Assembly: GCF_010500615.1 (NCBI RefSeq)
Contig: NZ_JAAGNX010000002.1
Span: forward strand, 2,490-66,489
Direction of reading: 5' to 3'
Source of the DNA: Oceanipulchritudo coccoides
GTDB lineage: Bacteria > Verrucomicrobiota > Verrucomicrobiia > Opitutales > Oceanipulchritudinaceae
DNA: 64,000 bases
Part shown: piece by piece, positions 1 through 64,000 of the stretch
Layout: each line of letters opens with the position of its first letter
Position numbering within the stretch: the first letter of the stretch is position 1
Made by a program: the position numbers and the translations under genes
The notes under the pieces: model-generated
What the model saw: the letters and a program-made list of their open reading frames with translations, nothing else
The model's database searches: none
Told to the model about the DNA's origin: nothing

Positions 1-67
1 AATGAACAAGAACCGAGAGAAAGTGAAAGGGGCACAACCAGTCGCTGGTGGCAACGCCGCTCGCTAG
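1..67 (+). CDS. Possible 3' end of a gene in the truncated first cassette
   Basis: The left edge cuts a cassette. One frame is open from the edge and stops at 65-67, inside attC, with the tail QPVAGGNAAR. The nucleotidyltransferase at 997-1479 reads into its own attC in the same frame and ends QPVAGGDATR, which weakly supports this frame. Another frame is also open through attC to about 93, so the true reading frame cannot be fixed from this fragment. No function can be assigned. Confidence 0.3.
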   Translation, partial: MNKNREKVKGAQPVAGGNAAR

Positions 68-102
68 CGCTCGCAGGCGTGCCACAGCTTTAACGGTTGA
101 GT
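32..102 (+). repeat. attC site 1 (short form)
   Basis: R'' is GCACAAC (32-38) and R' is GTTGAGT (96-102). The L arms pair with two unpaired bases. The variable middle is the short GCTCGCTAGCGCTCGC type. An extra G (TTTAACGGTT) precedes R', unlike the other copies. R'' predicts that the cassette cut by the left edge begins with GTTGTGC. Confidence 0.9.
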
Positions 103-117
103 GGACAAAGAATTTTC

Positions 118-147
118 TTGCGAAACCTAAAAAGACCAGAATATAGT
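118..147 (+). promoter_or_regulatory. Possible promoter of the first toxin-antitoxin cassette
   Basis: TTGCGA (118-123) and TATAGT (142-147) are 18 bases apart and end seven bases before the chosen antitoxin start at 154. Neither box is perfect. It would allow expression independent of the integron promoter. Confidence 0.35.
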
Positions 148-153
148 ACTTTA

Positions 154-405
154 ATGAATACTGTTTTAAGTCTATTTTCAGCAAGTGTCTCGGAATTAAA
201 AAAGAATCCGAGCGGTTTGTTGCAACAGTCTGACGGAGAACCGGTTGCAATATTGAACCACAACCGTCCAACTGCCTATCTTATACCGGCAAGCACATAT
301 GAAGAAATGCTTGAGCGTCTAGAAGACGCGGAATTGATGGAGATCGTGGAGTCCAGGAAGGGTCAGAAATCTCGGGCCAAGGAAGTTTCCCTTGATGAGC
401 TATAA
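154..405 (+). CDS. StbD/RelB-like (Phd/YefM family) antitoxin
   Basis: This 83-aa protein has the Phd/YefM-type N-terminus (SASVSELKKNPSG) and the PVAILNHNRPTAYLI strand pair typical of StbD/RelB antitoxins, followed by an acidic C-terminal tail likely to wrap the toxin. The frame is open from a TTG at 97, but that lies on the attC R' box. The ATG at 154 gives the usual family length. The stop overlaps the toxin start (395) by 11 bases, so the pair is translationally coupled. It is expected to neutralise the toxin and repress the operon. The exact subfamily name is inferred from motifs only. Confidence 0.85.
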   Translation: MNTVLSLFSASVSELKKNPSGLLQQSDGEPVAILNHNRPTAYLIPASTYEEMLERLEDAELMEIVESRKGQKSRAKEVSLDEL

Positions 406-682
406 GCTGTTATTCCTCCCATCAGCGCGGAAAGAGTGGGATAAACTCGGTTCCACAGTACGGGAGCAGTTTAAGAAGAAACTTGCGGAGCGGATTTCGG
501 ACCCAGTTGTCCCTAGTGATCGGCTAACTGGACAAAAGAATTATTATAAAATTAAACTCAGGAGTTCAGGTTACCGCTTAGTTTACGAAGTAGAAAAAAA
601 GACGGTTAGCATATTTGTCATAGCGGTGGGGAAGAGAGACAACTCACAGGTTTACAAGAAGGCACTGAAAAGGCGACGATGA
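395..682 (+). CDS. RelE/StbE-like toxin
   Basis: This 95-aa basic protein has the RelE-fold pattern: LLFLPSARKEWDKL helix, KLRSSGYRLVYEV and a C-terminal VIAVGKRD strand with basic residues. Family members are ribosome-dependent mRNA endoribonucleases. It overlaps the antitoxin gene, as in most relBE/stbDE operons. The ATG at 395 is preferred over the TTG just before it. The stop lies five bases before attC2, which makes this a self-contained addictive cassette. Confidence 0.88.
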   Translation: MSYKLLFLPSARKEWDKLGSTVREQFKKKLAERISDPVVPSDRLTGQKNYYKIKLRSSGYRLVYEVEKKTVSIFVIAVGKRDNSQVYKKALKRRR

Positions 683-687
683 TAAAC

Positions 688-822
688 ACTCAACAAGTCG
701 CTGGTGGCAACGCCGCTCGCTGATGGGCCTACGCCCTTCCCGCTTCGCCTTGCAGGCTTCGCGGGACAAGCCGGGCTTCGGCCCACAAGCGCTCGCGCCG
801 CACCACAGCTTTAACGTTGGCC
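688..822 (+). repeat. attC site 2 (long form)
   Basis: R'' ACTCAAC (688-694) matches the start of its own cassette (GTTGAGT at 96) as an exact reverse complement. R' is GTTGGCC (816-822). The middle carries about 65 extra bases with nested hairpins, including CCCGC...GCGGG and GGCC...GGCC. The L' arm reads CACCACAG instead of TGCCACAG. Confidence 0.92.
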
Positions 823-872
823 GGGTAAAATTGTTATTGATGACCCACAGGGTTCCTGAAAGAATATTTTGC

Positions 873-1052
873 ATGTCCACGGTAGTAAAAAGAAGACTCA
901 GAGAGCCATCCGATGATCTTAATCGTTGGGCGGAAGTATCTCCGCAGGAAAGACTTAAGGCCGTAGAAGTGATTAATCGACTTGGAGAACCTCAATATGC
1001 TAAACAAGCATTTCCAAGAATTCATAGAGTTATTAGAAAAGCACGAGGTTGA
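873..1052 (+). CDS. Small putative partner of the AbiEii-like nucleotidyltransferase
   Basis: This 59-aa protein contains a SPQERLKAVEVINRL helix and ends with RIHRVIRKAR. I recall this basic tail (R-[IV]-[HY]-R-V-[IV]-[RK]) as recurring in small proteins encoded just upstream of AbiEii/nucleotidyltransferase toxins. That link is from memory and not searched. It overlaps the nucleotidyltransferase gene by 56 bases in another frame, a geometry that suggests coupled translation. It could be the antitoxin of the pair. The frame is open further upstream to 723, but that would read through attC2, so the ATG at 873 is chosen. Confidence 0.6.
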   Translation: MSTVVKRRLREPSDDLNRWAEVSPQERLKAVEVINRLGEPQYAKQAFPRIHRVIRKARG

Positions 1053-1479
1053 GTACCTCGTAGTCGGTGGCTATGCGGTGGGGTTTCACGGATTTCCCCG
1101 ATATACCGGAGACTTGGATGTTTTCATTGGCATCAGTGAAGAAAACTCCAAAAGAATACTAAAAGTCTTTTCCGATTTTGGGTTCTCAGATCTGGGATTG
1201 GAACCGGCAGATTTCCTGGAGGAAGAAATCGTAATCGAGATTGGTCGAGAGCCGATGAAAATCCAAATCCTGACAGGGATCGATGGCGTCACTTTCAAGG
1301 ATTGTTACAAAGAGAAGGTATTTCTTGAGTTGGATGAGAAAAAGAAAATTCCGTTTATCGGATATGAATCTTTATTGAGAAACAAGAAGGCCTCGCCGCG
1401 GGCAAAAGATAAAATCGATTTTGAAGAACTTAAGAGAATAAAGGGCCAACCAGTCGCTGGTGGTGACGCCACTCGCTGA
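997..1479 (+). CDS. AbiEii/MNT-like nucleotidyltransferase (putative toxin)
   Basis: This 160-aa protein shows the nucleotidyltransferase signature: GG at residues 24-25 in VVGGYAVGFHG, followed by D39 and D41 in TGDLDVFI, the expected metal ligands. The third catalytic acid is probably in the VIEIG or MKIQILTGID strand. Family members include AbiEii-type toxins that transfer nucleotides to tRNA and minimal nucleotidyltransferases. The start at ATG 997 lies inside the upstream small gene; a TTG at 982 is an alternative. The last residues (QPVAGGDATR) are encoded by attC3 itself. Confidence 0.8.
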   Translation: MLNKHFQEFIELLEKHEVEYLVVGGYAVGFHGFPRYTGDLDVFIGISEENSKRILKVFSDFGFSDLGLEPADFLEEEIVIEIGREPMKIQILTGIDGVTFKDCYKEKVFLELDEKKKIPFIGYESLLRNKKASPRAKDKIDFEELKRIKGQPVAGGDATR

Positions 1480-1579
1480 TGGGCCTACGCCCTTCCCGCT
1501 TCGCCTTGCAGGCTTCGCGGGACAAGCCGGGCTACGGCCCACAAGCGCTCGCAGGCGTGCCACAGCTTTAACGTTGGCA
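1444..1579 (+). repeat. attC site 3 (long form)
   Basis: R'' GGCCAAC (1444-1450) is the exact reverse complement of its cassette start GTTGGCC (816). R' is GTTGGCA (1573-1579). It carries the same extra hairpin block as attC2 with a few substitutions. The last 30-odd bases of the nucleotidyltransferase gene overlap it. Confidence 0.92.
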
Positions 1580-1590
1580 AAAAGAGTTTC

Positions 1591-1621
1591 TTGACAGAAG
1601 TACGTAAAAGCGTACGCATTA
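1591..1621 (+). promoter_or_regulatory. Cassette promoter with operator-like palindrome
   Basis: A consensus -35 box TTGACA (1591-1596) is followed by the inverted repeat GTACG-N6-CGTAC (1600-1615). The -10 (around CATTA) is weak. The palindrome sits where an antitoxin-toxin complex would block RNA polymerase, only five bases upstream of the antitoxin ATG, so the transcript would have almost no leader. Confidence 0.6.
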
Positions 1622-1625
1622 ATCC

Positions 1626-1868
1626 ATGACCACAATTTCAGCAACAAAGGCGAGAGCCAACCTGTACACCCTGATTGATGAAACGAATGAATCACATGAG
1701 CCGATTCAGATCACCGGCAAGAGGGGGAATGCAGTTCTAGTTTCAGAGGATGATTGGCGAGCCATTCAGGAGAGCCTGTATCTGCAATCTATTCCCGGCA
1801 TGGTGGACTCGATTAAGAAAGCTCGAAAGGAAGGGCCTGGTAAAGCATCCAAGGAATTAAAGTGGTGA
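1626..1868 (+). CDS. YefM/Phd-family antitoxin
   Basis: This 80-aa protein begins MTTISATKARANLYTLIDE, the classic YefM N-terminal DNA-binding segment. GNAVLVSEDDWRAIQESLYL follows, which is diagnostic of the YefM antitoxins that pair with YoeB/Txe toxins. The C-terminal part would be disordered and toxin-binding. The stop (TGA at 1866-1868) overlaps the GTG start of the toxin. An operator-like palindrome immediately upstream fits autoregulation. Confidence 0.92.
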   Translation: MTTISATKARANLYTLIDETNESHEPIQITGKRGNAVLVSEDDWRAIQESLYLQSIPGMVDSIKKARKEGPGKASKELKW

Positions 1869-2128
1869 AATACACTGTTATTTATTCGAGGCAGGCGCAG
1901 AAGGACGCCAAGAAATTAAAAAAGAGTAATCTTAAAGAATCTGCCTTAGAATTAATTAAAGTTCTAGAAAAGAATCCCTTACAGAATCCACCACGATATG
2001 AAGCTTTGAGAGGTGAACTGAAGGGCTGCTACTCCCGAAGGATAAACATCCAGCACCGTCTAGTTTACGAGATCCTAGAAGAAGAGAAAATTGTTCATGT
2101 CCTTAGAATGTGGACTCACTATGAATAA
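1862..2128 (+). CDS. Txe/YoeB-family toxin
   Basis: This 88-aa RelE-superfamily protein has YSRQAQKDAKKLKKS at the N-terminus, RRINIQHRLVYEI in the core and ends RMWTHYE. The terminal His-Tyr is the hallmark of the YoeB/Txe branch, which cleaves mRNA on the ribosome. It starts at GTG 1862, inside the antitoxin stop region. A second GTG follows at 1865. Only about six bases separate its stop from attC4, so the cassette carries no spare DNA. Confidence 0.92.
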   Translation: MVKYTVIYSRQAQKDAKKLKKSNLKESALELIKVLEKNPLQNPPRYEALRGELKGCYSRRINIQHRLVYEILEEEKIVHVLRMWTHYE

Positions 2129-2131
2129 ATA

Positions 2132-2201
2132 TGCCAACCAGTCGCTGTTGGTGACGCCACTCGCTGGCGCTCGCAGGCGTGCCACAGCTTTAACGTTGAA
2201 A
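2132..2201 (+). repeat. attC site 4 (short form)
   Basis: R'' TGCCAAC (2132-2138) is the reverse complement of its cassette start GTTGGCA (1573). R' is GTTGAAA (2195-2201). The L'' arm reads GCTGTTGGTGACGCC. The middle is the short GCTCGCTGGCGCTCGC. Confidence 0.92.
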
Positions 2202-2217
2202 TGGCATAGCAGACAAA

Positions 2218-2610
2218 ATGAGTAAGTTTAATATAAAATGTTTGGTATCTAGTATAGAGACTGGAGGCAAAGTCTCAGTATTTGAAGAAGTCGTAACCCC
2301 GGGATCTGGACCTCCTTTGCATACACATGAAGAGCAGTTAGAAATCTTTCATGTAATATCCGGGCATATTCAGTTTGAATTGGAAGGGGAAAGAATAGAC
2401 GTCTACACTGGTGGTACAGCAACAATTCCGCCTGGGAAGAAACATGCGTTCGTTAATAAGTCTGAAAAGAATTCTATTATTCACTTTGAATTGCTTCCTT
2501 CTGGAAAGTCTGAGGAGTTTTTCGAGAGGCTAGTGGCAGGAAGGTTTGAAGATATTCCCAGCTTATTTGAGGAGCATGGTCTCAAGCTGCTTGGACCTCC
2601 AATTAAATGA
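2218..2610 (+). CDS. Cupin-domain protein
   Basis: This 130-aa single-domain cupin_2 protein has motif 1 PPLHTHEEQLEIFHVISG (two His and one Glu available as metal ligands). Motif 2 is in GGTATIPPGKKHAFVN with the fourth ligand His. The substrate is not predictable; small cupins act as isomerases, dioxygenases or sugar-binding proteins. It is the only gene of its cassette. The stop lies nine bases before attC5. No strong promoter of its own was seen, so it may depend on transcription from upstream cassettes. Confidence 0.85.
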   Translation: MSKFNIKCLVSSIETGGKVSVFEEVVTPGSGPPLHTHEEQLEIFHVISGHIQFELEGERIDVYTGGTATIPPGKKHAFVNKSEKNSIIHFELLPSGKSEEFFERLVAGRFEDIPSLFEEHGLKLLGPPIK

Positions 2611-2619
2611 ATATATTTA

Positions 2620-2689
2620 TTTCAACCAGTCGCTGGCGGTGACGCCGCTCGCTAGCGCTCGCAGGCGTGCCACAGCTTTTACGTTAGTG
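2620..2689 (+). repeat. attC site 5 (short form)
   Basis: R'' TTTCAAC (2620-2626) is the reverse complement of its own cassette start GTTGAAA (2195). R' here is GTTAGTG (2683-2689), which belongs to the next cassette. The site therefore has a mismatched R''/R' pair, as expected when two cassettes of different origin are joined. Confidence 0.92.
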
Positions 2690-2696
2690 AATAGTA

Positions 2697-2725
2697 TTGA
2701 CAGTGCATACTGTATATGCATACAT
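2697..2725 (+). promoter_or_regulatory. vapBC-like promoter with operator palindrome
   Basis: TTGACA (2697-2702) is followed by the inverted repeat TGCATA-N5-TATGCA (2704-2720). A -10-like ATACAT (2720-2725) lies 17 bases from the -35. The palindrome fills the spacer, the position expected of a VapBC autoregulatory operator. Confidence 0.6.
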
Positions 2726-2731
2726 GTCTGC

Positions 2732-2914
2732 ATGAGAACAACATTAAACATTGACGACACCATCTACGAAAAGGCTGCCAAACTGACGGGAATCCGGGAA
2801 AAGACCCAGTTACTTCACGAAGGATTAAGGACCTTGATAGAAAGAGAAAGTTCCAGGAGGTTGGCGAAGCTTGGAGGAAGTTCACCTAAGGCTGAACAGA
2901 TCAGGAGAAGATAA
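2732..2914 (+). CDS. VapB-like antitoxin
   Basis: This 60-aa protein begins MRTTLNIDDTIYEKAAKLTG, typical of the VapB (DUF2191-like) ribbon-helix-helix antitoxins. It has KTQLLHEGLRTLIERE as the second helix and a basic tail. The frame is open upstream through attC5, but only the ATG at 2732 gives the family length. The stop TAA shares its last A with the toxin ATG (TAATG), so translation is coupled. It probably represses its own promoter at 2697-2725. Confidence 0.9.
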   Translation: MRTTLNIDDTIYEKAAKLTGIREKTQLLHEGLRTLIERESSRRLAKLGGSSPKAEQIRRR

Positions 2915-3273
2915 TGGTCCTTGTAGACACATCGGTATGGATAGATTTCCTACGACAAGGGAATGAGAAATTAAAGAAACTTCTCGAAGATGGGGAAGTA
3001 GTAACACATCCCCTGGTGATCGGAGAGTTACACATTGGAAACATTTCGAAGAGAAAGCAGTTTATAAAATTGTTGGATGATTTGCCAGCGATCAGAGAAT
3101 GTTCACACACTGAGGTGCTTTACTTTATCGAGGAAAGAAAGTTGTACGGGAAAGGAATTGGGTATTTTGATGCTGCCATTTTGTGCTCAGCAATAATCTT
3201 TGAGACTCCCCTTTGGACATTAGATAAGCGATTAGATTCAATTTCAGAAGCACTAACCAGTCGCTGGAGGTGA
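2914..3273 (+). CDS. VapC-like PIN-domain toxin ribonuclease
   Basis: This 119-aa PIN-domain protein has the conserved acids in place: D5 (VLVDTSVWIDFL), E38 (VIGELHIGN), D86 (GYFDAAILCSA) and D104 (TLDKR). VapC toxins are magnesium-dependent RNases that cut tRNA or rRNA. It follows the VapB-like gene with a one-base overlap. Its last codons (TSRWR) and stop are inside attC6, so the C-terminus is partly specified by the recombination site. Confidence 0.93.
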   Translation: MVLVDTSVWIDFLRQGNEKLKKLLEDGEVVTHPLVIGELHIGNISKRKQFIKLLDDLPAIRECSHTEVLYFIEERKLYGKGIGYFDAAILCSAIIFETPLWTLDKRLDSISEALTSRWR

Positions 3274-3386
3274 CTGCGCTCGCTGAGCCTCCTGCGCCCT
3301 TCCCGCTTCGCCTTGCAGGCTTCGCGGAACAAGCCGGGCTTCGGAGCCCAAGCGCTCGCAGGCGTGCCACAGCTTTAACGTTAGGG
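3251..3386 (+). repeat. attC site 6 (long form)
   Basis: R'' CACTAAC (3251-3257) is the exact reverse complement of its cassette start GTTAGTG (2683), although most R'' boxes of the array read CAAC. R' is GTTAGGG (3380-3386). It contains the extra hairpin block, with the L'' side altered to GCTGGAGGTGACTGCGC. Confidence 0.92.
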
Positions 3387-3396
3387 AGATAATAAT

Positions 3397-3870
3397 ATGA
3401 GCTTTTTACCGAAAGATTTTCAAGTTCCAGAACTAGTGGAAACCGATCATTTTCGAATGCGATCGATAACAATTCATGATGTTTTCAAGGATTACGACGC
3501 AGTGATGTCTAGCCATGAGCACCTATGGCAACGGTTTGGCGAAATCTGGGGGTGGCCTAGCAAGGATCTTACAATTGAACAAGATATCATAGATTTGGGA
3601 TGGCATCAGAAAGAATTCCAACTTAGATCCTCGTTTGATTACGCAGTAATGTCCCTAGATGAATCAAAACTACTTGGTTGTGTATATATTGATCCACCTA
3701 TGGAGGATGGAATCGAAGCAGAGATATGGTTTTGGGGTAGACAAAGCGAGTTGTTGAGTGGATTTGAGGATCAACTCGAAAATTTTTTGCTATCCTGGAT
3801 CGCATCAAGTTGGCCCTTTACCACTGTTATACTAAACGGATCAGTTCGCTCTATAGATCGAGGTAATTAA
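3397..3870 (+). CDS. GNAT-like acetyltransferase domain protein
   Basis: This 157-aa protein has the layout of GNAT family members. An N-terminal strand-helix (ETDHFRMRSITIHDVFKDYDAVMSS) is followed by a central beta strand YAVMSLDESKLLGCVYIDP and an EAEIWFWGR strand, and the protein ends with a helix and strand. The acetyl-CoA loop (R/Q-x-x-G-x-G/A) is not clear, so activity is uncertain. The Shine-Dalgarno AGGGAG falls on the attC6 R' box itself, 11 bases before the ATG. That couples the recombination site to translation initiation. It is the sole gene of its cassette. Confidence 0.6.
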   Translation: MSFLPKDFQVPELVETDHFRMRSITIHDVFKDYDAVMSSHEHLWQRFGEIWGWPSKDLTIEQDIIDLGWHQKEFQLRSSFDYAVMSLDESKLLGCVYIDPPMEDGIEAEIWFWGRQSELLSGFEDQLENFLLSWIASSWPFTTVILNGSVRSIDRGN

Positions 3871-3900
3871 TGTGGTGTCGAATATTTGATTCCTGCAAAA

Positions 3901-4008
3901 CCCTAACCAGTCGCTGGAGGTGACCGCGCTCGCTGAGCCTCCTTCGCGGGACAAGCCGAGCTTCGGAGCCCAAGCGCTCGCAGGCGTGCCACAGCTTTAA
4001 CGTTCTCC
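3901..4008 (+). repeat. attC site 7 (intermediate length)
   Basis: R'' CCCTAAC (3901-3907) is the reverse complement of its cassette start GTTAGGG (3380). R' is GTTCTCC (4002-4008), a non-canonical box that nevertheless matches the R'' of the following attC8. The hairpin block is shortened by about 28 bases relative to attC6. Confidence 0.9.
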
Positions 4009-4019
4009 AAAAAAGACAG

Positions 4020-4047
4020 TTGACGTTAAGACGTTTTAGCGTTTAAT
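4020..4047 (+). promoter_or_regulatory. Promoter of the RHH/RelE-like toxin-antitoxin cassette
   Basis: TTGACG (4020-4025) and TTTAAT (4042-4047) are separated by 16 bases. The spacer contains repeated ACGTT-type elements (GACGTTAA, GACGTTTTA, GCGTTTAA) that could bind the antitoxin. The first gene starts ten bases after the -10. Confidence 0.6.
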
Positions 4048-4056
4048 CTCATACCC

Positions 4057-4278
4057 ATGAAAAGAGCGACAATTTATTTTGAAGAAGACATCCACAAGGC
4101 CTTGAAAGTTAAGGCCGCAGAAGTGTCTACATCCGTATCTGATTTAGTAAACGAAGCAATTCGTAGCAGCCTCCAGGAGGACCTTGAGGACTTGCAGGCT
4201 TTCGAGGATCGAAAGAATGAACCTACTATGGATTTTGAACAGTTTCTCAAGAAGCTGAAAGAAGATGGAAAGCTATAA
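4057..4278 (+). CDS. Ribbon-helix-helix (CopG/RelB-like) antitoxin
   Basis: This 73-aa protein begins MKRATIYFEEDIHKALKVKAAEVSTSVSDLVNEAIR in the standard RHH order: strand TIYFEEDIH, helix ALKVKAAEV, helix SVSDLVNEAIR. The acidic C-terminal half (DLEDLQAFEDRK) should bind the toxin. It overlaps the toxin gene by 14 bases. The repeated elements in its promoter are a plausible operator. Confidence 0.9.
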   Translation: MKRATIYFEEDIHKALKVKAAEVSTSVSDLVNEAIRSSLQEDLEDLQAFEDRKNEPTMDFEQFLKKLKEDGKL

Positions 4279-4522
4279 GATTGTCATCAAACGTTCAGCG
4301 ACGAAAGAAATTGAGAGAATTCCCAAATCGCACCGAAAGAGAATCGTTTCCAAGATCCAAGAGTTATCGAAGGAACCCCGCCCTTTGGGTGTTAAGAAAT
4401 TGAGTGGAGAAGAGAAGTACAGGATTCGCCAAGGAGATTACCGGATTTTGTACAAAGTCGAGGACTCGATCATTACGGTCACAGTTGTAAAGGTAGGGAA
4501 TAGAAAAGATGTATACAGGTAA
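4265..4522 (+). CDS. RelE/ParE-superfamily toxin
   Basis: This 85-aa basic protein matches the RelE fold. It has YKIVIKRSATKEIERIPKSHRKRI, then KLSGEEKYRIRQGDYRILYKV and the final VTVVKVGNRKDVYR. The GDYRILY/VGNRKDVY pattern is that of RelE mRNA interferases. It starts inside the antitoxin gene and stops five bases before the R'' box of attC8. A RelE assignment is favoured over ParE by the KLSG...YRIRQGDYR run. Confidence 0.9.
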   Translation: MESYKIVIKRSATKEIERIPKSHRKRIVSKIQELSKEPRPLGVKKLSGEEKYRIRQGDYRILYKVEDSIITVTVVKVGNRKDVYR

Positions 4523-4527
4523 TATTG

Positions 4528-4655
4528 GGAGAACCACCCGCTGGTGGCAACGCCGCTCGCTGATGGGCCTACGCTCTTCCCTCTTTGCCTTACAGGCTTC
4601 GCGGGACAAGTCGAGCTTCGGAACCCAATAACTTGCCACAGTTTTAACGTAAAGA
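4528..4655 (+). repeat. attC site 8 (divergent, last clear site)
   Basis: R'' GGAGAAC (4528-4534) is the exact reverse complement of its cassette start GTTCTCC (4002). The 3' half has decayed: AACTTGCCACAGTTTTAACG replaces the usual GGCGTGCCACAGCTTTAACG, and R' reads GTAAAGA. This looks like the functional end of the recognisable array. Confidence 0.85.
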
Positions 4656-4672
4656 TTAATTAACCATTTAAG

Positions 4673-5278
4673 ATGAATGATTACATACAGGCATTTGTAA
4701 CAATCGTTGCACTGGTGAATCCAGCAATCTGCGCACAGATGTTCTCCGAGTGCACTGCAGGCCTTTCGAAAGAACAAAGAACTACGGCGGCTATAAAGTC
4801 TGTCGTTGCGATCACGATCATCTTACTTCTCGCTGCAGTAGCTGGAATCTCCATTTTAAATATATTTGGAATTTCCCTAAATGCATTTTCCTGTGCGGGC
4901 GGGGGAATCCTGGTATGGATTGGCGCCAGCATGATCAAGTCGGCACAGAAAGAGCCCGAATCGCTGTCCAAAGACGACACACGCAAGACGTTTTCACTAG
5001 CTCCATTAATATTGTTCGGTGCGAGTCCGGGGACAATCACAGGCGTGATTACTGTATCCGCATTTCACGGCCACCAGCTATTACCAATTCCTGCAATTCT
5101 CGGCGTTCTTACAACTTCATTGGTTCTGGGAATGGTGTTACTTCTTTGTGCAATGTTCTCTAAGAAGACTCAAAAACCCTCAATGGCAAAAAGGATGATC
5201 ACTAGTTATATGGGGGTTATTGTCATCGCTATGGGGGTTCAGTTTATTCTATCTGGAATTAAAGCTTTCTTAGCTTAA
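4673..5278 (+). CDS. MarC-family integral membrane protein
   Basis: This 201-aa protein has six hydrophobic segments and the MarC pattern: VNPAICAQMFSECTAGLS at the first membrane segment, ISLNAFSCAGGGILVWIGASM in the middle and GVIVIAMGVQFILSGI at the C-terminus. MarC/YhcE-type proteins are inner-membrane proteins of unsettled function. The VNP motif is present but the usual IGA/PIF continuation is replaced by AICAQMF. It sits directly after the degenerate attC8 in cassette orientation, so it may be an immobilised cassette. Confidence 0.8.
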   Translation: MNDYIQAFVTIVALVNPAICAQMFSECTAGLSKEQRTTAAIKSVVAITIILLLAAVAGISILNIFGISLNAFSCAGGGILVWIGASMIKSAQKEPESLSKDDTRKTFSLAPLILFGASPGTITGVITVSAFHGHQLLPIPAILGVLTTSLVLGMVLLLCAMFSKKTQKPSMAKRMITSYMGVIVIAMGVQFILSGIKAFLA

Positions 5279-5447
5279 ACTCGAACCAGAGGATTGCGGC
5301 AGATCGACACCGGGTTCCCAGCCAAGGACGTCAAAGTAACGACACATATTCAAACTGCAACATACCGTTGGGGAGAGCAGTTGGAGATCTATGCCACCTC
5401 AAACTGAAACCTCAGACACCTTAACTTGAACATTCGTTAATGATAAT
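5279..5447. other. 169-bp intergenic stretch without a recognisable attC
   Basis: I see no gene and no convincing attC arms. Isolated CAAC and GTTAATG words occur, but the L arms are missing. If a cassette boundary existed here it has decayed. Confidence 0.5.
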
Positions 5448-5834
5448 ATGAAAACACAAGTACAGTTCCGTTCGAACAAGTTTCCACCCTATGAAAAGGA
5501 AGAAGAGGAAATAAATCCAGGATTATGGGGTCGCCGGCTCGCGGAGTATTTGATTCAGAACTTGAAGGAAAAGGGAATCGAAGTCGAGGAGGCGATCGCC
5601 GAGGACTGGGGTTACTATATTCCGATCAAGAACAAGGAATTCCGTCTAGCAATTTGCTGTGGCCACCAGGATGGAGAAGAGGATGAGTTTTTGTGTTTCA
5701 CTGATCCAAGCAAACCACTAGTCCGAAAGCTATTCAGGAAGATTGATGTATCGAGAGAGCTTGAAAGGCTTACCAAGGCATTGGATGAGATTTTATCGAA
5801 CGATCCTGATATTCGGGAATTAGAGTGGACATAA
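5448..5834 (+). CDS. Conserved-looking protein of unknown function
   Basis: This 128-aa soluble acidic protein begins with a FPPYEKEEEEINPGLWGRRLAEYL segment. It continues with EEAIAEDWGYYIPIKNKEFRLAICCGH and an acidic stretch (DGEEDEFLCFTDP). I do not recognise a named family. The pattern of EDWGYY followed by a beta strand and CGH resembles small proteins I recall from integron cassettes and xanthomonad genomes, but this is memory only. It has the same orientation as the cassettes and a degenerate attC-like sequence follows it. Confidence 0.7.
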   Translation: MKTQVQFRSNKFPPYEKEEEEINPGLWGRRLAEYLIQNLKEKGIEVEEAIAEDWGYYIPIKNKEFRLAICCGHQDGEEDEFLCFTDPSKPLVRKLFRKIDVSRELERLTKALDEILSNDPDIRELEWT

Positions 5835-5850
5835 TTGCATCAATCCCGGA

Positions 5851-5918
5851 CCAATTGCTCGCGATGACGCCGGTAACTGAGACTCGCTGGCATACCACAC
5901 CATTAGTGTTGGTTGAAG
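5851..5918 (+). repeat. Possible decayed attC
   Basis: CCAATTGCTCGCGATGACGCC (in two parts) and GGCATACCACACCATTAGTGTTGG resemble the L''/L' arms and the 3' end of the array's attC sites. They share TGACGCC, GGC-TACCACA and a terminal GTTGG/GTTGAAG. Pairing is poor and the R'' box is not CAAC. It lies between two co-oriented genes, where a cassette junction would be expected. Confidence 0.4.
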
Positions 5919-5961
5919 TTATTCTATGCCTCGGTACACGATAATTTACACTTGGTAGCAA

Positions 5962-6399
5962 ATGAAACCTCTCTACGAACAGTTCACGAGCAAAGAGCAA
6001 TGGAGGACCGTCGATGTCAGGCGAGTAAGCTACGTAGTCATAATGATTCTTTCATTTATTGTGACAGAAATCGGGAGACATTCCTACAGGCCGATAATTT
6101 ACCGAAATGAGATTAACGATTTCGGGCTGGCGGATTCCATCGGCAACATGGGAGGCATCGTGGTCCAGGTTTTCTTTGCCTTAGTACTGTTCAATTCACA
6201 TTTAAAACAAGGATTCAAATTGATCGTTTTTCTTGTGGTGGGATATATTTTCTACGAGATCCTACAGCCAGTTTTGCCTAAAGGAACATTCGATTGGAAA
6301 GATGTGTATGGAACAATCCTTGGGGGTGCCTTTGCGGCTATCCTGTTCTTTGTGATTCAAAAATATTTCAGGAGAAACAGAGTTCTTTTCAAATTATAA
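5962..6399 (+). CDS. Small membrane protein, VanZ-like in pattern
   Basis: This 145-aa protein has four hydrophobic segments: VVIMILSFIVTEIG, GGIVVQVFFALVLF, LIVFLVVGYIFYEIL and ILGGAFAAILFFVIQ. The combination of YEILQP with FDWKDVYGTILGGA resembles VanZ-like proteins, which often have E-x-x-Q and D-x-x-D/N-x-x-G motifs. The catalytic role of VanZ proteins is unknown and the assignment is tentative. It is the last small co-oriented gene before the surface protein. Confidence 0.6.
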   Translation: MKPLYEQFTSKEQWRTVDVRRVSYVVIMILSFIVTEIGRHSYRPIIYRNEINDFGLADSIGNMGGIVVQVFFALVLFNSHLKQGFKLIVFLVVGYIFYEILQPVLPKGTFDWKDVYGTILGGAFAAILFFVIQKYFRRNRVLFKL

Positions 6400-6544
6400 T
6401 CCATCCCGCGCACAAGATGAGCGGGCGCTGATGGTGTCGCCTGTGGCGTTTATGCGGTGCGGCGGCACTTTTCCTTCTTCACGGCATCACATAAGTTTGC
6501 CTAATAGGTCGCATTAGCTTGACCAAGCTAGTCGAAAGATAAAA
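6400..6544. other. Intergenic region with imperfect hairpins
   Basis: It contains CCCGC...GCGGG and a GGTGTCGCC...GGCGGCAC stem. The latter superficially resembles attC L arms, but no R boxes were found. No promoter is obvious. Confidence 0.35.
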
Positions 6545-9340
6545 ATGGGCGCCATGCGACACAAAAGCCGGAAATGCCATCAAATCACAGCTATTATGAC
6601 GATCAGCCTTTGGGCTGTCTGCCTTGTGGACGGGCAGGAATTCCGTGAATGGGTTGGGGAGAGCACAGCGGTCTGGGAGAGCCCGACAAACTGGAACCCG
6701 AACCTTGTCCCGGACACGATCACGGAGGGGGCCCGGGTGAGCGGATCCGTCGTGAATGTGGGGAGCAGTTTCACCTTGGGGGCTCTAGAGATAATCGGGT
6801 CCGGCAACGTGGTCATGAACCAGTCGAATGTGATGACGGTGGACCGGCTTGTCACGGCGGGAGGGACCCTGTCCGGGACGGGAACGGTAAGCATTCGTAA
6901 CGGCGGGGGCATGAGCGGCTCGATCGGCCACACCTGGGACGGGTTAACGGTGATCGTTGACGGGTCCTTTGATGTGAAAGTCCTCACATTGAACAATTCC
7001 CCGACGGTGGAGAACAAGGACACGATGGTCTTCGACGACAATGACTCGATCGGGGATACCAATCTGATCACCATGGATGAGCCCTTGCCGACGACCTTCT
7101 TCAACACAGGATTTCTGCGCAAGGAGACCGGCACCGGCACGGCAATCTTCAGCGCCCGCTTTGTGAACGACGGGGAAATCTTCTCCCAGAGCGGCACCCT
7201 GCAAATCCCTGCAGGCGGAATCAACAACGGATCCATCCGGACCCAGGGTGATGGCATCGTGCGGATGGCGAGCCGGGAGATCCAATTTGGTGATGGTAGC
7301 TCAATTTCCGGCACGGGGACAACAAAGGTTGCCAGCGGGCACATCACAGCCAATGCGGGCGTGACGGTTCCGGTAAACAATTTCACAATGGAGGGGTCGA
7401 GTTCCCGCATGGGCGGGGAAGGAAGTTTTGAGCTCAGCGGAGACGCCCTTGAGTTCAAGGCGGGCCAGTTCAAGGACAGTGTAACGATCCGGATAAAGGA
7501 GGGCGCGTCCCTTGACGTATCCGGAAGCGTCTGGCTCCAGGATACTTCCCTGCTCGTCAATGAAGCCGGGGCGATGATCACAATGAGTGCGGCCAGTTCA
7601 ACTTTCACCAACAACGGCATCACGACCCTTCAGAACCTGGGAACGATCGAGCTGACCAATGACGGTGACCTGACCAATAACGGCCCCTTCGGCGAGCTCT
7701 CCTTCATGGCGCTGGACAATGACGGGGTAATCCGGAAGACCGGCGGCACCGGGACCTCGCTCTTTGCCAATGTCCTTGAAAATGACGGGGACCTGTTCTG
7801 CGGATCGGGAACAATCCAGATGAATTCCACCGGTATTAGTCGCGGAACTTTCACTACAGAAGGAGACGGTATTATCCGGATCAGCTCCAGCGGCCTTGTC
7901 TTCGAGGATGGCAGCTCGATTACTGGCACCGGCACGACCAAACTCTCGAGTGGCTTTATCCAGGCAGCCTCGGGGGCCACGGTGGCAGTCAACAATTTCC
8001 TTTCGGATCTATCCGGTTCACGCCTGGGCGGCGAAGGCGAATTCCAGTTCAGCGGCAATGCCCTTGAGTTCAAGGGCGGCCAGTCGAAGGACACGGTGAC
8101 GATGAGAATTCTCAACGGGGCCTCGCTGGCAGTCACCGGTGGATTCACCCTCTATGATACCACCACGCTGGTCAATGATGCCGGTGGCCTGATCACGCTC
8201 AGCGAGACAAATTCCGCATTCACCAACTCCGGCCTGACAACCCTTCGCAACGAAGGAATAATCGAGTTGACGAATGACGGTGACATCACCAACAACGGCC
8301 CGTTGAGCCAGGCCTCGTTCACAGCAATCGAGAACAACGGCAGCATCCTGAAGACAGGAGGGACCGGAGACTCTTTTCTCGCTTTCGGGGATTACAGTGG
8401 AAGCGGTTTGCTGCGAGTGGAGACGGGGACCATTCGCATGAGCGGAATCAGTGGCCGGAACGAGCTCACGGGCACCGTGGAGATCCTGCCGGGGGCGACC
8501 CTGCGCGGAGCCTCGACCTTGGAGTTTGCCCCCGGGACAACTGTAAGCGGCGAAGGGACAATCCGTTCCACATTTGTGAATTTCGGCGGAACGACCGCTC
8601 CCGGCATGTCGATCGGCACGCTGGCCGTGACCGGCAACAGCTCCTTCGAGGAGACCTCAACCTTCGATGTGGAGCTCGGTGCGGCAGGTGCGGCAGACAA
8701 GCTGGCAGTCTCAGGCAATGCGACCATCGACGGCACGCTGGCCGTGACCTTGGAGGGGGCTTATACGCCAGTTGAAGGTGACAGCTGGACAATCCTTGAA
8801 GCCAGCTCGGTCAGTGGAAGCTTCGACATGATATCCGCCCCCGACACGGCTGACGGCTTTGGCTTTTTCGCGGATTACAATGCCACGAGTGTTTCGATAC
8901 ACTATGAGTTCATCGGATTCCGGAGGGCGGTCGAACAGGCAACGGGCAACCCCATTTCGGCGGGAGCCGACCTGAACGATTTCGTAGATGAAGATTCGGA
9001 TGGCGACGGCCTGTCGGACCTGCTCGAGTGGGTTTTCGGGACAGACATTGGCAACCCGGACACGGGACGTGGAATGGAAATCATTTCCTTTGACGAGCAG
9101 ACGCCGCAAACGGTGAGGTTCCGCGCACCGGTGAATCCCTTTGCCCTGGATACTGTCATGTCCCTGGAAATGGCAGAATCTCCCGATGGCACGTATATGG
9201 AAGTCCCAATGATCCCGCTCTCCGGTTCGGATGAGGTCATCGATGCCCTACCCTACAAGAGCTTCGAGATTGAAATCCCGGGAGGTCCCGGGCAGGCTCG
9301 TTTCTACAGGTTGACTGCCCGCCTGGCTGATACCAACTAA
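6545..9340 (+). CDS. Large secreted beta-strand-repeat surface protein
   Basis: This 931-aa protein has an N-terminal signal-like segment (TAIMTISLWAVCLVDG). The body is rich in G, S, T and N with short beta-helix-like repeats (GSGTIQM, GTGTTKLSSG, LTNDGDLTNNGP). Two tandem copies of about 204 residues are visible, roughly residues 195-399 and 400-602, sharing blocks such as GDGSSI(S/T)GTGTTK and IELTNDGD. Residues around 815-840 carry an acidic DSDGDGLSDLLEWVFGT segment, resembling calcium-binding thrombospondin-type-3 motifs and common near the C-terminus of verrucomicrobial surface proteins. No autotransporter barrel, LPXTG or PEP-CTERM anchor is present. It probably acts outside the cell as an adhesin or matrix protein. 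Alternative ATG at 6554. Confidence 0.75.
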   Translation: MGAMRHKSRKCHQITAIMTISLWAVCLVDGQEFREWVGESTAVWESPTNWNPNLVPDTITEGARVSGSVVNVGSSFTLGALEIIGSGNVVMNQSNVMTVDRLVTAGGTLSGTGTVSIRNGGGMSGSIGHTWDGLTVIVDGSFDVKVLTLNNSPTVENKDTMVFDDNDSIGDTNLITMDEPLPTTFFNTGFLRKETGTGTAIFSARFVNDGEIFSQSGTLQIPAGGINNGSIRTQGDGIVRMASREIQFGDGSSISGTGTTKVASGHITANAGVTVPVNNFTMEGSSSRMGGEGSFELSGDALEFKAGQFKDSVTIRIKEGASLDVSGSVWLQDTSLLVNEAGAMITMSAASSTFTNNGITTLQNLGTIELTNDGDLTNNGPFGELSFMALDNDGVIRKTGGTGTSLFANVLENDGDLFCGSGTIQMNSTGISRGTFTTEGDGIIRISSSGLVFEDGSSITGTGTTKLSSGFIQAASGATVAVNNFLSDLSGSRLGGEGEFQFSGNALEFKGGQSKDTVTMRILNGASLAVTGGFTLYDTTTLVNDAGGLITLSETNSAFTNSGLTTLRNEGIIELTNDGDITNNGPLSQASFTAIENNGSILKTGGTGDSFLAFGDYSGSGLLRVETGTIRMSGISGRNELTGTVEILPGATLRGASTLEFAPGTTVSGEGTIRSTFVNFGGTTAPGMSIGTLAVTGNSSFEETSTFDVELGAAGAADKLAVSGNATIDGTLAVTLEGAYTPVEGDSWTILEASSVSGSFDMISAPDTADGFGFFADYNATSVSIHYEFIGFRRAVEQATGNPISAGADLNDFVDEDSDGDGLSDLLEWVFGTDIGNPDTGRGMEIISFDEQTPQTVRFRAPVNPFALDTVMSLEMAESPDGTYMEVPMIPLSGSDEVIDALPYKSFEIEIPGGPGQARFYRLTARLADTN

Positions 9341-9374
9341 ACTGGTTGTCAGGGCGTTCTTAAGAAACTGGAAA

Positions 9375-10154
9375 ATGAAACTTCCCCTCTATCAAATCGA
9401 TGCCTTCGCCGAAAAGCCCTTCCAGGGGAACCCGGCCGCAGTATGCCCTCTTGACCGTTGGTTGCCCGACGAGACCTTGCAGGCAATTGCAGAAGAGAAC
9501 AACCTGTCGGAGACCGCGTTCTATGTGAAAGAAGGTGAAATCCATGACCTGCGCTGGTTCACCCCAACGAAGGAAGTGGACCTTTGCGGACACGCGACAC
9601 TAGCCGCTGCATATGTCATATTTGAGACTACCGGAAGTGATTTGCAGAAGATTACATTCCACTCAAAAAGTGGCCCCCTCCACGTTTCAAGGATGGGCGA
9701 TCTGTTGGAGCTCGATTTCCCCTTACAAACAGGCGTTGAATGTGAAGCGCCACCCGAACTGATCGAGGGATTGGGCCAGGTTCCGTCCAAGTGCTTCAGG
9801 GCGAAGGATTACATGGCAGTTTATGAAACTGAAGCGTGCGTCAATGCCCTGTCTCCGGATTTCGCCAAACTAAAGGAATTGGATTTGCGCGGCGTGATCG
9901 TAACGGCTCCCGGGAATTCCTCGGATTTTGTCAGCCGTTTTTTCACACCGAACTTTGGAATTGACGAAGATCCTGTCACGGGCTCGGCCCACTGCACATT
10001 GACTCCCTACTGGGCCAAAAGGCTTGGGAAGAATGAGTTGCGGGCGATACAAATCTCCAAGAGGACAGGTCATCTGCGCTGCAGTCTAAAGGACGATCGA
10101 GTTCTCATTTCCGGGAGAGCCATCCCCTACCTGAAGGGATCCATAAATTTCTAA
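9375..10154 (+). CDS. PhzF-family isomerase-like protein
   Basis: This 259-aa protein has the family hallmarks. The N-terminus YQIDAFAEKPFQGNPAAVC is followed by ENNLSETAF (with the conserved catalytic Glu), LRWFTPTKEVDLCGHATLAAA, and in the second half NFGIDEDPVTGSAHCTL. These residues are those of PhzF/diaminopimelate-epimerase-fold proteins. Length is usual. The physiological substrate is unknown for most family members outside phenazine pathways. It follows the surface protein by 34 bases in the same direction but may have its own signal. Confidence 0.9.
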   Translation: MKLPLYQIDAFAEKPFQGNPAAVCPLDRWLPDETLQAIAEENNLSETAFYVKEGEIHDLRWFTPTKEVDLCGHATLAAAYVIFETTGSDLQKITFHSKSGPLHVSRMGDLLELDFPLQTGVECEAPPELIEGLGQVPSKCFRAKDYMAVYETEACVNALSPDFAKLKELDLRGVIVTAPGNSSDFVSRFFTPNFGIDEDPVTGSAHCTLTPYWAKRLGKNELRAIQISKRTGHLRCSLKDDRVLISGRAIPYLKGSINF

Positions 10155-10231
10155 GGCGAACAAGACAGCGCCTGACAGGGTGGTTTACTTTGGCGTTGAA
10201 GCGGGTGAATAATACCGATAGGTAAACTGTC

Positions 10232-11089
10232 ATGCTTCCAACCCTTGAATTCGGCAGAACCGGGCACACGAGCTCCCGGCTGATTTTTGGTGCCTGCGCG
10301 TTTTATGACTGCACGCAGGACGATGCGGACCGCACACTCGATCTTGTCCTTGAAAAAGGCATAAACCATATCGATACAGCGGTGGGTTATAACAAATCGG
10401 AGGGGTTGATGGGGCCGTGGCTGAAACACCACCGGGACCAGTTTTTCCTGGCAACCAAGACCGAAATCCGTACCCGGAGGGAGGCCAAGGAGGAGCTTTA
10501 CCAGTCTCTCGAAAGGCTCAAGACCGATCACGTGGACCTGTGGCAGATGCACTGCCTGATTGACCCTCAAGAATGGGAAACGGCCATGGGACCCAATGGC
10601 GCACTTGAAGCATTTCTGGAGGCCCGTGAAGAAGGTCTGGTAAAGTACCTCGGTGTCACCGGACATGGTATTGATGCTGCGGACATGCACCTGAAGAGTT
10701 TGGAACGGTTTGATTTTGACAGCGTTTTGCTCCCATACAACTACGCCCAAATGCAACACCCGCAGTATGCCGCAGGTTTCAGTAAACTTGAAGAGATTTG
10801 CACGGACCGGAAGGTGGCAATGCAAACCATCAAATCAATTTCACGGGGACCCATGGGCGACCAACCCAAAGTCTACAACATGTGGTATGCCCCGTTGGAC
10901 GACCAGAAGGCAATTGATCATGCCGTGCATTGGGTGCTTGGTAATCCGAAGGTGTTTCTCAACACACCAGCGGATATAACCCTATTGCCAAAGGTGATCG
11001 AGGCAGCGGAAAACTTCGAAGATAAAACTTCGGATGACATCATGGAAAGGGATATGAGTGCGTTTGGTATTGAACCGCTTTTCTCATAG
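10232..11089 (+). CDS. Aldo/keto reductase family protein
   Basis: This 285-aa TIM-barrel oxidoreductase has GRTGHTSSRLIFGAC at the N-terminus and INHIDTAVGYNKSEGLMGPWL carrying the catalytic Asp and Tyr. The catalytic Lys is in FLATKTEIR, and DLWQMHCL provides the active-site His. The C-terminal part (WVLGNPKVFLNTPADITLLPKVIEAAE) replaces the NADPH-binding loop of classical members, so cofactor use is uncertain. A short attC-like sequence lies just after the stop. Confidence 0.85.
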   Translation: MLPTLEFGRTGHTSSRLIFGACAFYDCTQDDADRTLDLVLEKGINHIDTAVGYNKSEGLMGPWLKHHRDQFFLATKTEIRTRREAKEELYQSLERLKTDHVDLWQMHCLIDPQEWETAMGPNGALEAFLEAREEGLVKYLGVTGHGIDAADMHLKSLERFDFDSVLLPYNYAQMQHPQYAAGFSKLEEICTDRKVAMQTIKSISRGPMGDQPKVYNMWYAPLDDQKAIDHAVHWVLGNPKVFLNTPADITLLPKVIEAAENFEDKTSDDIMERDMSAFGIEPLFS

Positions 11090-11093
11090 ACCT

Positions 11094-11145
11094 CCAACCA
11101 CGCACCGATGGGCTTCGGTCCACACTCGCTCACGGCTTACCTTGG
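11094..11145 (+). repeat. Possible attC remnant after the aldo/keto reductase gene
   Basis: CAACCA, GATGGGC, TTCGG-CCACA and TCGC occur here in the same order as in the long attC sites (CAACCAG...TGATGGGCC...TTCGGCCCACA...GCTCGC). The L arms and R' are degraded. The likeness covers about 45 bases with gaps and could be chance. If real, it shows that former cassettes lie outside the recognisable array. Confidence 0.3.
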
Positions 11146-11175
11146 ATTTCATCTCGACCATTAAACGGGCATACA

Positions 11176-12075
11176 ATGACAACAAATACGGATAATCCTT
11201 ATCTAAACGCTTTGGCAGGACTGGAAATCAAGGACCCCGTAAAGGCCTTTTTTGAATGGTGCATCGAAAGGGAGAACATCCGTAGCAAGCGTGAGGCCGG
11301 GGAACCCCTACCATGGACGAAAGATCCTGTGTTTCAGAAAGGACGTTTTCTGAATGTATTCAGGGAGGACGACAAGGGCACCAAAGCGGTTCTGCGCTTT
11401 GCCGAGGCGACAAAGGAGTCGGTCCCCGACCTGATTTACGCTCTCTTCTTTGCCCGATGGTGCAATCAGTATTCCACCTTGACTATTCTCAATGCCAACA
11501 TCCTGAAAACGCCACACGATCTTCGTCATGCCCTTCTGGAGCTTGTGCCCCAGCCGTGGGATTCAGAGGTCTATCCCGTAGTGCCAATTCAGTGGGAAGG
11601 CCGCACATACAACCGACTGGAAGCCTGTGTGGACCTGTTTCCAGAATGTCTGGACTTCCTCGAGGATTGTATCCGCTCAGCTCACGGAAACGTAATGGAG
11701 GCGAACAATCGCATCAATGCGCGTTTTCAGATGAGCAACGATTTCCCTATCTTCATGGCGCTTGTTGATCTGGCCTTGCTGAGGGCGGACTTGATCAGAC
11801 CGGAAAGCCCGGTGCCGACAGGCATCGGTGCGGCACCGTTTCTTGACCTGCTCCAGCAACATCTCAAATGCCGCAGTCACCAGGAGGCCGCGGACAGGAT
11901 GATTGAACTTCAGCCCGTCTACTGGCCGGAAGCGCGAAGACAATTCATGCCCATTGACATCGAATACCTCTCCTGCGAGTGCCGGAAGTACTTCAGCTAT
12001 GTGAATGGAACAAAAAGATTCGAGGGCAAAAACATGTTTATTCCATCTTCAACGAAGCCGGCAAACGAAGACTGA
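11176..12075 (+). CDS. aGPT-Pplase/HMUDK-helical-domain-like protein (DNA base hypermodification family)
   Basis: This 299-aa soluble protein has near residue 20 the pattern FFEWCIERENIRSKREAGE, then PWTKDPVFQKGRFLNVFRE and DDKGT. The F-x6-ER-x2-I-x2-(K/R)R-x-x-G...PWT-x-DP-x-(L/F)Q-x3-F-x-NV-(F/Y)RE-x-D motif is what I associate with the alpha-glutamyl/putrescinyl-thymine pyrophosphorylase and 5-hydroxymethyluridine DNA kinase helical domain families. These were described computationally in phages and bacteria as part of thymine hypermodification. No separate kinase P-loop is present, so it is the stand-alone helical type. It leads a run of closely spaced genes; NUDIX follows after 31 bases. 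The family call is from motif recall. Confidence 0.6.
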   Translation: MTTNTDNPYLNALAGLEIKDPVKAFFEWCIERENIRSKREAGEPLPWTKDPVFQKGRFLNVFREDDKGTKAVLRFAEATKESVPDLIYALFFARWCNQYSTLTILNANILKTPHDLRHALLELVPQPWDSEVYPVVPIQWEGRTYNRLEACVDLFPECLDFLEDCIRSAHGNVMEANNRINARFQMSNDFPIFMALVDLALLRADLIRPESPVPTGIGAAPFLDLLQQHLKCRSHQEAADRMIELQPVYWPEARRQFMPIDIEYLSCECRKYFSYVNGTKRFEGKNMFIPSSTKPANED

Positions 12076-12106
12076 TAAACGAAGCTGCGGGAAAACTATC
12101 AAAGAC

Positions 12107-12652
12107 ATGCACAGACAAAACATTATTGAACAACTGGAAAGGTATGGACGAACCCATAGGGAAGAAAATGAAACCGTTGAGCGGTTTTTAAGTTTTGTCC
12201 GTCAATACGAGGACTGTTGTGAAAGATCCTTATCCGTTGGCCACGTGACCGGATCAGCCTGGGTGGTTAATAAGGCCGAAAGCCATGTCTTGTTGACCCA
12301 CCATAAAAAACTGAATCGATGGCTTCAGTTAGGTGGCCATTCGGACGGTGACACGAATACCTTGCGGGTGGCCTATCGTGAAGTGAAGGAGGAATCAGGG
12401 TTATCAGATTTGGCTCATCTTGGTGATGGCATTTTTGATATCGATATCCATCCCATTCCAGCACGCAAAAGTGAAGAGGCACATTTCCATTACGACATAC
12501 GATTTGCATTCCAGGTGTCCGGTTCTGAGGAATTTGTGATCAGCGATGAGTCCCATGACCTGAAGTGGGTGGAGATAGAAAAGATTCAGGATTATACAAA
12601 AGAAGAATCCATGATGAGGATGGCTTCGAAGTGGAAGCGAAGAACCCAGTAA
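12107..12652 (+). CDS. NUDIX hydrolase
   Basis: This 181-aa protein carries a complete NUDIX box in GGHSDGDTNTLRVAYREV plus KEESGL, fitting G-x5-E-x7-REU-x-EE-x-GU except that the early E is replaced (D/N region). This variant is seen in the GGH(A/S)DGD subgroup of about 180 aa. Substrates of this subgroup are unknown to me. The start ATG at 12107 is preferred; the frame is open to 12005, but that overlaps the preceding gene. As a predicted pyrophosphohydrolase next to an aGPT-Pplase-like gene, it may act on related nucleotides (inference). Confidence 0.85.
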   Translation: MHRQNIIEQLERYGRTHREENETVERFLSFVRQYEDCCERSLSVGHVTGSAWVVNKAESHVLLTHHKKLNRWLQLGGHSDGDTNTLRVAYREVKEESGLSDLAHLGDGIFDIDIHPIPARKSEEAHFHYDIRFAFQVSGSEEFVISDESHDLKWVEIEKIQDYTKEESMMRMASKWKRRTQ

Positions 12653-12667
12653 TTCAAGACAACACCA

Positions 12668-13042
12668 ATGGAGAGACTTTTTTCATATGGAACGCTCCAG
12701 CAGGAGAATGTTCAGCTCGAAACCTTTGGCCGAAAGTTGTTCGGAATTAAGGACGCCCTGCCAGGGTACACGCTTGAAGAAATAGCAATCAAGAACCCGG
12801 AAGTTATCAAGAGGAGTGGAAAAATATTTCATCCAATGCTCAGGAAATCGGGAAACCCGAATGATGCGGTGCAAGGAACTGTTTTTGAAATTACCCAGGC
12901 AGAATTAATGAAGGCGGATCAATATGAGGTGGATGATTACAAGCGGGTGATGGAAATGTTTAGATCAGGTTTTAGCGCATGGGTTTATATTGATAGCCAG
13001 CAACTAACTGAACCAACCAATAGTGGTGCAAAAAAAAATTAA
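12668..13042 (+). CDS. Gamma-glutamylcyclotransferase-like (AIG2/GGACT) protein
   Basis: This 124-aa protein begins MERLFSYGTLQQENVQ, the YGTL signature of the gamma-glutamylcyclotransferase fold. It continues with AVQGTVFEITQAELMKADQYE. The Glu of this last block (DQYE) is the expected catalytic acid. Members release 5-oxoproline from gamma-glutamyl compounds, including gamma-glutamyl amines. It lies 15 bases after the NUDIX gene and four bases before the next ATG. Confidence 0.85.
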   Translation: MERLFSYGTLQQENVQLETFGRKLFGIKDALPGYTLEEIAIKNPEVIKRSGKIFHPMLRKSGNPNDAVQGTVFEITQAELMKADQYEVDDYKRVMEMFRSGFSAWVYIDSQQLTEPTNSGAKKN

Positions 13043-13046
13043 GTTT

Positions 13047-13517
13047 ATGAACAGCGACCTGATCCTTGAACCCGTCGACCGAGAAAACTGGATTGAATGC
13101 GCCGAGCTGGAAGTCGAGCCAGATCAAGCCGGGCACCTTGCCTCAAACCTGAAAACAATAGCTGAATCCGCGTTTGAGCCACACTACCAACTGAGGGCAA
13201 TAAAGGCTGAAAACAAGATTGTCGGAATGTTGGCGTATTGCCCGGAAGTCGATGAACCCATTCAAGGGCTTTACTGGTTGTTTCGCATCATGATAGACAA
13301 GGCTTATCAAAGTCGGGGCTATGGAAAGCGGGCGATTAAATTGGCAGTCGAGGAAATGTGGAAAAAAGGTGCCATCCAAATCAGGACCATGTGCCGCCCC
13401 GATAATCAAATTGCACAAGCCTGCTATTCTTCCTTAGGTTTTTCCAAGGCCGGAACCCTGGACGATGGAGACATGGTTTTCGAATTGGCCAAACCCATCA
13501 TTCAAACAAGCCCATGA
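13047..13517 (+). CDS. GNAT acetyltransferase, BltD/PaiA-like (polyamine type)
   Basis: This 156-aa protein has an N-terminal LEPVDRENWIECAELEV and DQAGHLASNLKTIAESAF, as in spermine/spermidine acetyltransferases of the BltD group. The acetyl-CoA loop is QSRGYGKRA, and ACYSSLGF closes the fold. Polyamine acetylation is the family activity; the substrate here is inferred. A GTG at 13023 would overlap the preceding gene, and the ATG at 13047 fits homologue length. Its stop overlaps the next start (ATGA). Confidence 0.75.
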   Translation: MNSDLILEPVDRENWIECAELEVEPDQAGHLASNLKTIAESAFEPHYQLRAIKAENKIVGMLAYCPEVDEPIQGLYWLFRIMIDKAYQSRGYGKRAIKLAVEEMWKKGAIQIRTMCRPDNQIAQACYSSLGFSKAGTLDDGDMVFELAKPIIQTSP

Positions 13518-14062
13518 TTGCACCCATACCAAAGAACATTGAATTACTGGAAGACCATGGAAATCTAATCATCAGGAGGAAATGGTTTGGTCCAAGGGTT
13601 ATATTCCTGACAATTTTCTGTATTTTCTGGGATGGTTTTCTCGTCGCCTGGTTTTGGATCGGTTCACAACAAGGGAACATGCCCCTGGCCCATTTTCTAT
13701 TTCCCTTGATTCATGTGGCAGCAGGTATCGGCATCACCTACTATGTCATTGCCTGTTATGTGAATAAGACGGACATCGTCATTTCGCCGGACAACTTGAG
13801 TGTTAAAATCTATCCAATCAAATGGCCCGGGGAGGGATCATTCCCGATCCTTGAGTTAAAGCAGCTATACACTTACGAGAAAGTGACACGGACAAAAAAC
13901 GGAACATCAATCACCTATGAGGTCCGGATATTGGACAGACAAAACAAGGAAAAGACCTTGGTCAAGGGACTGGACGACAAGGCACAGGGGCTTTTTATCG
14001 AAAAGGAAATTGAGAAGATAATCGGCGTGAATGACGAAAGAGTGGTCGGCGAGGTTGGCTAA
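13514..14062 (+). CDS. Two-helix membrane protein of unknown function
   Basis: This 182-aa protein has two hydrophobic helices (VIFLTIFCIFWDGFLVAWFWI and LIHVAAGIGITYYVIACYV). A soluble C-terminal domain follows with beta-strand character (TDIVISPDNLSVKIYPI, TSITYEVRILDRQNKEKTLVKGL). The layout resembles membrane-anchored PH-like proteins. It starts within the stop of the GNAT gene (four-base overlap). Confidence 0.75.
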   Translation: MIAPIPKNIELLEDHGNLIIRRKWFGPRVIFLTIFCIFWDGFLVAWFWIGSQQGNMPLAHFLFPLIHVAAGIGITYYVIACYVNKTDIVISPDNLSVKIYPIKWPGEGSFPILELKQLYTYEKVTRTKNGTSITYEVRILDRQNKEKTLVKGLDDKAQGLFIEKEIEKIIGVNDERVVGEVG

Positions 14063-14068
14063 CGTACG

Positions 14069-14524
14069 GTGAAAATTATTACAAAAAGAACATTCAGGGC
14101 ATTACCGCTAGAGCTGTGGGAAATTATCCATAATCCCAGCAACATGCCTGCATGGAATCCAAAGTGCCTTACCTGCAAGGATATTATCCAAAGTGAACCA
14201 GGGCGAAAGTTTGCCGTAACCTACAAGATGAAAGGGAAGCACACCGACGCCGTAGGTGAATTGATCTCCAGCAGGAAGGAGAAACTGATTCACTTCCGGT
14301 ATTTCTACGAAGATAAGGCAAAGGTTGGGACAGTGGATGAGGTATTTGAAATCATTCCAGCCGAAAGGGGTAAAACTTTGCTGATCCACACGGTGGATTT
14401 TAGTAAATCAACTTTGCCTTATTGGGTGAAGCTGTTGATCGGGTTCCTTGGCCGCTTTGGAAAATCCATGGGCAGGGGGCCAATGGATGGAATCGCCTCC
14501 TTGCTTCAGGCAACACGCCGGTGA
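14069..14524 (+). CDS. SRPBCC/START-like polyketide-cyclase-fold protein
   Basis: This 151-aa protein matches SRPBCC ligand-binding proteins: ALPLELWEIIHNPSNMPAWNPKC at the N-terminus, beta strands in the middle (KFAVTYKMKG, LIHFRYFYED) and a long C-terminal helix. No ligand can be named. It starts with GTG six bases after the preceding stop. Confidence 0.8.
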   Translation: MKIITKRTFRALPLELWEIIHNPSNMPAWNPKCLTCKDIIQSEPGRKFAVTYKMKGKHTDAVGELISSRKEKLIHFRYFYEDKAKVGTVDEVFEIIPAERGKTLLIHTVDFSKSTLPYWVKLLIGFLGRFGKSMGRGPMDGIASLLQATRR

Positions 14525-14555
14525 CTAATTCCATCTTTAACATCAGGAAAATCAA

Positions 14556-15035
14556 ATGAACAAAATCAATACCAACACACTATCCGAGCATGCATGGGAA
14601 TCTCCGAAGGGAAACTTCAAGGCCGCCTCAAAGAATGTATCCATCGAGCTTGGACGTGATCCAAAATCAATGGACCTGATGAAGCGTCATCCGTTCGATG
14701 TGGAAATACTGAGGATACCGCCGGGAGCAATCCCCTACCCGTTTCATTCCCATAGCGCTCAGTGGGAATTCTATCATGTGATTTCAGGCAGCGGCAAGGT
14801 GCGCGACGACGACGGATGGAACGAAGTGGAAGCCGGGGATGCCTTTATCTACAAACCCGGTGAAAATCATCAGCTACAAAATGATTCGGACAGGGATTTG
14901 ATTCTCTATGTGATTGCGGACAATCCAATTGGGGAATCCTGTTACTATCCGGACAGCAACAAGTGGAATGTTCCCTTGCCCACGAGAAGGTGCCTACGAT
15001 CGGAAACAATTGATTACTTTGACAGGGAAGAATAG
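14556..15035 (+). CDS. Cupin-domain protein
   Basis: This 159-aa protein has cupin motif 1 YPFHSHSAQWEFYHVISGSG (His, His and Glu ligands) and motif 2 AGDAFIYKPGENHQL with the last His. The C-terminal CYYPDSNKWNVPLP resembles small cupins annotated as sugar- or DUF-type. It follows the SRPBCC gene by 31 bases and precedes the next gene by three. Confidence 0.85.
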   Translation: MNKINTNTLSEHAWESPKGNFKAASKNVSIELGRDPKSMDLMKRHPFDVEILRIPPGAIPYPFHSHSAQWEFYHVISGSGKVRDDDGWNEVEAGDAFIYKPGENHQLQNDSDRDLILYVIADNPIGESCYYPDSNKWNVPLPTRRCLRSETIDYFDREE

Positions 15036-15038
15036 AGC

Positions 15039-15581
15039 ATGAAAAACTCATTACATTCCAGTTTCCAAATCAAATTTACCCTGCTGGTAACAGTGATCGT
15101 CTGGGGCCTGCTGATCTGGCAGCATTTCAATGGAGGCGTTCCCAATCACTACATCCTGCACCGGTCCGACCTGGCGGCGATCTCCAACTGGTGGGGGGCA
15201 GTTCTCCTTCCCGGATTGTCATGGTTTCTCGTCGGTTGGATTGTCAGGCGCGAATCCGGAAGCATCCGGAAGGTTGTTGTTATTTCCTTTGTTGGGGCGC
15301 TGTTGTACGGGATCGGCTTATCCGTCTCCTATTCCTTTGGCCTGGAAAGCCTCGCATCGCTGATGGGCCCTGCCCTGTTGATCCTTGCCCTCCTTCTTCC
15401 TATCTACAGGCCCGAGTACTACCTCGGTTTTGTACTGGGCATGTCCTACACCTTTGGTGCAGTCCTGCCCACGGTGTTCGCGCTCATTGTCGCGGTTCTC
15501 TCCGCCGCCATCTATCACCTCATCCGGCCAATTCCATTCTGGCTTTGGGGACTGGCAAGAAATGGAGCCGGGAAGGGATGA
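15039..15581 (+). CDS. Polytopic membrane protein of unknown function
   Basis: This 180-aa protein has about five hydrophobic segments (LVTVIVWGLLIWQHF, GAVLLPGLSWFLVGWIV, VVVISFVGALLYGIGLSV, LMGPALLILALLLPI, VLPTVFALIVAVLSAAIY). No family motif is recognised. The stop overlaps the start of the next gene (ATGA). Confidence 0.7.
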   Translation: MKNSLHSSFQIKFTLLVTVIVWGLLIWQHFNGGVPNHYILHRSDLAAISNWWGAVLLPGLSWFLVGWIVRRESGSIRKVVVISFVGALLYGIGLSVSYSFGLESLASLMGPALLILALLLPIYRPEYYLGFVLGMSYTFGAVLPTVFALIVAVLSAAIYHLIRPIPFWLWGLARNGAGKG

Positions 15582-16114
15582 TTTTCAGGCGGTTCACAGC
15601 GGATGAGACAGCCCCTATCGTGTCGCTGGTCCGGGAAGTCTTTGGCAGTTCAGAAGGCGAGGCGGAAGGGGAATTAATCGGCAAGCTGACAAGTGACTTG
15701 ATCAGCGGGACAAGCGAAACCGACCTGCATGGATTCGTAGCCACCGATGGTGCGCGGATCATCGGAGCCATTTTATTCACCCGCATCACCATCCGGGAAA
15801 ACACGGAATCCTTCATCATGGCACCGGTGGCCGTACACTGCGACTACCAGGGAAAGGGCATCGGGCAGCGATTGATCCGACATGGCCTCGATACGCTCAG
15901 GAAGGAGACTGTCCAGTTCGTCATCTCCTATGGGGATCCAAATTACTACAGCAAGGTTGGCTTCCAGCAGATATCACCGGAAGTCATACGACCGCCGCTC
16001 AAGCTGTCCCTTCCGCACGGCTGGATCGGCCAGTCGCTCACGGACGAATCCATCGACAAGCTGTCGGGGGACTGCATCTGCGTCGAGGCATTGAGCGATC
16101 CGGCATACTGGTGA
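15578..16114 (+). CDS. GNAT acetyltransferase, YhbS-like
   Basis: This 178-aa protein has FRRFTADETAPIVSLVREVF and IIGAILFTRITI. The acetyl-CoA loop is CDYQGKGIGQRLI (Q-x-x-G-I-G), and YGDPNYYSKVGF is typical of the YhbS group of predicted N-acetyltransferases. The true start is the ATG at 15578 overlapping the previous stop; a much longer open frame upstream is not coding. Confidence 0.88.
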   Translation: MIFRRFTADETAPIVSLVREVFGSSEGEAEGELIGKLTSDLISGTSETDLHGFVATDGARIIGAILFTRITIRENTESFIMAPVAVHCDYQGKGIGQRLIRHGLDTLRKETVQFVISYGDPNYYSKVGFQQISPEVIRPPLKLSLPHGWIGQSLTDESIDKLSGDCICVEALSDPAYW

Positions 16115-16130
16115 GGATATAAAGGCAACC

Positions 16131-16259
16131 ATGACCATGAAGATGAGTGCAAAACGGGAAGATACATGTGAAAGGCGCTTGCGCATACTCATTGAGTCCT
16201 CGGAAAATGGCATCAGAGTTCCACCGCTGGTCATCGGGTGCCGAGACAAAGGAACGTGA
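16131..16259 (+). CDS. Putative 42-aa small ORF
   Basis: This ORF begins MTMKMSAKREDTCERRLRI and ends GCRDKGT. It fills the gap between the GNAT and the truncated VOC gene. Its stop overlaps a GTG (16256) that opens a second, 27-codon frame. It could be the start of a decayed gene. No family recognised and no strong ribosome site. Confidence 0.3.
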   Translation: MTMKMSAKREDTCERRLRILIESSENGIRVPPLVIGCRDKGT

Positions 16260-16339
16260 TCAAAAGAGAAATTTCCAAAGGCCTTCTCACTCGGGCTTTG
16301 ACCTGCTTCTTGAAACTGCACAGAATCCGGGAATCATGA
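16256..16339 (+). CDS. Putative 27-aa small ORF coupled to neighbours
   Basis: A GTG-started frame reads IKREISKGLLTRALTCFLK and ends RIRES. Its first bases overlap the preceding stop (GTGA) and its stop overlaps the VOC start (ATGA). The geometry suggests translational coupling or the remains of one frameshifted gene with 16131-16259. Protein evidence is lacking. Confidence 0.22.
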   Translation: MIKREISKGLLTRALTCFLKLHRIRES

Positions 16340-16605
16340 AAGGTATTGGATTAAGGGAACTGGCGTTTGTGGGATACCCCGTGACAGACTTTGATGCCGC
16401 GAGGGCATTCTATGGCGGAATCCTCGGCCTTGAGGACCTGGATAAGGCCGTCAGGCATCTTGAGGAAAACGGCGTAAAGGTAGTCATGGGGATCCAGGAC
16501 TATCCGGTTTGCCGCCTTGCCCTGATCGCCGATCCTGATGGCAACACGATCGCCCTGCACCAGAAGAAGCCGAACCATCCGGATGTGGCATCCGGACCAG
16601 CATAA
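16336..16605 (+). CDS. VOC/glyoxalase-like protein with internal deletion
   Basis: This 89-aa protein starts MKGIGLRELAFVGYPVTD and ARAFYGGILGLE like a normal VOC protein. It then jumps straight to DLDKAVRHLEENGVKV and ends with LALIADPDGNTIALHQKKP. Compared with the full-length relative at 17192-17566 it lacks about 40 residues (the strands GGSHWIEYD...LALGK...VWLEVDN). The frame is kept, so this is an in-frame deletion. The missing part holds a metal-binding position and half of the first beta-alpha-beta-beta-beta module, so the enzyme is probably inactive or a pseudogene. Confidence 0.7.
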   Translation: MKGIGLRELAFVGYPVTDFDAARAFYGGILGLEDLDKAVRHLEENGVKVVMGIQDYPVCRLALIADPDGNTIALHQKKPNHPDVASGPA

Positions 16606-16619
16606 ATCAGCCACTCGCC

Positions 16620-17195
16620 ATGCTATATTTTATAAGCGGCGCCTCACGGTCCGGGAAAACGCTGGTCGCGGAGCGAATTTTTCGGGAGCACCATATTCCC
16701 TACATGTCCCTCGACTGGCTGGTCATGGGGTTCACAAACGGCATCCCGGAATACGGCCTGCACGACAAGCTGTTCCCAGACGAGATTGCTGAACGCTTGT
16801 GGAGCTTCCTGAACGCCATATGCGAAAGCATGATCTGGTCCGGGATTGACTACGTCATTGAAGGCGAAGCGATCCTGCCCGAATTGATCTGCGAATTCCT
16901 CGACAAGCATCCGGGCAAGGTCCGGATCTGTTTTCTGGGCTATACCGATGTCGACATCGAACAAAAGGTGACCGAGATCAGGAAACATAGCGCTGGTGAA
17001 TTAGACTGGCTGACAAAGGAGCCTGATAACTATGTCCGCCAGCACGTCGAAAACATGGTCAACCACAGCCGAATGATCAAGGAAGGCTGTGCAAAGACCG
17101 GCATGCAGTATTTTGACACCGCGGAAGATTTTATGGCTTCACTCGACGCCGCGACTGCGTATTTAATCCATCAACCTGAAGACAAGACATCATGA
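16620..17195 (+). CDS. P-loop kinase-like protein
   Basis: This 191-aa protein has a Walker A motif GASRSGKT at residues 7-14. SLDWLVMGF and IDYVIEGEAILP (Walker B-like) follow, in the layout of small adenylate-kinase-fold or chloramphenicol-phosphotransferase-like ATPases. The substrate is unknown. Its stop overlaps the following VOC gene by four bases. Confidence 0.75.
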   Translation: MLYFISGASRSGKTLVAERIFREHHIPYMSLDWLVMGFTNGIPEYGLHDKLFPDEIAERLWSFLNAICESMIWSGIDYVIEGEAILPELICEFLDKHPGKVRICFLGYTDVDIEQKVTEIRKHSAGELDWLTKEPDNYVRQHVENMVNHSRMIKEGCAKTGMQYFDTAEDFMASLDAATAYLIHQPEDKTS

Positions 17196-17566
17196 AAGTA
17201 CAAGAAATCGCCTTTTCCTGCTACCCTGTCACCGATATCGACCGCGACCGCGGCTTTTATGAGGGACTGCTGGGCCTGAAGCCTACGGTGGACCAAGCCT
17301 TCGAGGGTGGTTCCCACTGGATCGAATACGACATCGGGCCCGGGACCCTGGCCCTCGGCAAGACACCCGGAATGGAGCCGGGAAGGACCGGCTGCAGCGT
17401 GTGGCTTGAAGTGGACAACTTTGATGCCGCCATTGATGAGCTCAAGGCCGCTGAAGTGGAGTTCAACTTTGGTCCGATTGAAACCTCCGTCTGCCACATG
17501 GCCCTTGTCCACGATCCGGACGGAAACCTCGTTGGTATCCATCGCCGGAAGGATAATCACGCCTAG
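17192..17566 (+). CDS. VOC/glyoxalase-superfamily protein
   Basis: This 124-aa full-length VOC domain has IAFSCYPVTDIDRDRGFYEGLLGLKP, HWIEYDIGPGTLALG, CSVWLEVDNFDAAIDEL and MALVHDPDGNLVGIHRRK. The metal ligand positions (E in WIEYD, H/E near the end) are mostly present. The function could be glyoxalase, dioxygenase or resistance. It is clearly paralogous to the shortened gene at 16336-16605. Confidence 0.85.
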   Translation: MKVQEIAFSCYPVTDIDRDRGFYEGLLGLKPTVDQAFEGGSHWIEYDIGPGTLALGKTPGMEPGRTGCSVWLEVDNFDAAIDELKAAEVEFNFGPIETSVCHMALVHDPDGNLVGIHRRKDNHA

Positions 17567-17581
17567 CTCATCTGCTCGCCC

Positions 17582-17950
17582 TTGTTTTCGAAGACGATCG
17601 CCCTTGCCGCGGCTAACAGCCTTTCATTAATCTCAACACCGGACATTGAAAGCACTCCTATTAATACGATCATTCAAAAGAACCACGTCTTCGCTTATCT
17701 CGGGCTTGCCACCTGTCTGGTTCTGCTTGTCCCGCTGGTCGCCATGCAATTCACCGAGGAAGTTCGCTGGTCACTGATGGACTTCATCGTGATGGGGACC
17801 TTGCTCATGTCGGGCGGCGCACTGTTTGTCATTTCCGCGAGGATGACAAAGGGGAGGCACACTCTTCTGCTTGGCCTCGTGATTGGCCTGGCCTGCCTGT
17901 ATGTCTGGGCTGAGCTGGCCGTCGGTTTGTTCTTCAACCGGGGAAGTTAA
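17582..17950 (+). CDS. Small three-helix membrane protein
   Basis: This protein is up to 122 aa, with three hydrophobic segments: VFAYLGLATCLVLLVPLVAM, FIVMGTLLMSGGALFVIS and LLLGLVIGLACLYVWAELAV. The WSLMDFIVMGTLL pattern resembles small membrane proteins of unknown function found in Bacteroidota and Verrucomicrobiota. The start is uncertain: the frame begins at a TTG (17582), while the conserved part seems to begin at INTIIQKN (17660), which would require an ATT codon. Confidence 0.6.
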   Translation: MFSKTIALAAANSLSLISTPDIESTPINTIIQKNHVFAYLGLATCLVLLVPLVAMQFTEEVRWSLMDFIVMGTLLMSGGALFVISARMTKGRHTLLLGLVIGLACLYVWAELAVGLFFNRGS

Positions 17951-18012
17951 TTCCGGACGATTATTGCTGGCATCACCGTTCCATCTGAGCTATGAAATAA
18001 GGAACAGAATTT

Positions 18013-18189
18013 ATGAATGAAAACAGCGTATATATCAGTCTTGCAGCCATAGTTGGGGGCATAACCCTCTCAGCTATCGTATTGGTCGGCGTCTTTTCAC
18101 CCGACAATATGAGCACAGCCGCCTGGGTAGCCGGATCCCTCTCAGCGATGGGGATTTGTCTGGGGTTCTTCGCTTCAAAAAAGAACTAG
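18013..18189 (+). CDS. 58-aa two-helix membrane protein
   Basis: This short gene encodes two hydrophobic helices (ISLAAIVGGITLSAIVLVGVF and WVAGSLSAMGICLGFFA) and a basic tail (SKKN). It lies in the gap between the previous membrane protein and the monooxygenase-like gene, same strand. No family is recognised. Confidence 0.55.
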   Translation: MNENSVYISLAAIVGGITLSAIVLVGVFSPDNMSTAAWVAGSLSAMGICLGFFASKKN

Positions 18190-18197
18190 GCTCCCGG

Positions 18198-18500
18198 ATG
18201 TACTGTGTCCTATTGGAGTTCATCCCGGTTCCCGGCAAGGAGGAGGAATTCCTCAAGGCCTGGAAGGAACTGACAGCTCACATCTACAGCAATTACGGAA
18301 GCAAGGGCTCGCGTATACACAAAAGCGAATCCGGAAAGTTCATCGCCTATGCGCAATGGCCGGACAAGGGCGTATATGACAACGTTACCGGTGACGATGA
18401 AGGAGCCAGGCTACGCGAAAACATGATGCGGTTTCTTCAGAAGAATGGGATTCGCGTCCTTGAAAAACTGGAAGTGCTGGAGGATTTGCTTGAGCATTAG
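18198..18500 (+). CDS. Antibiotic-biosynthesis-monooxygenase (ABM) domain protein
   Basis: This 100-aa dimeric alpha/beta-barrel type protein begins MYCVLLEFIPVPGKEEEFLKAWKEL and continues KFIAYAQWPDKGVYDNV. This matches ABM/quinol-monooxygenase-like domains (cofactor-free oxygenases or heme-handling proteins). The start at ATG 18198 gives the usual length. Confidence 0.8.
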   Translation: MYCVLLEFIPVPGKEEEFLKAWKELTAHIYSNYGSKGSRIHKSESGKFIAYAQWPDKGVYDNVTGDDEGARLRENMMRFLQKNGIRVLEKLEVLEDLLEH

Positions 18501-18540
18501 GCCACAATCAATCGGCAGGAGCGCAGCGGCCTACCGCATC

Positions 18541-21500
18541 ATGAAGTTCTTGCTTGTAAGCCTGCTGTTGCTTCCTGCACCTGCGATGGCGGAACCGAAT
18601 CTGGTTGTCTCGCGAAGTGCGTATGCGGAAAAGCTTGAGGGGTTCTGGCTCGGGCAATGCATTGCCAACTGGACCGGACTCGTCACCGAGATGGACAAGA
18701 TCGGTGACGCTGGGGAATACCGTACAGGAGCATTTTACACGCGGGATGACTGGGGCAAGCCGGACCTGCCCAGCATCTGGTCCGACAAGCCAAGTGAGCT
18801 ATCTCCGGTGATCGGTTTTGTCTTCCGCGGGGAAGATGAAATCTGGGGTGCCGATGATGATACGGATATCGAATACATGTACCAGCATCTGCTCGATACC
18901 AATGAAGTCAGCATTCTCACGGCGGAACAAATCCGTGATGGCTGGTTGAAGCATATCCGAAAGGAAGAGGAGAACTTCCTCTGGGTCTCCAATGAACGGG
19001 CCTTCAATTTAATGCAGGAGGGCGTCCTTCCACCACACACCAGTGATCCGGCAATCAATGCGGAATACGCGATGATCGACGCACAACTGACGACGGAAAT
19101 CTTCGGGCTCTTCGCCCCCGGTCGTCCGGATGTCGCGAAACGCATGGCCCATCTGCCTATACGGACTACCGCCCGGGAAGATGCGGCATGGATTTCGGAA
19201 TTCTATGTGACCATGCATGCCCTCGCTGCTTTCCACGAAAAAGGAAGGCCCGTGGGTGAGCATCTGGCTTGGTCAGCGAGCAAGGCAAGAAAGGGACTGC
19301 CGGATACATCCTACGCAGCCGCCATGTATGACTTTGTCCGGAAGCAGTACCAATCAGGGGTGCCATGGGAAGAGGCGCGCGATGAACTCCACGAGCGTTA
19401 CCAAGTGCGGCACGAGGATGGTTACGACATGAGCCACAAGATCGGGAATGGCTGCTTTGCCGGGGGAATCAACTTTGGGGCAAGCCTGGTCAGCCTCTTT
19501 TACGGCGAAGGCGACCTGAAGGAGACCATCAAGATCGGGACTCTTGCCGGTTGGGACTCGGACAACCCGACCGCGACCTGGGGCGGCTTGATCGGTTTCC
19601 TGATTGGCAAGTCAGGCGTTGAGGAAAGCTTCGGGAGAACCTTTTCCGACCGGTACAATATTCACAGAACCCGTCAAGGTTTCCCCCGGCCAGTCGATAC
19701 CTTCTCCCATATGGCGCAACGTGGCATCGGCATCATCGACCGCGTTGTTGAAGAGGAAATGCAGGGAACTGTTGATCCTGATGGGGATCTCTGGAAAATC
19801 CCCGCAAAACCAACAGGCATGTCCATGCAAACCATTGTATTCCCCGCCCCGTCAGTTGCTCCGCGAGAAATGCGCTTCACCATTCTTCTGCCGGAAGGCT
19901 ATGAGGACTCCGACAAATCCTATCCGGTATTGTATCTGCTTCATGGATACGGAGGGAACCATATTCAGTGGATTGAATTCGGTGTTGAGGAGGCCGCCAT
20001 CGGACATGACCTGATCGTTGTGATGCCGGATGCGGCAAATGCTGAATACGTCAACTGGGCCGTACCGGGTGACGGCTTCAAGGACAACTGGGAGGATTAT
20101 ATCGTCCAGGACCTCATCAGCTATGTGGATGCCCACTACCGGACCCATGCATGTCGCGAGGGCCGGGCTATCGGAGGCCTCTCAATGGGTGGAGATGGAG
20201 CCATGACCATCGGGCTTCGCCACCCCGAGATGTTCTGCAGCATTGCCAGCCACAGTGGCAGTCATGGTTTTAAGAATGAAATTCGCGAGCGCCTGAAGAA
20301 AGATGAGCCGGCTCTCATCTACGAGCGGGAAAGCTGGATAAGCGATTTTGACATTCCTGGATTCGGGACATTCGAGGAGCGTTCGGCTTCCGGCGAAATT
20401 GTTACCAGCCTTGAGGGGCTGGATGCCATCGATGAATTGAAACTGATTCAGAAAGTGCCGACGGAACAGATTCCTGACATCTATATCTGCTGTGGGACGG
20501 AAGATGACTTCTATGAGCGGTTCATTGCCTTCACCAAACTCATGCGGGACCGCAAGATCACCCATACCACCCGTGTCTCTCCCGGAGGCCACGACGATGC
20601 ATACTGGAGTACCAGCATCCACTTTTCCCTTCCGCACCAGTATCAGATCATGCAGTCGCAACTGGCCGCTGTCGCGGAGTCGGAGGAAGGCGCGCCACCC
20701 AACATTATCTACATCCTGACAGATGACTTGGGCTACGGTGATCTAAGTTGTTACGGGCAGGAAAAGTTCCAGACGCCACATATTGACAAGTTGGCCACCG
20801 AAGGGATCAAGTTTACCCAACATTATTCAGGCAGCACTGTCTGCGCCCCGGCCCGATGCTCTCTGATGACAGGGCTCCACACCGGTCATGCCCAGGTGCG
20901 GGGAAACAGCCCTGTCTGGCCGGAAGGACAGGAGCCGATGGCAGCCGGGACCGTCACCATTCCCTCCCTTCTCAAATCGGCTGGATACACCACCGGGATG
21001 TTTGGCAAGTGGGGTCTGGGAGCGCCGGGCTCCGCCAGTGATCCAATGGTCTTCTTCGATGAGTTCTACGGCTACAATTGCCAGAGGCTGGCCCACTCCT
21101 ATTATCCGGAATACCTGTGGCACAATAACGAGAAGGTTCCGCTGGATGGAAAGACGCACTCCCATGACCTGATCATGAATGCGGCACTGGAGTTTATCCA
21201 GTCGAACAAAGAGAAGCCGTTCTTCTGTTACCTGCCCGTCACGATCCCTCACGCGGCCATGCACGCACCAAAGGAGTTGCATGAGAAATATCGCAAGCTG
21301 TATCCACAGTTTGAGTCCAAAACGGGGAAATACGCCAAGACAGAGGTACAAAACCCAATTGCCGCCTTTCCCGCGATGATGGAGGCTCTGGATAACGGGG
21401 TCGGCGAAATCATGGCCCTCCTCGAGGATCTCGGTATCGATGACAACACCCTGGTCATTTTCACCAGTGACAATGGTCCCCATTCCGAAGGTGGTCACGA

Positions 21501-21999
21501 CCCCGGATACTGGGACAGCAACGGTCCCCTCAGGGGGCTCAAGCGCGACCTGTATGAAGGGGGAATCCGCGTCCCGTTCCTTGCCCGATGGCCGGCAAAT
21601 ATCCGTGCGGGATCGACTTCGGATCATGTCTCCGCGTTCTGGGACATGATGCCAACATTTTGCGAACTGGCGGGGATTGAAACACCCACGCAGACAGATG
21701 GTGTATCGATGTTACCCGCGTTGACGGGTGGCCAGCAGAAGCCACACGACTACCTCTACTGGGAATTCACGGAAAGAGGCGGGTCGCAGGCAATCCGCCA
21801 AGGGAACTTCAAGGCAGTCAGGCTGAACGTGTCCCGGGACCCTTCAGCGAAAATTGAGCTATACGATCTGGCCAGCGACCCGGCCGAGGCAAACGACATC
21901 GCCAGTGACCATCCGGAGATAGTTCAACAGATGGCGAGCCTCTTCGCCGAGGCCCGCACTGAATCCGGAACATTCAAACTCTTCAAACCCGGCCAATGA
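18541..21999 (+). CDS. Secreted ADP-ribosylglycohydrolase / esterase / sulfatase fusion
   Basis: This 1152-aa protein has a signal peptide (MKFLLVSLLLLPAPAMA) and three catalytic modules. Residues about 25-420 form an ADP-ribosylglycohydrolase fold with GADDDTDIEYM and, near residue 338, GWDSDNPTATWGG, the DraG-like metal-binding motifs. Residues about 425-700 form an alpha/beta-hydrolase of the esterase-D/enterochelin-esterase type, with LLHGYGG and nucleophile Ser548 in GGLSMGGDG. Residues about 718-1150 form a type I sulfatase with ILTDDLGYGDLSCYG, Cys768 in VCAPARCSLMTG (the C-x-P-x-R site for formylglycine maturation) and VIFTSDNGPHSEGGHD. All three sets of key residues are intact. It probably degrades sulfated, acylated polysaccharides in the periplasm. 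A sulfatase-maturating enzyme would be needed from elsewhere. The start is ATG 18541; an upstream open frame overlapping the ABM gene is rejected. Confidence 0.9.
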   Translation: MKFLLVSLLLLPAPAMAEPNLVVSRSAYAEKLEGFWLGQCIANWTGLVTEMDKIGDAGEYRTGAFYTRDDWGKPDLPSIWSDKPSELSPVIGFVFRGEDEIWGADDDTDIEYMYQHLLDTNEVSILTAEQIRDGWLKHIRKEEENFLWVSNERAFNLMQEGVLPPHTSDPAINAEYAMIDAQLTTEIFGLFAPGRPDVAKRMAHLPIRTTAREDAAWISEFYVTMHALAAFHEKGRPVGEHLAWSASKARKGLPDTSYAAAMYDFVRKQYQSGVPWEEARDELHERYQVRHEDGYDMSHKIGNGCFAGGINFGASLVSLFYGEGDLKETIKIGTLAGWDSDNPTATWGGLIGFLIGKSGVEESFGRTFSDRYNIHRTRQGFPRPVDTFSHMAQRGIGIIDRVVEEEMQGTVDPDGDLWKIPAKPTGMSMQTIVFPAPSVAPREMRFTILLPEGYEDSDKSYPVLYLLHGYGGNHIQWIEFGVEEAAIGHDLIVVMPDAANAEYVNWAVPGDGFKDNWEDYIVQDLISYVDAHYRTHACREGRAIGGLSMGGDGAMTIGLRHPEMFCSIASHSGSHGFKNEIRERLKKDEPALIYERESWISDFDIPGFGTFEERSASGEIVTSLEGLDAIDELKLIQKVPTEQIPDIYICCGTEDDFYERFIAFTKLMRDRKITHTTRVSPGGHDDAYWSTSIHFSLPHQYQIMQSQLAAVAESEEGAPPNIIYILTDDLGYGDLSCYGQEKFQTPHIDKLATEGIKFTQHYSGSTVCAPARCSLMTGLHTGHAQVRGNSPVWPEGQEPMAAGTVTIPSLLKSAGYTTGMFGKWGLGAPGSASDPMVFFDEFYGYNCQRLAHSYYPEYLWHNNEKVPLDGKTHSHDLIMNAALEFIQSNKEKPFFCYLPVTIPHAAMHAPKELHEKYRKLYPQFESKTGKYAKTEVQNPIAAFPAMMEALDNGVGEIMALLEDLGIDDNTLVIFTSDNGPHSEGGHDPGYWDSNGPLRGLKRDLYEGGIRVPFLARWPANIRAGSTSDHVSAFWDMMPTFCELAGIETPTQTDGVSMLPALTGGQQKPHDYLYWEFTERGGSQAIRQGNFKAVRLNVSRDPSAKIELYDLASDPAEANDIASDHPEIVQQMASLFAEARTESGTFKLFKPGQ

Positions 22000-22012
22000 C
22001 CGGGGTGAATCC

Positions 22013-23281
22013 TCAGACCTCGATCTCGTAAGTTGGCAGGACACGTTCCACGTGGACCTTGCCCAGCTTCACAAAGTGCGGGAGACCGCTGTCATAAGGA
22101 ATCTTCGCCTCGCCCTGGATGAGCGGGGAAGCGTACTTCACAAACTGATAGCTGAGCGATACGCCGTCCTCATTGATCCACGATGCCGGAAGCGGCTTGA
22201 TGCCATTGGCAATCTCACTCAAGTCAGCGAGGCCTGTTTCACAAACGTAGGAATCAGAATCGCCGCGGGTCAGCGTGACCATCTTATCGGTCTCGCCATT
22301 GAGAGCCGCCTCGACCGCAGCCTTGCCCACGAGATAAGCTTCTTCGTTGTCCGTGGCGGATGCGTTGACAGCGGAAGCCCGCTGCGCATGACCCGGACGG
22401 AAAGAGCGTGTCTTGAGGCCGCTGAAGTGCTGGTCGATCAATCCCTTGAGGTAATCCCCTGCCCCGCCAAGCTGTGAATGCCCGAAGCTGTCCTGCCCGG
22501 CCGAGGAAGTGGAGATGTAATTGCCATCTGTGTCGACAAGGCCCTCGCCAACAACGATCAGGCAGTATTTTTCCTTCTTGAGGACATCCGAGACGTCATC
22601 GAGGAACTTGTTCGTTTCGAAGGCAACCTCCGGAAGATAAATCAAGTGGGGCGGATCATTCGGGTAATCACGGCGTTTGGCCAGTGTGGCCCCGGCGGCA
22701 ATCCAACCGGCTGAGCGGCCCATCACCTCGAGAATATAGACGAGATCGTTCTGGCCCATTGATTCCGCATCGCAAGCCAGCTCACGAACGGTGGCGGCGA
22801 CATTCTTGATCACGGAGCCGTAGCCCGGAGTGTGGTCGGTCACGACAAGGTCGTTATCGACCGTCTTCGGAATACCGATTACGCGCATTTCCCAGCCCGA
22901 GGCAGCAGCATGCTTGGAAATCCGGTCAGCGGTGTCCTGGGAATCATTTCCGCCAATGTAGAAGAAATAGCGGATATCATGTGCCTTGAAGACTTCCACA
23001 ATGCGTTCCACGTCCGCATCCTTGCGAAGCTTGTAGCGGCAGGTGCCAAGGGCGGATGCCGGAGTATGGCGCAGCCCGCGGATCGCCTGCTGGGGCTCTT
23101 CCGCGAGATCAATCAAGCGCTCCTGGAGGATTCCCTGAATCCCGTTCAGCCCGCCATAGATTTCCTCAATGCAGCCATGATTCAGCGCCTCCTCGATCAC
23201 TCCAGCCAAGCTGGCGTTAATCACCGCGGTGGGACCACCGCTCTGCGCTACCAATACGTTTCCTGTCAGTTCTTCAGCCAT
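22013..23281 (-). CDS. pfp: 6-phosphofructokinase, diphosphate-dependent type
   Basis: This 422-aa protein has QSGGPTAVINASL at the N-terminus, GGND at residues 110-113 and PKTVDNDL at 138-145. ATP-dependent enzymes have GGDG and PGTIDND at these positions. The Asp at the end of GGND and the Lys in PKT mark the PPi-dependent type. It phosphorylates fructose 6-phosphate reversibly in the cytoplasm for glycolysis and gluconeogenesis. MGRSAGWIA is also present. It is convergent with the sulfatase fusion, with only 13 bases between, and divergent from the rarD-like gene. Confidence 0.92.
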   Translation of the reverse strand: MAEELTGNVLVAQSGGPTAVINASLAGVIEEALNHGCIEEIYGGLNGIQGILQERLIDLAEEPQQAIRGLRHTPASALGTCRYKLRKDADVERIVEVFKAHDIRYFFYIGGNDSQDTADRISKHAAASGWEMRVIGIPKTVDNDLVVTDHTPGYGSVIKNVAATVRELACDAESMGQNDLVYILEVMGRSAGWIAAGATLAKRRDYPNDPPHLIYLPEVAFETNKFLDDVSDVLKKEKYCLIVVGEGLVDTDGNYISTSSAGQDSFGHSQLGGAGDYLKGLIDQHFSGLKTRSFRPGHAQRASAVNASATDNEEAYLVGKAAVEAALNGETDKMVTLTRGDSDSYVCETGLADLSEIANGIKPLPASWINEDGVSLSYQFVKYASPLIQGEAKIPYDSGLPHFVKLGKVHVERVLPTYEIEV

Positions 23282-23375
23282 TGTACGTCAATTTTAAAGA
23301 TCAAAGGCGCTAAAGTGTGGGCTTTGATTTTTCTTGGCAAATCATTTTAAAGGAATCTTCGTCAGGCGGTCCGTC

Positions 23376-24269
23376 ATGTTCTACTCCTCCCACACCCGCG
23401 GCCTCGCCGCCATCATTCTGGCCTATTCCATCTGGGGGCTCTTTCCCGTGTATTGGAAGCTCCTGGGGAGGATTTCGCCGACTGAGCTCCTGTTTATTCG
23501 CCTGATCCTGACCTCCCTGAGCTGCCTGCTTCTGCTCCCTCTGCGTGGCAGCTGGAAGGATTTCCGGGCGGCCTGGCAAGACCGGCAGCAGCTGGCAACA
23601 AGCCTTTTCACGGCAATCCTGCTCTCCGGCAACTGGTTTGCCTTCATTTGGGCCGTGAACAACGGGCGCGTCATGGAATCCAGCCTGGGCTACTTTCTTT
23701 GCCCCTTGGTGAGTGTCCTCCTTGGGCGGGTGATCGAGCATGAACACCTTGGCGTGCGGCGCTGGCTGGCGGTCGGACTGGCCGCGGCCGGGGTCGGGAC
23801 CCTCGTGATAATTGCCGGCAGGCTTCCGCTTGCGGCAATCTGCATTGCCCTCACCTGGGGTGGCTACGCCGTCATGAAAAAGCGCACAACGCTGGGTCCG
23901 GTAGTCGGCCTTGGCATGGAAACTTCCCTTCTGGCACCAGTTTCAGCCGTGATCCTGCTCATCATGGCCTTTCAGGGGCCGCTGACCATCACGACCGCTC
24001 CATCCGCGGCACTCGGCTTCCTGACCACCGCCGGATTCCTGACGGCGGCCCCGCTGTTGCTCTTTGCCTTTGCGGCCCAGCGAATCCGCCTTAGCACGAT
24101 GGGAATGGGCCAATATATCGTTCCCTCAGCCCATCTGGGCCTGGCTGTGCTTTACGGTGAGCCGGTGACGGGTGGCGTCCTCGCCGGCTTTGCCCTGATT
24201 TGGTGCGGGCTGGTTGTCTACAGCCTGCCGCAGAGGAAGCGTGGCACAGCCTCTGAAAAAGGCGTTTGA
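23376..24269 (+). CDS. rarD: EamA/RarD-family transporter
   Basis: This 297-aa protein has ten hydrophobic segments. The N-terminal IILAYSIWGLFPVYWKLLGRISPTELL is the RarD signature, and NWFAFIWAVNNGRVMESSLGYFLCPLV is the typical middle portion. RarD proteins are EamA-type permeases of unknown substrate, linked to chloramphenicol sensitivity. The ATG at 23376 is preferred to an upstream TTG. The symbol is by family resemblance. Confidence 0.88.
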   Translation: MFYSSHTRGLAAIILAYSIWGLFPVYWKLLGRISPTELLFIRLILTSLSCLLLLPLRGSWKDFRAAWQDRQQLATSLFTAILLSGNWFAFIWAVNNGRVMESSLGYFLCPLVSVLLGRVIEHEHLGVRRWLAVGLAAAGVGTLVIIAGRLPLAAICIALTWGGYAVMKKRTTLGPVVGLGMETSLLAPVSAVILLIMAFQGPLTITTAPSAALGFLTTAGFLTAAPLLLFAFAAQRIRLSTMGMGQYIVPSAHLGLAVLYGEPVTGGVLAGFALIWCGLVVYSLPQRKRGTASEKGV

Positions 24270-24299
24270 CTGACTGGGCCGCAACGGTTCGCTAAATCC

Positions 24300-24761
24300 A
24301 TGACACCCATCGAACGGACGCTCGCTGAAAAAGGAATCACCTTGCCCGATCCGCCGGCACCCAAGGGAAATTACCTTCCGTACCGGATTTCCGGAAACCA
24401 ACTGATCCTCTCCGGCGTTTTGGCAGTTGAGAATGGAAACATCCGCTATGCCGGCAAAGTGGGCGATGGACAGACTGTCGAGGAGGGATATGTGGCCGCC
24501 CGGCTCTGCGCCTTGAATGCCCTCGCCGCCATCAAGGGCGCTTTGGGATCGCTGGATCGGGTCACCCAATTCCTGCTCGTCAACGGCTTCGTAAATGCGG
24601 TCCCGGGCTTTGCAGAAAGTCCGCAGGTGATCAACGGGGCCAGCGATTTCCTTGTGGAGGTCTTTGGCGATGCGGGCAAGCATGCCCGTGCAGCTGTAGC
24701 GGTGACAGGACTACCGCTTGGCTCAACCGTGGAACTGCAGATTTCCGTGGAATTTGATTAA
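24300..24761 (+). CDS. RidA/YjgF-family protein
   Basis: This 153-aa protein belongs to the longer RidA subgroup: LILSGVLAVENG, KVGDGQTVEEGYVAARLCALNALAAIK, LVNGFVNAVPGFAESPQVINGASDF, ARAAVAVTGLPLGSTVELQISVEF. RidA proteins deaminate reactive enamine/imine intermediates. The Arg that contacts the carboxylate (HARAAV) is present. Its last base is shared with the next ATG. Confidence 0.9.
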   Translation: MTPIERTLAEKGITLPDPPAPKGNYLPYRISGNQLILSGVLAVENGNIRYAGKVGDGQTVEEGYVAARLCALNALAAIKGALGSLDRVTQFLLVNGFVNAVPGFAESPQVINGASDFLVEVFGDAGKHARAAVAVTGLPLGSTVELQISVEFD

Positions 24762-25759
24762 TGGGAACACTCGTCCAGTTACTTCGGAAGAACGGCTTTA
24801 TCCTTGCCCTGCTAGGGGCGGTGGTGGTGGCGTTCCTGATTCCGCAGGCTGGCGCCCCTGATGGCCCGCTCCATGCGGGACTGCTGAGCAAGGCCGGAGT
24901 GATGGTCATCTTCTTTCTGCAGGGGCTCTCACTGAAGACCCGGCAACTGGCGCATGGCCTGCGGGATCTGCGCATCCATGGATTTGTCCAGGCATGGATT
25001 TTCCTTCTATCGCCGATCGTCCTGATCTCGGCCGGCCTCGCGATGCGGGCCTTGTCCATAAACGAGCTGGCGGGCGGGTTCTTTTATCTGGCCCTGATCC
25101 CGACGACCATCTCCAGCGCAGTCGCCTTCACCAGTGCGGCCAACGGCAATGTCGCGGCAGCCATTTTCAATACGACCCTGTCAAATGTCATCGGCGTCTT
25201 CTGGGTCCCCACCGGGTGCCTGCTGGTCTTCTCAACTGGTGGAGGTTTCCAGGGCGAGCTCATCGGTCCGTTACTGCTGAAGCTGGCATGGCTGATCCTC
25301 CTGCCCTTGATCGCCGGGCAGCTCATTCGTCCCCTCGTTTACCAACGCGACTGGTTTGGCCGCATATCCCCGGGATTCAAGCTGATCAACCACGGGATTA
25401 TCCTCTTTATTGTCTTCACCGCCTTTTCAAAGAGCGTCCTCAATGATATCTGGAGCCATGTTGCTCCCGCATCCATTGTCATCCTGCTCATGCTGACCCT
25501 GCTATCTGTCCTGATGATTCATGGCGCGGTATGGATTTCGAGCGGCTGGTTCTTCAAATCCTCTTCCGACCGGAATGCCGCCCTCTTCTGTGGCTCGCAG
25601 AAGACGCTTGCCGCGGGCGCCCCGATGGCGGTCGCCATCTTTGCTACAAACGGACACCTCGGCGATGTGAACCTGAGCCTGATCCTCCTGCCGCTCCTCT
25701 GCTACCATCCGATGCAGCTCTTTCTGGCGGCTTTTCTTCTCCCGCGGCTCACCCGGTAA
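24761..25759 (+). CDS. Bile acid:sodium symporter-like (YfeH/SBF-like) protein
   Basis: This 332-aa protein has about ten hydrophobic segments, the pattern of the SBF-like family: GVMVIFFLQGLSLKTRQL, LALIPTTISSAVAFTSAANGNVAAAIFNTTLSNVIG and CGSQKTLAAGAPMAVAIF. The Na+-site motifs are recognisable. Transported substrate unknown. It overlaps the RidA gene by one base, so the two are co-translated. Confidence 0.85.
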   Translation: MGTLVQLLRKNGFILALLGAVVVAFLIPQAGAPDGPLHAGLLSKAGVMVIFFLQGLSLKTRQLAHGLRDLRIHGFVQAWIFLLSPIVLISAGLAMRALSINELAGGFFYLALIPTTISSAVAFTSAANGNVAAAIFNTTLSNVIGVFWVPTGCLLVFSTGGGFQGELIGPLLLKLAWLILLPLIAGQLIRPLVYQRDWFGRISPGFKLINHGIILFIVFTAFSKSVLNDIWSHVAPASIVILLMLTLLSVLMIHGAVWISSGWFFKSSSDRNAALFCGSQKTLAAGAPMAVAIFATNGHLGDVNLSLILLPLLCYHPMQLFLAAFLLPRLTR

Positions 25760-25811
25760 GCAGGTGGCTTCCCGGATTGCCTTCCATAAAAAAGTTCCCA
25801 CATTTTGCAGC

Positions 25812-26042
25812 ATGCCATTATTCGAATACACCTGCGAGGATTGCCACCAGCGATCGGAACTCCTCATCAATGGCCAGACTGAGCCTGAATGTCCGGAGTG
25901 TGGCAGCAAGAAGATGCATAAGGAATTTTCCACTTTCGCAACCAGCGGTGAGACCCATGGGAGCGCCTCCGGATCAGGGCACCAGCATTCACCGGGTTGC
26001 GGTTGCTGCATGGGGCCTCAGGGATCTTGCGGGCTCAATTAA
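25812..26042 (+). CDS. FmdB-type zinc-ribbon protein
   Basis: This 76-aa protein starts MPLFEYTCEDCHQRSELL and has a second CPECGSKKM pair. Together they make the CxxC...CxxC zinc ribbon of the FmdB/regulatory family. The His/Cys-rich tail (GHQHSPGCGCC) is typical of the group and may bind metal. The start at ATG 25812 is chosen because the ribbon begins there. Confidence 0.88.
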   Translation: MPLFEYTCEDCHQRSELLINGQTEPECPECGSKKMHKEFSTFATSGETHGSASGSGHQHSPGCGCCMGPQGSCGLN

Positions 26043-26048
26043 AGGCAT

Positions 26049-26903
26049 ATGCGCTTACCTGCTTTCCTACTCTGTCTGTTGGCCTTGAGCCTGTCTGCCT
26101 GCCGGAGCCCCGCTCCGCAGCAGGGCAGCCAATCCAGCGAGTCCCTGAGCCTCCTGGAGGAGCGCTTGCTTGAGACCATCGAAATGGAAGCCCGGCTCGA
26201 GGAGGAAGCGGCAATGCCGGGAGCGGATAAACGGGAAATTCAGCGGCTGTTCCAGCGAGTCGCGCGCGAGTACGAGGGGATTATTGCCCGCAATCCCGAC
26301 AACCTCGAATCAAGGCTCTTGTACGGCAAGCTCCTGATGCGTTACGGCGATGGAACCGGTGCCCGAAACCAGTTCCTGAACGCGGCGAGGATCGAGCCCG
26401 ATGTGGCGGTCATCCACCAGCAACTGAGCACATTTTATGCCGAGGAACGCGATTACACGCGCGCCCTCGCCTATGCCCTGAATGCCATCGAGATTGAGCC
26501 GGAGACCGCCATCTACCATTTCGGGCTGGGTCAGCTTCTGGCCGCCTTCAGGGAAGAATTTATCACCGAACAGGTCTTCACGGGATACAAACTCGATTCC
26601 GAAATGCTCAAGTCCTTCAAAACGGCCTGTGAGCTGGAGCCAGACACCCTGCCCTTTCAATTCCGGTACGGCGAAGCGTTTTACGATGTCGACGGCCCGG
26701 ACTGGCAGCTTGCCCTCGAACACTGGGAATTCCTCTCTGTCCATCCCGGGTTGACTCAGCTTCAACAGGATGCTGTCCGCCTCCATCAAGCGCGTTGCCT
26801 CGTCGAGCTTGGGCAAACAAAGGCTGCTCAAGAAAAAATCGATGCCGTCAAGTCACCCGAGCTTCAACCATCCGCAGCCGCGATCCTGACACCCGAATCC
26901 TAA
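26049..26903 (+). CDS. TPR-containing lipoprotein
   Basis: This 284-aa protein has a signal ending in the lipobox LSLSAC, so it is lipid-anchored. After an acidic linker come tetratricopeptide repeats (YEGIIARNPDNLESRLLYGKLL, ARNQFLNAARIEPDVAVIHQQLS, ALAYALNAIEIEPETAIYHFGLGQLL). It probably acts as a periplasmic or outer-membrane scaffold. The final four bases overlap the convergent gene's stop region. Confidence 0.85.
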   Translation: MRLPAFLLCLLALSLSACRSPAPQQGSQSSESLSLLEERLLETIEMEARLEEEAAMPGADKREIQRLFQRVAREYEGIIARNPDNLESRLLYGKLLMRYGDGTGARNQFLNAARIEPDVAVIHQQLSTFYAEERDYTRALAYALNAIEIEPETAIYHFGLGQLLAAFREEFITEQVFTGYKLDSEMLKSFKTACELEPDTLPFQFRYGEAFYDVDGPDWQLALEHWEFLSVHPGLTQLQQDAVRLHQARCLVELGQTKAAQEKIDAVKSPELQPSAAAILTPES

Positions 26904-27643
26904 TTGCCCACCACGACGGGCAGGCGGACCTTGGTCACGGTGGGGTGTCCGTTGCGCCGGGGAGGAGTAAACCGCATATTTGCAATGGTCATGATAGCGG
27001 CTTGGGCTAGATAGGGGTTGGCCGTCTCGTCAGGAACCATCATCCGAGGAAAGCCATCCGGATCGACATAGAGGTCCACTTTGACTGTTCCTGAAAGCGG
27101 TACGCCATTATCATCCTTGACCGAAAAAGCCTCCCCGGTCGAAATCAGCCGGACGGGCTCGTCGAGCTCGGAATGCTGGCTCACGACGAGCTTAAACTGA
27201 TCCGACATATACATCGCCATCCGGCTCTCGATGTGCTCAGCAATGTTGACGGAGAGGACGATGCTGCCAATCACGTCACGCAGCGGAATAGTTGCCGCCA
27301 TGTCGATCGTGGCGGGTTCGCCATCGACAAGAGGCTTTGTGAACCGGGCGTGCTTGAGGGCTTTGTCTATCGTCTCGACTAACTTGAAATGCGGGAGCTC
27401 GAGTGGGACCCAGTCGACTACCTTCCCCTCGGGACCAATCCGCAGGCGTATCTTTCCAACATCCCATGAGGTACTCAGGTGCCACAAATCACGAGGAACA
27501 TTCAGGTAAAGGGGCTGTTCAAGGACGGGGGGAGGAGTGCCTTCAGAATCGGCGGATTCAATGGCAAAAACAGGTGAAGCAGAGGCAAGCGTCGCCAGCG
27601 TGAGACTCCATAAGGAAAGCCTACTCATCCCCATTATCGACAT
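26900..27643 (-). CDS. Secreted protein with TonB C-terminal-like domains
   Basis: This protein of about 247 aa has an N-terminal signal (LSLWSLTLATLASASPVFA). It contains two regions resembling the TonB C-terminal fold. The second reads VKVDLYVDPDGFPRMMVPDE and MTIANMRFTPPRRNGHPTVTKVRLPV, the classical end of TonB-like energy-transducer domains. It lacks the membrane anchor and proline-rich linker of true TonB, so a periplasmic adaptor role is more likely. Four starts are possible (GTG 27649, ATG 27643, 27634, 27628). Confidence 0.75.
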   Translation of the reverse strand: MSIMGMSRLSLWSLTLATLASASPVFAIESADSEGTPPPVLEQPLYLNVPRDLWHLSTSWDVGKIRLRIGPEGKVVDWVPLELPHFKLVETIDKALKHARFTKPLVDGEPATIDMAATIPLRDVIGSIVLSVNIAEHIESRMAMYMSDQFKLVVSQHSELDEPVRLISTGEAFSVKDDNGVPLSGTVKVDLYVDPDGFPRMMVPDETANPYLAQAAIMTIANMRFTPPRRNGHPTVTKVRLPVVVGN

Positions 27644-27703
27644 GGGCACATTTTATCCCTCAGGGCTTCCTGAGTCGAGATAAACCGTCCCGAAAGGAGC
27701 CGC

Positions 27704-29887
27704 CTATTCGGGCCTGTCGCTGAGTGCCCAGAAGAGGAAAGTATACACATCCGCCTGCTCTTCCCAAACATCCGAACGAGCCACGCCCCCGTGGCCTGCC
27801 TCAAACTCAACCCGCATGAAGAACGGGCCTCCCTCGGGATCCGCCTGTTGAAGGCGAGCGGCCATCTTGCCGGGCATCCACGGATCGACGCGGGAATCGT
27901 TGTAGCCTGAAGTGAGTAAAACGGGCGGATACTGGATGCCATCTCGAACCGCGAAGTAGCTGTCCATGGCAAGCACGTAGGGAAATTCTTCCGGATCGAG
28001 GGGATTCCCGTATTCCGGATAGTTGGCAGGACCATTGGCCCGGCGGTGGTTGCGGACAGGATTGTGGTTGCCGACGCTCGAGACGATGGCGCCATACAGC
28101 TCGGGCCTTGACGTCACGGCCCGCCCCACGAGGACGCCGCCCATGCTGCCGCCCATTGCCCCAAGGTGGGATGCGGAGGTGTAGCCTTCATCGATCAGGT
28201 ATTCCGCGCAGGCGTGCAGGTCGAGCCAGCTGTTGCGCTTCGTCTCAATGAGTCCGCCATCATGCCATTCCTTCCCAAATTCACCACCCCCGCGCACGTG
28301 GGCCACTGTGAAAACGCCTCCACGTTCAAGCCAGGCCAAGCGGGTTGGACCAAAGGATGGTCTCATCGAAATTCCGTAGGCCCCGTATCCGTAGAGGATC
28401 GTGGGATTGGTTCCATCAAGCTCAAGGGAATCCTTGTGGATGATCGTCAGGGGCACTTCCACTCCGTCGTGGGATTGCACAAGGACGCGTTTGGTGACCA
28501 ACCCCTCAGGCGCATCAAACGGCCCGAGCGGACGCAGGGAGCTGAGGCTCACCGACCCGTTGTCCGGGTCATAGCGATAATAGGCAGGTGCGCGTTCCCA
28601 TGAGGTCAAGCTGATGAAGACATCATTTTCACGGTAATCGTTGCGAAGCATTGTCACACGTCCGATCAAGGGAAGCTCGATCTCCTTGAATCCCGACTCG
28701 GGTTCGCGGGGATCGTGTGTCATGATAAAATCGATACCGCCCTGCATGCCGGTGGCGTAGAGCCTTTCACCCAAAAATGAGAGACCTGTAAGGACCTTGT
28801 CGGACTCAGGCAGGATCACCTCGAGCTGATCCTTGCTGAAGTCCTCGATATCGCCCTTGAGAATCATCCGGCGCGGCGCATCCTTTGAGCTGAGGAGAAA
28901 GATTGACTCCTTACTCAGGGCAAAATCCTCGATGCGGTCCTCCCGGGTGCAAATTTCTTTCCAGTCAATCTGAGCATCTGAATCGAGGTCCACATCCTCG
29001 GCATAATAGAGGGAGAAGGCGCGATCCACCCCGTGCGAGACATAGGCGAAGGTGTGGTTTGTTTCCGGGTAATTGTAGACGTAGACGCCGTCCACAGGCC
29101 CAAGCCCGGGAGTTGGACGGTCATCGTAGGAAGCCAGGATCCGGTCATTTTCAGGATTGTCCCCGAGGCGATGAAACTTGGAAGGCGTGCGCTTGTACCG
29201 CTCGACCGGATCTTCATCGAGGTATCCCTCGCGGAGCTGCCGATAGAAAAAGCCGCTTTGGTCCTCCAACCAGACAATTCCGCCCCGGATACGCGGTATC
29301 ATGACATCGCGCGGCTCACCTGTCTCCACATCGAAGATATACACATTGGGAATCTCCGAACCGCCGGGAGCAATTTGCACGGCGACAAGTGACCCGTCAT
29401 AGCTGGGGGAATAGCCGTCGATCGCATGAACGCCATCATCATCAATAAATTCAGATGGATCGATAATGAGCCGCCCTTCACTCTCGATTCCGTCGCGATA
29501 ATAGAGGCTGCCCACCTCTTCATCAACTTCACGTTTTAAATAGAAATACCGCTCTGCGGCACGGCCAAAGCTGTAGATCTGAACGGTTTTCGCGGTGTCG
29601 ATTTCCTGAATGCGTTCAAAGATTTCCTTGCGTCCCGGCATTTCTCCAATGCGCTCACGGGCAAACTGGTTCTGTGCCCGAAACCACGCCTCCACCTCCG
29701 GTGTCTCATCCTCCTCCAACCATGCAAAGGAATCCGGCAGGCGCACGGTTCCGTACTCGTGCACGACTTCCCGGACCGGGGTTTCCGGATAGGGAACAGG
29801 GATAGTACCAGTCAACTGTAAGGGCAGGGCAAGAGTCGCTGGCAGGCAAGCCAGCAGGCCAAGGGAAAACATAGATCTAGTAAACAT
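27704..29887 (-). CDS. Prolyl oligopeptidase family (S9A) serine peptidase
   Basis: This 727-aa protein has an N-terminal signal-like segment, then the S9A beta-propeller (YPETPVREVVHEYGTVRLPDSFAWLE to the YDPDNGSVSLSSL region) and an alpha/beta-hydrolase domain. The nucleophile is Ser581 in MGGSMGGVLVG, the acid is in YNDSRVDPWMPGKM and the His is in FEAGHGG. It cleaves proline-containing oligopeptides, presumably in the periplasm. The active-site loop reads GGSMGG where prolyl oligopeptidase usually has GGSNGG. The start is set at ATG 29887; the open frame extends to 30013. Confidence 0.9.
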   Translation of the reverse strand: MFTRSMFSLGLLACLPATLALPLQLTGTIPVPYPETPVREVVHEYGTVRLPDSFAWLEEDETPEVEAWFRAQNQFARERIGEMPGRKEIFERIQEIDTAKTVQIYSFGRAAERYFYLKREVDEEVGSLYYRDGIESEGRLIIDPSEFIDDDGVHAIDGYSPSYDGSLVAVQIAPGGSEIPNVYIFDVETGEPRDVMIPRIRGGIVWLEDQSGFFYRQLREGYLDEDPVERYKRTPSKFHRLGDNPENDRILASYDDRPTPGLGPVDGVYVYNYPETNHTFAYVSHGVDRAFSLYYAEDVDLDSDAQIDWKEICTREDRIEDFALSKESIFLLSSKDAPRRMILKGDIEDFSKDQLEVILPESDKVLTGLSFLGERLYATGMQGGIDFIMTHDPREPESGFKEIELPLIGRVTMLRNDYRENDVFISLTSWERAPAYYRYDPDNGSVSLSSLRPLGPFDAPEGLVTKRVLVQSHDGVEVPLTIIHKDSLELDGTNPTILYGYGAYGISMRPSFGPTRLAWLERGGVFTVAHVRGGGEFGKEWHDGGLIETKRNSWLDLHACAEYLIDEGYTSASHLGAMGGSMGGVLVGRAVTSRPELYGAIVSSVGNHNPVRNHRRANGPANYPEYGNPLDPEEFPYVLAMDSYFAVRDGIQYPPVLLTSGYNDSRVDPWMPGKMAARLQQADPEGGPFFMRVEFEAGHGGVARSDVWEEQADVYTFLFWALSDRPE

Positions 29888-30000
29888 CCCACAAAGGGAA
29901 TATCGGAAGGAACACTTTGCAAGCGAGGCCGAGCTTTCAGCCCTCTGATCCTTCTGGCAGGGCTGGGTGCAGAAGGGGCCATACACGCCGAAAGAGGACC

Positions 30001-30636
30001 TTAGTACAGGCACTCGCGCAAATAGCGTTTGCCATCTTCATAAGCGGGATCCCCAAGCGCTTGCTCGGCAAAGTTCCTGACAAGTTTGTGCCACTTGCAA
30101 CGCGACTTGAATGAGCGCTGCGCCTTTCCCATGACTTCCGCCATTTCATCGGTCCATTGGCGGCCCACTGCGTAATCAAGGATCTTCGTCAGGTACACGT
30201 CCTCACCGGTTGCAAAAAAACTGGCCCACCAGACATCCAGTTTAAAGACGTCGACGATGTCGTCATCGCTTACAAATCTTGCCTTGTCGGACTCTCCAAG
30301 GAGGATCTCTCTCGCAGTCTCTGGAACATAGCCCGTCCCGACAATCGAATAACCATATTTTTCCGAGGCTCTCGCGACAAAGACCGCATCAAGGAAATCC
30401 GCGAAGTAATAGGCTCCCAATTCGGCCTTTGAGACCTCGGTGGAAACACTTGCCTTGGTAAGGAAGACGTTGAATGCCTCCTCATTGGGATTCAAGTAGA
30501 AATAATGTTCCTCCAAGCGGACTTCCTCCGGCTCGGCCGGAGGCGTTGTCGCACATCCTCCCAGGAGAACGAGAAAAATAAAACAAATCAAGGGCAGGAA
30601 GAATCGCCGGCCCGCTTGTATTTCTGCGATATTCAC
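30001..30636 (-). CDS. Lipoprotein of unknown function
   Basis: This 211-aa protein has a lipoprotein signal (FLPLICFIFLVLLGGCATT, lipobox LGGC). The mature part has no recognised domain; it includes YYFADFLDAVFVARASEKYG and a basic C-terminus. The GTG at 30636 places the signal at the N-terminus; the frame is open upstream to 30747. It ends 113 bases before the peptidase gene on the same strand. Confidence 0.65.
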   Translation of the reverse strand: MNIAEIQAGRRFFLPLICFIFLVLLGGCATTPPAEPEEVRLEEHYFYLNPNEEAFNVFLTKASVSTEVSKAELGAYYFADFLDAVFVARASEKYGYSIVGTGYVPETAREILLGESDKARFVSDDDIVDVFKLDVWWASFFATGEDVYLTKILDYAVGRQWTDEMAEVMGKAQRSFKSRCKWHKLVRNFAEQALGDPAYEDGKRYLRECLY

Positions 30637-30756
30637 AACTCCATGGATAGCATCGGGGACACAACGGAACAAGCCAAAAGCCAGTGGAGGAAGACTCGCA
30701 CAAGTTGGAAATTGCCAAAGCTCCGGGTGCCCACTAAAACATTCCATACAAAAGTC

Positions 30757-32352
30757 ATGAATATACGAATTAGCACCACCCTTCTTATTTTAATAATCGT
30801 TGCTTCACCCCTTTTGGCACATGCGACAGAGAGTGCCCTCAAGGCGGTTGAGATCTACCCGTCGGGCGCGGCTGTCACGAGGGAAGTCATTCTTCAGGCA
30901 GGTTCAGGAGATTTTGTGTCAATCGAGCTGGAGGGGCTTCCATCCTCATTGATGCCGTCATCGGTCCAGATCAGCCCGCTCGACGATGCGGGCCTGCGCA
31001 TCGGGGGCTTTACCTTCCTGCCAAATGAAAACCCGGTCGAGCCGGATGACCCACGGACCATTGAGGAGCGGGAGGCGTTGAAGACTATCGACGAGCAGCT
31101 CCGTGATATACGACTGGAACGACAGGGAATTGAGTCGCGAATTTCCCACTACACCGGAATGGCTGAAAGCCTGCGAAAGTCCCTTTCGGAAAAGGCTGAC
31201 ACGGAGGCCTTTGACCTCGCAGTCAAGATCTGGGCAAACGTCGAATCTGTCACACAGGAGGGAGAGGTGCAGCTGGGCGACTTGACCGAGCGGGAGAGTG
31301 ATCTGAAAATTGCCCGCCGGGTGGCCCAGAAGGAACTGGATGAGAAAGTCGATTCCCTCCGCAAAAAAGCCGGTGTCTTGCGCTTTGATGTGCGGGGCGA
31401 CCTGCAGGAAGGGTCCCGGTTGGCATTGAAATACCAAGTCCGCGAAGCCGGATGGAATCCTGTCTATGAAATCCGGGCGGTGCCAGCGAAAGGAACGCTT
31501 GAATGGATTTACAAGGCACGGATCTGGCAGCAATCAGGCGAAGATTGGAACGGGGTTGCGGCCTCCCTTAAATCAGCCAGCGCACTCTATTCATCCGGTC
31601 TGCCCGAATTGCCACCGCTTTATCTCGAACACATGGAATACCGGCCAATGGCCCGGAAAATGATGGATTCGGTCAGTTACGCGGCAGGCGCGCCTGTGGA
31701 AATGGAAGCAATGCAACAGGCCGAGCCGGAATCCACAACGGCTAGTTTTTTCATCAAACTCCCGGAATCCCTGACCATCGCATCCGGAAAGGGACCGGTG
31801 GTGCGGGAGGCTTTCACCGGTAGTCTGAAGGCCGAATTCTGGTCGGAGGCGGCGCCACAACTATCCACGGACGCATGGCTCATGGCTGGAACAACCAATG
31901 ACTTGGGTTGGCCAGTCCTTCCCGGTGAGGCGTACGCCTACATTGACGGACAGCTGGTATCACGAAAGAACCTGTCCGGAATTCCAGCCGGGGAAGATAT
32001 CGAGTTTGCCCTTGGAAAGAACGAGAAGATTGCCATCGAGCGGCATGAACGTAAGCGCAAGAGTTCTGAGGGCGGTTTGATTGACCGTACCAAACGGCAT
32101 GAGATCAAATACGAAACAGTCGTCACCAACCGGATGCCGGTCGCGCACCGGGTGGTCTTGCAGGACCGCTTCCCGGTAGGGCGCGACAACAAGATCCAGG
32201 TCCGCATACAAAGCCCGAAGGATGTCGAACCCGAAGAGGGCACGGGTCTCTTCAAATGGGAGCGCACACTTGATCCCGGAGCCAAGGGTGTACTGAAAAC
32301 TGAATACACAGTCCTTTATCCGGCTGAATGGAACATACATCCGAAACCTTGA
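30757..32352 (+). CDS. DUF4139 (MuiA-like) domain protein
   Basis: This 531-aa protein has a signal peptide (ISTTLLILIIVASPLLAHA). An N-terminal DUF4140-like region (VEIYPSGAAVTREV) is followed by a coiled coil (IDEQLRDIRLERQGIESR) and the DUF4139 beta domain (LKYQVREAGWNPVYEIRA, ARIWQQSGEDWNGV, GAKGVLKTEYTVLYP). Family members are secreted proteins related to the mucoidy inhibitor A group; the mechanism is unknown. The next gene follows after seven bases. Confidence 0.85.
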   Translation: MNIRISTTLLILIIVASPLLAHATESALKAVEIYPSGAAVTREVILQAGSGDFVSIELEGLPSSLMPSSVQISPLDDAGLRIGGFTFLPNENPVEPDDPRTIEEREALKTIDEQLRDIRLERQGIESRISHYTGMAESLRKSLSEKADTEAFDLAVKIWANVESVTQEGEVQLGDLTERESDLKIARRVAQKELDEKVDSLRKKAGVLRFDVRGDLQEGSRLALKYQVREAGWNPVYEIRAVPAKGTLEWIYKARIWQQSGEDWNGVAASLKSASALYSSGLPELPPLYLEHMEYRPMARKMMDSVSYAAGAPVEMEAMQQAEPESTTASFFIKLPESLTIASGKGPVVREAFTGSLKAEFWSEAAPQLSTDAWLMAGTTNDLGWPVLPGEAYAYIDGQLVSRKNLSGIPAGEDIEFALGKNEKIAIERHERKRKSSEGGLIDRTKRHEIKYETVVTNRMPVAHRVVLQDRFPVGRDNKIQVRIQSPKDVEPEEGTGLFKWERTLDPGAKGVLKTEYTVLYPAEWNIHPKP

Positions 32353-32359
32353 TATTCCC

Positions 32360-35326
32360 ATGGAAATCACCCTTCTTCTACTTGTCGTCGGCTTTATCCT
32401 TGTCTCGCCATTCATTCTAATAGGAGTGGCGGTCTCACACCGGAAGCGCCTGAACCGGCTTGAGGAGGAGATCCATCATTATTCCGGCCTTGTCGAGGAG
32501 TTGATGCGCCGGCCAGCGCAGCCGACACAATCCGTCGAGCCAGTAAGGCCTGAAATGGAAAAGGCACCAGAGGCAGAGCCAGAGCCCGCTCCGACTGCCG
32601 TGCCCGTAATCCCGGCAGCAGTGGCAAAGAAATCTTTGGGTGTCGAGTCGCTTGAGGAACCGGCTTACGACGAGGTAATCCCAAAAGAGCCCTCTCTTCC
32701 GGAAGAACCGGACTTCCCCGGGGAAATCGGGGACCCGATGCCGACCACTGGCGAAAAGCTACGGGACTTCCTGCGCGGCATCGGCATGTGGCCACCTGAA
32801 AGTGTCGCAGGGCATGACCGGGAAGCCATCCTCATGAAGTGGTGGCTCCCGCGTATCGGGGGATTGCTGGCCCTGCTAAGCGCCCTGTTCTTCGGGGTCT
32901 ACGTCAACCAGTCGACAACACCATTCATCCGTTGTATGGAGCTGGCCGCTACTGCGGTGGGTATCACGGGGCTTGGATGGTATCTTGAGAAGAAGCTCCG
33001 CACCTTCGGGGGAGTCCTTGTCGTGACAGGCCTTGTCATGCTCTATTTGGCGAGCGTGGCGGCCTATGTCCTCCCGGCAATGCGCTTTATTGAAAACCCA
33101 CTTGTCGGGGCCTTGCTGCAGGCGGTTGTACTCCTCGTTATCTCTGTAGTGGGATTCCTGAGACGCTCCGAGGGGATCGTCCTACTGGCATTCCACCTTG
33201 GTTATCTTCTGGGCATTTTCATGGCATGGGAAGGACTTCGTGAAGGAGCCTTGATCGCGGCAGGCCTTCTGTTCGTGGCAGGTGCCCTGCTCTCGCGCAT
33301 GCAGCTCTTCCGTCACCTGACGTGGATAATCATTCCCGGCTCAATGCTGGTGGTGATCGCCTTTCCGCTACTTGCCCTGTTGCGCACGGTGGAGGTCCCA
33401 GCCGGCATATCCGTCCAGGTCTACCTTAATCTGGTCATGGCAGGCTCAATTATCCTGTATTTGCTCAATGGCCTTGGGACTGGATGGCGCCCAAAGCTGC
33501 TGTTCTCGATCGGGTCGTCCCTTGCCCTGCTCGGTACCGGTTGGTTCTTCAGGGAATTTGATCCGGACATGCTGGAATGGGCTTCGCTGGTCCTTGGATG
33601 TACTTTACTGGCCGGCTCAATCGCCGGATGGGCCCTCCGGGGTTGCGGCTTCCTTGCACAATTACTTTTTACCAAGGCTTCCTTCCTGATTGCTGTCTGG
33701 GCTATCCTCCACTTTGCCGGCGATCTCCGCTGGATGGTGCTCGGTATCCAGACAATTGTAGTGGCCCTTTCAGCACGGCGCGCCAAGGCAATCGCCCTGG
33801 AATGTGTTACATGGGCTGTGGCGCTTGTCAGCGTGGGCTATTTCGTTCCTGTCTTCCTGACCAATCCCGAGGCAGGCACGCTTCTTTGGTGGTTGATGGT
33901 CTTGTATCCCGGTGTGATTGTCCTTGGACTCTCGATTGTCCTTCCGGCCTTCCAGATGCCCCGCTTCGATTACAAGGAAGCCGACCGCCGACTATTGTAC
34001 GGCGCCTTGCCCTTCCTTGCTGTCTGGTTGTGGTTCCGCCTCTTTGCCGCCACGCAGGCGGGGAATGTCGGCGCTCCGGCACCGTTCCTTGCCGTCATGT
34101 ATGGAATGGCCGCTGTATCCTTCATCCCTTGGATTGCCCGCTGGATCAGCCTCATGACTTCGGGTATTCTGTTCGTTCTGGCCAGCATCCTCTTCTGCTC
34201 CGAGCCGTTTTCACCCGTCCTCCTCGTCCTTTTGCTCATTCCCGCTGTGGCCAGCCTGATCTGGCTCACGGGGAAGGAAAAAACATGGGCCATCCTTGCT
34301 GAAAACGCGGTCTATGTGCTCAGCTTTGTGCCTGTCATCCTTTGGATTCTTCAACTGCTGGGTGACTGGAGTTGGACCGTCGCCTTGATGCCGGTTCTGG
34401 CCATTGCCTTGAGCGCGCTGGGGACCCTTCCCCGCCTCCGACATGCAGGGGCATGGGCCTTCCTCCCCTTTGCGGTCTTCTACGTCTCCGAGGGCGTACG
34501 GGGATCAACTCAGACCGCCATGCTCCTGACAATGGCCGTCGGGATTGGCTGGCTGGCCCTGCCGCCATTGATCAGCCGAGTAAGCGACGGCCTTGGCTGG
34601 GCCAAACGCTACTCACTGTGGGCGGTCATCGGCACGGTCCTGCTCGCGATCCTCGCCATCGATTTCAGTAATAATCACGAGCACTGGCTGGTCTGGCAGT
34701 GCACCCTTCTGGGCCTTTCCGCACTGCTCATCGTCGGCACGCAGATATGGAAGGTCCCGGGATACTTTCTCGGGGCCATCGTATTCGGAGGAACCGCCAT
34801 GCTCCGGCATGCCGAGTCCATGCTGAGCGAGCCCGCTGCCTACATCCCATGGATCAGCGAGGCCCTGATCAGCTCCGGGGTGATCTTCGCCCTCCTCCTG
34901 CTCTGGTTTTTCCTCAAAACCAATCCCTGGAGGCTCAAGGAAGCCAAATCACAAGACCAACTGGATTCATTGCTCTCCGCTTCCGTGGCTGTCCTCTTTT
35001 TCCTCAATTCGGCCCTCACCTTCCATTACCATGGCCTCGGCTGGATGAGTTGGTATACCCCGCTCCTCGCCCTCACCGCTTTTTCCATGATCCTCCTCGG
35101 CCTCTTCCGAGCCGATCCCGTCTTCCGGAAACTGGGCCTCCTCGCCCTCGCCCTCCCGCTCCTGCGCCTCTTCCTCGTCGATGTCCAGGATGCCCTCTAC
35201 CGGATCGTCGCCTTCGCCGCCGCCGCAATTGTCCTCACCGTCCTCGGATATCTCTACAGCCGGCTCGCCGCTAAATTGGGCGACTCAGAGGAAGAGGAAG
35301 AGGAAGAGGAAGAGGAAGTGTCTTGA
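32360..35326 (+). CDS. DUF2339 polytopic membrane protein
   Basis: This 988-aa protein has an N-terminal membrane helix, an acidic/proline linker with a coiled coil (RKRLNRLEEEIHHYSGL), then the DUF2339 core beginning EAILMKWWLPRIGGLLALLSALFFGVYVNQ and about 25 hydrophobic segments. It ends in a run of Glu. The family is a large membrane protein of unknown function. It forms an operon with the DUF4139 gene. The stop codon overlaps the operator-like palindrome of the next gene. Confidence 0.85.
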   Translation: MEITLLLLVVGFILVSPFILIGVAVSHRKRLNRLEEEIHHYSGLVEELMRRPAQPTQSVEPVRPEMEKAPEAEPEPAPTAVPVIPAAVAKKSLGVESLEEPAYDEVIPKEPSLPEEPDFPGEIGDPMPTTGEKLRDFLRGIGMWPPESVAGHDREAILMKWWLPRIGGLLALLSALFFGVYVNQSTTPFIRCMELAATAVGITGLGWYLEKKLRTFGGVLVVTGLVMLYLASVAAYVLPAMRFIENPLVGALLQAVVLLVISVVGFLRRSEGIVLLAFHLGYLLGIFMAWEGLREGALIAAGLLFVAGALLSRMQLFRHLTWIIIPGSMLVVIAFPLLALLRTVEVPAGISVQVYLNLVMAGSIILYLLNGLGTGWRPKLLFSIGSSLALLGTGWFFREFDPDMLEWASLVLGCTLLAGSIAGWALRGCGFLAQLLFTKASFLIAVWAILHFAGDLRWMVLGIQTIVVALSARRAKAIALECVTWAVALVSVGYFVPVFLTNPEAGTLLWWLMVLYPGVIVLGLSIVLPAFQMPRFDYKEADRRLLYGALPFLAVWLWFRLFAATQAGNVGAPAPFLAVMYGMAAVSFIPWIARWISLMTSGILFVLASILFCSEPFSPVLLVLLLIPAVASLIWLTGKEKTWAILAENAVYVLSFVPVILWILQLLGDWSWTVALMPVLAIALSALGTLPRLRHAGAWAFLPFAVFYVSEGVRGSTQTAMLLTMAVGIGWLALPPLISRVSDGLGWAKRYSLWAVIGTVLLAILAIDFSNNHEHWLVWQCTLLGLSALLIVGTQIWKVPGYFLGAIVFGGTAMLRHAESMLSEPAAYIPWISEALISSGVIFALLLLWFFLKTNPWRLKEAKSQDQLDSLLSASVAVLFFLNSALTFHYHGLGWMSWYTPLLALTAFSMILLGLFRADPVFRKLGLLALALPLLRLFLVDVQDALYRIVAFAAAAIVLTVLGYLYSRLAAKLGDSEEEEEEEEEEVS

Positions 35327-35351
35327 CATCAAGACAATTGGGAGGGATATT
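35321..35351 (+). promoter_or_regulatory. marR-like promoter with palindromic operator
   Basis: TCTTGACATCAAGA (35321-35334) is a TCTTGA-N2-TCAAGA palindrome that contains the -35 TTGACA (35323-35328). A -10-like GATATT lies at 35346-35351, 17 bases downstream. The 18-base string starting at 35322 is 15/18 identical to one upstream of the pirin gene (35831-35848). This suggests the MarR-like protein binds both. Confidence 0.65.
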
Positions 35352-35359
35352 CCTTCCCG

Positions 35360-35806
35360 ATGACTAAAATCTACGCCAATTCGGGGACGCACCTGTTTCT
35401 TCTCTTCTGGAAAGCATCGTATTCGGTGATGCAGTATGACGAGGCCAGCGTGGCCCGGGCGGGGTTCAGCTCACTCTCGGATTTCGCGGTCCTGGAGGTG
35501 CTTTTGCACAAGGGCTCACTGCCCGTTAACATCATCGGGGAGAAGGTCTTGCTGACCAGCGGCTCCATCACGACGGCCGTCCAGCGTCTGGAAAAGAAGG
35601 GCCTCGTCAGGCGGGAACGGGGAGCGGAAGACGGCCGGGTCGTCCTGGTCCACCTGACGGAAAGCGGCAGAAACCGGATCGAGGAGGCCTTTGCCCTCCA
35701 TGCGGCCGACCTCGACCAGCTCTTTGAGGCATTTGACGAATCCGAGCGCGAATCCTTCGCTGCCCTCACCCGGAAAATCGGGGAGCGGGCCGCCCGGTTG
35801 ATGTAG
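35360..35806 (+). CDS. MarR-family transcriptional regulator
   Basis: This 148-aa winged-helix protein has LSDFAVLEVLLHKGSLPVNIIGEKVLLTSGSITTAVQRLEKKGLVRRERGAEDGRVVLVHLTESG in the standard MarR order, with the D-x-R wing (EDGRVV). No Cys is seen that would act as an OhrR-type redox switch. It probably represses itself and the divergent-free downstream pirin/rhodanese genes through the two CTTGA-N3-CAAG sites. Confidence 0.92.
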   Translation: MTKIYANSGTHLFLLFWKASYSVMQYDEASVARAGFSSLSDFAVLEVLLHKGSLPVNIIGEKVLLTSGSITTAVQRLEKKGLVRRERGAEDGRVVLVHLTESGRNRIEEAFALHAADLDQLFEAFDESERESFAALTRKIGERAARLM

Positions 35807-35830
35807 CAAATCGTATTTTTACCCATTTAC

Positions 35831-35848
35831 CTTGATACCAAGATAATT
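35831..35848 (+). promoter_or_regulatory. Operator-like palindrome upstream of the pirin gene
   Basis: CTTGATACCAAG followed by ATAATT repeats the marR-upstream element (15 of 18 bases). It lies 22 bases before the pirin ATG, over a TTGATA -35-like box. Confidence 0.6.
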
Positions 35849-35870
35849 TCTTTAACTTAGTGAAAGACCT

Positions 35871-36596
35871 ATGAAAACACACCAAAAGAACAAACAAATC
35901 ACGCGCTCCGGGGAGCGCATGCGGAGCCGCTTTGAGTGGCTGGACAGCCGTCACAGCTTCAGCTTTGGGGGGCATCATGATCCTGAGCGGATGGGCTTCG
36001 GGCCGCTGCGGGTGGTGAATGACGACATTGTGGCTCCTGAGGGCGGTTTTCCGGCCCACCCTCACCGGGACATGGAGATTGTGAGTATTGTTCTTGAAGG
36101 GCAGCTGCAGCATCAGGACAGCCTGGGGAACGGCCGGGTGATCCGGGCGGGGGACGTCCAGTACATGAGTGCGGGAGCCGGGGTAGTGCACAGCGAATTC
36201 AATCCCTCGGCGGACGAGCCAGTGCACTTCATGCAGATCTGGATCGAGCCCAAGGCGAAAGGACTTGAGCCGAAGTATGCGGATCAACCGCTCGTTGGAG
36301 CGGAAGATGATGAATGGAGCCTGATCCTATCGCCGGACGGGCGCGATGGATCAATTGAAATCCGACAGGATGCGACACTGCGGACCGTTCGCCTGAAGCC
36401 GGGGAGTACAATCGGTCACGAAACGGCAGGAACCGGACGCGGACTGTGGCTCTTTGTGGTCGAGGGAACGGTCTTGAGCGACGGAGAGACCTATGCGGCG
36501 GGGGACACAGTCGCGCTGAGCGGGACCAGCGGGATATCGATCAAAAATACTGGCGCCGAACCGGCCAAGGTCCTCCTTTTCGACCTACCGGTTTGA
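35871..36596 (+). CDS. Pirin family protein (YhhW/YhaK-like bicupin)
   Basis: This 241-aa protein has HSFSFGGHHDPERMGFGPLRVVNDD and GGFPAHPHRDMEIVSIVLEG, with the metal-binding His-x-His and Glu. It also has VQYMSAGAGVVHSEFN with a further ligand. The bacterial YhhW type has quercetinase activity in some members. The MarR gene just upstream and shared operator-like elements suggest induction by phenolic or electrophilic compounds (inference). Confidence 0.92.
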   Translation: MKTHQKNKQITRSGERMRSRFEWLDSRHSFSFGGHHDPERMGFGPLRVVNDDIVAPEGGFPAHPHRDMEIVSIVLEGQLQHQDSLGNGRVIRAGDVQYMSAGAGVVHSEFNPSADEPVHFMQIWIEPKAKGLEPKYADQPLVGAEDDEWSLILSPDGRDGSIEIRQDATLRTVRLKPGSTIGHETAGTGRGLWLFVVEGTVLSDGETYAAGDTVALSGTSGISIKNTGAEPAKVLLFDLPV

Positions 36597-36634
36597 GCGG
36601 GAGAAGAAACTAAAAACCCAACGAAAGGAACATC

Positions 36635-37558
36635 ATGCTACCATCAACAGACACTTGCGAATTCATATCAACCGAGGGGCTTGCGGGCCTGCTCAAGGAC
36701 GGGAAAATCCGCCTCATCGACGTACGGACAGAGGAGGCCTGGTCGGAATGCCACATTTCGGGGAGCACCAATCTCTGCATTTACGAAACGGCCTTCCCGG
36801 AAAAGATGGCGGAATTTGAAGCGGACAAGGCGGCCCCAATTGTCATCTACGGGGAAGGACACCCGTTCAAGGCCGACCTCGCCGCCTATGCCAGCCTGCA
36901 ATCGCAGGGCTACACGGAGGTCTCCATTCTTACAGGCGGCCTGAAGGCCTGGAAGGAGGAAGGCAGGGAGATTGAAGGGAGCGGTCCCGCAGATGATGCT
37001 CCCCGTTCACGTCATTACTTTCTCGATACAGAAAAGAGCCACCTGCGCTGGGTCGGGAGGAACCTGATGAACCAGCACAACGGGGAAATCCAGCTGGCAG
37101 GCGGGGAGATCAAGTTTGACCAGAACGGTATACTAGCCGAAGGCGAAGTGATCGCCGACATGACGAAAATGGTCTGCCACGACATAAAAGAATCCAAAAT
37201 GGCGCAGGCGCTCATCGGGCACCTTGCCAGCGTGGATTTCTTTGATGTGGAAAACCATCCGGAAGCCCGGTTCAACCTTGATTCAGGTGAGCCCATTAAA
37301 GGCGCCCTGGACGGTGCTCCAAACCTGCTTGTAAAGGGGCAGCTGACCGCGCGTGGCACATCCATGCCTTTGGAAACAAAGGCCATGCTGGCCCCCATCG
37401 AGGGCGGCTTTGTCTTACAAACGGTCTTCCAGTTCGACCGCACCCAAGTCGGGGCCTTATACGGCTCGGGGCGAATTTTCGAACGACTCGGCATGCACCT
37501 CGTCAACGACCTTGTTTCCATCGACCTGACGGCGTTCTTTATCATTTCCAAACCTTGA
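36635..37558 (+). CDS. Rhodanese-like/YceI fusion, rhodanese active site lost
   Basis: This 307-aa protein joins a rhodanese domain (about residues 8-115: IRLIDVRTEEAWSECHISGS, VSILTGGLKAWKEEG) to a YceI-like beta-barrel lipid-binding domain (about 127-305: HYFLDTEKSHLRWVGR, KMVCHDIKESKMAQALIGHL, NDLVSIDLTAFF). Where active rhodaneses have a Cys (V-Y-C-R-x-G), this has Y72-G73-E-G-H, so it cannot carry persulfide there. There is no signal peptide, so the YceI domain is cytoplasmic here. It follows the pirin gene by 38 bases. Confidence 0.88.
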   Translation: MLPSTDTCEFISTEGLAGLLKDGKIRLIDVRTEEAWSECHISGSTNLCIYETAFPEKMAEFEADKAAPIVIYGEGHPFKADLAAYASLQSQGYTEVSILTGGLKAWKEEGREIEGSGPADDAPRSRHYFLDTEKSHLRWVGRNLMNQHNGEIQLAGGEIKFDQNGILAEGEVIADMTKMVCHDIKESKMAQALIGHLASVDFFDVENHPEARFNLDSGEPIKGALDGAPNLLVKGQLTARGTSMPLETKAMLAPIEGGFVLQTVFQFDRTQVGALYGSGRIFERLGMHLVNDLVSIDLTAFFIISKP

Positions 37559-37629
37559 GGAATCTTATAGTCTTCCCTCTGTAAAAGGGTCGGCAACTTG
37601 GGTTCCCCGGGGATTATTTAGGGCCCAAC

Positions 37630-37658
37630 TTGCAAGGTCCGTGTTTTGGCTAAATAAT
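37630..37658 (+). promoter_or_regulatory. Possible promoter of the 131-aa secreted protein gene
   Basis: TTGCAA (37630-37635) and AATAAT are spaced by 17 bases in an otherwise AT-rich stretch, followed by a leader of about 65 bases. Confidence 0.3.
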
Positions 37659-37724
37659 AATTACAGCAGATTAAACCTGTCTCCCCCGTGGAAAACATTA
37701 GGCCCTAATCCAAAACAAATACTT

Positions 37725-38120
37725 ATGAAAACAAACCCTTCATCCGCACTAAAATTCACCTTGGCCGGGCTCATGCTGTTGCTTGCCTTTTCCGTTCAAG
37801 CGTCACCGTCCAACAAATGGCGCCTGCAGTTCAGCGGTAACGCAGAGTCCAGTGGCACCATTGTGATGCAGTTCACGCCCAAGGGGAGCGAGATGATCGA
37901 GACACGCACTGACATTAAAAAAGGGCGGAGCGAAAACCATGTTGCGCGGGATGTTGTCGATTCGCTGAAATCGCAATTGCCAAAAGATCACTTCCATATC
38001 GAGCGCGATGACGGGGAGGACGTATTGATCAAACGCAAACACCACCACGATGCGAAATTTGATATCAAGATTGTGTCCAATTCAGTGAAGGGTGTCAGGA
38101 TCAACCCGGATCGGGAGTAA
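37725..38120 (+). CDS. Small secreted protein of unknown function
   Basis: This 131-aa protein has a signal peptide (FTLAGLMLLLAFSVQA). The mature domain is about 105 residues, basic, with a His run (RKHHHDAKFDI). No family recognised. Possible periplasmic metal or polyanion binding is speculation from the His/Lys content. Confidence 0.65.
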   Translation: MKTNPSSALKFTLAGLMLLLAFSVQASPSNKWRLQFSGNAESSGTIVMQFTPKGSEMIETRTDIKKGRSENHVARDVVDSLKSQLPKDHFHIERDDGEDVLIKRKHHHDAKFDIKIVSNSVKGVRINPDRE

Positions 38121-38305
38121 GGGACCACCGCACCTTTATACCGACAAGCACTTCAGAGAAGCGCGGGCATGGGCGTGCCATTAATGGTCCGGGGTTTTAG
38201 GGGATTTTGGATTGTATCTTAACGGTTTTACTATTATACCCTGTATTTGAGGCCGGAAGATTGATCAGTTGAAATCCGGCTCCAAAAACCAAACCAAGCC
38301 AAACC

Positions 38306-38839
38306 ATGAAGAAAGCTAAATATATACTAACCGCTTCCCTTACGCTAATTGCCCTGATGGGATTTCAGTCCGTCCAGGCAGGCGCCTATCTGGGGGCAGG
38401 TGTCGGATACATGATCGACAGCGAAGAAGAACTACTGACCGTCCACTTTGGCTATGAGGTGGCGAAAAAGGGCAAGGTCTCGCACAACGTCGAGATCGAA
38501 ATTGGCCATGTAGAGGATAGCGAGATGGGCGTCGATCTTGAGATCAATCCACTCATGCTCAACTACCGCGCTGTAAATACCGAAAATAACTCATATGACT
38601 TATATTTCGGACTTGGGATCGGTACGAGCAATGTCGATGTCGATGTATTTGGGATCTCTGACGACGACAATGTCCTGACCGTTCAGGCCATGGTGGGAAT
38701 GGATTTCAAGTTGAACCAAACTGCTTCTTTGCGCCTTGGATACAGGTATCTTTATCTGGAATCCGTAGAGCTGTTTGATTACGACCTTGATGATCTTGAT
38801 GACCACCTTGTGGAAGTTGGCTTAATTGTGAAGTTCTAG
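38306..38839 (+). CDS. Outer-membrane beta-barrel protein (OmpA-barrel/porin-like)
   Basis: This 177-aa protein has a signal peptide (LTASLTLIALMGFQSVQA). Alternating strands follow (AYLGAGVGYMID, LTVHFGYEVAK, NSYDLYFGLGIGTSN, LRLGYRYLYLESV), and it ends with aromatic HLVEVGLIVKF. The C-terminal Phe is the outer-membrane assembly signal. Eight strands are plausible. A clear terminator follows. Confidence 0.85.
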   Translation: MKKAKYILTASLTLIALMGFQSVQAGAYLGAGVGYMIDSEEELLTVHFGYEVAKKGKVSHNVEIEIGHVEDSEMGVDLEINPLMLNYRAVNTENNSYDLYFGLGIGTSNVDVDVFGISDDDNVLTVQAMVGMDFKLNQTASLRLGYRYLYLESVELFDYDLDDLDDHLVEVGLIVKF

Positions 38840-38867
38840 CCTTTTTTCCAATAAACGACTTATCGGG

Positions 38868-38904
38868 AGAGGTCTGTGCATACCGCATAGACCTCTTTCT
38901 TTTG
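38868..38904 (+). terminator. Rho-independent terminator after the barrel gene
   Basis: The stem AGAGGTCT / AGACCTCT is eight perfect base pairs around a 13-base loop and is followed by TTCTTTT. Confidence 0.85.
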
Positions 38905-38948
38905 CTGAGCCATCCGCGGCTTTGCGCTTTGAGGAGGATCCTCTTCAG

Positions 38949-38971
38949 CAAAAAACAGGCGGGACGCCTGT
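38949..38971 (-). terminator. Rho-independent terminator of tRNA-Arg
   Basis: On the minus strand, ACAGGCG-TCC-CGCCTGT forms a seven-pair stem with a three-base loop and is followed by a run of T. It sits about 17 bases after the tRNA 3' end. Confidence 0.85.
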
Positions 38972-38987
38972 TACACCATGTCCAGCA

Positions 38988-39062
38988 TGGTACTCCCATA
39001 GGGATTCGAACCCCAATTTCTGCCTCCGGAGGGCAGCGTGTTATCCATTACACTATGGGAGC
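38988..39062 (-). tRNA. tRNA-Arg (anticodon CCG)
   Basis: The minus-strand sequence folds into a standard cloverleaf. The acceptor stem is GCTCCCA/TGGGAGT, with a G-T wobble at the first pair. The anticodon arm is CTGCC-CTCCGGA-GGCAG with loop anticodon CCG (reads CGG). The T arm has GGTTCGAATC. The discriminator A at 38991 is followed by an encoded CCA (38988-38990). Length is 72 nt without CCA. Confidence 0.93.
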
Positions 39063-39171
39063 AGGATACATTCCTTTAGAGGAAGGAGAGAAGTTGTGCG
39101 GGGGTGATTGATGGGTCAATGTTTTTTGTGGGCCGGAGTTCCGCCTTCAGGCGGCCTTGAAACGGCGAACT

Positions 39172-39187
39172 GTCCCGTTTTTGGGAC
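39172..39187 (+). promoter_or_regulatory. Enhancer-like palindrome GTCCC-N6-GGGAC
   Basis: GTCCC-GTTTTT-GGGAC matches the two palindromes that precede the sigma-54 promoter of the efflux operon at 55893-55931. It lies about 120 bases upstream of a -24/-12 element, the usual distance for an NtrC-type activator site. Confidence 0.65.
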
Positions 39188-39306
39188 GCAAGGTGTCCCT
39201 GAACCGCACAAATCGTGGCGAGAAACGCCAAGGCTGGAGAAACAGATCAATCCCTAATAATTTTAACTCGCTGTTATTCAGTGTCTTATGAATTATAAAA
39301 GTAAAT

Positions 39307-39322
39307 TGGCACGCTGGAAGCA
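39307..39322 (+). promoter_or_regulatory. Sigma-54-like promoter of the two micropeptide genes
   Basis: TGGCAC-G-CTGGAAGC-A: GG at 39308-39309 and GC at 39320-39321 are separated by ten bases, the required spacing. The -24 part is a perfect TTGGCACG. The -12 part has AAGC instead of TTGC. It ends 35 bases before the first micropeptide ATG. Confidence 0.65.
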
Positions 39323-39356
39323 ATAGGGATAGGTGAAATTTAAGGAAAGCACAGCC

Positions 39357-39434
39357 ATGACACTTATCATCTTCACATCCGCCTTTTTACTGACCTTCGG
39401 AATCGTCCAGATCAAGGAAGCGATTGATTCCTGA
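39357..39434 (+). CDS. 25-aa single-helix membrane peptide
   Basis: This peptide begins MTLIIFTSAFLLTFGIVQ and ends with the charged tail KEAIDS. A good Shine-Dalgarno (AAGGAAAG) lies about ten bases upstream. It is the first gene after the sigma-54-like promoter. No homologue known to me; it is too short for ordinary gene calling. The membrane helix and short charged tail resemble stress-induced small membrane proteins in style. Confidence 0.55.
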   Translation: MTLIIFTSAFLLTFGIVQIKEAIDS

Positions 39435-39475
39435 ACCGGACCTGGCGTGGTCCACCAAACTTTGGAGAAGCAGCA

Positions 39476-39568
39476 ATGATTACGATCCTTTTGAGCACCA
39501 TAATTTTGAGCACCATCCTTCTAGTGGCCTTCGGGTTGGATGAAATCCACTTCGGGTGGCAAGGGTAA
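39476..39568 (+). CDS. 30-aa single-helix membrane peptide
   Basis: This peptide reads MITILLSTIILSTILLVAFG, followed by a DEIHFGWQG tail. The Shine-Dalgarno TGGAG is placed correctly before the ATG. It is similar in build to the peptide 41 bases upstream (membrane helix, then a short charged end), so the two may be diverged copies. A strong terminator follows 33 bases after the stop, closing a two-gene unit. Confidence 0.55.
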   Translation: MITILLSTIILSTILLVAFGLDEIHFGWQG

Positions 39569-39600
39569 CTTTTTCTAGAAGCACCTAAAAAGAACAACTG

Positions 39601-39632
39601 AGCGGGATCCCATCAAGGGGTCCCGCTTTTTA
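39601..39632 (+). terminator. Rho-independent terminator after the micropeptide genes
   Basis: AGCGGGATCCC / GGGGTCCCGCT forms a long stem with a five-base loop followed by TTTTT. It may also serve the convergent lpd gene. Confidence 0.88.
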
Positions 39633-39677
39633 ATATCGGACTTGCGACCTGCGCTGAAGCGCCGACTCCCGGTGACG

Positions 39678-41075
39678 CTAGATATGGATCGCCTCGTTAT
39701 GGGCTGAGGCTGCGGCCTCGGCGAGGGCCTCCGACATGGTCGGATGGGCATGGATCGTAGCGTGGATTTCGTCGGCCGTGATCTCGGACTTCATCGCGAG
39801 GACATATTCCGTGATGAGCTCCGTGGCATCGTTGCCGATGATATGGGCTCCAAGGATTTCGCCATGCTTGGCATCAAGGACCAGTTTCACGAAACCTTCC
39901 GGCTTGTTAACTGCGACCGCCTTGCCCGAGGCAGAGAACGGGAACTTGCCGATATTGAAATCCAACCCGTCAGCCTTGGCCTTTTCCTCCGTAATACCGA
40001 CGCTGGCAATCTGCGGATGACAATAGGTGCAACCGGGAAAGAGGGTCACGCGCTTCGGCTCGCTGTGTCCGAACATGCCGTTCACGGCTTGGACCGCCTC
40101 ATAGGTGGCGACGTGAGCTAGCCAGGGAGGGCCGATAATGTCTCCGGCCGCGTAGACATTCTTAAGGGATGTCTCGTAGCGGTCATTGACGACGAGGTAG
40201 CCCTTATCATCAAACTGCGGTTTCACCTTGTCTGAGAGCAGGCCTTCCGTGTTGGCAACAACCCCGATGGAAAGGAGGACCGTGTCCACTTCGAGCGGCG
40301 TGCGCTTCTCGCCCTTGACGAGCTCCATCTTCACACTCTTCTTGCCGACCTCGATATTCTCCACCTTGGTTCCGGCATTGATCTTGATGCCTTGCTTCTT
40401 GAATGAGCGGTTGAGCGCCTGGGAAATATCCGGATCCTCGACAGGAACCACGCGATCGAGCATCTCAATCAAGTGGGTCTCTGTGCCAAGCGTGTTCAGG
40501 AAATAAGCAAACTCCACCCCGATGGCCCCGGCCCCGATGATGGCAATCGACTTTGGCTGCTTTTTCATGACGAGGGCCTCGCGGCTGGTCATGACGCGTT
40601 CGCCGTCCACTTCGAGGCCCGGGATACGGCGTGAGCGGCAACCCGTGGCAATCAAGGTCTTTTTGGCCGAGAGGAACTTCCCCTTGTCCGGCCCCGAGGT
40701 AATTTCCACGATTCCGGGAACGGAAATGTGCCCAGTCCCGAGCAGGTACTCGACCTTGTTCTTCTTGAAGAGAAATTCGATGCCGCCGGCCATCTTGTCA
40801 CTGACCGTACGCGAGCGGGCCATGACCTTTGCGAAGTCAACCTTCACATCCTTGACCTCCACCCCGAAATCCCCCGCATGCTGGATGGCTTCATAGGTCT
40901 CAGCTGCCTTGAGAAGCGCCTTCGAAGGGATACAGCCCCAGTTCAGGCAAGTCCCACCAGCGCGCTCCACCTCAATACAGGCCACCTTTTTGCCCAGCTG
41001 TCCGGCCCGGATTGCCGCTGCATAGCCTGCAGGCCCGCCACCGATCACTACCAAATCGTATACTTCGTTTGCCAT
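39678..41075 (-). CDS. lpdA: Dihydrolipoyl dehydrogenase
   Basis: This 465-aa flavoprotein is the E3 component of 2-oxoacid dehydrogenase complexes. It has the FAD motif DLVVIGGGPAGYAAAIRAGQLG and the redox disulfide C43/C48 in GGTCLNWGCIPSK. The NAD motif is IAIIGAGAIGVEFA, AAGDIIG follows, and the C-terminal dimer interface motif HAHPTMSEAL supplies the catalytic His. No other complex subunit is adjacent. Confidence 0.95.
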   Translation of the reverse strand: MANEVYDLVVIGGGPAGYAAAIRAGQLGKKVACIEVERAGGTCLNWGCIPSKALLKAAETYEAIQHAGDFGVEVKDVKVDFAKVMARSRTVSDKMAGGIEFLFKKNKVEYLLGTGHISVPGIVEITSGPDKGKFLSAKKTLIATGCRSRRIPGLEVDGERVMTSREALVMKKQPKSIAIIGAGAIGVEFAYFLNTLGTETHLIEMLDRVVPVEDPDISQALNRSFKKQGIKINAGTKVENIEVGKKSVKMELVKGEKRTPLEVDTVLLSIGVVANTEGLLSDKVKPQFDDKGYLVVNDRYETSLKNVYAAGDIIGPPWLAHVATYEAVQAVNGMFGHSEPKRVTLFPGCTYCHPQIASVGITEEKAKADGLDFNIGKFPFSASGKAVAVNKPEGFVKLVLDAKHGEILGAHIIGNDATELITEYVLAMKSEITADEIHATIHAHPTMSEALAEAAASAHNEAIHI

Positions 41076-41163
41076 ATCGTCATCAATAGATGGCCCTTTT
41101 TTGCGATGGCAAACGATTTTCTAGGTTCTTGCCAATCATCCGGAGTGCCCTAACATAACTATT

Positions 41164-41592
41164 ATGCGTAGATTCAGCCTTATCACAACCGCCTGCCTGT
41201 TCACCTTCACCCTCCTCATGGGAGCGGCCGAACCGGATACCAAACCCGTTGTCGGGGATCTCATGGAGGATGTCGGCACCTTCATTGATGCGGGTAACGG
41301 TCTTCGTCTTCAGCTCACGCTCAAGGACAAGCACCTCGTCGCCAAATTTGTCGATTCCGAGGACAAACTGGTGAAAAATCCAGCCAGTTCCATTCTTCTG
41401 ATCATCGACGACACTACCCACCGTGATGACAAGTGGCGCACCGTCCTCAAGCCGGTGGGAGAAATCGAGCTCACCGGTCAGCGCGCCTTTTATGGCCCGC
41501 CGAATTTTCGCGCCAAGATTATCGTTCGCTTTGCGAAGGGTCCCGCCGCCACATTCCCAAAAACCCCGCTTGAATTGACGCGGAACATGTAA
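41164..41592 (+). CDS. Secreted protein of unknown function
   Basis: This 142-aa protein has a signal peptide (LITTACLFTFTLLMGAAE) and a small beta-rich mature domain (LRLQLTLKDKHLVAKFVDS, SSILLIIDDTTHRDD). No family recognised. It lies 12 bases upstream of the next gene. Confidence 0.65.
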   Translation: MRRFSLITTACLFTFTLLMGAAEPDTKPVVGDLMEDVGTFIDAGNGLRLQLTLKDKHLVAKFVDSEDKLVKNPASSILLIIDDTTHRDDKWRTVLKPVGEIELTGQRAFYGPPNFRAKIIVRFAKGPAATFPKTPLELTRNM

Positions 41593-41604
41593 GGGCAACT
41601 GAAT

Positions 41605-42048
41605 ATGGCCAGACCCAACGCATTCATATTTTTCAGGGACACTACGATCCTCTTTTTCGGTGTCCTCTGCGCCTCATGGCTCATCGAGCCGATTGAAGCG
41701 GAGTCCACCACGACGCTCGTGCTTGTCGCCCTTGTACTGGCGCTCTTCAACGTCGTCCTGAAGCCGATCCTTGTCCTCTTCGCCCTGCCCTTTGTGATAT
41801 TCACCTTCGGGCTTGGAATCTTTGTCATCAATGCGGTCCTGCTCTATCTGGCCGGCCAGCTTATCCCGGGATTTTCCGTTCCTGGATTTGGCGTTGCGTT
41901 CCTGGGGGCACTTGTCATCAGCCTCCTGACCATGGGGGTCAACCTGATCCTCTCCCCGCGTCCGAAGGTAAGGGTTTCCTGGAATGCCAAAACATCGCGC
42001 TCCCGTTCCCGCCGCTCCATCAGCAACAAAGACGTGATCGACGTCTGA
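41605..42048 (+). CDS. Phage-holin-family-4/YvlD-like membrane protein
   Basis: This 147-aa protein has four hydrophobic segments: TTILFFGVLCASWLI, TLVLVALVLALFNVVLKPILVLFALPFVIFTFGLGIFVINAVLLYLAGQLIPGF and FLGALVISLLTMGVNLI. The N-V-V-L-K-P-I-L and LFALPF patterns are those of the mobile-element-independent YvlD family, not a lytic holin. The basic Ser/Arg tail faces the cytoplasm. Confidence 0.85.
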   Translation: MARPNAFIFFRDTTILFFGVLCASWLIEPIEAESTTTLVLVALVLALFNVVLKPILVLFALPFVIFTFGLGIFVINAVLLYLAGQLIPGFSVPGFGVAFLGALVISLLTMGVNLILSPRPKVRVSWNAKTSRSRSRRSISNKDVIDV

Positions 42049-42066
42049 GCGCGCAGGTCGCCGTAA

Positions 42067-42153
42067 GGTTAACCACGGATTGCACGGATCCACAGGATCA
42101 GGGAGCTTTTAGTCGCTCTAAATCCCACAAATCTGTGCAATCCTTGGTTATCT
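42067..42153. repeat. Imperfect inverted repeat between convergent genes
   Basis: The left arm GGTTAACCACGGATTGCAC-GGAT (42067-42089) and right arm ATC-TGTGCAATCCTTGGTTATC (42131-42153) are near-complementary over about 22 bases with a 41-base spacer. It resembles dispersed palindromic repeats and may also terminate the two flanking transcripts. Confidence 0.6.
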
Positions 42154-42159
42154 TAAACC

Positions 42160-43494
42160 CTAGCGCTTACGCCGGCGTTTTTCCAAATGTTCCTTGATGC
42201 GGCTTTCGAGGCCGGCGTCCTTGGGAAAATAAAATTGTTCCGGGTTTTCCATGAACTCCTGCCCGCTGTTAGCCTCCGGAAAATCATGGCTGTATTTATA
42301 ATCCTTCCCGTGTCCGAGGGACTTGTTGAATTTGGTGTGCGCGTCCTTCAACCAGAGAGGCACCGGTTGCATGCCTTTCTCCTTAATTGATTTCATCGCA
42401 TTTCCAATGGCGATTGTCGTGGAATTGCTCTTCGGGCAAGTGGCAAGGAAGACTGTGACATGCGCCAGATTCAGCTGGCATTCAGGCAGGCCGACAAATT
42501 CGCAGGCTGATTTGCAGGCAACCGCCATTGGAAGCGCACGAGGATCCGCAAGTCCGACATCCTCCGAGGCGAAAATCACCAGCCGCCTCGCGATAAAGCG
42601 TGGATCCTCGCCCCCGGAAAGCATTTTCGCGAGCCAGTAAAGGGACGCATCCGGATCGCTTCCCCGCATGCTCTTGATGAAGGCTGAAGCCGTGTCGTAA
42701 TGCTCGTCCTCGTTCGCATCGTACCGAATCTGGCGCTCGGAAGCGAAGGCTTCCAAGTCCTCCTGCTCAATTTGCCTGTCCCCACCCGGCTTATCCAACG
42801 AGAGAACGATTGTCTCCAGCGAATTCAGGGCGCGTCGCAGATCACCATCGCTCATGCGGGCCAGACGCCCGAGAATATCGTCGTCCGCCTGCACGCGCAT
42901 TGCGCCAAGGCCCCGGACATCATCGGCCAAGGCGCGTTTAAGAACACTGACAATGGCCTCCCCGGAGACTGGTTCGAGCTTGAACAGATGGCTCCGGCTG
43001 AGCAGCGGGGCGTTCACATAAAACCCCGGATTGTGCGTTGTCGCGCCGATCAGACGAATGTGGCCTGCCTCGACATCGGGCAGGAGAAGGTCCTGTTGCG
43101 CCTTGTTGAAGCGGTGGATTTCATCAATGAAAAGAATCGTCCGCTCCTCCGGACGGTAACGCGCCATGCGCAGGATATCGCGCATCTCAGCAGTGTTGGA
43201 AAGAACTGCGTTGACTTGGACAAAGCGGCTTCCGGTTTCGTCAGCGATGGCCTGTGCAAGGGAAGTTTTGCCCGTGCCCGGCGGGCCGTAGAAAAGCAGG
43301 CTTCCAAAGCGATCCGCCTTGACCAGTTTTGGCAGAAGGCAGCCCTCACCGAGGATGTGGTCCTGCCCGACAACCTCCTTCAGGTTGCGCGGGCGCATCC
43401 GCGCTGCCAGCGGACGGTAACCCGGGGATTCGGAGGATGCCGAAGCCTTGGGAGCATCTGCTGTAAAGAATTCTTTTTGGTCTCTTTCAGGCAT
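42160..43494 (-). CDS. rarA: Replication-associated recombination protein A (MgsA/RarA) AAA+ ATPase
   Basis: This 444-aa protein has [19 protein letters not shown] and Walker A in [15 protein letters not shown]. Walker B is [16 protein letters not shown], followed by [12 protein letters not shown] and the C-terminal RarA domain ([32 protein letters not shown]). It acts at stalled replication forks with RecA and SSB. The start MPERDQ at 43494 is preferred to an in-frame ATG at 43533. Confidence 0.95.
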
Positions 43495-43572
43495 TCTTTC
43501 TCCGAGTCTCCGCTGATCATCGCTTGCTGGCAAGCCGTGAGTCGATCATCGTCGAGGCAAGCAGTATCCCCA

Positions 43573-45234
43573 ATGATCAGCCCCGCATCCGACAATCAAT
43601 CCGCAGCCCGGCGACCGCCGCAATGTGCCGTCGCTCCCCTCCTCTGGAGCCTAGTTCCCCTCGCTGGAGGTATCTTCGTGGTCCGGTCCGGTAACTTGTC
43701 CTTGCTGGTCGCCGCCCTCCTTCTCTGCCTACCTGTTTCCCTCCTTCCCGGCATTCATCGAAGCCGGCGGCTTGTCGCCTGCCTGAGCCTGCTGGCCGGC
43801 ATGTCCCTGTTTGCAATACGCCACCCGGGGCCGGATGAGTCGTGGGAGAAGCGGCCTCCTCGGGAAGTCCAGGCGGTCCTCAGGATTGATGAGCTCTTCA
43901 ACGCCCGGAAGCCCGCACGCGTTTCAGGAATCGGGACAATCCTTTCCACCGACCTGCCTGTTGATACGGTGACTGGCCGGCAAGCCGCCTTTTACCTCGA
44001 GACGGACCAGCCGTCTTCAACCAAGCCAACGCCCGGGGAAACCCTTTCCTGCAAAGCCGTCCTGCGCTACCTGCCACACCTTGAACACCTGGATAATTAC
44101 CAGATGTATCTAAAAAATCGCGACATTCATCTGTCGCTGAACCAAGGATGGCTTACTCAATCAATTTCCAAAGCCCCGACAGCGGAACGCTTCCGACAGG
44201 AAATCTTTAGCTCGAGCCAAGCTCTCCTGACGAGTGGATGCCGATCTCCGGATGATCCGGGAACCGTTCTGGCAAGCATGCTCCTTGGCAACCGTTCCCT
44301 GTTGAGCGACGAACGGATCACCCTCTATCGCAAGACAGGCACCTACCACTTGTTTGCTGTGAGTGGCCTTCACGTGGGCAGTGTCTTCCTCTGTCTCTTC
44401 CTTCTTGTCCGCTGGATTCCCCTCCCCGCCCTGATCCATCAGATCCTTCCGCTTCTCGGAACATGGAGCTACGTGTGGCTGACCGGAAGCAGCACCTCTG
44501 CCGTTCGTGCCGGAATCATGATCAGTTGCCTCGGGCTCGCGCGAGTGGTCTTTCGCCAACCACAGCTCTTTCCAGCCCTTATCCTGTCAGCCTGGCTGGT
44601 GCTGATCCTCGACCCTCTGGAGCTGTTTCAATTGGGGTTCCAGCTCTCCTATGGTGTGGTGTTGTCAATCATTCTGGTGGGCCTCCCCCTGGCACAGCAT
44701 TTGCGAATCCTCATGAGCGACTACGCCGGAAGACACTTCCTTTCCTCCAAGCCCGTCGACCGGTTCCTCAAGCTACTTTGCGGGGGCAGTGACATTGCCT
44801 GTGTCTCAATCAGCGCTGGATTGGCCAGCATGCCCTTGATCGTCCAGCACTTCGGCCTTTTCACGCCTGGTGGAGTCCTGTTTGGGATCCTCTTGAATCC
44901 GCTGGTCACCCTGGTCGTCATGGCCGGTTGCCTCAGTCTGGTTTCCGCACCCCTGATCGGACCGCTCGGAGCCGGAACGATCGCTGTCGCGACATGGCCC
45001 TGCATCCGGGGAATCGAGTGGCTTCTCCATGCGTGTCTGGGCATTCCCGGGGCCGTTGGGGAGCGCGCATGGAACTGGCCTCAAGCCGGGACATTGCTCC
45101 TCGTCGGCATGCTCCTCCTCGCATGGTTCCTTCAGCGCCTCCGCATGTCCGGGCGTTCCCTGCCCGGGATCACTTACCTCCTCCCGCACCTCCTTGTTCT
45201 CGTGGTTCTCGCAAAGGGTTCGATCAGCACTTGA
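43573..45234 (+). CDS. comEC: ComEC/Rec2-family DNA uptake channel, short form
   Basis: This 553-aa membrane protein has an N-terminal DUF4131-like region and the competence domain with YRKTGTYHLFAVSGLHVG, the ComEC signature. WLTGSSTSAVRAGIM and the FQLGFQLSYGVVLSI motif follow. It imports single-stranded DNA during transformation. The C-terminal metallo-beta-lactamase nuclease domain of long ComEC proteins is absent; the protein ends after the last helix. An apparent upstream extension to 42700 is antisense to rarA and is not coding. Confidence 0.88.
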   Translation: MISPASDNQSAARRPPQCAVAPLLWSLVPLAGGIFVVRSGNLSLLVAALLLCLPVSLLPGIHRSRRLVACLSLLAGMSLFAIRHPGPDESWEKRPPREVQAVLRIDELFNARKPARVSGIGTILSTDLPVDTVTGRQAAFYLETDQPSSTKPTPGETLSCKAVLRYLPHLEHLDNYQMYLKNRDIHLSLNQGWLTQSISKAPTAERFRQEIFSSSQALLTSGCRSPDDPGTVLASMLLGNRSLLSDERITLYRKTGTYHLFAVSGLHVGSVFLCLFLLVRWIPLPALIHQILPLLGTWSYVWLTGSSTSAVRAGIMISCLGLARVVFRQPQLFPALILSAWLVLILDPLELFQLGFQLSYGVVLSIILVGLPLAQHLRILMSDYAGRHFLSSKPVDRFLKLLCGGSDIACVSISAGLASMPLIVQHFGLFTPGGVLFGILLNPLVTLVVMAGCLSLVSAPLIGPLGAGTIAVATWPCIRGIEWLLHACLGIPGAVGERAWNWPQAGTLLLVGMLLLAWFLQRLRMSGRSLPGITYLLPHLLVLVVLAKGSIST

Positions 45235-45249
45235 TTTTAGCCAGACGAG

Positions 45250-45270
45250 GCCTACATTAGGCGGTTTTTT
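45250..45270 (+). terminator. Rho-independent terminator after comEC
   Basis: GCCTA-CAT-TAGGC forms a five-pair stem with a three-base loop, followed by GG and six T. Confidence 0.75.
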
Positions 45271-45305
45271 CCAATTTGAATAACAAGAACCATCAGAAGA
45301 CAGAC

Positions 45306-47159
45306 ATGAGCACGAAAAAGACCGAGACCCATACCTTCCAAGCGGAAACCCGCCAATTATTGGATATCGTCATTCACTCACTCTACACGGACAGGGATAT
45401 TTTTGTCCGGGAGCTTGTTTCCAATGCCAGCGACGCCCTCGAAAAGCTGCGCCACACGCAGCTCACCGGGGAATCCATTTACGATGAAAAACTTCCCCTT
45501 GAAGTTAACATCAGCACCGATGACACCGCGGGGACGATCACCATCCAGGATTACGGTATCGGAATGACCCACGATGAGCTGGTTGAGAATATCGGCACCA
45601 TTGCGAAGTCCGGCTCAAAGGCCTTCGCCTCGGCCCTGAAAGAGGCCAAGGAATCCGGGAGCGATCCCCTCAACCTGATCGGGCAGTTCGGGGTCGGATT
45701 CTATTCAGCCTTCATGGTGGCCGATGAGGTTCGCGTCTACACGCATTCCTACAAGGAAGACGGCGAAAACCTCGTTTGGATCAGTGATGGAATGGGTGAA
45801 TACCGCATCGAACAGACCGAAGACAGCCAGCGGCGCGGTTCCAAGATTGTCGTCAAGCTGAAGGAGGATGCGAAGGAGTTTGCCCAGAAATCCAAGATTG
45901 AGGAAATCATCAAGCGCTACAGCAGCTTTGTGCAGTTCCCGATCAACCTGAACGGTGACCGCGTCAACACCATCGAAGCGCTCTGGTTGAAAAACAAGAA
46001 CGAGATCAAGCCGGAAGAGTACACGGAATTCTACAAGTTCCAGGCAAACGCCTTCGACGAGCCGCGCCATACCCTTCACTTCTCCGCCGACGCCCCGTTG
46101 CTCATCAACGCCCTGCTCTTTTCCCCGAAGGAAAACATCGAGCGTTTTGGCTTTGGCCGCACGGAACCGGGCGTTTCCCTGTACTGCAAAAAGGTCCTCA
46201 TTGATGACAAGCCGGAAGGCCTGTTGCCCGAGTGGCTGCGCTTCCTGCGCGGCGTTGTCGATTCGGCGGACCTGCCCCTGAACATTTCCCGCGAGTCCAT
46301 GCAGGATTCCGCCCTTGTTCAGAAACTAAACAAGATCCTTACCGGCCGCTTCCTCAAGCACCTCGCCACCGAGGCAGATAAGAATCCGGATGCCTACACT
46401 GAATTCTACGACCAGTTCGGTATCTACCTGAAGGAAGGCATCACCACCGACTTCACGCACAAGGACAAGCTTGCCAAGCTCCTCCGCTACGAGAGCAGCC
46501 TCTCCGAGCCGGGCAAGCGCACCAGCCTGGCCGACTATGTGAGCCGCATGAAAGAGGAGCAGAAGGAAATCTATTTCCTCTATGCGCCTTCACGTGACTC
46601 GATCGAAAGCGGTCCCTATCTGGAAGCCTTTACCGCGCGCAACCTCGAGGTGATCTTCCTTTACGAGCCGATCGACGAGTTTGTCATGAATCACCTCAAT
46701 GAGTTTGAGGGGAAGAAGCTTGTCGCCGCCGACAGTGCGGATGTCTCCCTTGAGGACACGGACAGCTCTCCGGAACACAAGCTGACCGAGGACGAGCAGA
46801 AAGACCTCTCAAAGTGGCTCAAGGAAACTCTCGGGGACAAGGTCACGGACGTTGTCGTCTCCAAACGACTCGTCGACAGCCCGGCCGCCGCACTCAATTC
46901 CGACAAGATGATGACGCCTTCAATGAGGCGCATCATGAAAGCCATGAATCAGGACGCCGGCGGACCCAATGCCGTCCAACTGGAGATCAATCCCAGCCAT
47001 GCACTCATGCAGAAACTCCACGGCCTCAAGGAGGGTAATCCCGAAATTGCCACGCTCGTCGCGGAACAAATCTATGACAATTCCATGATTGCCGCCGGCT
47101 TTGTTGAGGATCCACGCTCCATGGTGAAGCGGATCTACGACTTGCTGGAAAAACTGTAA
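45306..47159 (+). CDS. htpG: Hsp90-family chaperone HtpG
   Basis: This 617-aa protein has ETRQLLDIVIHSLYTDRDIFVRELVSNASDALEKLR, the GHKL ATP-binding domain with QDYGIGMTHDELVENIGTIAKSG and IGQFGVGFYSAFMVADEV. The middle domain has RGVVDSADLPLNISRE, and a dimerisation domain ends in RIYDLLEKL. It is a cytoplasmic folding chaperone. The ATG at 45306 is chosen; one ten codons upstream (45276) is less likely. Confidence 0.96.
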   Translation: MSTKKTETHTFQAETRQLLDIVIHSLYTDRDIFVRELVSNASDALEKLRHTQLTGESIYDEKLPLEVNISTDDTAGTITIQDYGIGMTHDELVENIGTIAKSGSKAFASALKEAKESGSDPLNLIGQFGVGFYSAFMVADEVRVYTHSYKEDGENLVWISDGMGEYRIEQTEDSQRRGSKIVVKLKEDAKEFAQKSKIEEIIKRYSSFVQFPINLNGDRVNTIEALWLKNKNEIKPEEYTEFYKFQANAFDEPRHTLHFSADAPLLINALLFSPKENIERFGFGRTEPGVSLYCKKVLIDDKPEGLLPEWLRFLRGVVDSADLPLNISRESMQDSALVQKLNKILTGRFLKHLATEADKNPDAYTEFYDQFGIYLKEGITTDFTHKDKLAKLLRYESSLSEPGKRTSLADYVSRMKEEQKEIYFLYAPSRDSIESGPYLEAFTARNLEVIFLYEPIDEFVMNHLNEFEGKKLVAADSADVSLEDTDSSPEHKLTEDEQKDLSKWLKETLGDKVTDVVVSKRLVDSPAAALNSDKMMTPSMRRIMKAMNQDAGGPNAVQLEINPSHALMQKLHGLKEGNPEIATLVAEQIYDNSMIAAGFVEDPRSMVKRIYDLLEKL

Positions 47160-47214
47160 CGACACCCAGGCATCCGTCCCCGCGTTGCGGGTCCGGCACC
47201 CTGGCCTAGATCTT

Positions 47215-47235
47215 CCGGCCCGTTGGGCCATTTTT
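47215..47235 (+). terminator. Rho-independent terminator after htpG
   Basis: GGCCC-GTT-GGGCC is a five-pair stem followed by ATTTTT. Confidence 0.8.
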
Positions 47236-47319
47236 CAGTCCGGCTGCCCGAAGGGCCGGCGTAAATAGCCCAGGTTGAGGGTTCCGCAAGCCGGAGCCCG
47301 ATACCTGGGTGGATGTAAT

Positions 47320-47367
47320 GCAACACATCGACAAATAATTTGGATAAATATTGGGCAACACATCGAC
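47320..47367. repeat. Short direct repeat upstream of ppk
   Basis: The 13-base word GCAACACATCGAC occurs at 47320-47332 and 47355-47367, 35 bases apart. A neighbouring stretch (47260-47310) contains CCCAGG...CCTGGG. The role is unknown; it could be a regulator site or part of a dispersed repeat. Confidence 0.5.
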
Positions 47368-47436
47368 GGATGCCTATGATTAGGGGTTGAGGTCGGCGCT
47401 TGCCCTTCCTTCAAAATGCCCCATTATATAAGGTTT

Positions 47437-49566
47437 ATGCCGCAAAAGAAGAGAACCCAGAAAAACAAGGCCGCTTACTTCAACCGGGAGCTAAGCTGGC
47501 TGGCGTTTAACCGCCGGGTTTTGGAACAGGCGGAAGACGCACGAAATCCACTTCTTGAGCGACTGAAGTATCTTTCATTTGTCTCCTCCAATCTGGATGA
47601 GTTTTTTGAAATCCGCGTGGCCGGCCTCATCCAGCAAGTGGAATCCGGGCTCACCAAGTCGGGCATGGACGGCCTTGGTCCGAAGGAGCAGCTTCGCCGG
47701 GTTCACTCAGTCGTCGCTTCCCTTGTTCAGGAACAGTACAAATGCTGGCATGAACAGATTGTCCCGGACTTGACCGACAATGGCATTCCCTTCAAGTCAC
47801 GGCAGCAACTCAACCGACGCGAATTGAAGTGGCTCAGGGAATATTTTGAGGATCAGGTCCTTCCAGTCCTCACGCCATTGGCCATCGATCCTGCCCATCC
47901 CTTTCCACAGTTCGGGAACAAGTCGCTCAATATTCTTCTCTGGCTGGATGATCCCGATACCCCTGCCACCGAGCGCATGATGGCCTTTATTCCCGTCCCT
48001 CGGATCCTTCCGCGGGTCGTGCGAATACCCGGAACGAAGCGCGTGCCGGATTGCTATATCTTCCTGAGCGATGTCCTGAAAATTTTCGCCAAGAAGTTAT
48101 TTCATGGATACAAGGTCATGTCGGTGCACGCCTTCCGGATTACGCGCAACAGTGACCTCTACATCGACGAGGAAGAAGTGGAGAACCTCCTCCAGACGAT
48201 CGAGGAGGAGCTCTATAACCTGCGCAAGGGATCGGCGGTCCGCCTGGAAATTGAATCGGATGTCCCGGAAGATCTTCTCAGCGAGCTCCTCCAATCCATC
48301 CGACTCGGCCGACAGCACGTGTTCCGCATCAACGGCCCGATCAACCTCCTTCGCTTAATGAGTGTCTACGACATGATCGAACGGCCGGAATTAAAATTCC
48401 CGGCCTTTCATGCACATGCCCCACCGGTTTTCCGGCAACACCGCTTTGTCTACGATGCCATCAAGCAGCAGGACCTCCTTCTTCATCATCCATATGACTC
48501 ATTTGATCCTGTAGTGGAATTTACACGACAGGCCGCAACGGATCCCAACGTCCTCGCGATCAAGATCACCCTTTACCGGACAAGCTCCGACTCTCCGATT
48601 GTGAAGTCTCTCATGGAGGCGGCACACAACAACAAGCAGGTCACTGTCCTCATCGAGTTGAAAGCCCGCTTCGACGAGGCCAACAACATCAACTGGGCCA
48701 AGATGATGGAGGATGCCGGGATCCATGTCGTGTATGGCTTTGTCGGCTTGAAGACCCATTGCAAGTGCTGTCTCATCGTCCGGCGAGAGGGCGACACCTT
48801 GCGACGCTACGCGCACCTTGGAACCGGCAATTACCACACCAAGACGGCCCGCCTCTACACTGATCTCAGTTTCTTCACCTGCCGCGACAGCATCACCGAT
48901 GAAGTAGCGGAAGTGTTCAATACCCTGACCGGTTTTGCCAAGGCCCCGGAATTCCACCATCTCCTGGTCGCCCCTTACACCCTTCACCGGCGCATGAACG
49001 ATTTTATCCGGCGTGAGGCGCGGAATGCACGAAAAGGGCTGCCAGCCCGGATCATCGTCAAATGCAATTCCCTGGTTGACAAGGAAACGATCGACAACCT
49101 CTACGAGGCCTCCAAGGCGGGCGTGGAAATTGACTTGATCATCCGCGGGATCTGCAGCCTGGTTCCCGGACTCAAGGGAATCAGTGAAAACATCCGCGTG
49201 CGCAGCATCCTCGGCCGATACCTTGAACACAGCCGGATTTTCTACTTTCAGAATGGCCATGCCGAACAGCCCCTCATTTTCGCCGGTTCAGCTGACTGGA
49301 TGGCCCGAAATTTCTATCGCCGGATTGAAGTGGTCTTCCCTGTCGAACAGGAAGATTTGCGGAATTACATCATAGACACTATTCTCGGCAACTGCCTGAA
49401 CGATACGATGACGGCAACCCGTCTCTATCCAAATGGCTCCTACCGGCGGATCCAACCACTTAAGAACGAGGAGCCCTTCTGCGCACAGCAGTTTTTTATC
49501 AAGGAAGCCAAAAGCATGACACGTGCAGCCGAGATTGCCAGCGAGGCACTGGAAGAGCTCGAGTGA
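47437..49566 (+). CDS. ppk1: Polyphosphate kinase 1
   Basis: This 709-aa protein has [22 protein letters not shown] at the N-terminus, [17 protein letters not shown], and the PLD-like catalytic part with [17 protein letters not shown] and [21 protein letters not shown], which carries the phosphorylated His. It makes inorganic polyphosphate from ATP. An ATG at 47416 is an alternative start. Confidence 0.96.
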
Positions 49567-49619
49567 GCGAGAAGGAACATTAATAAGCACTCGATAAACC
49601 GATAAGCAGTCCTAATTTA

Positions 49620-51017
<1,398 letters not shown>

Positions 51018-51047
51018 GCAAATTCATTTTCACATCCCATGCGACCG

Positions 51048-51117
51048 GGAGTCGGGCCTTCAGGCCCGGTTCCGGCGCAGGGAAAGTGACTATAACCAGG
51101 CCTGAAGGCCCGACTCC
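51048..51117. repeat. Perfect 19-bp inverted repeat between eno and prmC
   Basis: GGAGTCGGGCCTTCAGGCC (51048-51066) and its exact complement (51099-51117) flank a 32-base loop. Each arm also contains the inner palindrome GGCCTTCAGGCC/GGCCTGAAGGCC. It may act as a bidirectional terminator or be a dispersed REP-type element; the hairpin at 39141-39154 shares the CCTTCAGG core. Confidence 0.75.
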
Positions 51118-51125
51118 TTGTCACT

Positions 51126-51971
51126 TTATCCCTTGCGGGCAAAGAGAAAGCGTTCCCGACCACTGTCGTCGTTTTTCACGAGGACCTCGCCGTACCCGTA
51201 ATCGCGGGCAAGCGCGCTCATTGTTGGCCCATGATCAATCCCCATCTCGAGGGCGAGGAGGCCATTTGGGGCAAGCCGGTCTCCCGCATCGCGAACAATC
51301 TTTCGCAAATCGCCAGTGCCCCCGTCTGCGGCAACCAAGGCATCCTTCGGTTCATACTCTTTAACTTCAGGCCGCGCGGCCTGCCATTCCTCTTCGGTCA
51401 GGTACGGCGGGTTGGAGACAATGCAGTCCGCCTCGAAGGACAAATCCTTCAACCAGTCACCGCTGCGAAAGGCGACCCGCTCACGAAGGCCTAGTGTCTC
51501 GGCATTCTGGCGCGCTTGCACCAACGCGTCGGAGCTCTTCTCAACCGCGAGAATTCTCGCCCTTGGAAGGGCTTTTGCCAACGCAAGAGCAATAGCTCCG
51601 CTACCGGTCCCAAGGTCAACAATCCGGGGTGAATCAATCTCCCTGAGATGGGCTAGAATAAACTCCACCAGCAACTCGGTCTCCGGCCGGGGAATCAAGA
51701 CCCCGGGCGCTACCGCTATGCGGATGTCATGAAATTCTGAATACCCGAGAACATACTGAAGCGGTTCACCAGAAGCCCTCCGCTTTACAAGCGGCCGCAA
51801 CTGCTCAAGAAGATCCTCCTGCAACGGCTTGTCCCATTGCAGGTACAACTCAAGACGTTTACAGTCCAGAACGGAAGCGAGAAGCCACTCTGCCTCCACT
51901 TTCGGCGATTCAATTCCCGACCGGTCAAAAAATGACTCCGTCTTCTTGAGAACCTCGACAACCTGCTGCAT
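51126..51971 (-). CDS. prmC: Peptide chain release factor N5-glutamine methyltransferase
   Basis: This 281-aa protein has RASGEPLQYVLGYSEFHDIRIAVAPGVLIPRPETELLVE and the SAM-binding VDLGTGSGAIALALAKALP. The NPPY motif (CIVSNPPYLTEEEW) confirms PrmC/HemK. It methylates the GGQ glutamine of release factors. It lies 11 bases downstream of prfA on the same strand, the classical prfA-prmC pair. Confidence 0.95.
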   Translation of the reverse strand: MQQVVEVLKKTESFFDRSGIESPKVEAEWLLASVLDCKRLELYLQWDKPLQEDLLEQLRPLVKRRASGEPLQYVLGYSEFHDIRIAVAPGVLIPRPETELLVEFILAHLREIDSPRIVDLGTGSGAIALALAKALPRARILAVEKSSDALVQARQNAETLGLRERVAFRSGDWLKDLSFEADCIVSNPPYLTEEEWQAARPEVKEYEPKDALVAADGGTGDLRKIVRDAGDRLAPNGLLALEMGIDHGPTMSALARDYGYGEVLVKNDDSGRERFLFARKG

Positions 51972-51982
51972 CAGACACCTCC

Positions 51983-53077
51983 TCAGTTGGCAGAACTTGT
52001 ATCCAGAATTGCTTCAATCCGCTGTTTTTTATCCGCCTCCTGAAGGCCTTCAACCACCGGGCTCAGGCCGCCTTCCATCAGCTCATCCAGGCTGTACAGG
52101 GTGAGATTGATCCGGTGGTCCGTCATGCGGCCCTGCGGGAAATTGTAGGTACGGATCCGCTCGGACCGGTCACCGCTACCAACCTGGCTTTTCCGGTTGG
52201 CGGCATACTTTTCCTGTTCCTCACGTTCCTTCTGTTCGAGCAGGCGCGAACGGAGCACCTTCATCGCCTTGTTCTTGTTCTTCAACTGGGAACGCTCATC
52301 GGCACACTTCACGATCATTCCCGTTGGCTTGTGCAGAATCTGCACGGCGGAATCCGTGGTATTGACACCCTGCCCTCCCGGACCGCTGGCCCGGGCAACT
52401 GTAATCTCCAGCTCGGACGGATCAATCTGCACATCCACTTCCTCAGCTTCCGGAAGCACGGCCACCGTCGCGGCAGAGGTATGGATGCGACCACCGGCCT
52501 CAGTTGTCGGAACGCGTTGCACCCGGTGGACTCCGCTCTCCCACTTGAGGTCGCGGTAGACCGAATCGCCGCTGACCGAGAAAATAATTTCCTTGAAGCC
52601 GCCCACTTCCGATTCGTTGGAACTCAGTTCCTCGATCCGCCAGCCCTGCCGCTCGGCAAAGCGTGAATACATGCGAAAAAGGTCACCCGCAAAGAGGGAC
52701 GCCTCGTCGCCACCCGTGCCGGCACGGATTTCCATGATCGTATTGCGGGAATCGCTCGGATCGGGCGGAAGCATCGACTCAAGGACCTCTTCATAGAGTT
52801 TCTCCAGTTGCTCCTCGAGTTGCGGCACTTCCTCCGCGGCCATTTCACGCAGCTCCTCATCGGCTTCGGTATCGGCCATCAGCTCCTTGTTTTCCTCCAG
52901 CTGTTTTCCGGCCGCCATGAAGCGATCGCGCAACTCAAGGAGGCGCGTCAGTTTCTGGTGCTCACGGGACAGATCCGCCGATTTACGGGGATCCGAAAAG
53001 AAATCAGGCTCGGCCATCTGGCGATCCAGATCGGCGAGACGATCAACAAAGGGGTTTAAATCAGGAAGCTCAGGCAT
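51983..53077 (-). CDS. prfA: Peptide chain release factor 1
   Basis: This 364-aa protein has the GGQ motif in [18 protein letters not shown] and the RF1-type [31 protein letters not shown] region, with a P-x-T anticodon-like tripeptide. No internal frameshift, so it is RF1 rather than RF2. It ends translation at UAA and UAG. The ATG at 53077 is chosen; the frame is open to 53113. Confidence 0.95.
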
Positions 53078-53146
53078 AATGATCCTTGAAACCGCCACCG
53101 TAAACGGATTCATTGATCAAGCAAATCCTCTTTTTGATCTCTTACC

Positions 53147-54532
53147 ATGTCTCTCGAAAAACCGCCATCCGTTCTCGTCGCCGACGACCAGCGCGACATT
53201 CTCCATGCCTTGCGAGTCCTTCTCCGTGGGGAAGGATGCAAGGTGAAGACGGTCAACACCCCCGATGAAGCGCTGGATGCGCTGGCCCATAACCCTTTTG
53301 ATGTCGCCCTGATCGATCTCAACTACGCACGCGACACCACCAGTGGCGACGAGGGACTCGACCTGATCGGAGAGATCCAGAAGCTTGATCCGGACCTGCC
53401 GGTGGTCGTCATGACCGCCTGGGCGACCATCGACCTTGCCGTGGAATGCATGCGGCGTGGCGCGGCCGATTTCATGCAGAAGCCATGGGAGAACGCGCGT
53501 GTCATCGCGACCATTTTCAACCAGGCTGAATTGTATCGTGCGAAGCACCGGGCAACCGTCCTTGCGGATGAGAACCGGGCCCTGAAGGAGAGCAAGTCTC
53601 GCGACTTCCTCGCAAAATCCGACGTCATGAAGCCGGTCCTTGAGATTATGCACAAGGTGGCACCGTCTGATGCCAACATTCTCATCACCGGGGAAAACGG
53701 CACTGGCAAAGGCGTGGCGGCCCGCTACATCCACAGCCTATCGGCACGCGCGACCGAACCTTTTGTCTCGATCAACATGGGCGGCCTGGCAACCGGAGTG
53801 GCCGAGAGTGAGCTCTTCGGCCATGTCAAGGGGGCCTTCACGGACGCCAAATCCGATCGGGCCGGACGCTTTGAAATGGCCGATGGCGGAACACTGTTCA
53901 TGGATGAAATCGGAAACCTCCCGATGGAACAGCAACAAAAGCTCCTGCGCGTGCTGGAAACCGGGGAATTTGAGCGCGTTGGCTCATCCCGTACCCTCAA
54001 GGTCAATGTCCGCATCGTCAGTGCGACCAATTCCGACCTGCAAAAGTCCGTCAAGGAGGGCCTGTTCCGTGAGGATTTGCTTTACCGTCTCAACACCATC
54101 CCGGTTCACCTGCCGCCGCTGCGCGAGCGCGAAGGGGATATTCCCCTGCTGGCAAATGCATTCCTGAAACAGCACTTGAAGCGCTATAACAAGGCTATCG
54201 ACGGCTTCCTCGATCAAGCGCTTGAAACACTGAAGCGTTACGGCTGGCCCGGTAATGTCCGCGAGCTGGACCACACGATCGAGCGAGCCGTTCTTCTCGC
54301 CGGGGGTGACAAGATCAAGGTTTCCGACCTCGGACTGGTCTCCACTGCTGCCACGAGCGACGACTCCGCTATGAATACGCCCAGCCTCGATGACATGAGC
54401 CTCGAGGACGTGGAGAAATACCTTATTCAACGCACCCTCAAGCGCAATGGCGGCAATGCCACCAAGACGGCCGAGGATCTGGGGCTCTCCCGCTCCGCTT
54501 TCTATCGCCGGCTTCAGCGCTTCGGGCTCTAA
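53147..54532 (+). CDS. NtrC-family sigma-54 response regulator
   Basis: This 461-aa protein has a receiver domain with D13-D14, phospho-acceptor D57, T90 and K112. The AAA+ domain has Walker A GENGTGKG (182-189), GAFTDA (229-234) and Walker B GGTLFMDEIG. A C-terminal Fis-like helix-turn-helix (NGGNATKTAEDLGLSRSAFYRRL) completes it. The sigma-54 contact loop is usually GAFTGA; the GAFTDA form is seen in a subgroup linked to ABC efflux operons. It should bind GTCCC-N6-GGGAC sites (inference). The kinase gene follows after 15 bases. Confidence 0.93.
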   Translation: MSLEKPPSVLVADDQRDILHALRVLLRGEGCKVKTVNTPDEALDALAHNPFDVALIDLNYARDTTSGDEGLDLIGEIQKLDPDLPVVVMTAWATIDLAVECMRRGAADFMQKPWENARVIATIFNQAELYRAKHRATVLADENRALKESKSRDFLAKSDVMKPVLEIMHKVAPSDANILITGENGTGKGVAARYIHSLSARATEPFVSINMGGLATGVAESELFGHVKGAFTDAKSDRAGRFEMADGGTLFMDEIGNLPMEQQQKLLRVLETGEFERVGSSRTLKVNVRIVSATNSDLQKSVKEGLFREDLLYRLNTIPVHLPPLREREGDIPLLANAFLKQHLKRYNKAIDGFLDQALETLKRYGWPGNVRELDHTIERAVLLAGGDKIKVSDLGLVSTAATSDDSAMNTPSLDDMSLEDVEKYLIQRTLKRNGGNATKTAEDLGLSRSAFYRRLQRFGL

Positions 54533-54547
54533 ACTGTCCTTTTTAAA

Positions 54548-55885
54548 ATGGGTTCCAAAGGAAAACGGCGATTAAGCCACCAGCACCGCATCCAGCTGCT
54601 GGCCTTCCTTTGTGGCGCCCCGGGACTCCTCGCGGCGCTCATTCTTCTCATCGTGGGAGACTACGGCCTCAAGGTCTACCTGACGGTTTTCATCCTTGTC
54701 GGCTCGGCCTGGTTTTACTTCAGCATCCGGATTCAATCCAACATCATCCTTCCCCTGCAGACCGCCTCCAACATGCTTTCGGCCCTGCGCGAGGGCGACT
54801 TCTCCCTGAAGGCGAATTACCTCAATGACGAAGATGCGCTGGGCCAGTTGATGATGGAGATCAACATGCTCACTGATGTCCTCTCAGAACACCGGATGGA
54901 TGCCATGGAAGCACATGCGCTCATGGACAAGGTCATTCAGGAAATAGACGCCGCCGTCATCACTTTTGATCCGGAGTGCTGTGTAAAACTGGCCAATGAG
55001 GCGGCTCGCAGACTCCTCGGAATCGGCAAGGAGCAGATCACCCATCGCTATGCCGCCGAGCTCAACCTCGACAAGGCCTTGGAGAGCCCTCCAAACGCCA
55101 TCATTCCGCATCCCAACCCGGACCGCTCGGGCCGTTTTACTGTGCGCAGGGGAACTTATCGCGTCGCTGGCCAACCACACGAGCTCCTCATTCTCATCGA
55201 TGTGAGCCGGAACCTGCGCGAGGAGGAGCTCCTTGCCTGGAAACGCCTTATCCGCGTCCTCGGCCATGAGCTGAACAATTCCATGGCCCCGATCCGGTCG
55301 CTTTCCGAAAGCCTCCAGCGAGTCGCAGCAATCGACGACCCGGAGCCTGAGGATCGCGAGGATCTTGTTGAGGGGCTGGAAATTATCCGGCAACGAGCAG
55401 ACGGACTGAGCCGGTTTATCAACGAATATGCCCGGCTGGCGAAACTGCCGCATCCCAAACTGAAGCCAGTCCCCCTGAAGCCACTCGTGAGACGAATTGC
55501 TTCCCTGTATGAAGATCCCGAGGTGAAAATAGACCCGGCAAACAGCCCCGATGTCACGCTTCAAGCTGATCCTGACCAGCTTGAACAGGCCCTCCTGAAT
55601 CTGGTCAAAAACGGCGTTGAGGCAGCCACCCAGACCGATGGCTGGGTCAAGATCTGCTGGCGCGAGCAAGGGGATGCCCTCGTCCTGCATGTCGAGGATT
55701 CCGGGCCGGGGATTGCCAATCCGGACAACCTCTTTATTCCCTTTTTCTCCACCAAGGAGGGCGGATCAGGAATTGGCCTCACCCTCTCGAGGCAAATTAT
55801 TGAGGCGCACGAAGGCTCACTCGCTCTAGCCAATCGAGAGGATGCAATCGGCTGTTGCGCCGAAATCATCCTGCCAAGGCGCTGA
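54548..55885 (+). CDS. Sensor histidine kinase (NtrB/NtrY-like)
   Basis: This 445-aa protein has two N-terminal membrane helices (about residues 19-37 and 42-60) with almost no periplasmic loop, then a HAMP-like region and a PAS domain (VIQEIDAAVITFDPECCVKLANEAA). The phospho-acceptor His240 is in LGHELNNSMAPIRSL, and the ATPase boxes are NLVKNGVEAA, DSGPGIANP and GGSGIGLTLS. The short loop suggests it senses a membrane or cytoplasmic signal. It forms a two-gene operon with the regulator upstream of the efflux operon. Confidence 0.92.
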   Translation: MGSKGKRRLSHQHRIQLLAFLCGAPGLLAALILLIVGDYGLKVYLTVFILVGSAWFYFSIRIQSNIILPLQTASNMLSALREGDFSLKANYLNDEDALGQLMMEINMLTDVLSEHRMDAMEAHALMDKVIQEIDAAVITFDPECCVKLANEAARRLLGIGKEQITHRYAAELNLDKALESPPNAIIPHPNPDRSGRFTVRRGTYRVAGQPHELLILIDVSRNLREEELLAWKRLIRVLGHELNNSMAPIRSLSESLQRVAAIDDPEPEDREDLVEGLEIIRQRADGLSRFINEYARLAKLPHPKLKPVPLKPLVRRIASLYEDPEVKIDPANSPDVTLQADPDQLEQALLNLVKNGVEAATQTDGWVKICWREQGDALVLHVEDSGPGIANPDNLFIPFFSTKEGGSGIGLTLSRQIIEAHEGSLALANREDAIGCCAEIILPRR

Positions 55886-55892
55886 GCCAGCA

Positions 55893-55931
55893 GTCCCGCA
55901 AATGGGACGACAGTCGTCCCATTTGCGGGAC
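55893..55931 (+). promoter_or_regulatory. Twin enhancer-like palindromes (GTCCC-N6-GGGAC x2)
   Basis: Site 1 is GTCCC-GCAAAT-GGGAC (55893-55908) and site 2 is GTCCC-ATTTGC-GGGAC (55916-55931). Together they form one perfect 39-base inverted repeat centred between them. They lie about 90-125 bases upstream of the -24 element, the proper distance for an NtrC-type activator. No T-run follows, which argues against a terminator. Confidence 0.75.
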
Positions 55932-56017
55932 ACTTATCCGTGGCGGGAAGTCCAATATAATTATATCAAATTCTAAGTAATTGCCATTCAACAGCTTAAG
56001 GCAATTATAAGCAAAGG

Positions 56018-56033
56018 TGGCACCACCTTTGCT
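56018..56033 (+). promoter_or_regulatory. Sigma-54 (-24/-12) promoter of the efflux operon
   Basis: TGGCAC-N5-TTGCT: GG at 56019-56020 and GC at 56031-56032 are ten bases apart. Both boxes match the consensus. The predicted start near 56043 leaves a leader of about 34 bases before the adaptor ATG. Confidence 0.85.
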
Positions 56034-56076
56034 TAAACCACTATTCCAGGTTCGTTCTAAACTAGATTCAGTTTCA

Positions 56077-57330
56077 ATGGATATTATCAGAGATGACTTA
56101 AAAAAGAAAAAGAAGAAGCGCCAGATCATCATTGGAGCCAGTTCGCTGGCCCTTCTGCTGGTTGTCGGTTTCTTCCTTTTTTCCATGGACCCGGCGGCAC
56201 CGTCCGTCGAGCGTTCGAGTGTATGGATTGGTAAAGTTGCCCGCGGCCCCATGGAGGTAAACGTGCGCGGGATCGGCACCCTTGTCCCGGAAGACCTGCG
56301 CTGGATAACAGCCCAGACCAACGGCAGCGTGGAGCATATCTACATTCTGCCCGGGGCGGCAGTGGAACCGGAAACGGTTATTCTGCTATTGGGCAATCCC
56401 GAGTTGGAACAGATTTTCCGCAACGCCGAGCTTCAGCTTGCCTCAGCCCAGGCCGAGCTCGCGAATCAGCGCGTCCGCGAGGAGGACAGCCTTCTCGAAA
56501 TGGAATACCAACTGGCCCAGCTGGAGGCGAGTTACGAGAATGCCAAACTGGATGTACGGGTGAACGAGGAACTCTTCGCGGAGGGCCTTGTCGCCGAACG
56601 GGACCTTCTCCGGTCACAGGTATCCAAGGAACAACTGGAGCGGCAGACTGATATTCTGGGCCGCCGGCTTGCCACGCGGCGCCAGCAAATGGAGCAAAAT
56701 CTTGCCCCGGCACTGGCCAGCGTCTCGCAGGAGGAAGAACGGGTTACTTTACTGCGCCAGCAAGTGGCCGACCTGTCTGTAAAGGCTGGAATCCGCGGAG
56801 TCCTGCAACGGCTTCCCCTCGAGGAAGGACAGCAGGTGTCAACCGGTACCCAGCTGGCCCAAGTAGCTGACCCGTCACGACTCAAGGCCGTCATTCGTAT
56901 TCCGGAAACACAGGCCAAGGACATTCAAATCGGGCAAACCGCCTCCATCGACACCCGCAACGGAGTCGTCAAAGGGGAAGTGGCCCGCGTCAATCCGACT
57001 GTTGTCGGCGGCACCGTTGATGTCGATGTGCGCATCACGGGTGAGCTTCCGCGCGGAGCCCGGGCTGACCTGACCGTCGAGGGCAGTGTCCAACTGGCCA
57101 ACCTGAGCGACATTCTTTACATCGGCCGGCCCTCCTTTGCCCGTGAAAACGGCACCGTGGGCGTCTTTAAACTGACCAACGGCGGCAATGTCGCGGAGCG
57201 GACCACCGTGACATTCGGGAAGAGCTCGGTCAGTGAAATCCAAGTCATGAGCGGCCTCATCGAAGGGGACGAAATCATTTTATCAGACACCAGCCAGTAC
57301 GACGATAATGACCGACTGCGCCTCAACTAG
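56077..57330 (+). CDS. HlyD/RND-type membrane-fusion adaptor of an ABC exporter
   Basis: This 417-aa protein has a cytoplasmic basic segment (KKKKKKRQ), one membrane helix (IGASSLALLLVVGFFLFSM) and a lipoyl half-motif. A long alpha-helical hairpin of coiled-coil type runs about residues 115-255 (QLASAQAELANQRVREEDSLLEMEYQLAQLEASYENAKLDV and following). The second lipoyl and beta-barrel domains follow (ADLSVKAGIRGVLQRLPLEEGQQVSTGTQLAQVADPSRLKAVIRI). It bridges inner-membrane permeases to an outer-membrane factor. It is the first gene after the sigma-54 promoter. No TolC-like gene is in the window. Confidence 0.9.
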   Translation: MDIIRDDLKKKKKKRQIIIGASSLALLLVVGFFLFSMDPAAPSVERSSVWIGKVARGPMEVNVRGIGTLVPEDLRWITAQTNGSVEHIYILPGAAVEPETVILLLGNPELEQIFRNAELQLASAQAELANQRVREEDSLLEMEYQLAQLEASYENAKLDVRVNEELFAEGLVAERDLLRSQVSKEQLERQTDILGRRLATRRQQMEQNLAPALASVSQEEERVTLLRQQVADLSVKAGIRGVLQRLPLEEGQQVSTGTQLAQVADPSRLKAVIRIPETQAKDIQIGQTASIDTRNGVVKGEVARVNPTVVGGTVDVDVRITGELPRGARADLTVEGSVQLANLSDILYIGRPSFARENGTVGVFKLTNGGNVAERTTVTFGKSSVSEIQVMSGLIEGDEIILSDTSQYDDNDRLRLN

Positions 57331-57357
57331 AACACAATCACCCAACAGCTAAACATC

Positions 57358-58080
57358 ATGAGCGAAAATAACGAACTAATCACCCTTGACGGAATAACCA
57401 AGGTCTTCCTCACCGACGATATTGAAACACATGCCCTTTCCGGCATCCACCTGACAATCAATAAAGGTGAGTTTATTTCCATTTCCGGTCCTTCCGGATG
57501 TGGCAAGTCAACCCTGCTCTCGATCCTCGGCCTGCTTGAGGCGCCTTCAGGAGGTGATTATATTCTCAACAAGAATAACGTATCCAACCTTTCACTCGAG
57601 GAACGGGCGCGCATCCGGAACCGGGAAATTGGATTTATCTTCCAGAGCTTCAACCTGATCGGTGACCTTTCCGTCATTGAAAATGTCGAGCTTCCCCTTG
57701 CCTACCGGGGCTTGAAGCCCGCAGAACGGCGGAAGATGGCAACAGCAGCCCTTGAAAAGGTCGAAATGATCCATCGTCAAAAGCACCTTCCAAGCCAGCT
57801 TTCAGGCGGTCAGCAACAGCGTGTTGCGGTGGCCCGCGCGCTTGCCGGCAATCCCAAGATCCTGCTCGCTGACGAACCGACCGGTAACCTTGATTCCAAG
57901 AACGGCTCTGTCGTCATGGAAATGCTGTCCGACCTCAACAAGGAAGGCACGACCATCTGCATGGTGACCCACGATGACCGCTATGCCCACGTGGCAAACC
58001 GGATTGTTCATCTCTTCGACGGCAAGATCGTGGATGAGGAACGTGATGTTGAGCATGTGCCTCTTCGCGCTGAAGCCTGA
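57358..58080 (+). CDS. ABC transporter ATP-binding protein (MacB/LolD type)
   Basis: This 240-aa protein has Walker A GPSGCGKST, a Q-loop in IGFIFQSFNLIGDLSV, the signature LSGGQQQRVAVARAL, Walker B ILLADEPTGNLD and an H-loop in VTHDDRYA. The FNLIGDLSVIENVELPL and PTGNLDSKNG words are those of the MacB/LolD/FtsE class, which powers mechanotransmission transporters. It follows the adaptor gene by 27 bases. Confidence 0.95.
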   Translation: MSENNELITLDGITKVFLTDDIETHALSGIHLTINKGEFISISGPSGCGKSTLLSILGLLEAPSGGDYILNKNNVSNLSLEERARIRNREIGFIFQSFNLIGDLSVIENVELPLAYRGLKPAERRKMATAALEKVEMIHRQKHLPSQLSGGQQQRVAVARALAGNPKILLADEPTGNLDSKNGSVVMEMLSDLNKEGTTICMVTHDDRYAHVANRIVHLFDGKIVDEERDVEHVPLRAEA

Positions 58081-58098
58081 TAGGACTGAAGCCGCTGA

Positions 58099-60534
58099 AT
58101 GAATGCTTTTGTCTCAGATTTCCTGTATGCATTCCGGATTCTCTTCAAGCGACCCGGACTGACACTGCTGGCCATCGTGGCACTCTCGGTAAGCCTGGGA
58201 ATGACCACGACGACCTTCAGTGTGCTCAATGGGCTCCTGTTCAAGCCGCTTCCGTTTGAGAATCCCGAGGAACTGCATCATATCTACCTGAAGGGGGAAA
58301 GCTATGAGGCAAAAATGATGCCGCTTCCCTTTGATGAGCTTGGCAGTCTGGACGGGGTTGAGTGCTTTGACGAGATAATGGCTTATTATTCCGGGACCAT
58401 TAATATTAGTGGTGAAGGGACACCCGAACGCTACACTGGAGCTTTTGTGTCACCGAATTTCCTGAGCTTGCTCGGGCATGAACCCGAGATGGGCCGGTCT
58501 TTCTCCGATGAAGCAATCCTACCCGATGGACCAAGGGAAATTCTCATCAGTCACGAAATGTGGGAGAGCCGCTTTCGCAGCGATCCGGAAATCCTCAAAA
58601 AGACTATCCGGGCAAACGGTTCCGAGCACGCGGTTGTCGGTGTCCTTCCGGAGGGATTCCACTTCCCGAGTAACGCCCATGCCTGGGTTCCACTTAATCG
58701 CACCCTCTTTCCCGGGGATGAAAACGAGTCGATGCACGTCATTGCCGTTGGCCGGCTCAATGGGGACTCTACCGCCCGACAAGCGCGTGATGAACTCGAG
58801 GCACTGTACGCTTCATGGGATGGCTCACAGATCGAACAGAAGGATCAGCTTCAATTGACCTGCCAACCCTTCGGGCGGTTGGAAATGAACAGCGCCTCGC
58901 AATCGATTCTCGTGGTGACCATCAGTTCGGTTATTTTCATTCTTCTGGTCTCCTGTGCCAACGTGGCCAACCTTCTGGTCGGGAGAGCCCTTAGCCGTGG
59001 TCGTGAAATGGCCATCCGTGCGGCAATCGGGGCAACCCGTCGCCGGATCATACAGCAACTCCTTACGGAAAGCCTTGTGCTTTCCCTGATCGGGGCGGTC
59101 GGCGGGCTTTTGTTCGCGGCTTGGTCGGTCGATGTATCGACAGAGTCAGCACTTTTTGAATTTCCTTACTGGATGAACTTCGAGCTCGATTGGCGTGTCT
59201 TCGGGTTTGTCGTTCTCGTCATGCTGGGGACCGCCATGATTTCGGGGTTTATTCCCGCGTGGCAGGCATCCAAGACGGATCTCAATGAGATGCTCAAGGA
59301 TACGTCCCACACCTCCACCAGTTTTCGTCTTGGTAAACTGACGCGCCTTCTCGCTGTGGTGCAAATCGCCTTTTCCTGCGCCTTGCTCTTCGGGGCAGGT
59401 CTGGTTGCCCGCAACACCCTTGACATGTCGCGGATCGACCCGCAATTCCAGGCCGAGGACATTCTGACCATGCGGATGGGCCTCTTCCCGAGGGATTATC
59501 CGGAAGAAGCCGACCGGGACGAATTTTATGCGGAACTGACAAAGGTTGTTGAGGAAGTGCCCGGTGTCTCCGGTTGCGCGGTCACCAGCTGGATCGGGAT
59601 GTTCGGAAATTTCGAGGTACCGTTCATCATGGCCGGTCTCGAAGATGAACAACCGAAGGTAAACTACGCCTTCATCGAATCTGTTTCTCCGGGTTACTTC
59701 AACACGATGCAGATGCAGACCGCAACTGGCAGGACTTTCCTTGATAGCGATGATACAGGCTCAGCAAATGTTGTCGTCGTGAACCAGGAATTTGTCCGGC
59801 GTTTCATGGGCGGCCAAAATCCCGTTGGCAAAAGCCTCAGCCTTGTCACCAGCAAACTGGAAGGCTCCTCGGATTGGCAGAACGACAACTTCCGGGTTGT
59901 CGGGGTTGTCTCGGATGTGCGGGTTTCCAACTTCACAAAGCCCGCCAAGACAGAAGCCATCATTTATGCACCCTACCGGCAAACGGCTTCCTCCTTCATG
60001 TCCCTCATTGTCAACGCCGATGAGGCCGGTAATCCGGAACTGCAAAACTCAATCCAGCAAGCTATTCTCACACTTGATCCCCATCTGCCGGTCTACTTTT
60101 CGCAGACCATGGCTTCCTATATTGATGAGCAGATCTATCCATACAAATTAATGGCCAACTACTTTCTCTCGATCGGTTTGATGGCCCTTTTCCTCGCGGC
60201 GATCGGCGTCTACGGCATGCTGGCCTTCAATGTGAGTCGCCGCAGAAGGGAAATCGGCATCCGTATGGCACTCGGTGCCAACACGCGGAACATCATATCA
60301 AAAGTCCTCCAGCAAGGGCTTTACCAGATGGTGGTCGGAATCATCGTGGGGACTGGCTTTGCCTATTTGATCGGCCAGTTTATCCGGAACTTCCTTTTTG
60401 GAGTCAATCCGCTGGATCCATCCGTCTACATCGGGGTTCTCTTCACGCTGATCGGCGTGGCAACCCTTGCCTTCTTCCTCCCGGCGCGGAAGGCCTCCCG
60501 TCTCTCACCAATGGAAGCGCTCCGCTACGAATAA
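58099..60534 (+). CDS. MacB/ADOP-like ABC permease (paralogue 1)
   Basis: This 811-aa protein has an N-terminal FRILFKRPGLTLLAIVALSVSLGM with TTTFSVLNGLLFKPLPFENPEEL. A MacB-type periplasmic domain and an FtsX domain (ILLVSCANVANLLVGRALSRGREMAIRAAIGATRRRIIQQL) follow. A second periplasmic domain and a second FtsX domain (RRRREIGIRMALGANTRNI) end in PARKASRLSPMEALRYE. This double layout and length are those of ADOP permeases, which are normally orphan; here an ATPase is adjacent. It starts 18 bases after the ATPase gene. Confidence 0.92.
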   Translation: MNAFVSDFLYAFRILFKRPGLTLLAIVALSVSLGMTTTTFSVLNGLLFKPLPFENPEELHHIYLKGESYEAKMMPLPFDELGSLDGVECFDEIMAYYSGTINISGEGTPERYTGAFVSPNFLSLLGHEPEMGRSFSDEAILPDGPREILISHEMWESRFRSDPEILKKTIRANGSEHAVVGVLPEGFHFPSNAHAWVPLNRTLFPGDENESMHVIAVGRLNGDSTARQARDELEALYASWDGSQIEQKDQLQLTCQPFGRLEMNSASQSILVVTISSVIFILLVSCANVANLLVGRALSRGREMAIRAAIGATRRRIIQQLLTESLVLSLIGAVGGLLFAAWSVDVSTESALFEFPYWMNFELDWRVFGFVVLVMLGTAMISGFIPAWQASKTDLNEMLKDTSHTSTSFRLGKLTRLLAVVQIAFSCALLFGAGLVARNTLDMSRIDPQFQAEDILTMRMGLFPRDYPEEADRDEFYAELTKVVEEVPGVSGCAVTSWIGMFGNFEVPFIMAGLEDEQPKVNYAFIESVSPGYFNTMQMQTATGRTFLDSDDTGSANVVVVNQEFVRRFMGGQNPVGKSLSLVTSKLEGSSDWQNDNFRVVGVVSDVRVSNFTKPAKTEAIIYAPYRQTASSFMSLIVNADEAGNPELQNSIQQAILTLDPHLPVYFSQTMASYIDEQIYPYKLMANYFLSIGLMALFLAAIGVYGMLAFNVSRRRREIGIRMALGANTRNIISKVLQQGLYQMVVGIIVGTGFAYLIGQFIRNFLFGVNPLDPSVYIGVLFTLIGVATLAFFLPARKASRLSPMEALRYE

Positions 60535-60568
60535 TTTTTTTCTCTCAACCCAACCAAGGAACCACTAA

Positions 60569-63043
60569 ATGGACTATCTAATCCGCAGCTTTAAATTTGG
60601 CCTTCGCATTCTTGTAAAGAGCCCTGCTTTCACCCTCATTGCCGTTGTTGCGCTTGCCCTTGGTATCGGTTCAGTCACGACAATGTTCAGCGTGATCAAC
60701 GGGGCGATCATCCGCGGGCTTCCATTTGAGGAACAAGAGGAATTAATGTTCGTGAAGCGCTGGGACCAGGAACGCCAACCATGGAACACCGGTATCCCGA
60801 TACTGGACATTCAGGACATCCAGCGTGAACAGAAGAGCTTTGAATCATTGGCGGCCTGGTTTGGCGGCACCGTCAATGTCAGTTTGGACAATAATCCGAT
60901 CCGTTTTACGGGATCCCGCATTTCCCATAATTGGCTCGAAATCCTTGGTGTGGAGCCATTGATCGGTCGCGGGTTCACCGCGGAAGAGGATAAGCCCGGA
61001 GCGGCCCCGGTCATACTCCTCAGCTATGCCGTGTGGCAAACTCACTACAGTGGAGATCCTTCCATTGTCGGTAAGAGCGCCAGCGTGAATGGTGCCCTTG
61101 GCACAATCATCGGGGTTATGCCGAAGAAATTCCAATTTCCCGGAAGGGACGAGGTCTGGATTGCCCTCAATCCGCAGATTGACTGGGCCGATGTCGACCG
61201 TGGTGACCTTTCCATGAGTGTCATGGGCCGCTTGAAGGACGGCGTCTCGCGTGAGCAGGCCACGGCGGAACTCACTTCCTTTATCAACCGCTTTGCCAAG
61301 GAATACCCGGAAACTCACGGAGAATTTGTCGCGGCCTCGGTCGATCCTGTGGCGACGGAGCTGCTGGGCGAGCAACCCATTCGCATGATGTGGATCATGC
61401 TCGCCATGGGAGGCTTTGTCCTGCTGATTGCCTGCGCAAACGTTGCCAACCTGCTTCTTGCCCGTTCCACGCTACGCAGTAAGGAACTGGCGATCCGAAG
61501 CTCCCTCGGGGCAACCCGGATCTCTATCATTGGCCAACTGCTGGTGGAAAGTATTCTCCTTTCCGCTCTTGGGGCGTTCGCCGGGATGCTTCTTGCCCTC
61601 TGGGCCACCAATACACTCCAGTCATATGGGGAGGTGATGCAGCTACCTTTCTGGATCACCTTTAACCTGGACTGGCGCGTGCTGACGATTGTCACGATTG
61701 TCACACTTCTATCCGGCCTCATCTCGGGAATTGTTCCGGCACTGAAGGCTTCGAGGGTGAGCGTGACGGACATCCTGAAGGACGACACCCGTACCGGGTC
61801 CTCCCTTCGCATGGGACTTTTCAGCAAGGGGCTGGTGGTCGTGCAGGTGGCGATTTCAAGCGTCCTCCTCATCCTCACTGTACTCATGGTGAGAAGTGTG
61901 CAGAATATCAGTAACACCGACCTGCACTTTGATACGGAAAAGGTCTTTACCGCACGAATGGGACTTTTCGACAGTGCATATCCTGACCCGGAAGACCGGT
62001 ATCAGTTTTTCACGACACTCAAACGCAACCTTGAGGCCCGCCCGGAAATCCAGCATACGGCCCTTTACGGACGCTACCGCTGGACCCTGATCGGCGTCGA
62101 CTGGACCCGCATCAAGGCAGATGGCGCCGAGTACGAACAACCGGAAGATATGCCCGTTGTGACCACGGAATATATCAGTCCGGAATATTTTGAAACGCTT
62201 GGAGTCGAATTGATCGAAGGGCGGGAATTCACGGAGTTGGACACGCCCGACAACATGCCGGTTGCGGTGATCAATCAGGCCCTCGCGGAACACCTTTTCC
62301 CGGGCGAAAACCCGATTGGCAAACGTATCACCCGCGAACCATGGCCGGGTGAACGGGCAAACATGACCCCCGAGGAGATTGATTCCATCCCATGGCTGAC
62401 CGTGGTCGGGGTTGCCCCGAACATGGCCGCTCAGGGCGTTGGTAACACAACAGGTGCGGAGGGTCGCCACTTCTGGCGGCCAATGGCTCCGGAATACACC
62501 GCGACGTTCATGACCATCGCCGCACGGGGCCCCGGTAATCCGATGCTGCTGCGTGAGATTGTCCGGAACGAAGTTATTAAGTTGGACCCAACCCTTCCGA
62601 TTTACGCTGATGCAACACCGGCAAAAATCGTCGAGGAGGATACGGTCACCCAACGCATCATTGCGAACATCTTCAAGATTTTCGGTCTGGTCGCCGTCTT
62701 CCTCGCCTCGGTCGGTATTTACGGGATCATGTCGTTCTCCGTGAACCAACGGACGATGGAATTCGGAATCCGTTCAGCACTTGGAGCGACCGGAAACAGC
62801 CTGCTTGTCCTCGTCATGCGCTCCGGCCTGATTCAGTTCACGGTCGGATTGGTTCTTGGACTCACGGGAGCCTTCTTCTTCTCGAAGTTGATGCAGAACT
62901 TCCTTTTCGGAGTTTCACCGCAGGATCCGGTCAATTACCTTCTGGTCGCGGTTGTCTTCACTGTTGTTGCTGTTTCTGCCTGCTTGATGCCAGCACGGCG
63001 GGCGGCACGCGTTGACCCGGGACAAGCCCTGCGCTACGAATAG
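60569..63043 (+). CDS. MacB/ADOP-like ABC permease (paralogue 2)
   Basis: This 824-aa protein has the same architecture as its upstream neighbour: FGLRILVKSPAFTLIAVVALALGIGS, TMFSVINGAIIRGLPFEEQEEL, LLIACANVANLLLARSTLRSKELAIRSSLGATR, a second FtsX half with MEFGIRSALGATGNSL, and the end PARRAARVDPGQALRYE. The two are clearly homologous but well diverged in the periplasmic parts. That suggests different substrates or a heteromeric permease. It lies 34 bases after paralogue 1. Confidence 0.92.
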   Translation: MDYLIRSFKFGLRILVKSPAFTLIAVVALALGIGSVTTMFSVINGAIIRGLPFEEQEELMFVKRWDQERQPWNTGIPILDIQDIQREQKSFESLAAWFGGTVNVSLDNNPIRFTGSRISHNWLEILGVEPLIGRGFTAEEDKPGAAPVILLSYAVWQTHYSGDPSIVGKSASVNGALGTIIGVMPKKFQFPGRDEVWIALNPQIDWADVDRGDLSMSVMGRLKDGVSREQATAELTSFINRFAKEYPETHGEFVAASVDPVATELLGEQPIRMMWIMLAMGGFVLLIACANVANLLLARSTLRSKELAIRSSLGATRISIIGQLLVESILLSALGAFAGMLLALWATNTLQSYGEVMQLPFWITFNLDWRVLTIVTIVTLLSGLISGIVPALKASRVSVTDILKDDTRTGSSLRMGLFSKGLVVVQVAISSVLLILTVLMVRSVQNISNTDLHFDTEKVFTARMGLFDSAYPDPEDRYQFFTTLKRNLEARPEIQHTALYGRYRWTLIGVDWTRIKADGAEYEQPEDMPVVTTEYISPEYFETLGVELIEGREFTELDTPDNMPVAVINQALAEHLFPGENPIGKRITREPWPGERANMTPEEIDSIPWLTVVGVAPNMAAQGVGNTTGAEGRHFWRPMAPEYTATFMTIAARGPGNPMLLREIVRNEVIKLDPTLPIYADATPAKIVEEDTVTQRIIANIFKIFGLVAVFLASVGIYGIMSFSVNQRTMEFGIRSALGATGNSLLVLVMRSGLIQFTVGLVLGLTGAFFFSKLMQNFLFGVSPQDPVNYLLVAVVFTVVAVSACLMPARRAARVDPGQALRYE

Positions 63044-63062
63044 TCCGGAAGGCCCCTTCAAC

Positions 63063-64000
63063 ATGGAAGCAATTCTCAGGGATATCAAATTCGGATTCCG
63101 CCAGCTTGTGCGGAACCCCGGATTCACGATAGTTTCCGCGGTGGCCCTGGGCCTCGGGATTGCTTCCGTGACGACCCAGCTCTCCGTGACCAACGGAATC
63201 CTGCTCGAGGGACTACCGTTTCCTGAACCGGAAAAAATTGCCCATGTTGAGCGGATCAATGTCGAGCGTGAAAACTTCAACGCGGAACCGACAATTCTCG
63301 AGTTTATCGAATGGAGGGACAACCAGAAGGCCTTCGAGGGACTCGCCGGATTTTATATCGGCACGGCCAATTTCACCTTTGGTAACCTTGTTGAGCGATA
63401 CAACGGCGCTTTCATCTCTGCCAATACCTTTGAAATGCTCAGGGCAAAGGCTGCCCTTGGGAGAACCTTGGTTCCTTCGGATGACTTCCCCGGAGCACCG
63501 CACGTCACGGTGCTCTCGCACAAGGTCTGGAAAAACGACCTCGGCGAGGATCCGGATATCATCGGAAAACCAGCTGTCCTGAATGGAAGGCCAACAACGA
63601 TTGTCGGGGTCATGCCTGAAGGATTTGGGTTCCCGATTAATGAGGACCTCTGGGTTCCCCTCTTCAAGCAGCAGGACCCGTCAGCTCTTTCATGGGGAGA
63701 CCCGATGATGACACTTGAAGTGTTCGGTCGCCTTCTTCCCGGTGTGAACTTTGATCAGGCAAATGCCTCAATGAGTGTGCTGGCCGGCATGCTCGAAGAG
63801 AAGTACCCCGACACGAATGAGGGCTTCCGGGCAATGGAGGTAAAGCCGTTCATTGACGAATTCCTCGGTGACCAGACCGTGACCATGACCGGCGTCATGC
63901 TGCTGATCACAGTCCTCATCCTTGTCATCGCCTGTGCCAATGTGGCAAATCTTCTTCTGGCGCGATCGATGCGCAGGCAACGGGAAATCGCCATCCGTTC
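63063..64000 (+). CDS. MacB/ADOP-like ABC permease (paralogue 3, cut by window end)
   Basis: The ATG at 63063, 19 bases after paralogue 2, opens a frame that runs off the right edge (312 codons seen). It begins MEAILRDIKFGFRQLVRNP and has GLGIASVTTQLSVTNGILLEGLPF, a periplasmic domain (GAFISANTFEMLRAKAALGRTLV) and the first FtsX segment IACANVANLLLARSMRRQREIAIRS. The order matches paralogues 1 and 2. More genes of the operon may follow outside the window. Confidence 0.9.
   Translation, partial: MEAILRDIKFGFRQLVRNPGFTIVSAVALGLGIASVTTQLSVTNGILLEGLPFPEPEKIAHVERINVERENFNAEPTILEFIEWRDNQKAFEGLAGFYIGTANFTFGNLVERYNGAFISANTFEMLRAKAALGRTLVPSDDFPGAPHVTVLSHKVWKNDLGEDPDIIGKPAVLNGRPTTIVGVMPEGFGFPINEDLWVPLFKQQDPSALSWGDPMMTLEVFGRLLPGVNFDQANASMSVLAGMLEEKYPDTNEGFRAMEVKPFIDEFLGDQTVTMTGVMLLITVLILVIACANVANLLLARSMRRQREIAIR

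Follow-up and report, generated by a model that had tools for sequence, protein, structure and literature searches.

Two tandem open reading frames (ORFs), A and B, for peptides of 25 and 30 amino acids lie in the 64,000-nucleotide stretch of Oceanipulchritudo coccoides DNA analyzed here (the window), and they raise the question of whether such short frames are genes and, if so, which cellular system their products serve. Our analysis points to a previously unrecognized micropeptide family that would join a defined regulon with one activator site, one neighboring regulator, and three promoters in the whole genome. The features on which this reading is built are collected in Table 1.

TABLE 1 Features of the micropeptide cassette and the exporter module in the window
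Feature	Position	Strand	Description or basis
Upstream activator site 1, TGTCCC-N6-GGGACG	39171..39188	+	Exact pattern match
Activator site 2, degenerate (TGTCCCTGAACCGCACAA)	39194..39211	+	23 bp past site 1
Sigma-54 promoter, TGGCACGCTGGAAGCA	39307..39322	+	Predicted start ~39332
Shine-Dalgarno AAGGA, peptide A	39342..39346	+	Sequence
Micropeptide A	39357..39434	+	ATG, 25 aa, MTLIIFTSAFLLTFGIVQIKEAIDS; single hydrophobic helix (orthologues, paralogues, selection)
Shine-Dalgarno TTGGAG, peptide B	39462..39467	+	Sequence
Micropeptide B	39476..39568	+	ATG, 30 aa, MITILLSTIILSTILLVAFGLDEIHFGWQG; paralogue of A
Intrinsic terminator of cassette 1	~39600..39632	+	12-pair stem, z = -3.82
NtrC-family response regulator	53147..54532	+	Receiver, AAA+, Fis-type HTH (Pfam PF00072, PF00158, PF02954)
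Histidine kinase	54548..55885	+	Pfam; two membrane helices, no extracytoplasmic domain
Exporter-operon activator sites (two)	55892..55909 and 55915..55932	+	Pattern
Sigma-54 promoter of exporter operon, TGGCACCACCTTTGCT	56018..56033	+	Full consensus match
HlyD/MacA-type membrane fusion protein	56077..57330	+	Pfam; orthologue starts
ABC ATPase of exporter	57358..58080	+	Pfam PF00005
MacB/FtsX-type permease 1	58099..60534	+	Pfam PF12704, PF02687
MacB/FtsX-type permease 2	60569..63043	+	Pfam PF12704, PF02687
MacB/FtsX-type permease 3	63063..64000, runs off window	+	Pfam PF12704, E 4e-18

Evidence for two conserved micropeptide genes

Both peptides consist of one hydrophobic stretch followed by a short polar tail, which is the similar build described in the original prediction, and the good ribosome sites that it reported are present before both frames. 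The B frame carries an in-frame 15-bp tandem duplication (ATCCTTTTGAGCACC/ATAATTTTGAGCACC), with a helix that is 5 residues longer, and the AlphaFold2 model of B is a single helix spanning residues 2 to 27 (pLDDT 91). Few positions of the peptide alignment are strongly conserved; conservation peaks in the C-terminal half, at LLxFGxxELK, and the rest of the hydrophobic core is variable, as are the tails among paralogues. We infer, less certainly, that A and B insert as single membrane helices and work as a pair.

Codon conservation was the check proposed along with the original prediction, and it held: the in-frame pN/pS ratio is 0.38 over five roughly independent pairs and 0.43 over all pairs, versus 0.84 to 0.85 and 1.44 to 1.47 in the shifted frames. 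On these comparative sequence grounds, A and B are shown to be real conserved genes under in-frame purifying selection, and both are almost certainly translated.

A profile of 12 peptides, searched against 373 genomes of the order, returned 12 matches at E < 1e-8 (4e-10 for B), all of them in three genomes of one genus, where they occupy seven cassettes with every match inside a cassette. The O. coccoides genome holds a second pair (G000:C2:148993 and 149120), and the tandem, which was to be sought in relatives, was found beside the dehydrogenase gene in two further genomes of the genus as well. In one of these relatives, G002, six peptides are encoded in four cassettes arranged in tandem. The array has the arginine tRNA on one side and the dehydrogenase gene on the other (L070, G002:C160, 575 to 2425); cassettes 1 and 2 encode an A-type peptide only, cassettes 3 and 4 encode A and B, and the latter two are 84% identical, which marks a recent duplication. 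In all two-peptide cassettes, A and B remain separate subfamilies.

No convincing relative outside the genus was detected by profile among the 373 order-level genomes; weak hits (E 0.009 to 0.05) were 12- to 16-residue pieces, nearly all within long ORFs, and were rejected. The peptide was not seen in the fourth genome of the genus, G001, an absence that is uninformative because that assembly is 84% complete and yielded no high-identity match to the dehydrogenase gene. The family has no match in Pfam, NCBIfam, PHROGs, or PDB sequences, homology to MgrB included.

Organization of the cassette

Cassette 1, which contains A and B, has as neighbors an arginine tRNA (38988 to 39062) and, on the opposite strand, a dihydrolipoamide dehydrogenase-like gene; in G010, a genome of the same family that lacks the peptides, the site is empty, and the same tRNA and dehydrogenase gene are ~76 bp apart. 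The cassettes share a general plan, in which a GTCCC-N6-GGGAC activator site is followed 135 to 146 bp on by a sigma-54 promoter, a leader of ~25 nt with an exposed Shine-Dalgarno sequence (six of the seven cassettes), one or two peptide genes, and, in most cases, a visible terminator. The activator site is kept upstream of every cassette and of the exporter promoter, and the 23-bp spacing between the two sites is the same at cassette 1 and at the exporter promoter. In site, layout, and class of spacing, the cassette promoters match that of the exporter. Neither the activator region (39171 to 39211) nor the second cassette copy elsewhere in the genome was part of the original prediction. A plasmid origin was considered and rejected, with no match found.

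The sigma-54-like promoter and the strong terminator foreseen on either side of the frames were both recovered. The promoter element of cassette 1 lies ~136 bp downstream of the activator palindrome; its -24/-12 bases are preserved among relatives and the DNA around them has diverged, and the -24 GG and -12 GC are retained in all cassettes. The genome contains rpoN. The bare TGGCAC-N7-GC pattern shows no genome-wide enrichment (111 matches, compared with 159 for the control), and the promoter therefore carries information only in combination with the activator site and with conservation.

A probable regulon shared with a MacB-type exporter

Directly after the genes for the regulator and the kinase comes the exporter operon, with genes for a membrane fusion protein, an ABC ATPase, and three or more MacB/FtsX-type permeases. 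Orthologue comparison and the AlphaFold2 model (pLDDT ~80 there) join the two kinase helices by a loop of ~4 residues. The fusion protein likely starts at ATG 56077 rather than at GTG 56017, since its orthologues begin at the equivalent Met; the GTG start, that of the longest ORF, overlaps the sigma-54 promoter.

The 3.5-Mb genome was searched for exact matches to the combined signature GTCCC-N6-GGGAC, N98-128, TGGCAC, with the reversed pattern as a control. There are three matches, at cassette 1, at cassette 2, and at the exporter promoter (56018), and none to the reversed pattern in the whole genome; cassettes 1 and 2 are ~16.7 kb and ~90 kb from the exporter, distances that count against the role proposed below. 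Of 55 relatives, 13 have an orthologue of the regulator (E below 1e-100), and 6 of these 13 carry the signature, versus 0 of the 42 that have no orthologue (Fisher p ~6e-5, calculated by hand, with genomes treated as independent and phylogeny ignored). A looser pattern gains two more orthologue-bearing genomes together with two scattered matches in nonbearers, which look like chance. With the signature occurring exactly three times in the genome and tracking the regulator orthologues, the shared regulon is well supported, and the cassettes and the MacB-type exporter very probably belong to it together, as the original prediction had suggested.

The site-to-promoter distances cluster at ~103, 115, 126, 136, and 146 bp, neighboring clusters differing by roughly one helical turn. 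For 17 promoters, a Rayleigh test gave p ~3e-4 for a 10.5-bp period and lower values for 11 to 11.5 bp, a periodicity that is suggestive given that the period was not preset and the promoters are not all independent. We infer that the regulator binds the GTCCC-N6-GGGAC sites, and this NtrC-family protein is the probable activator of the cassette and exporter promoters.

Proposed role of A and B

Since they stand behind the same kind of activator-dependent promoter as the exporter, the peptides probably tune the exporter or its controlling sensor. The locus would be one sigma-54 cassette in a regulon that probably responds to envelope stress. In this regulon, the intramembrane-type histidine kinase would phosphorylate the NtrC-family regulator; on its GTCCC-N6-GGGAC sites, the regulator would switch on the MacB-type tripartite exporter and also the small cassettes at two places in the genome, each with one or two single-helix micropeptides. 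As cotranscribed paralogous helices, A and B would contact membrane helices in the kinase or in the MacB-type permeases. They would adjust signaling or transport in the manner of MgrB or AcrZ, as a feedback or adaptor element for a kinase that itself lacks a sensor domain. Two-helix, sensor-less kinases rely on membrane partners, often transporters (PMC8534201), and small membrane proteins of the MgrB type bind kinase helices directly (PMC10576120); it is on this dependence and this precedent that binding to the kinase or the permeases is proposed. Kinase, permease, and lipid are all candidate partners. Stress induction and a physical action on the exporter or the kinase, both put forward in the original prediction, would fit this scheme, and the mechanism as a whole seems to us evenly poised between right and wrong. 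The exporter module is found far beyond the one genus that has the peptides, which excludes them as a universal subunit, and the exporter and kinase function elsewhere without them.

Several known systems resemble parts of this arrangement. MgrB (47 aa), SafA, and UgtS are small membrane proteins that act on the PhoQ kinase (PMC2789325, PMC8404706, PMC10576120). Like A and B, MgrB is small and single-helix, and it is induced by the two-component system that it controls, one linked to the antimicrobial-peptide response; however, MgrB is PhoP driven, longer, and usually single copy, and A and B lack sequence similarity to any named family. PhoQ has a periplasmic sensor domain, whereas the kinase here has none, and contact between this kinase and A or B is a proposal. 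An analogue on the exporter side is AcrZ, a single-helix small membrane protein that is bound to the AcrB efflux pump and coregulated with its exporter; AcrB is an RND pump, however, no sequence relation of A and B to AcrZ was found, and their contact with the exporter is a proposal.

The Gram-positive Bce-type modules (BceAB-BceRS) share the two-helix kinase without an extracytoplasmic domain (PMC10314905, PMC3023708, PMC8534201) and the placement of the kinase gene beside an FtsX-family ABC transporter, with the transporter operon as the probable target of the kinase's regulator. They differ in having an OmpR-type regulator, not an NtrC-type regulator with sigma-54, and a single large BceB-type permease in place of a fusion protein with several MacB-type permeases (tripartite, MacAB type); micropeptide cassettes are a further difference of the present regulon. 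According to the accessible text of a 2025 study, sigma-54 promoters are enriched before ABC antimicrobial-peptide permeases (COG0577/COG1136) in Opitutia, Bacteroidia, and Gammaproteobacteria (PMC12316311). That text does not name the activator, the GTCCC-N6-GGGAC site, or small peptides, and the term "small protein" is absent from it; for the statistical link as reported there, our analysis supplies a candidate activator and binding motif. Judged by the open-access literature, small membrane proteins of stress regulons are a known kind; what looks new is the sigma-54 cassette form, the pairing of A with B, and the connection to this module.

Alternative explanations

The peptides might instead protect or modify the membrane without a dedicated protein partner, becoming abundant under envelope stress and altering bilayer properties. 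The amplified cassettes, four in one genome, the scarcity of strongly conserved positions in an otherwise variable hydrophobic core, and the predicted coinduction with an exporter family of the antimicrobial-peptide type are all consistent with such a role. However, conservation is strongest in the C-terminal half, a pattern suggestive of a specific contact more than of bulk hydrophobicity, and A and B stay distinct in every two-peptide cassette; we consider a partner-free role rather improbable, and the accompanying idea that cassette multiplication simply means a higher dose does not strike us as likely either. Small size, a single hydrophobic helix, and tandem repetition also recall type I toxin loci, and A and B could in principle be self-toxic peptides of the TisB kind that lower the membrane potential in stress. 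The short leader with its mostly exposed ribosome site differs, however, from that of type I toxins, whose leaders are long and structured, and the peptides carry little positive charge; no covarying RNA structure was found in the transcript, and a simple sigma-70 scan detected no antisense promoter over the ORFs. Toxicity is thus an unlikely function.

Coregulation with a peptide-type exporter, paralogous copies, and variable tails would also suit a cargo role, with the MacB-type transporter exporting the peptides as signals or bacteriocin-like products. Against this, the cassettes contain no leader, cleavage site, or modification gene, the entire peptide is one membrane helix, and conservation peaks at the end of that helix and not in the tail, so that a cargo role is very unlikely. 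That the short transcript has its own promoter and terminator might even suggest a regulatory RNA with incidental ORFs. This is highly improbable and already disfavored by the sequence comparisons: the frames are under purifying selection, starts and Shine-Dalgarno sites are conserved, the 15-bp duplication stays in frame, the covariation term is essentially nil, and there is no Rfam match. The preferred reading remains the tuning of the kinase or exporter by A and B.

Small membrane proteins in other lineages

A search of named genomes with the regulator alignment found the regulator, kinase, fusion protein, ABC ATPase, and MacB-type permease neighborhood in Opitutaceae, Spartobacteria/Chthoniobacterales, Acidobacteria (Acidobacteriota), Gammaproteobacteria (Lysobacter, Frateuria, and Pseudoalteromonas), and Bacteroidota. 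The activator site is recognizable in Verrucomicrobiota, at one Holophagaceae locus, and at one Pseudomonadales locus, and weakly at one Paraglaciecola locus. A phylum-wide search for the signature gave 19 matches versus 5 in controls, and the genes downstream encode fusion proteins, an ABC ATPase, MacB-type permeases, and TolC-like outer-membrane proteins. At one locus (L235, G510:C2:6221), an M13-type peptidase gene lies behind the signature, which suggests peptide degradation within the regulon.

Small membrane proteins recur in association with these exporters run by a sensor-less kinase. They are encoded between the signature and the ABC gene (99 to 123 aa; G046, G061), before the fusion protein (86 to 138 aa; L157 to L159, L234, L236, L245), or before the regulator (81 or 101 aa; G029, L171), and in G134 two membrane proteins of 72 and 70 aa, each with two helices and neither with a Pfam or NCBIfam match, are encoded in tandem behind the signature (L150, G134:C1:2664430). 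It is possible, though doubtful, that GTCCC/sigma-54 exporter regulons generally and convergently require a small membrane helix; equally tentative is the suggestion that each lineage has recruited unrelated small membrane proteins to couple the sensor-less kinase to the MacB-type exporter, as pairs of 25 to 30 aa here and as single or tandem proteins of 70 to 138 aa elsewhere. The small membrane proteins from those other lineages show no detectable homology to the micropeptides (hhalign probability 0.3%), so the functional parallel may be coincidence. If true, convergence would define a Gram-negative counterpart of Bce/Lia signaling with interchangeable microsubunits.

Other observations were made at these loci. 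G134 has a further, near-identical copy of the 70-aa membrane protein. At L241 and L242, proteins of 108 to 110 aa with a signal-peptide-like start and a Pro-rich tail are encoded between the signature and the ABC ATPase gene. In G002, the activator site and sigma-54-like signature also precede a candidate gene for a cationic 41-aa product, with AAAGGAG as its ribosome site (L149/L076, G002:C1:20201-20490); it has only a weak match in G000 (E 0.045). In G050, the regulator orthologue lies ~2.5 kb from rpoN (G050:C1:1907234-1911533).
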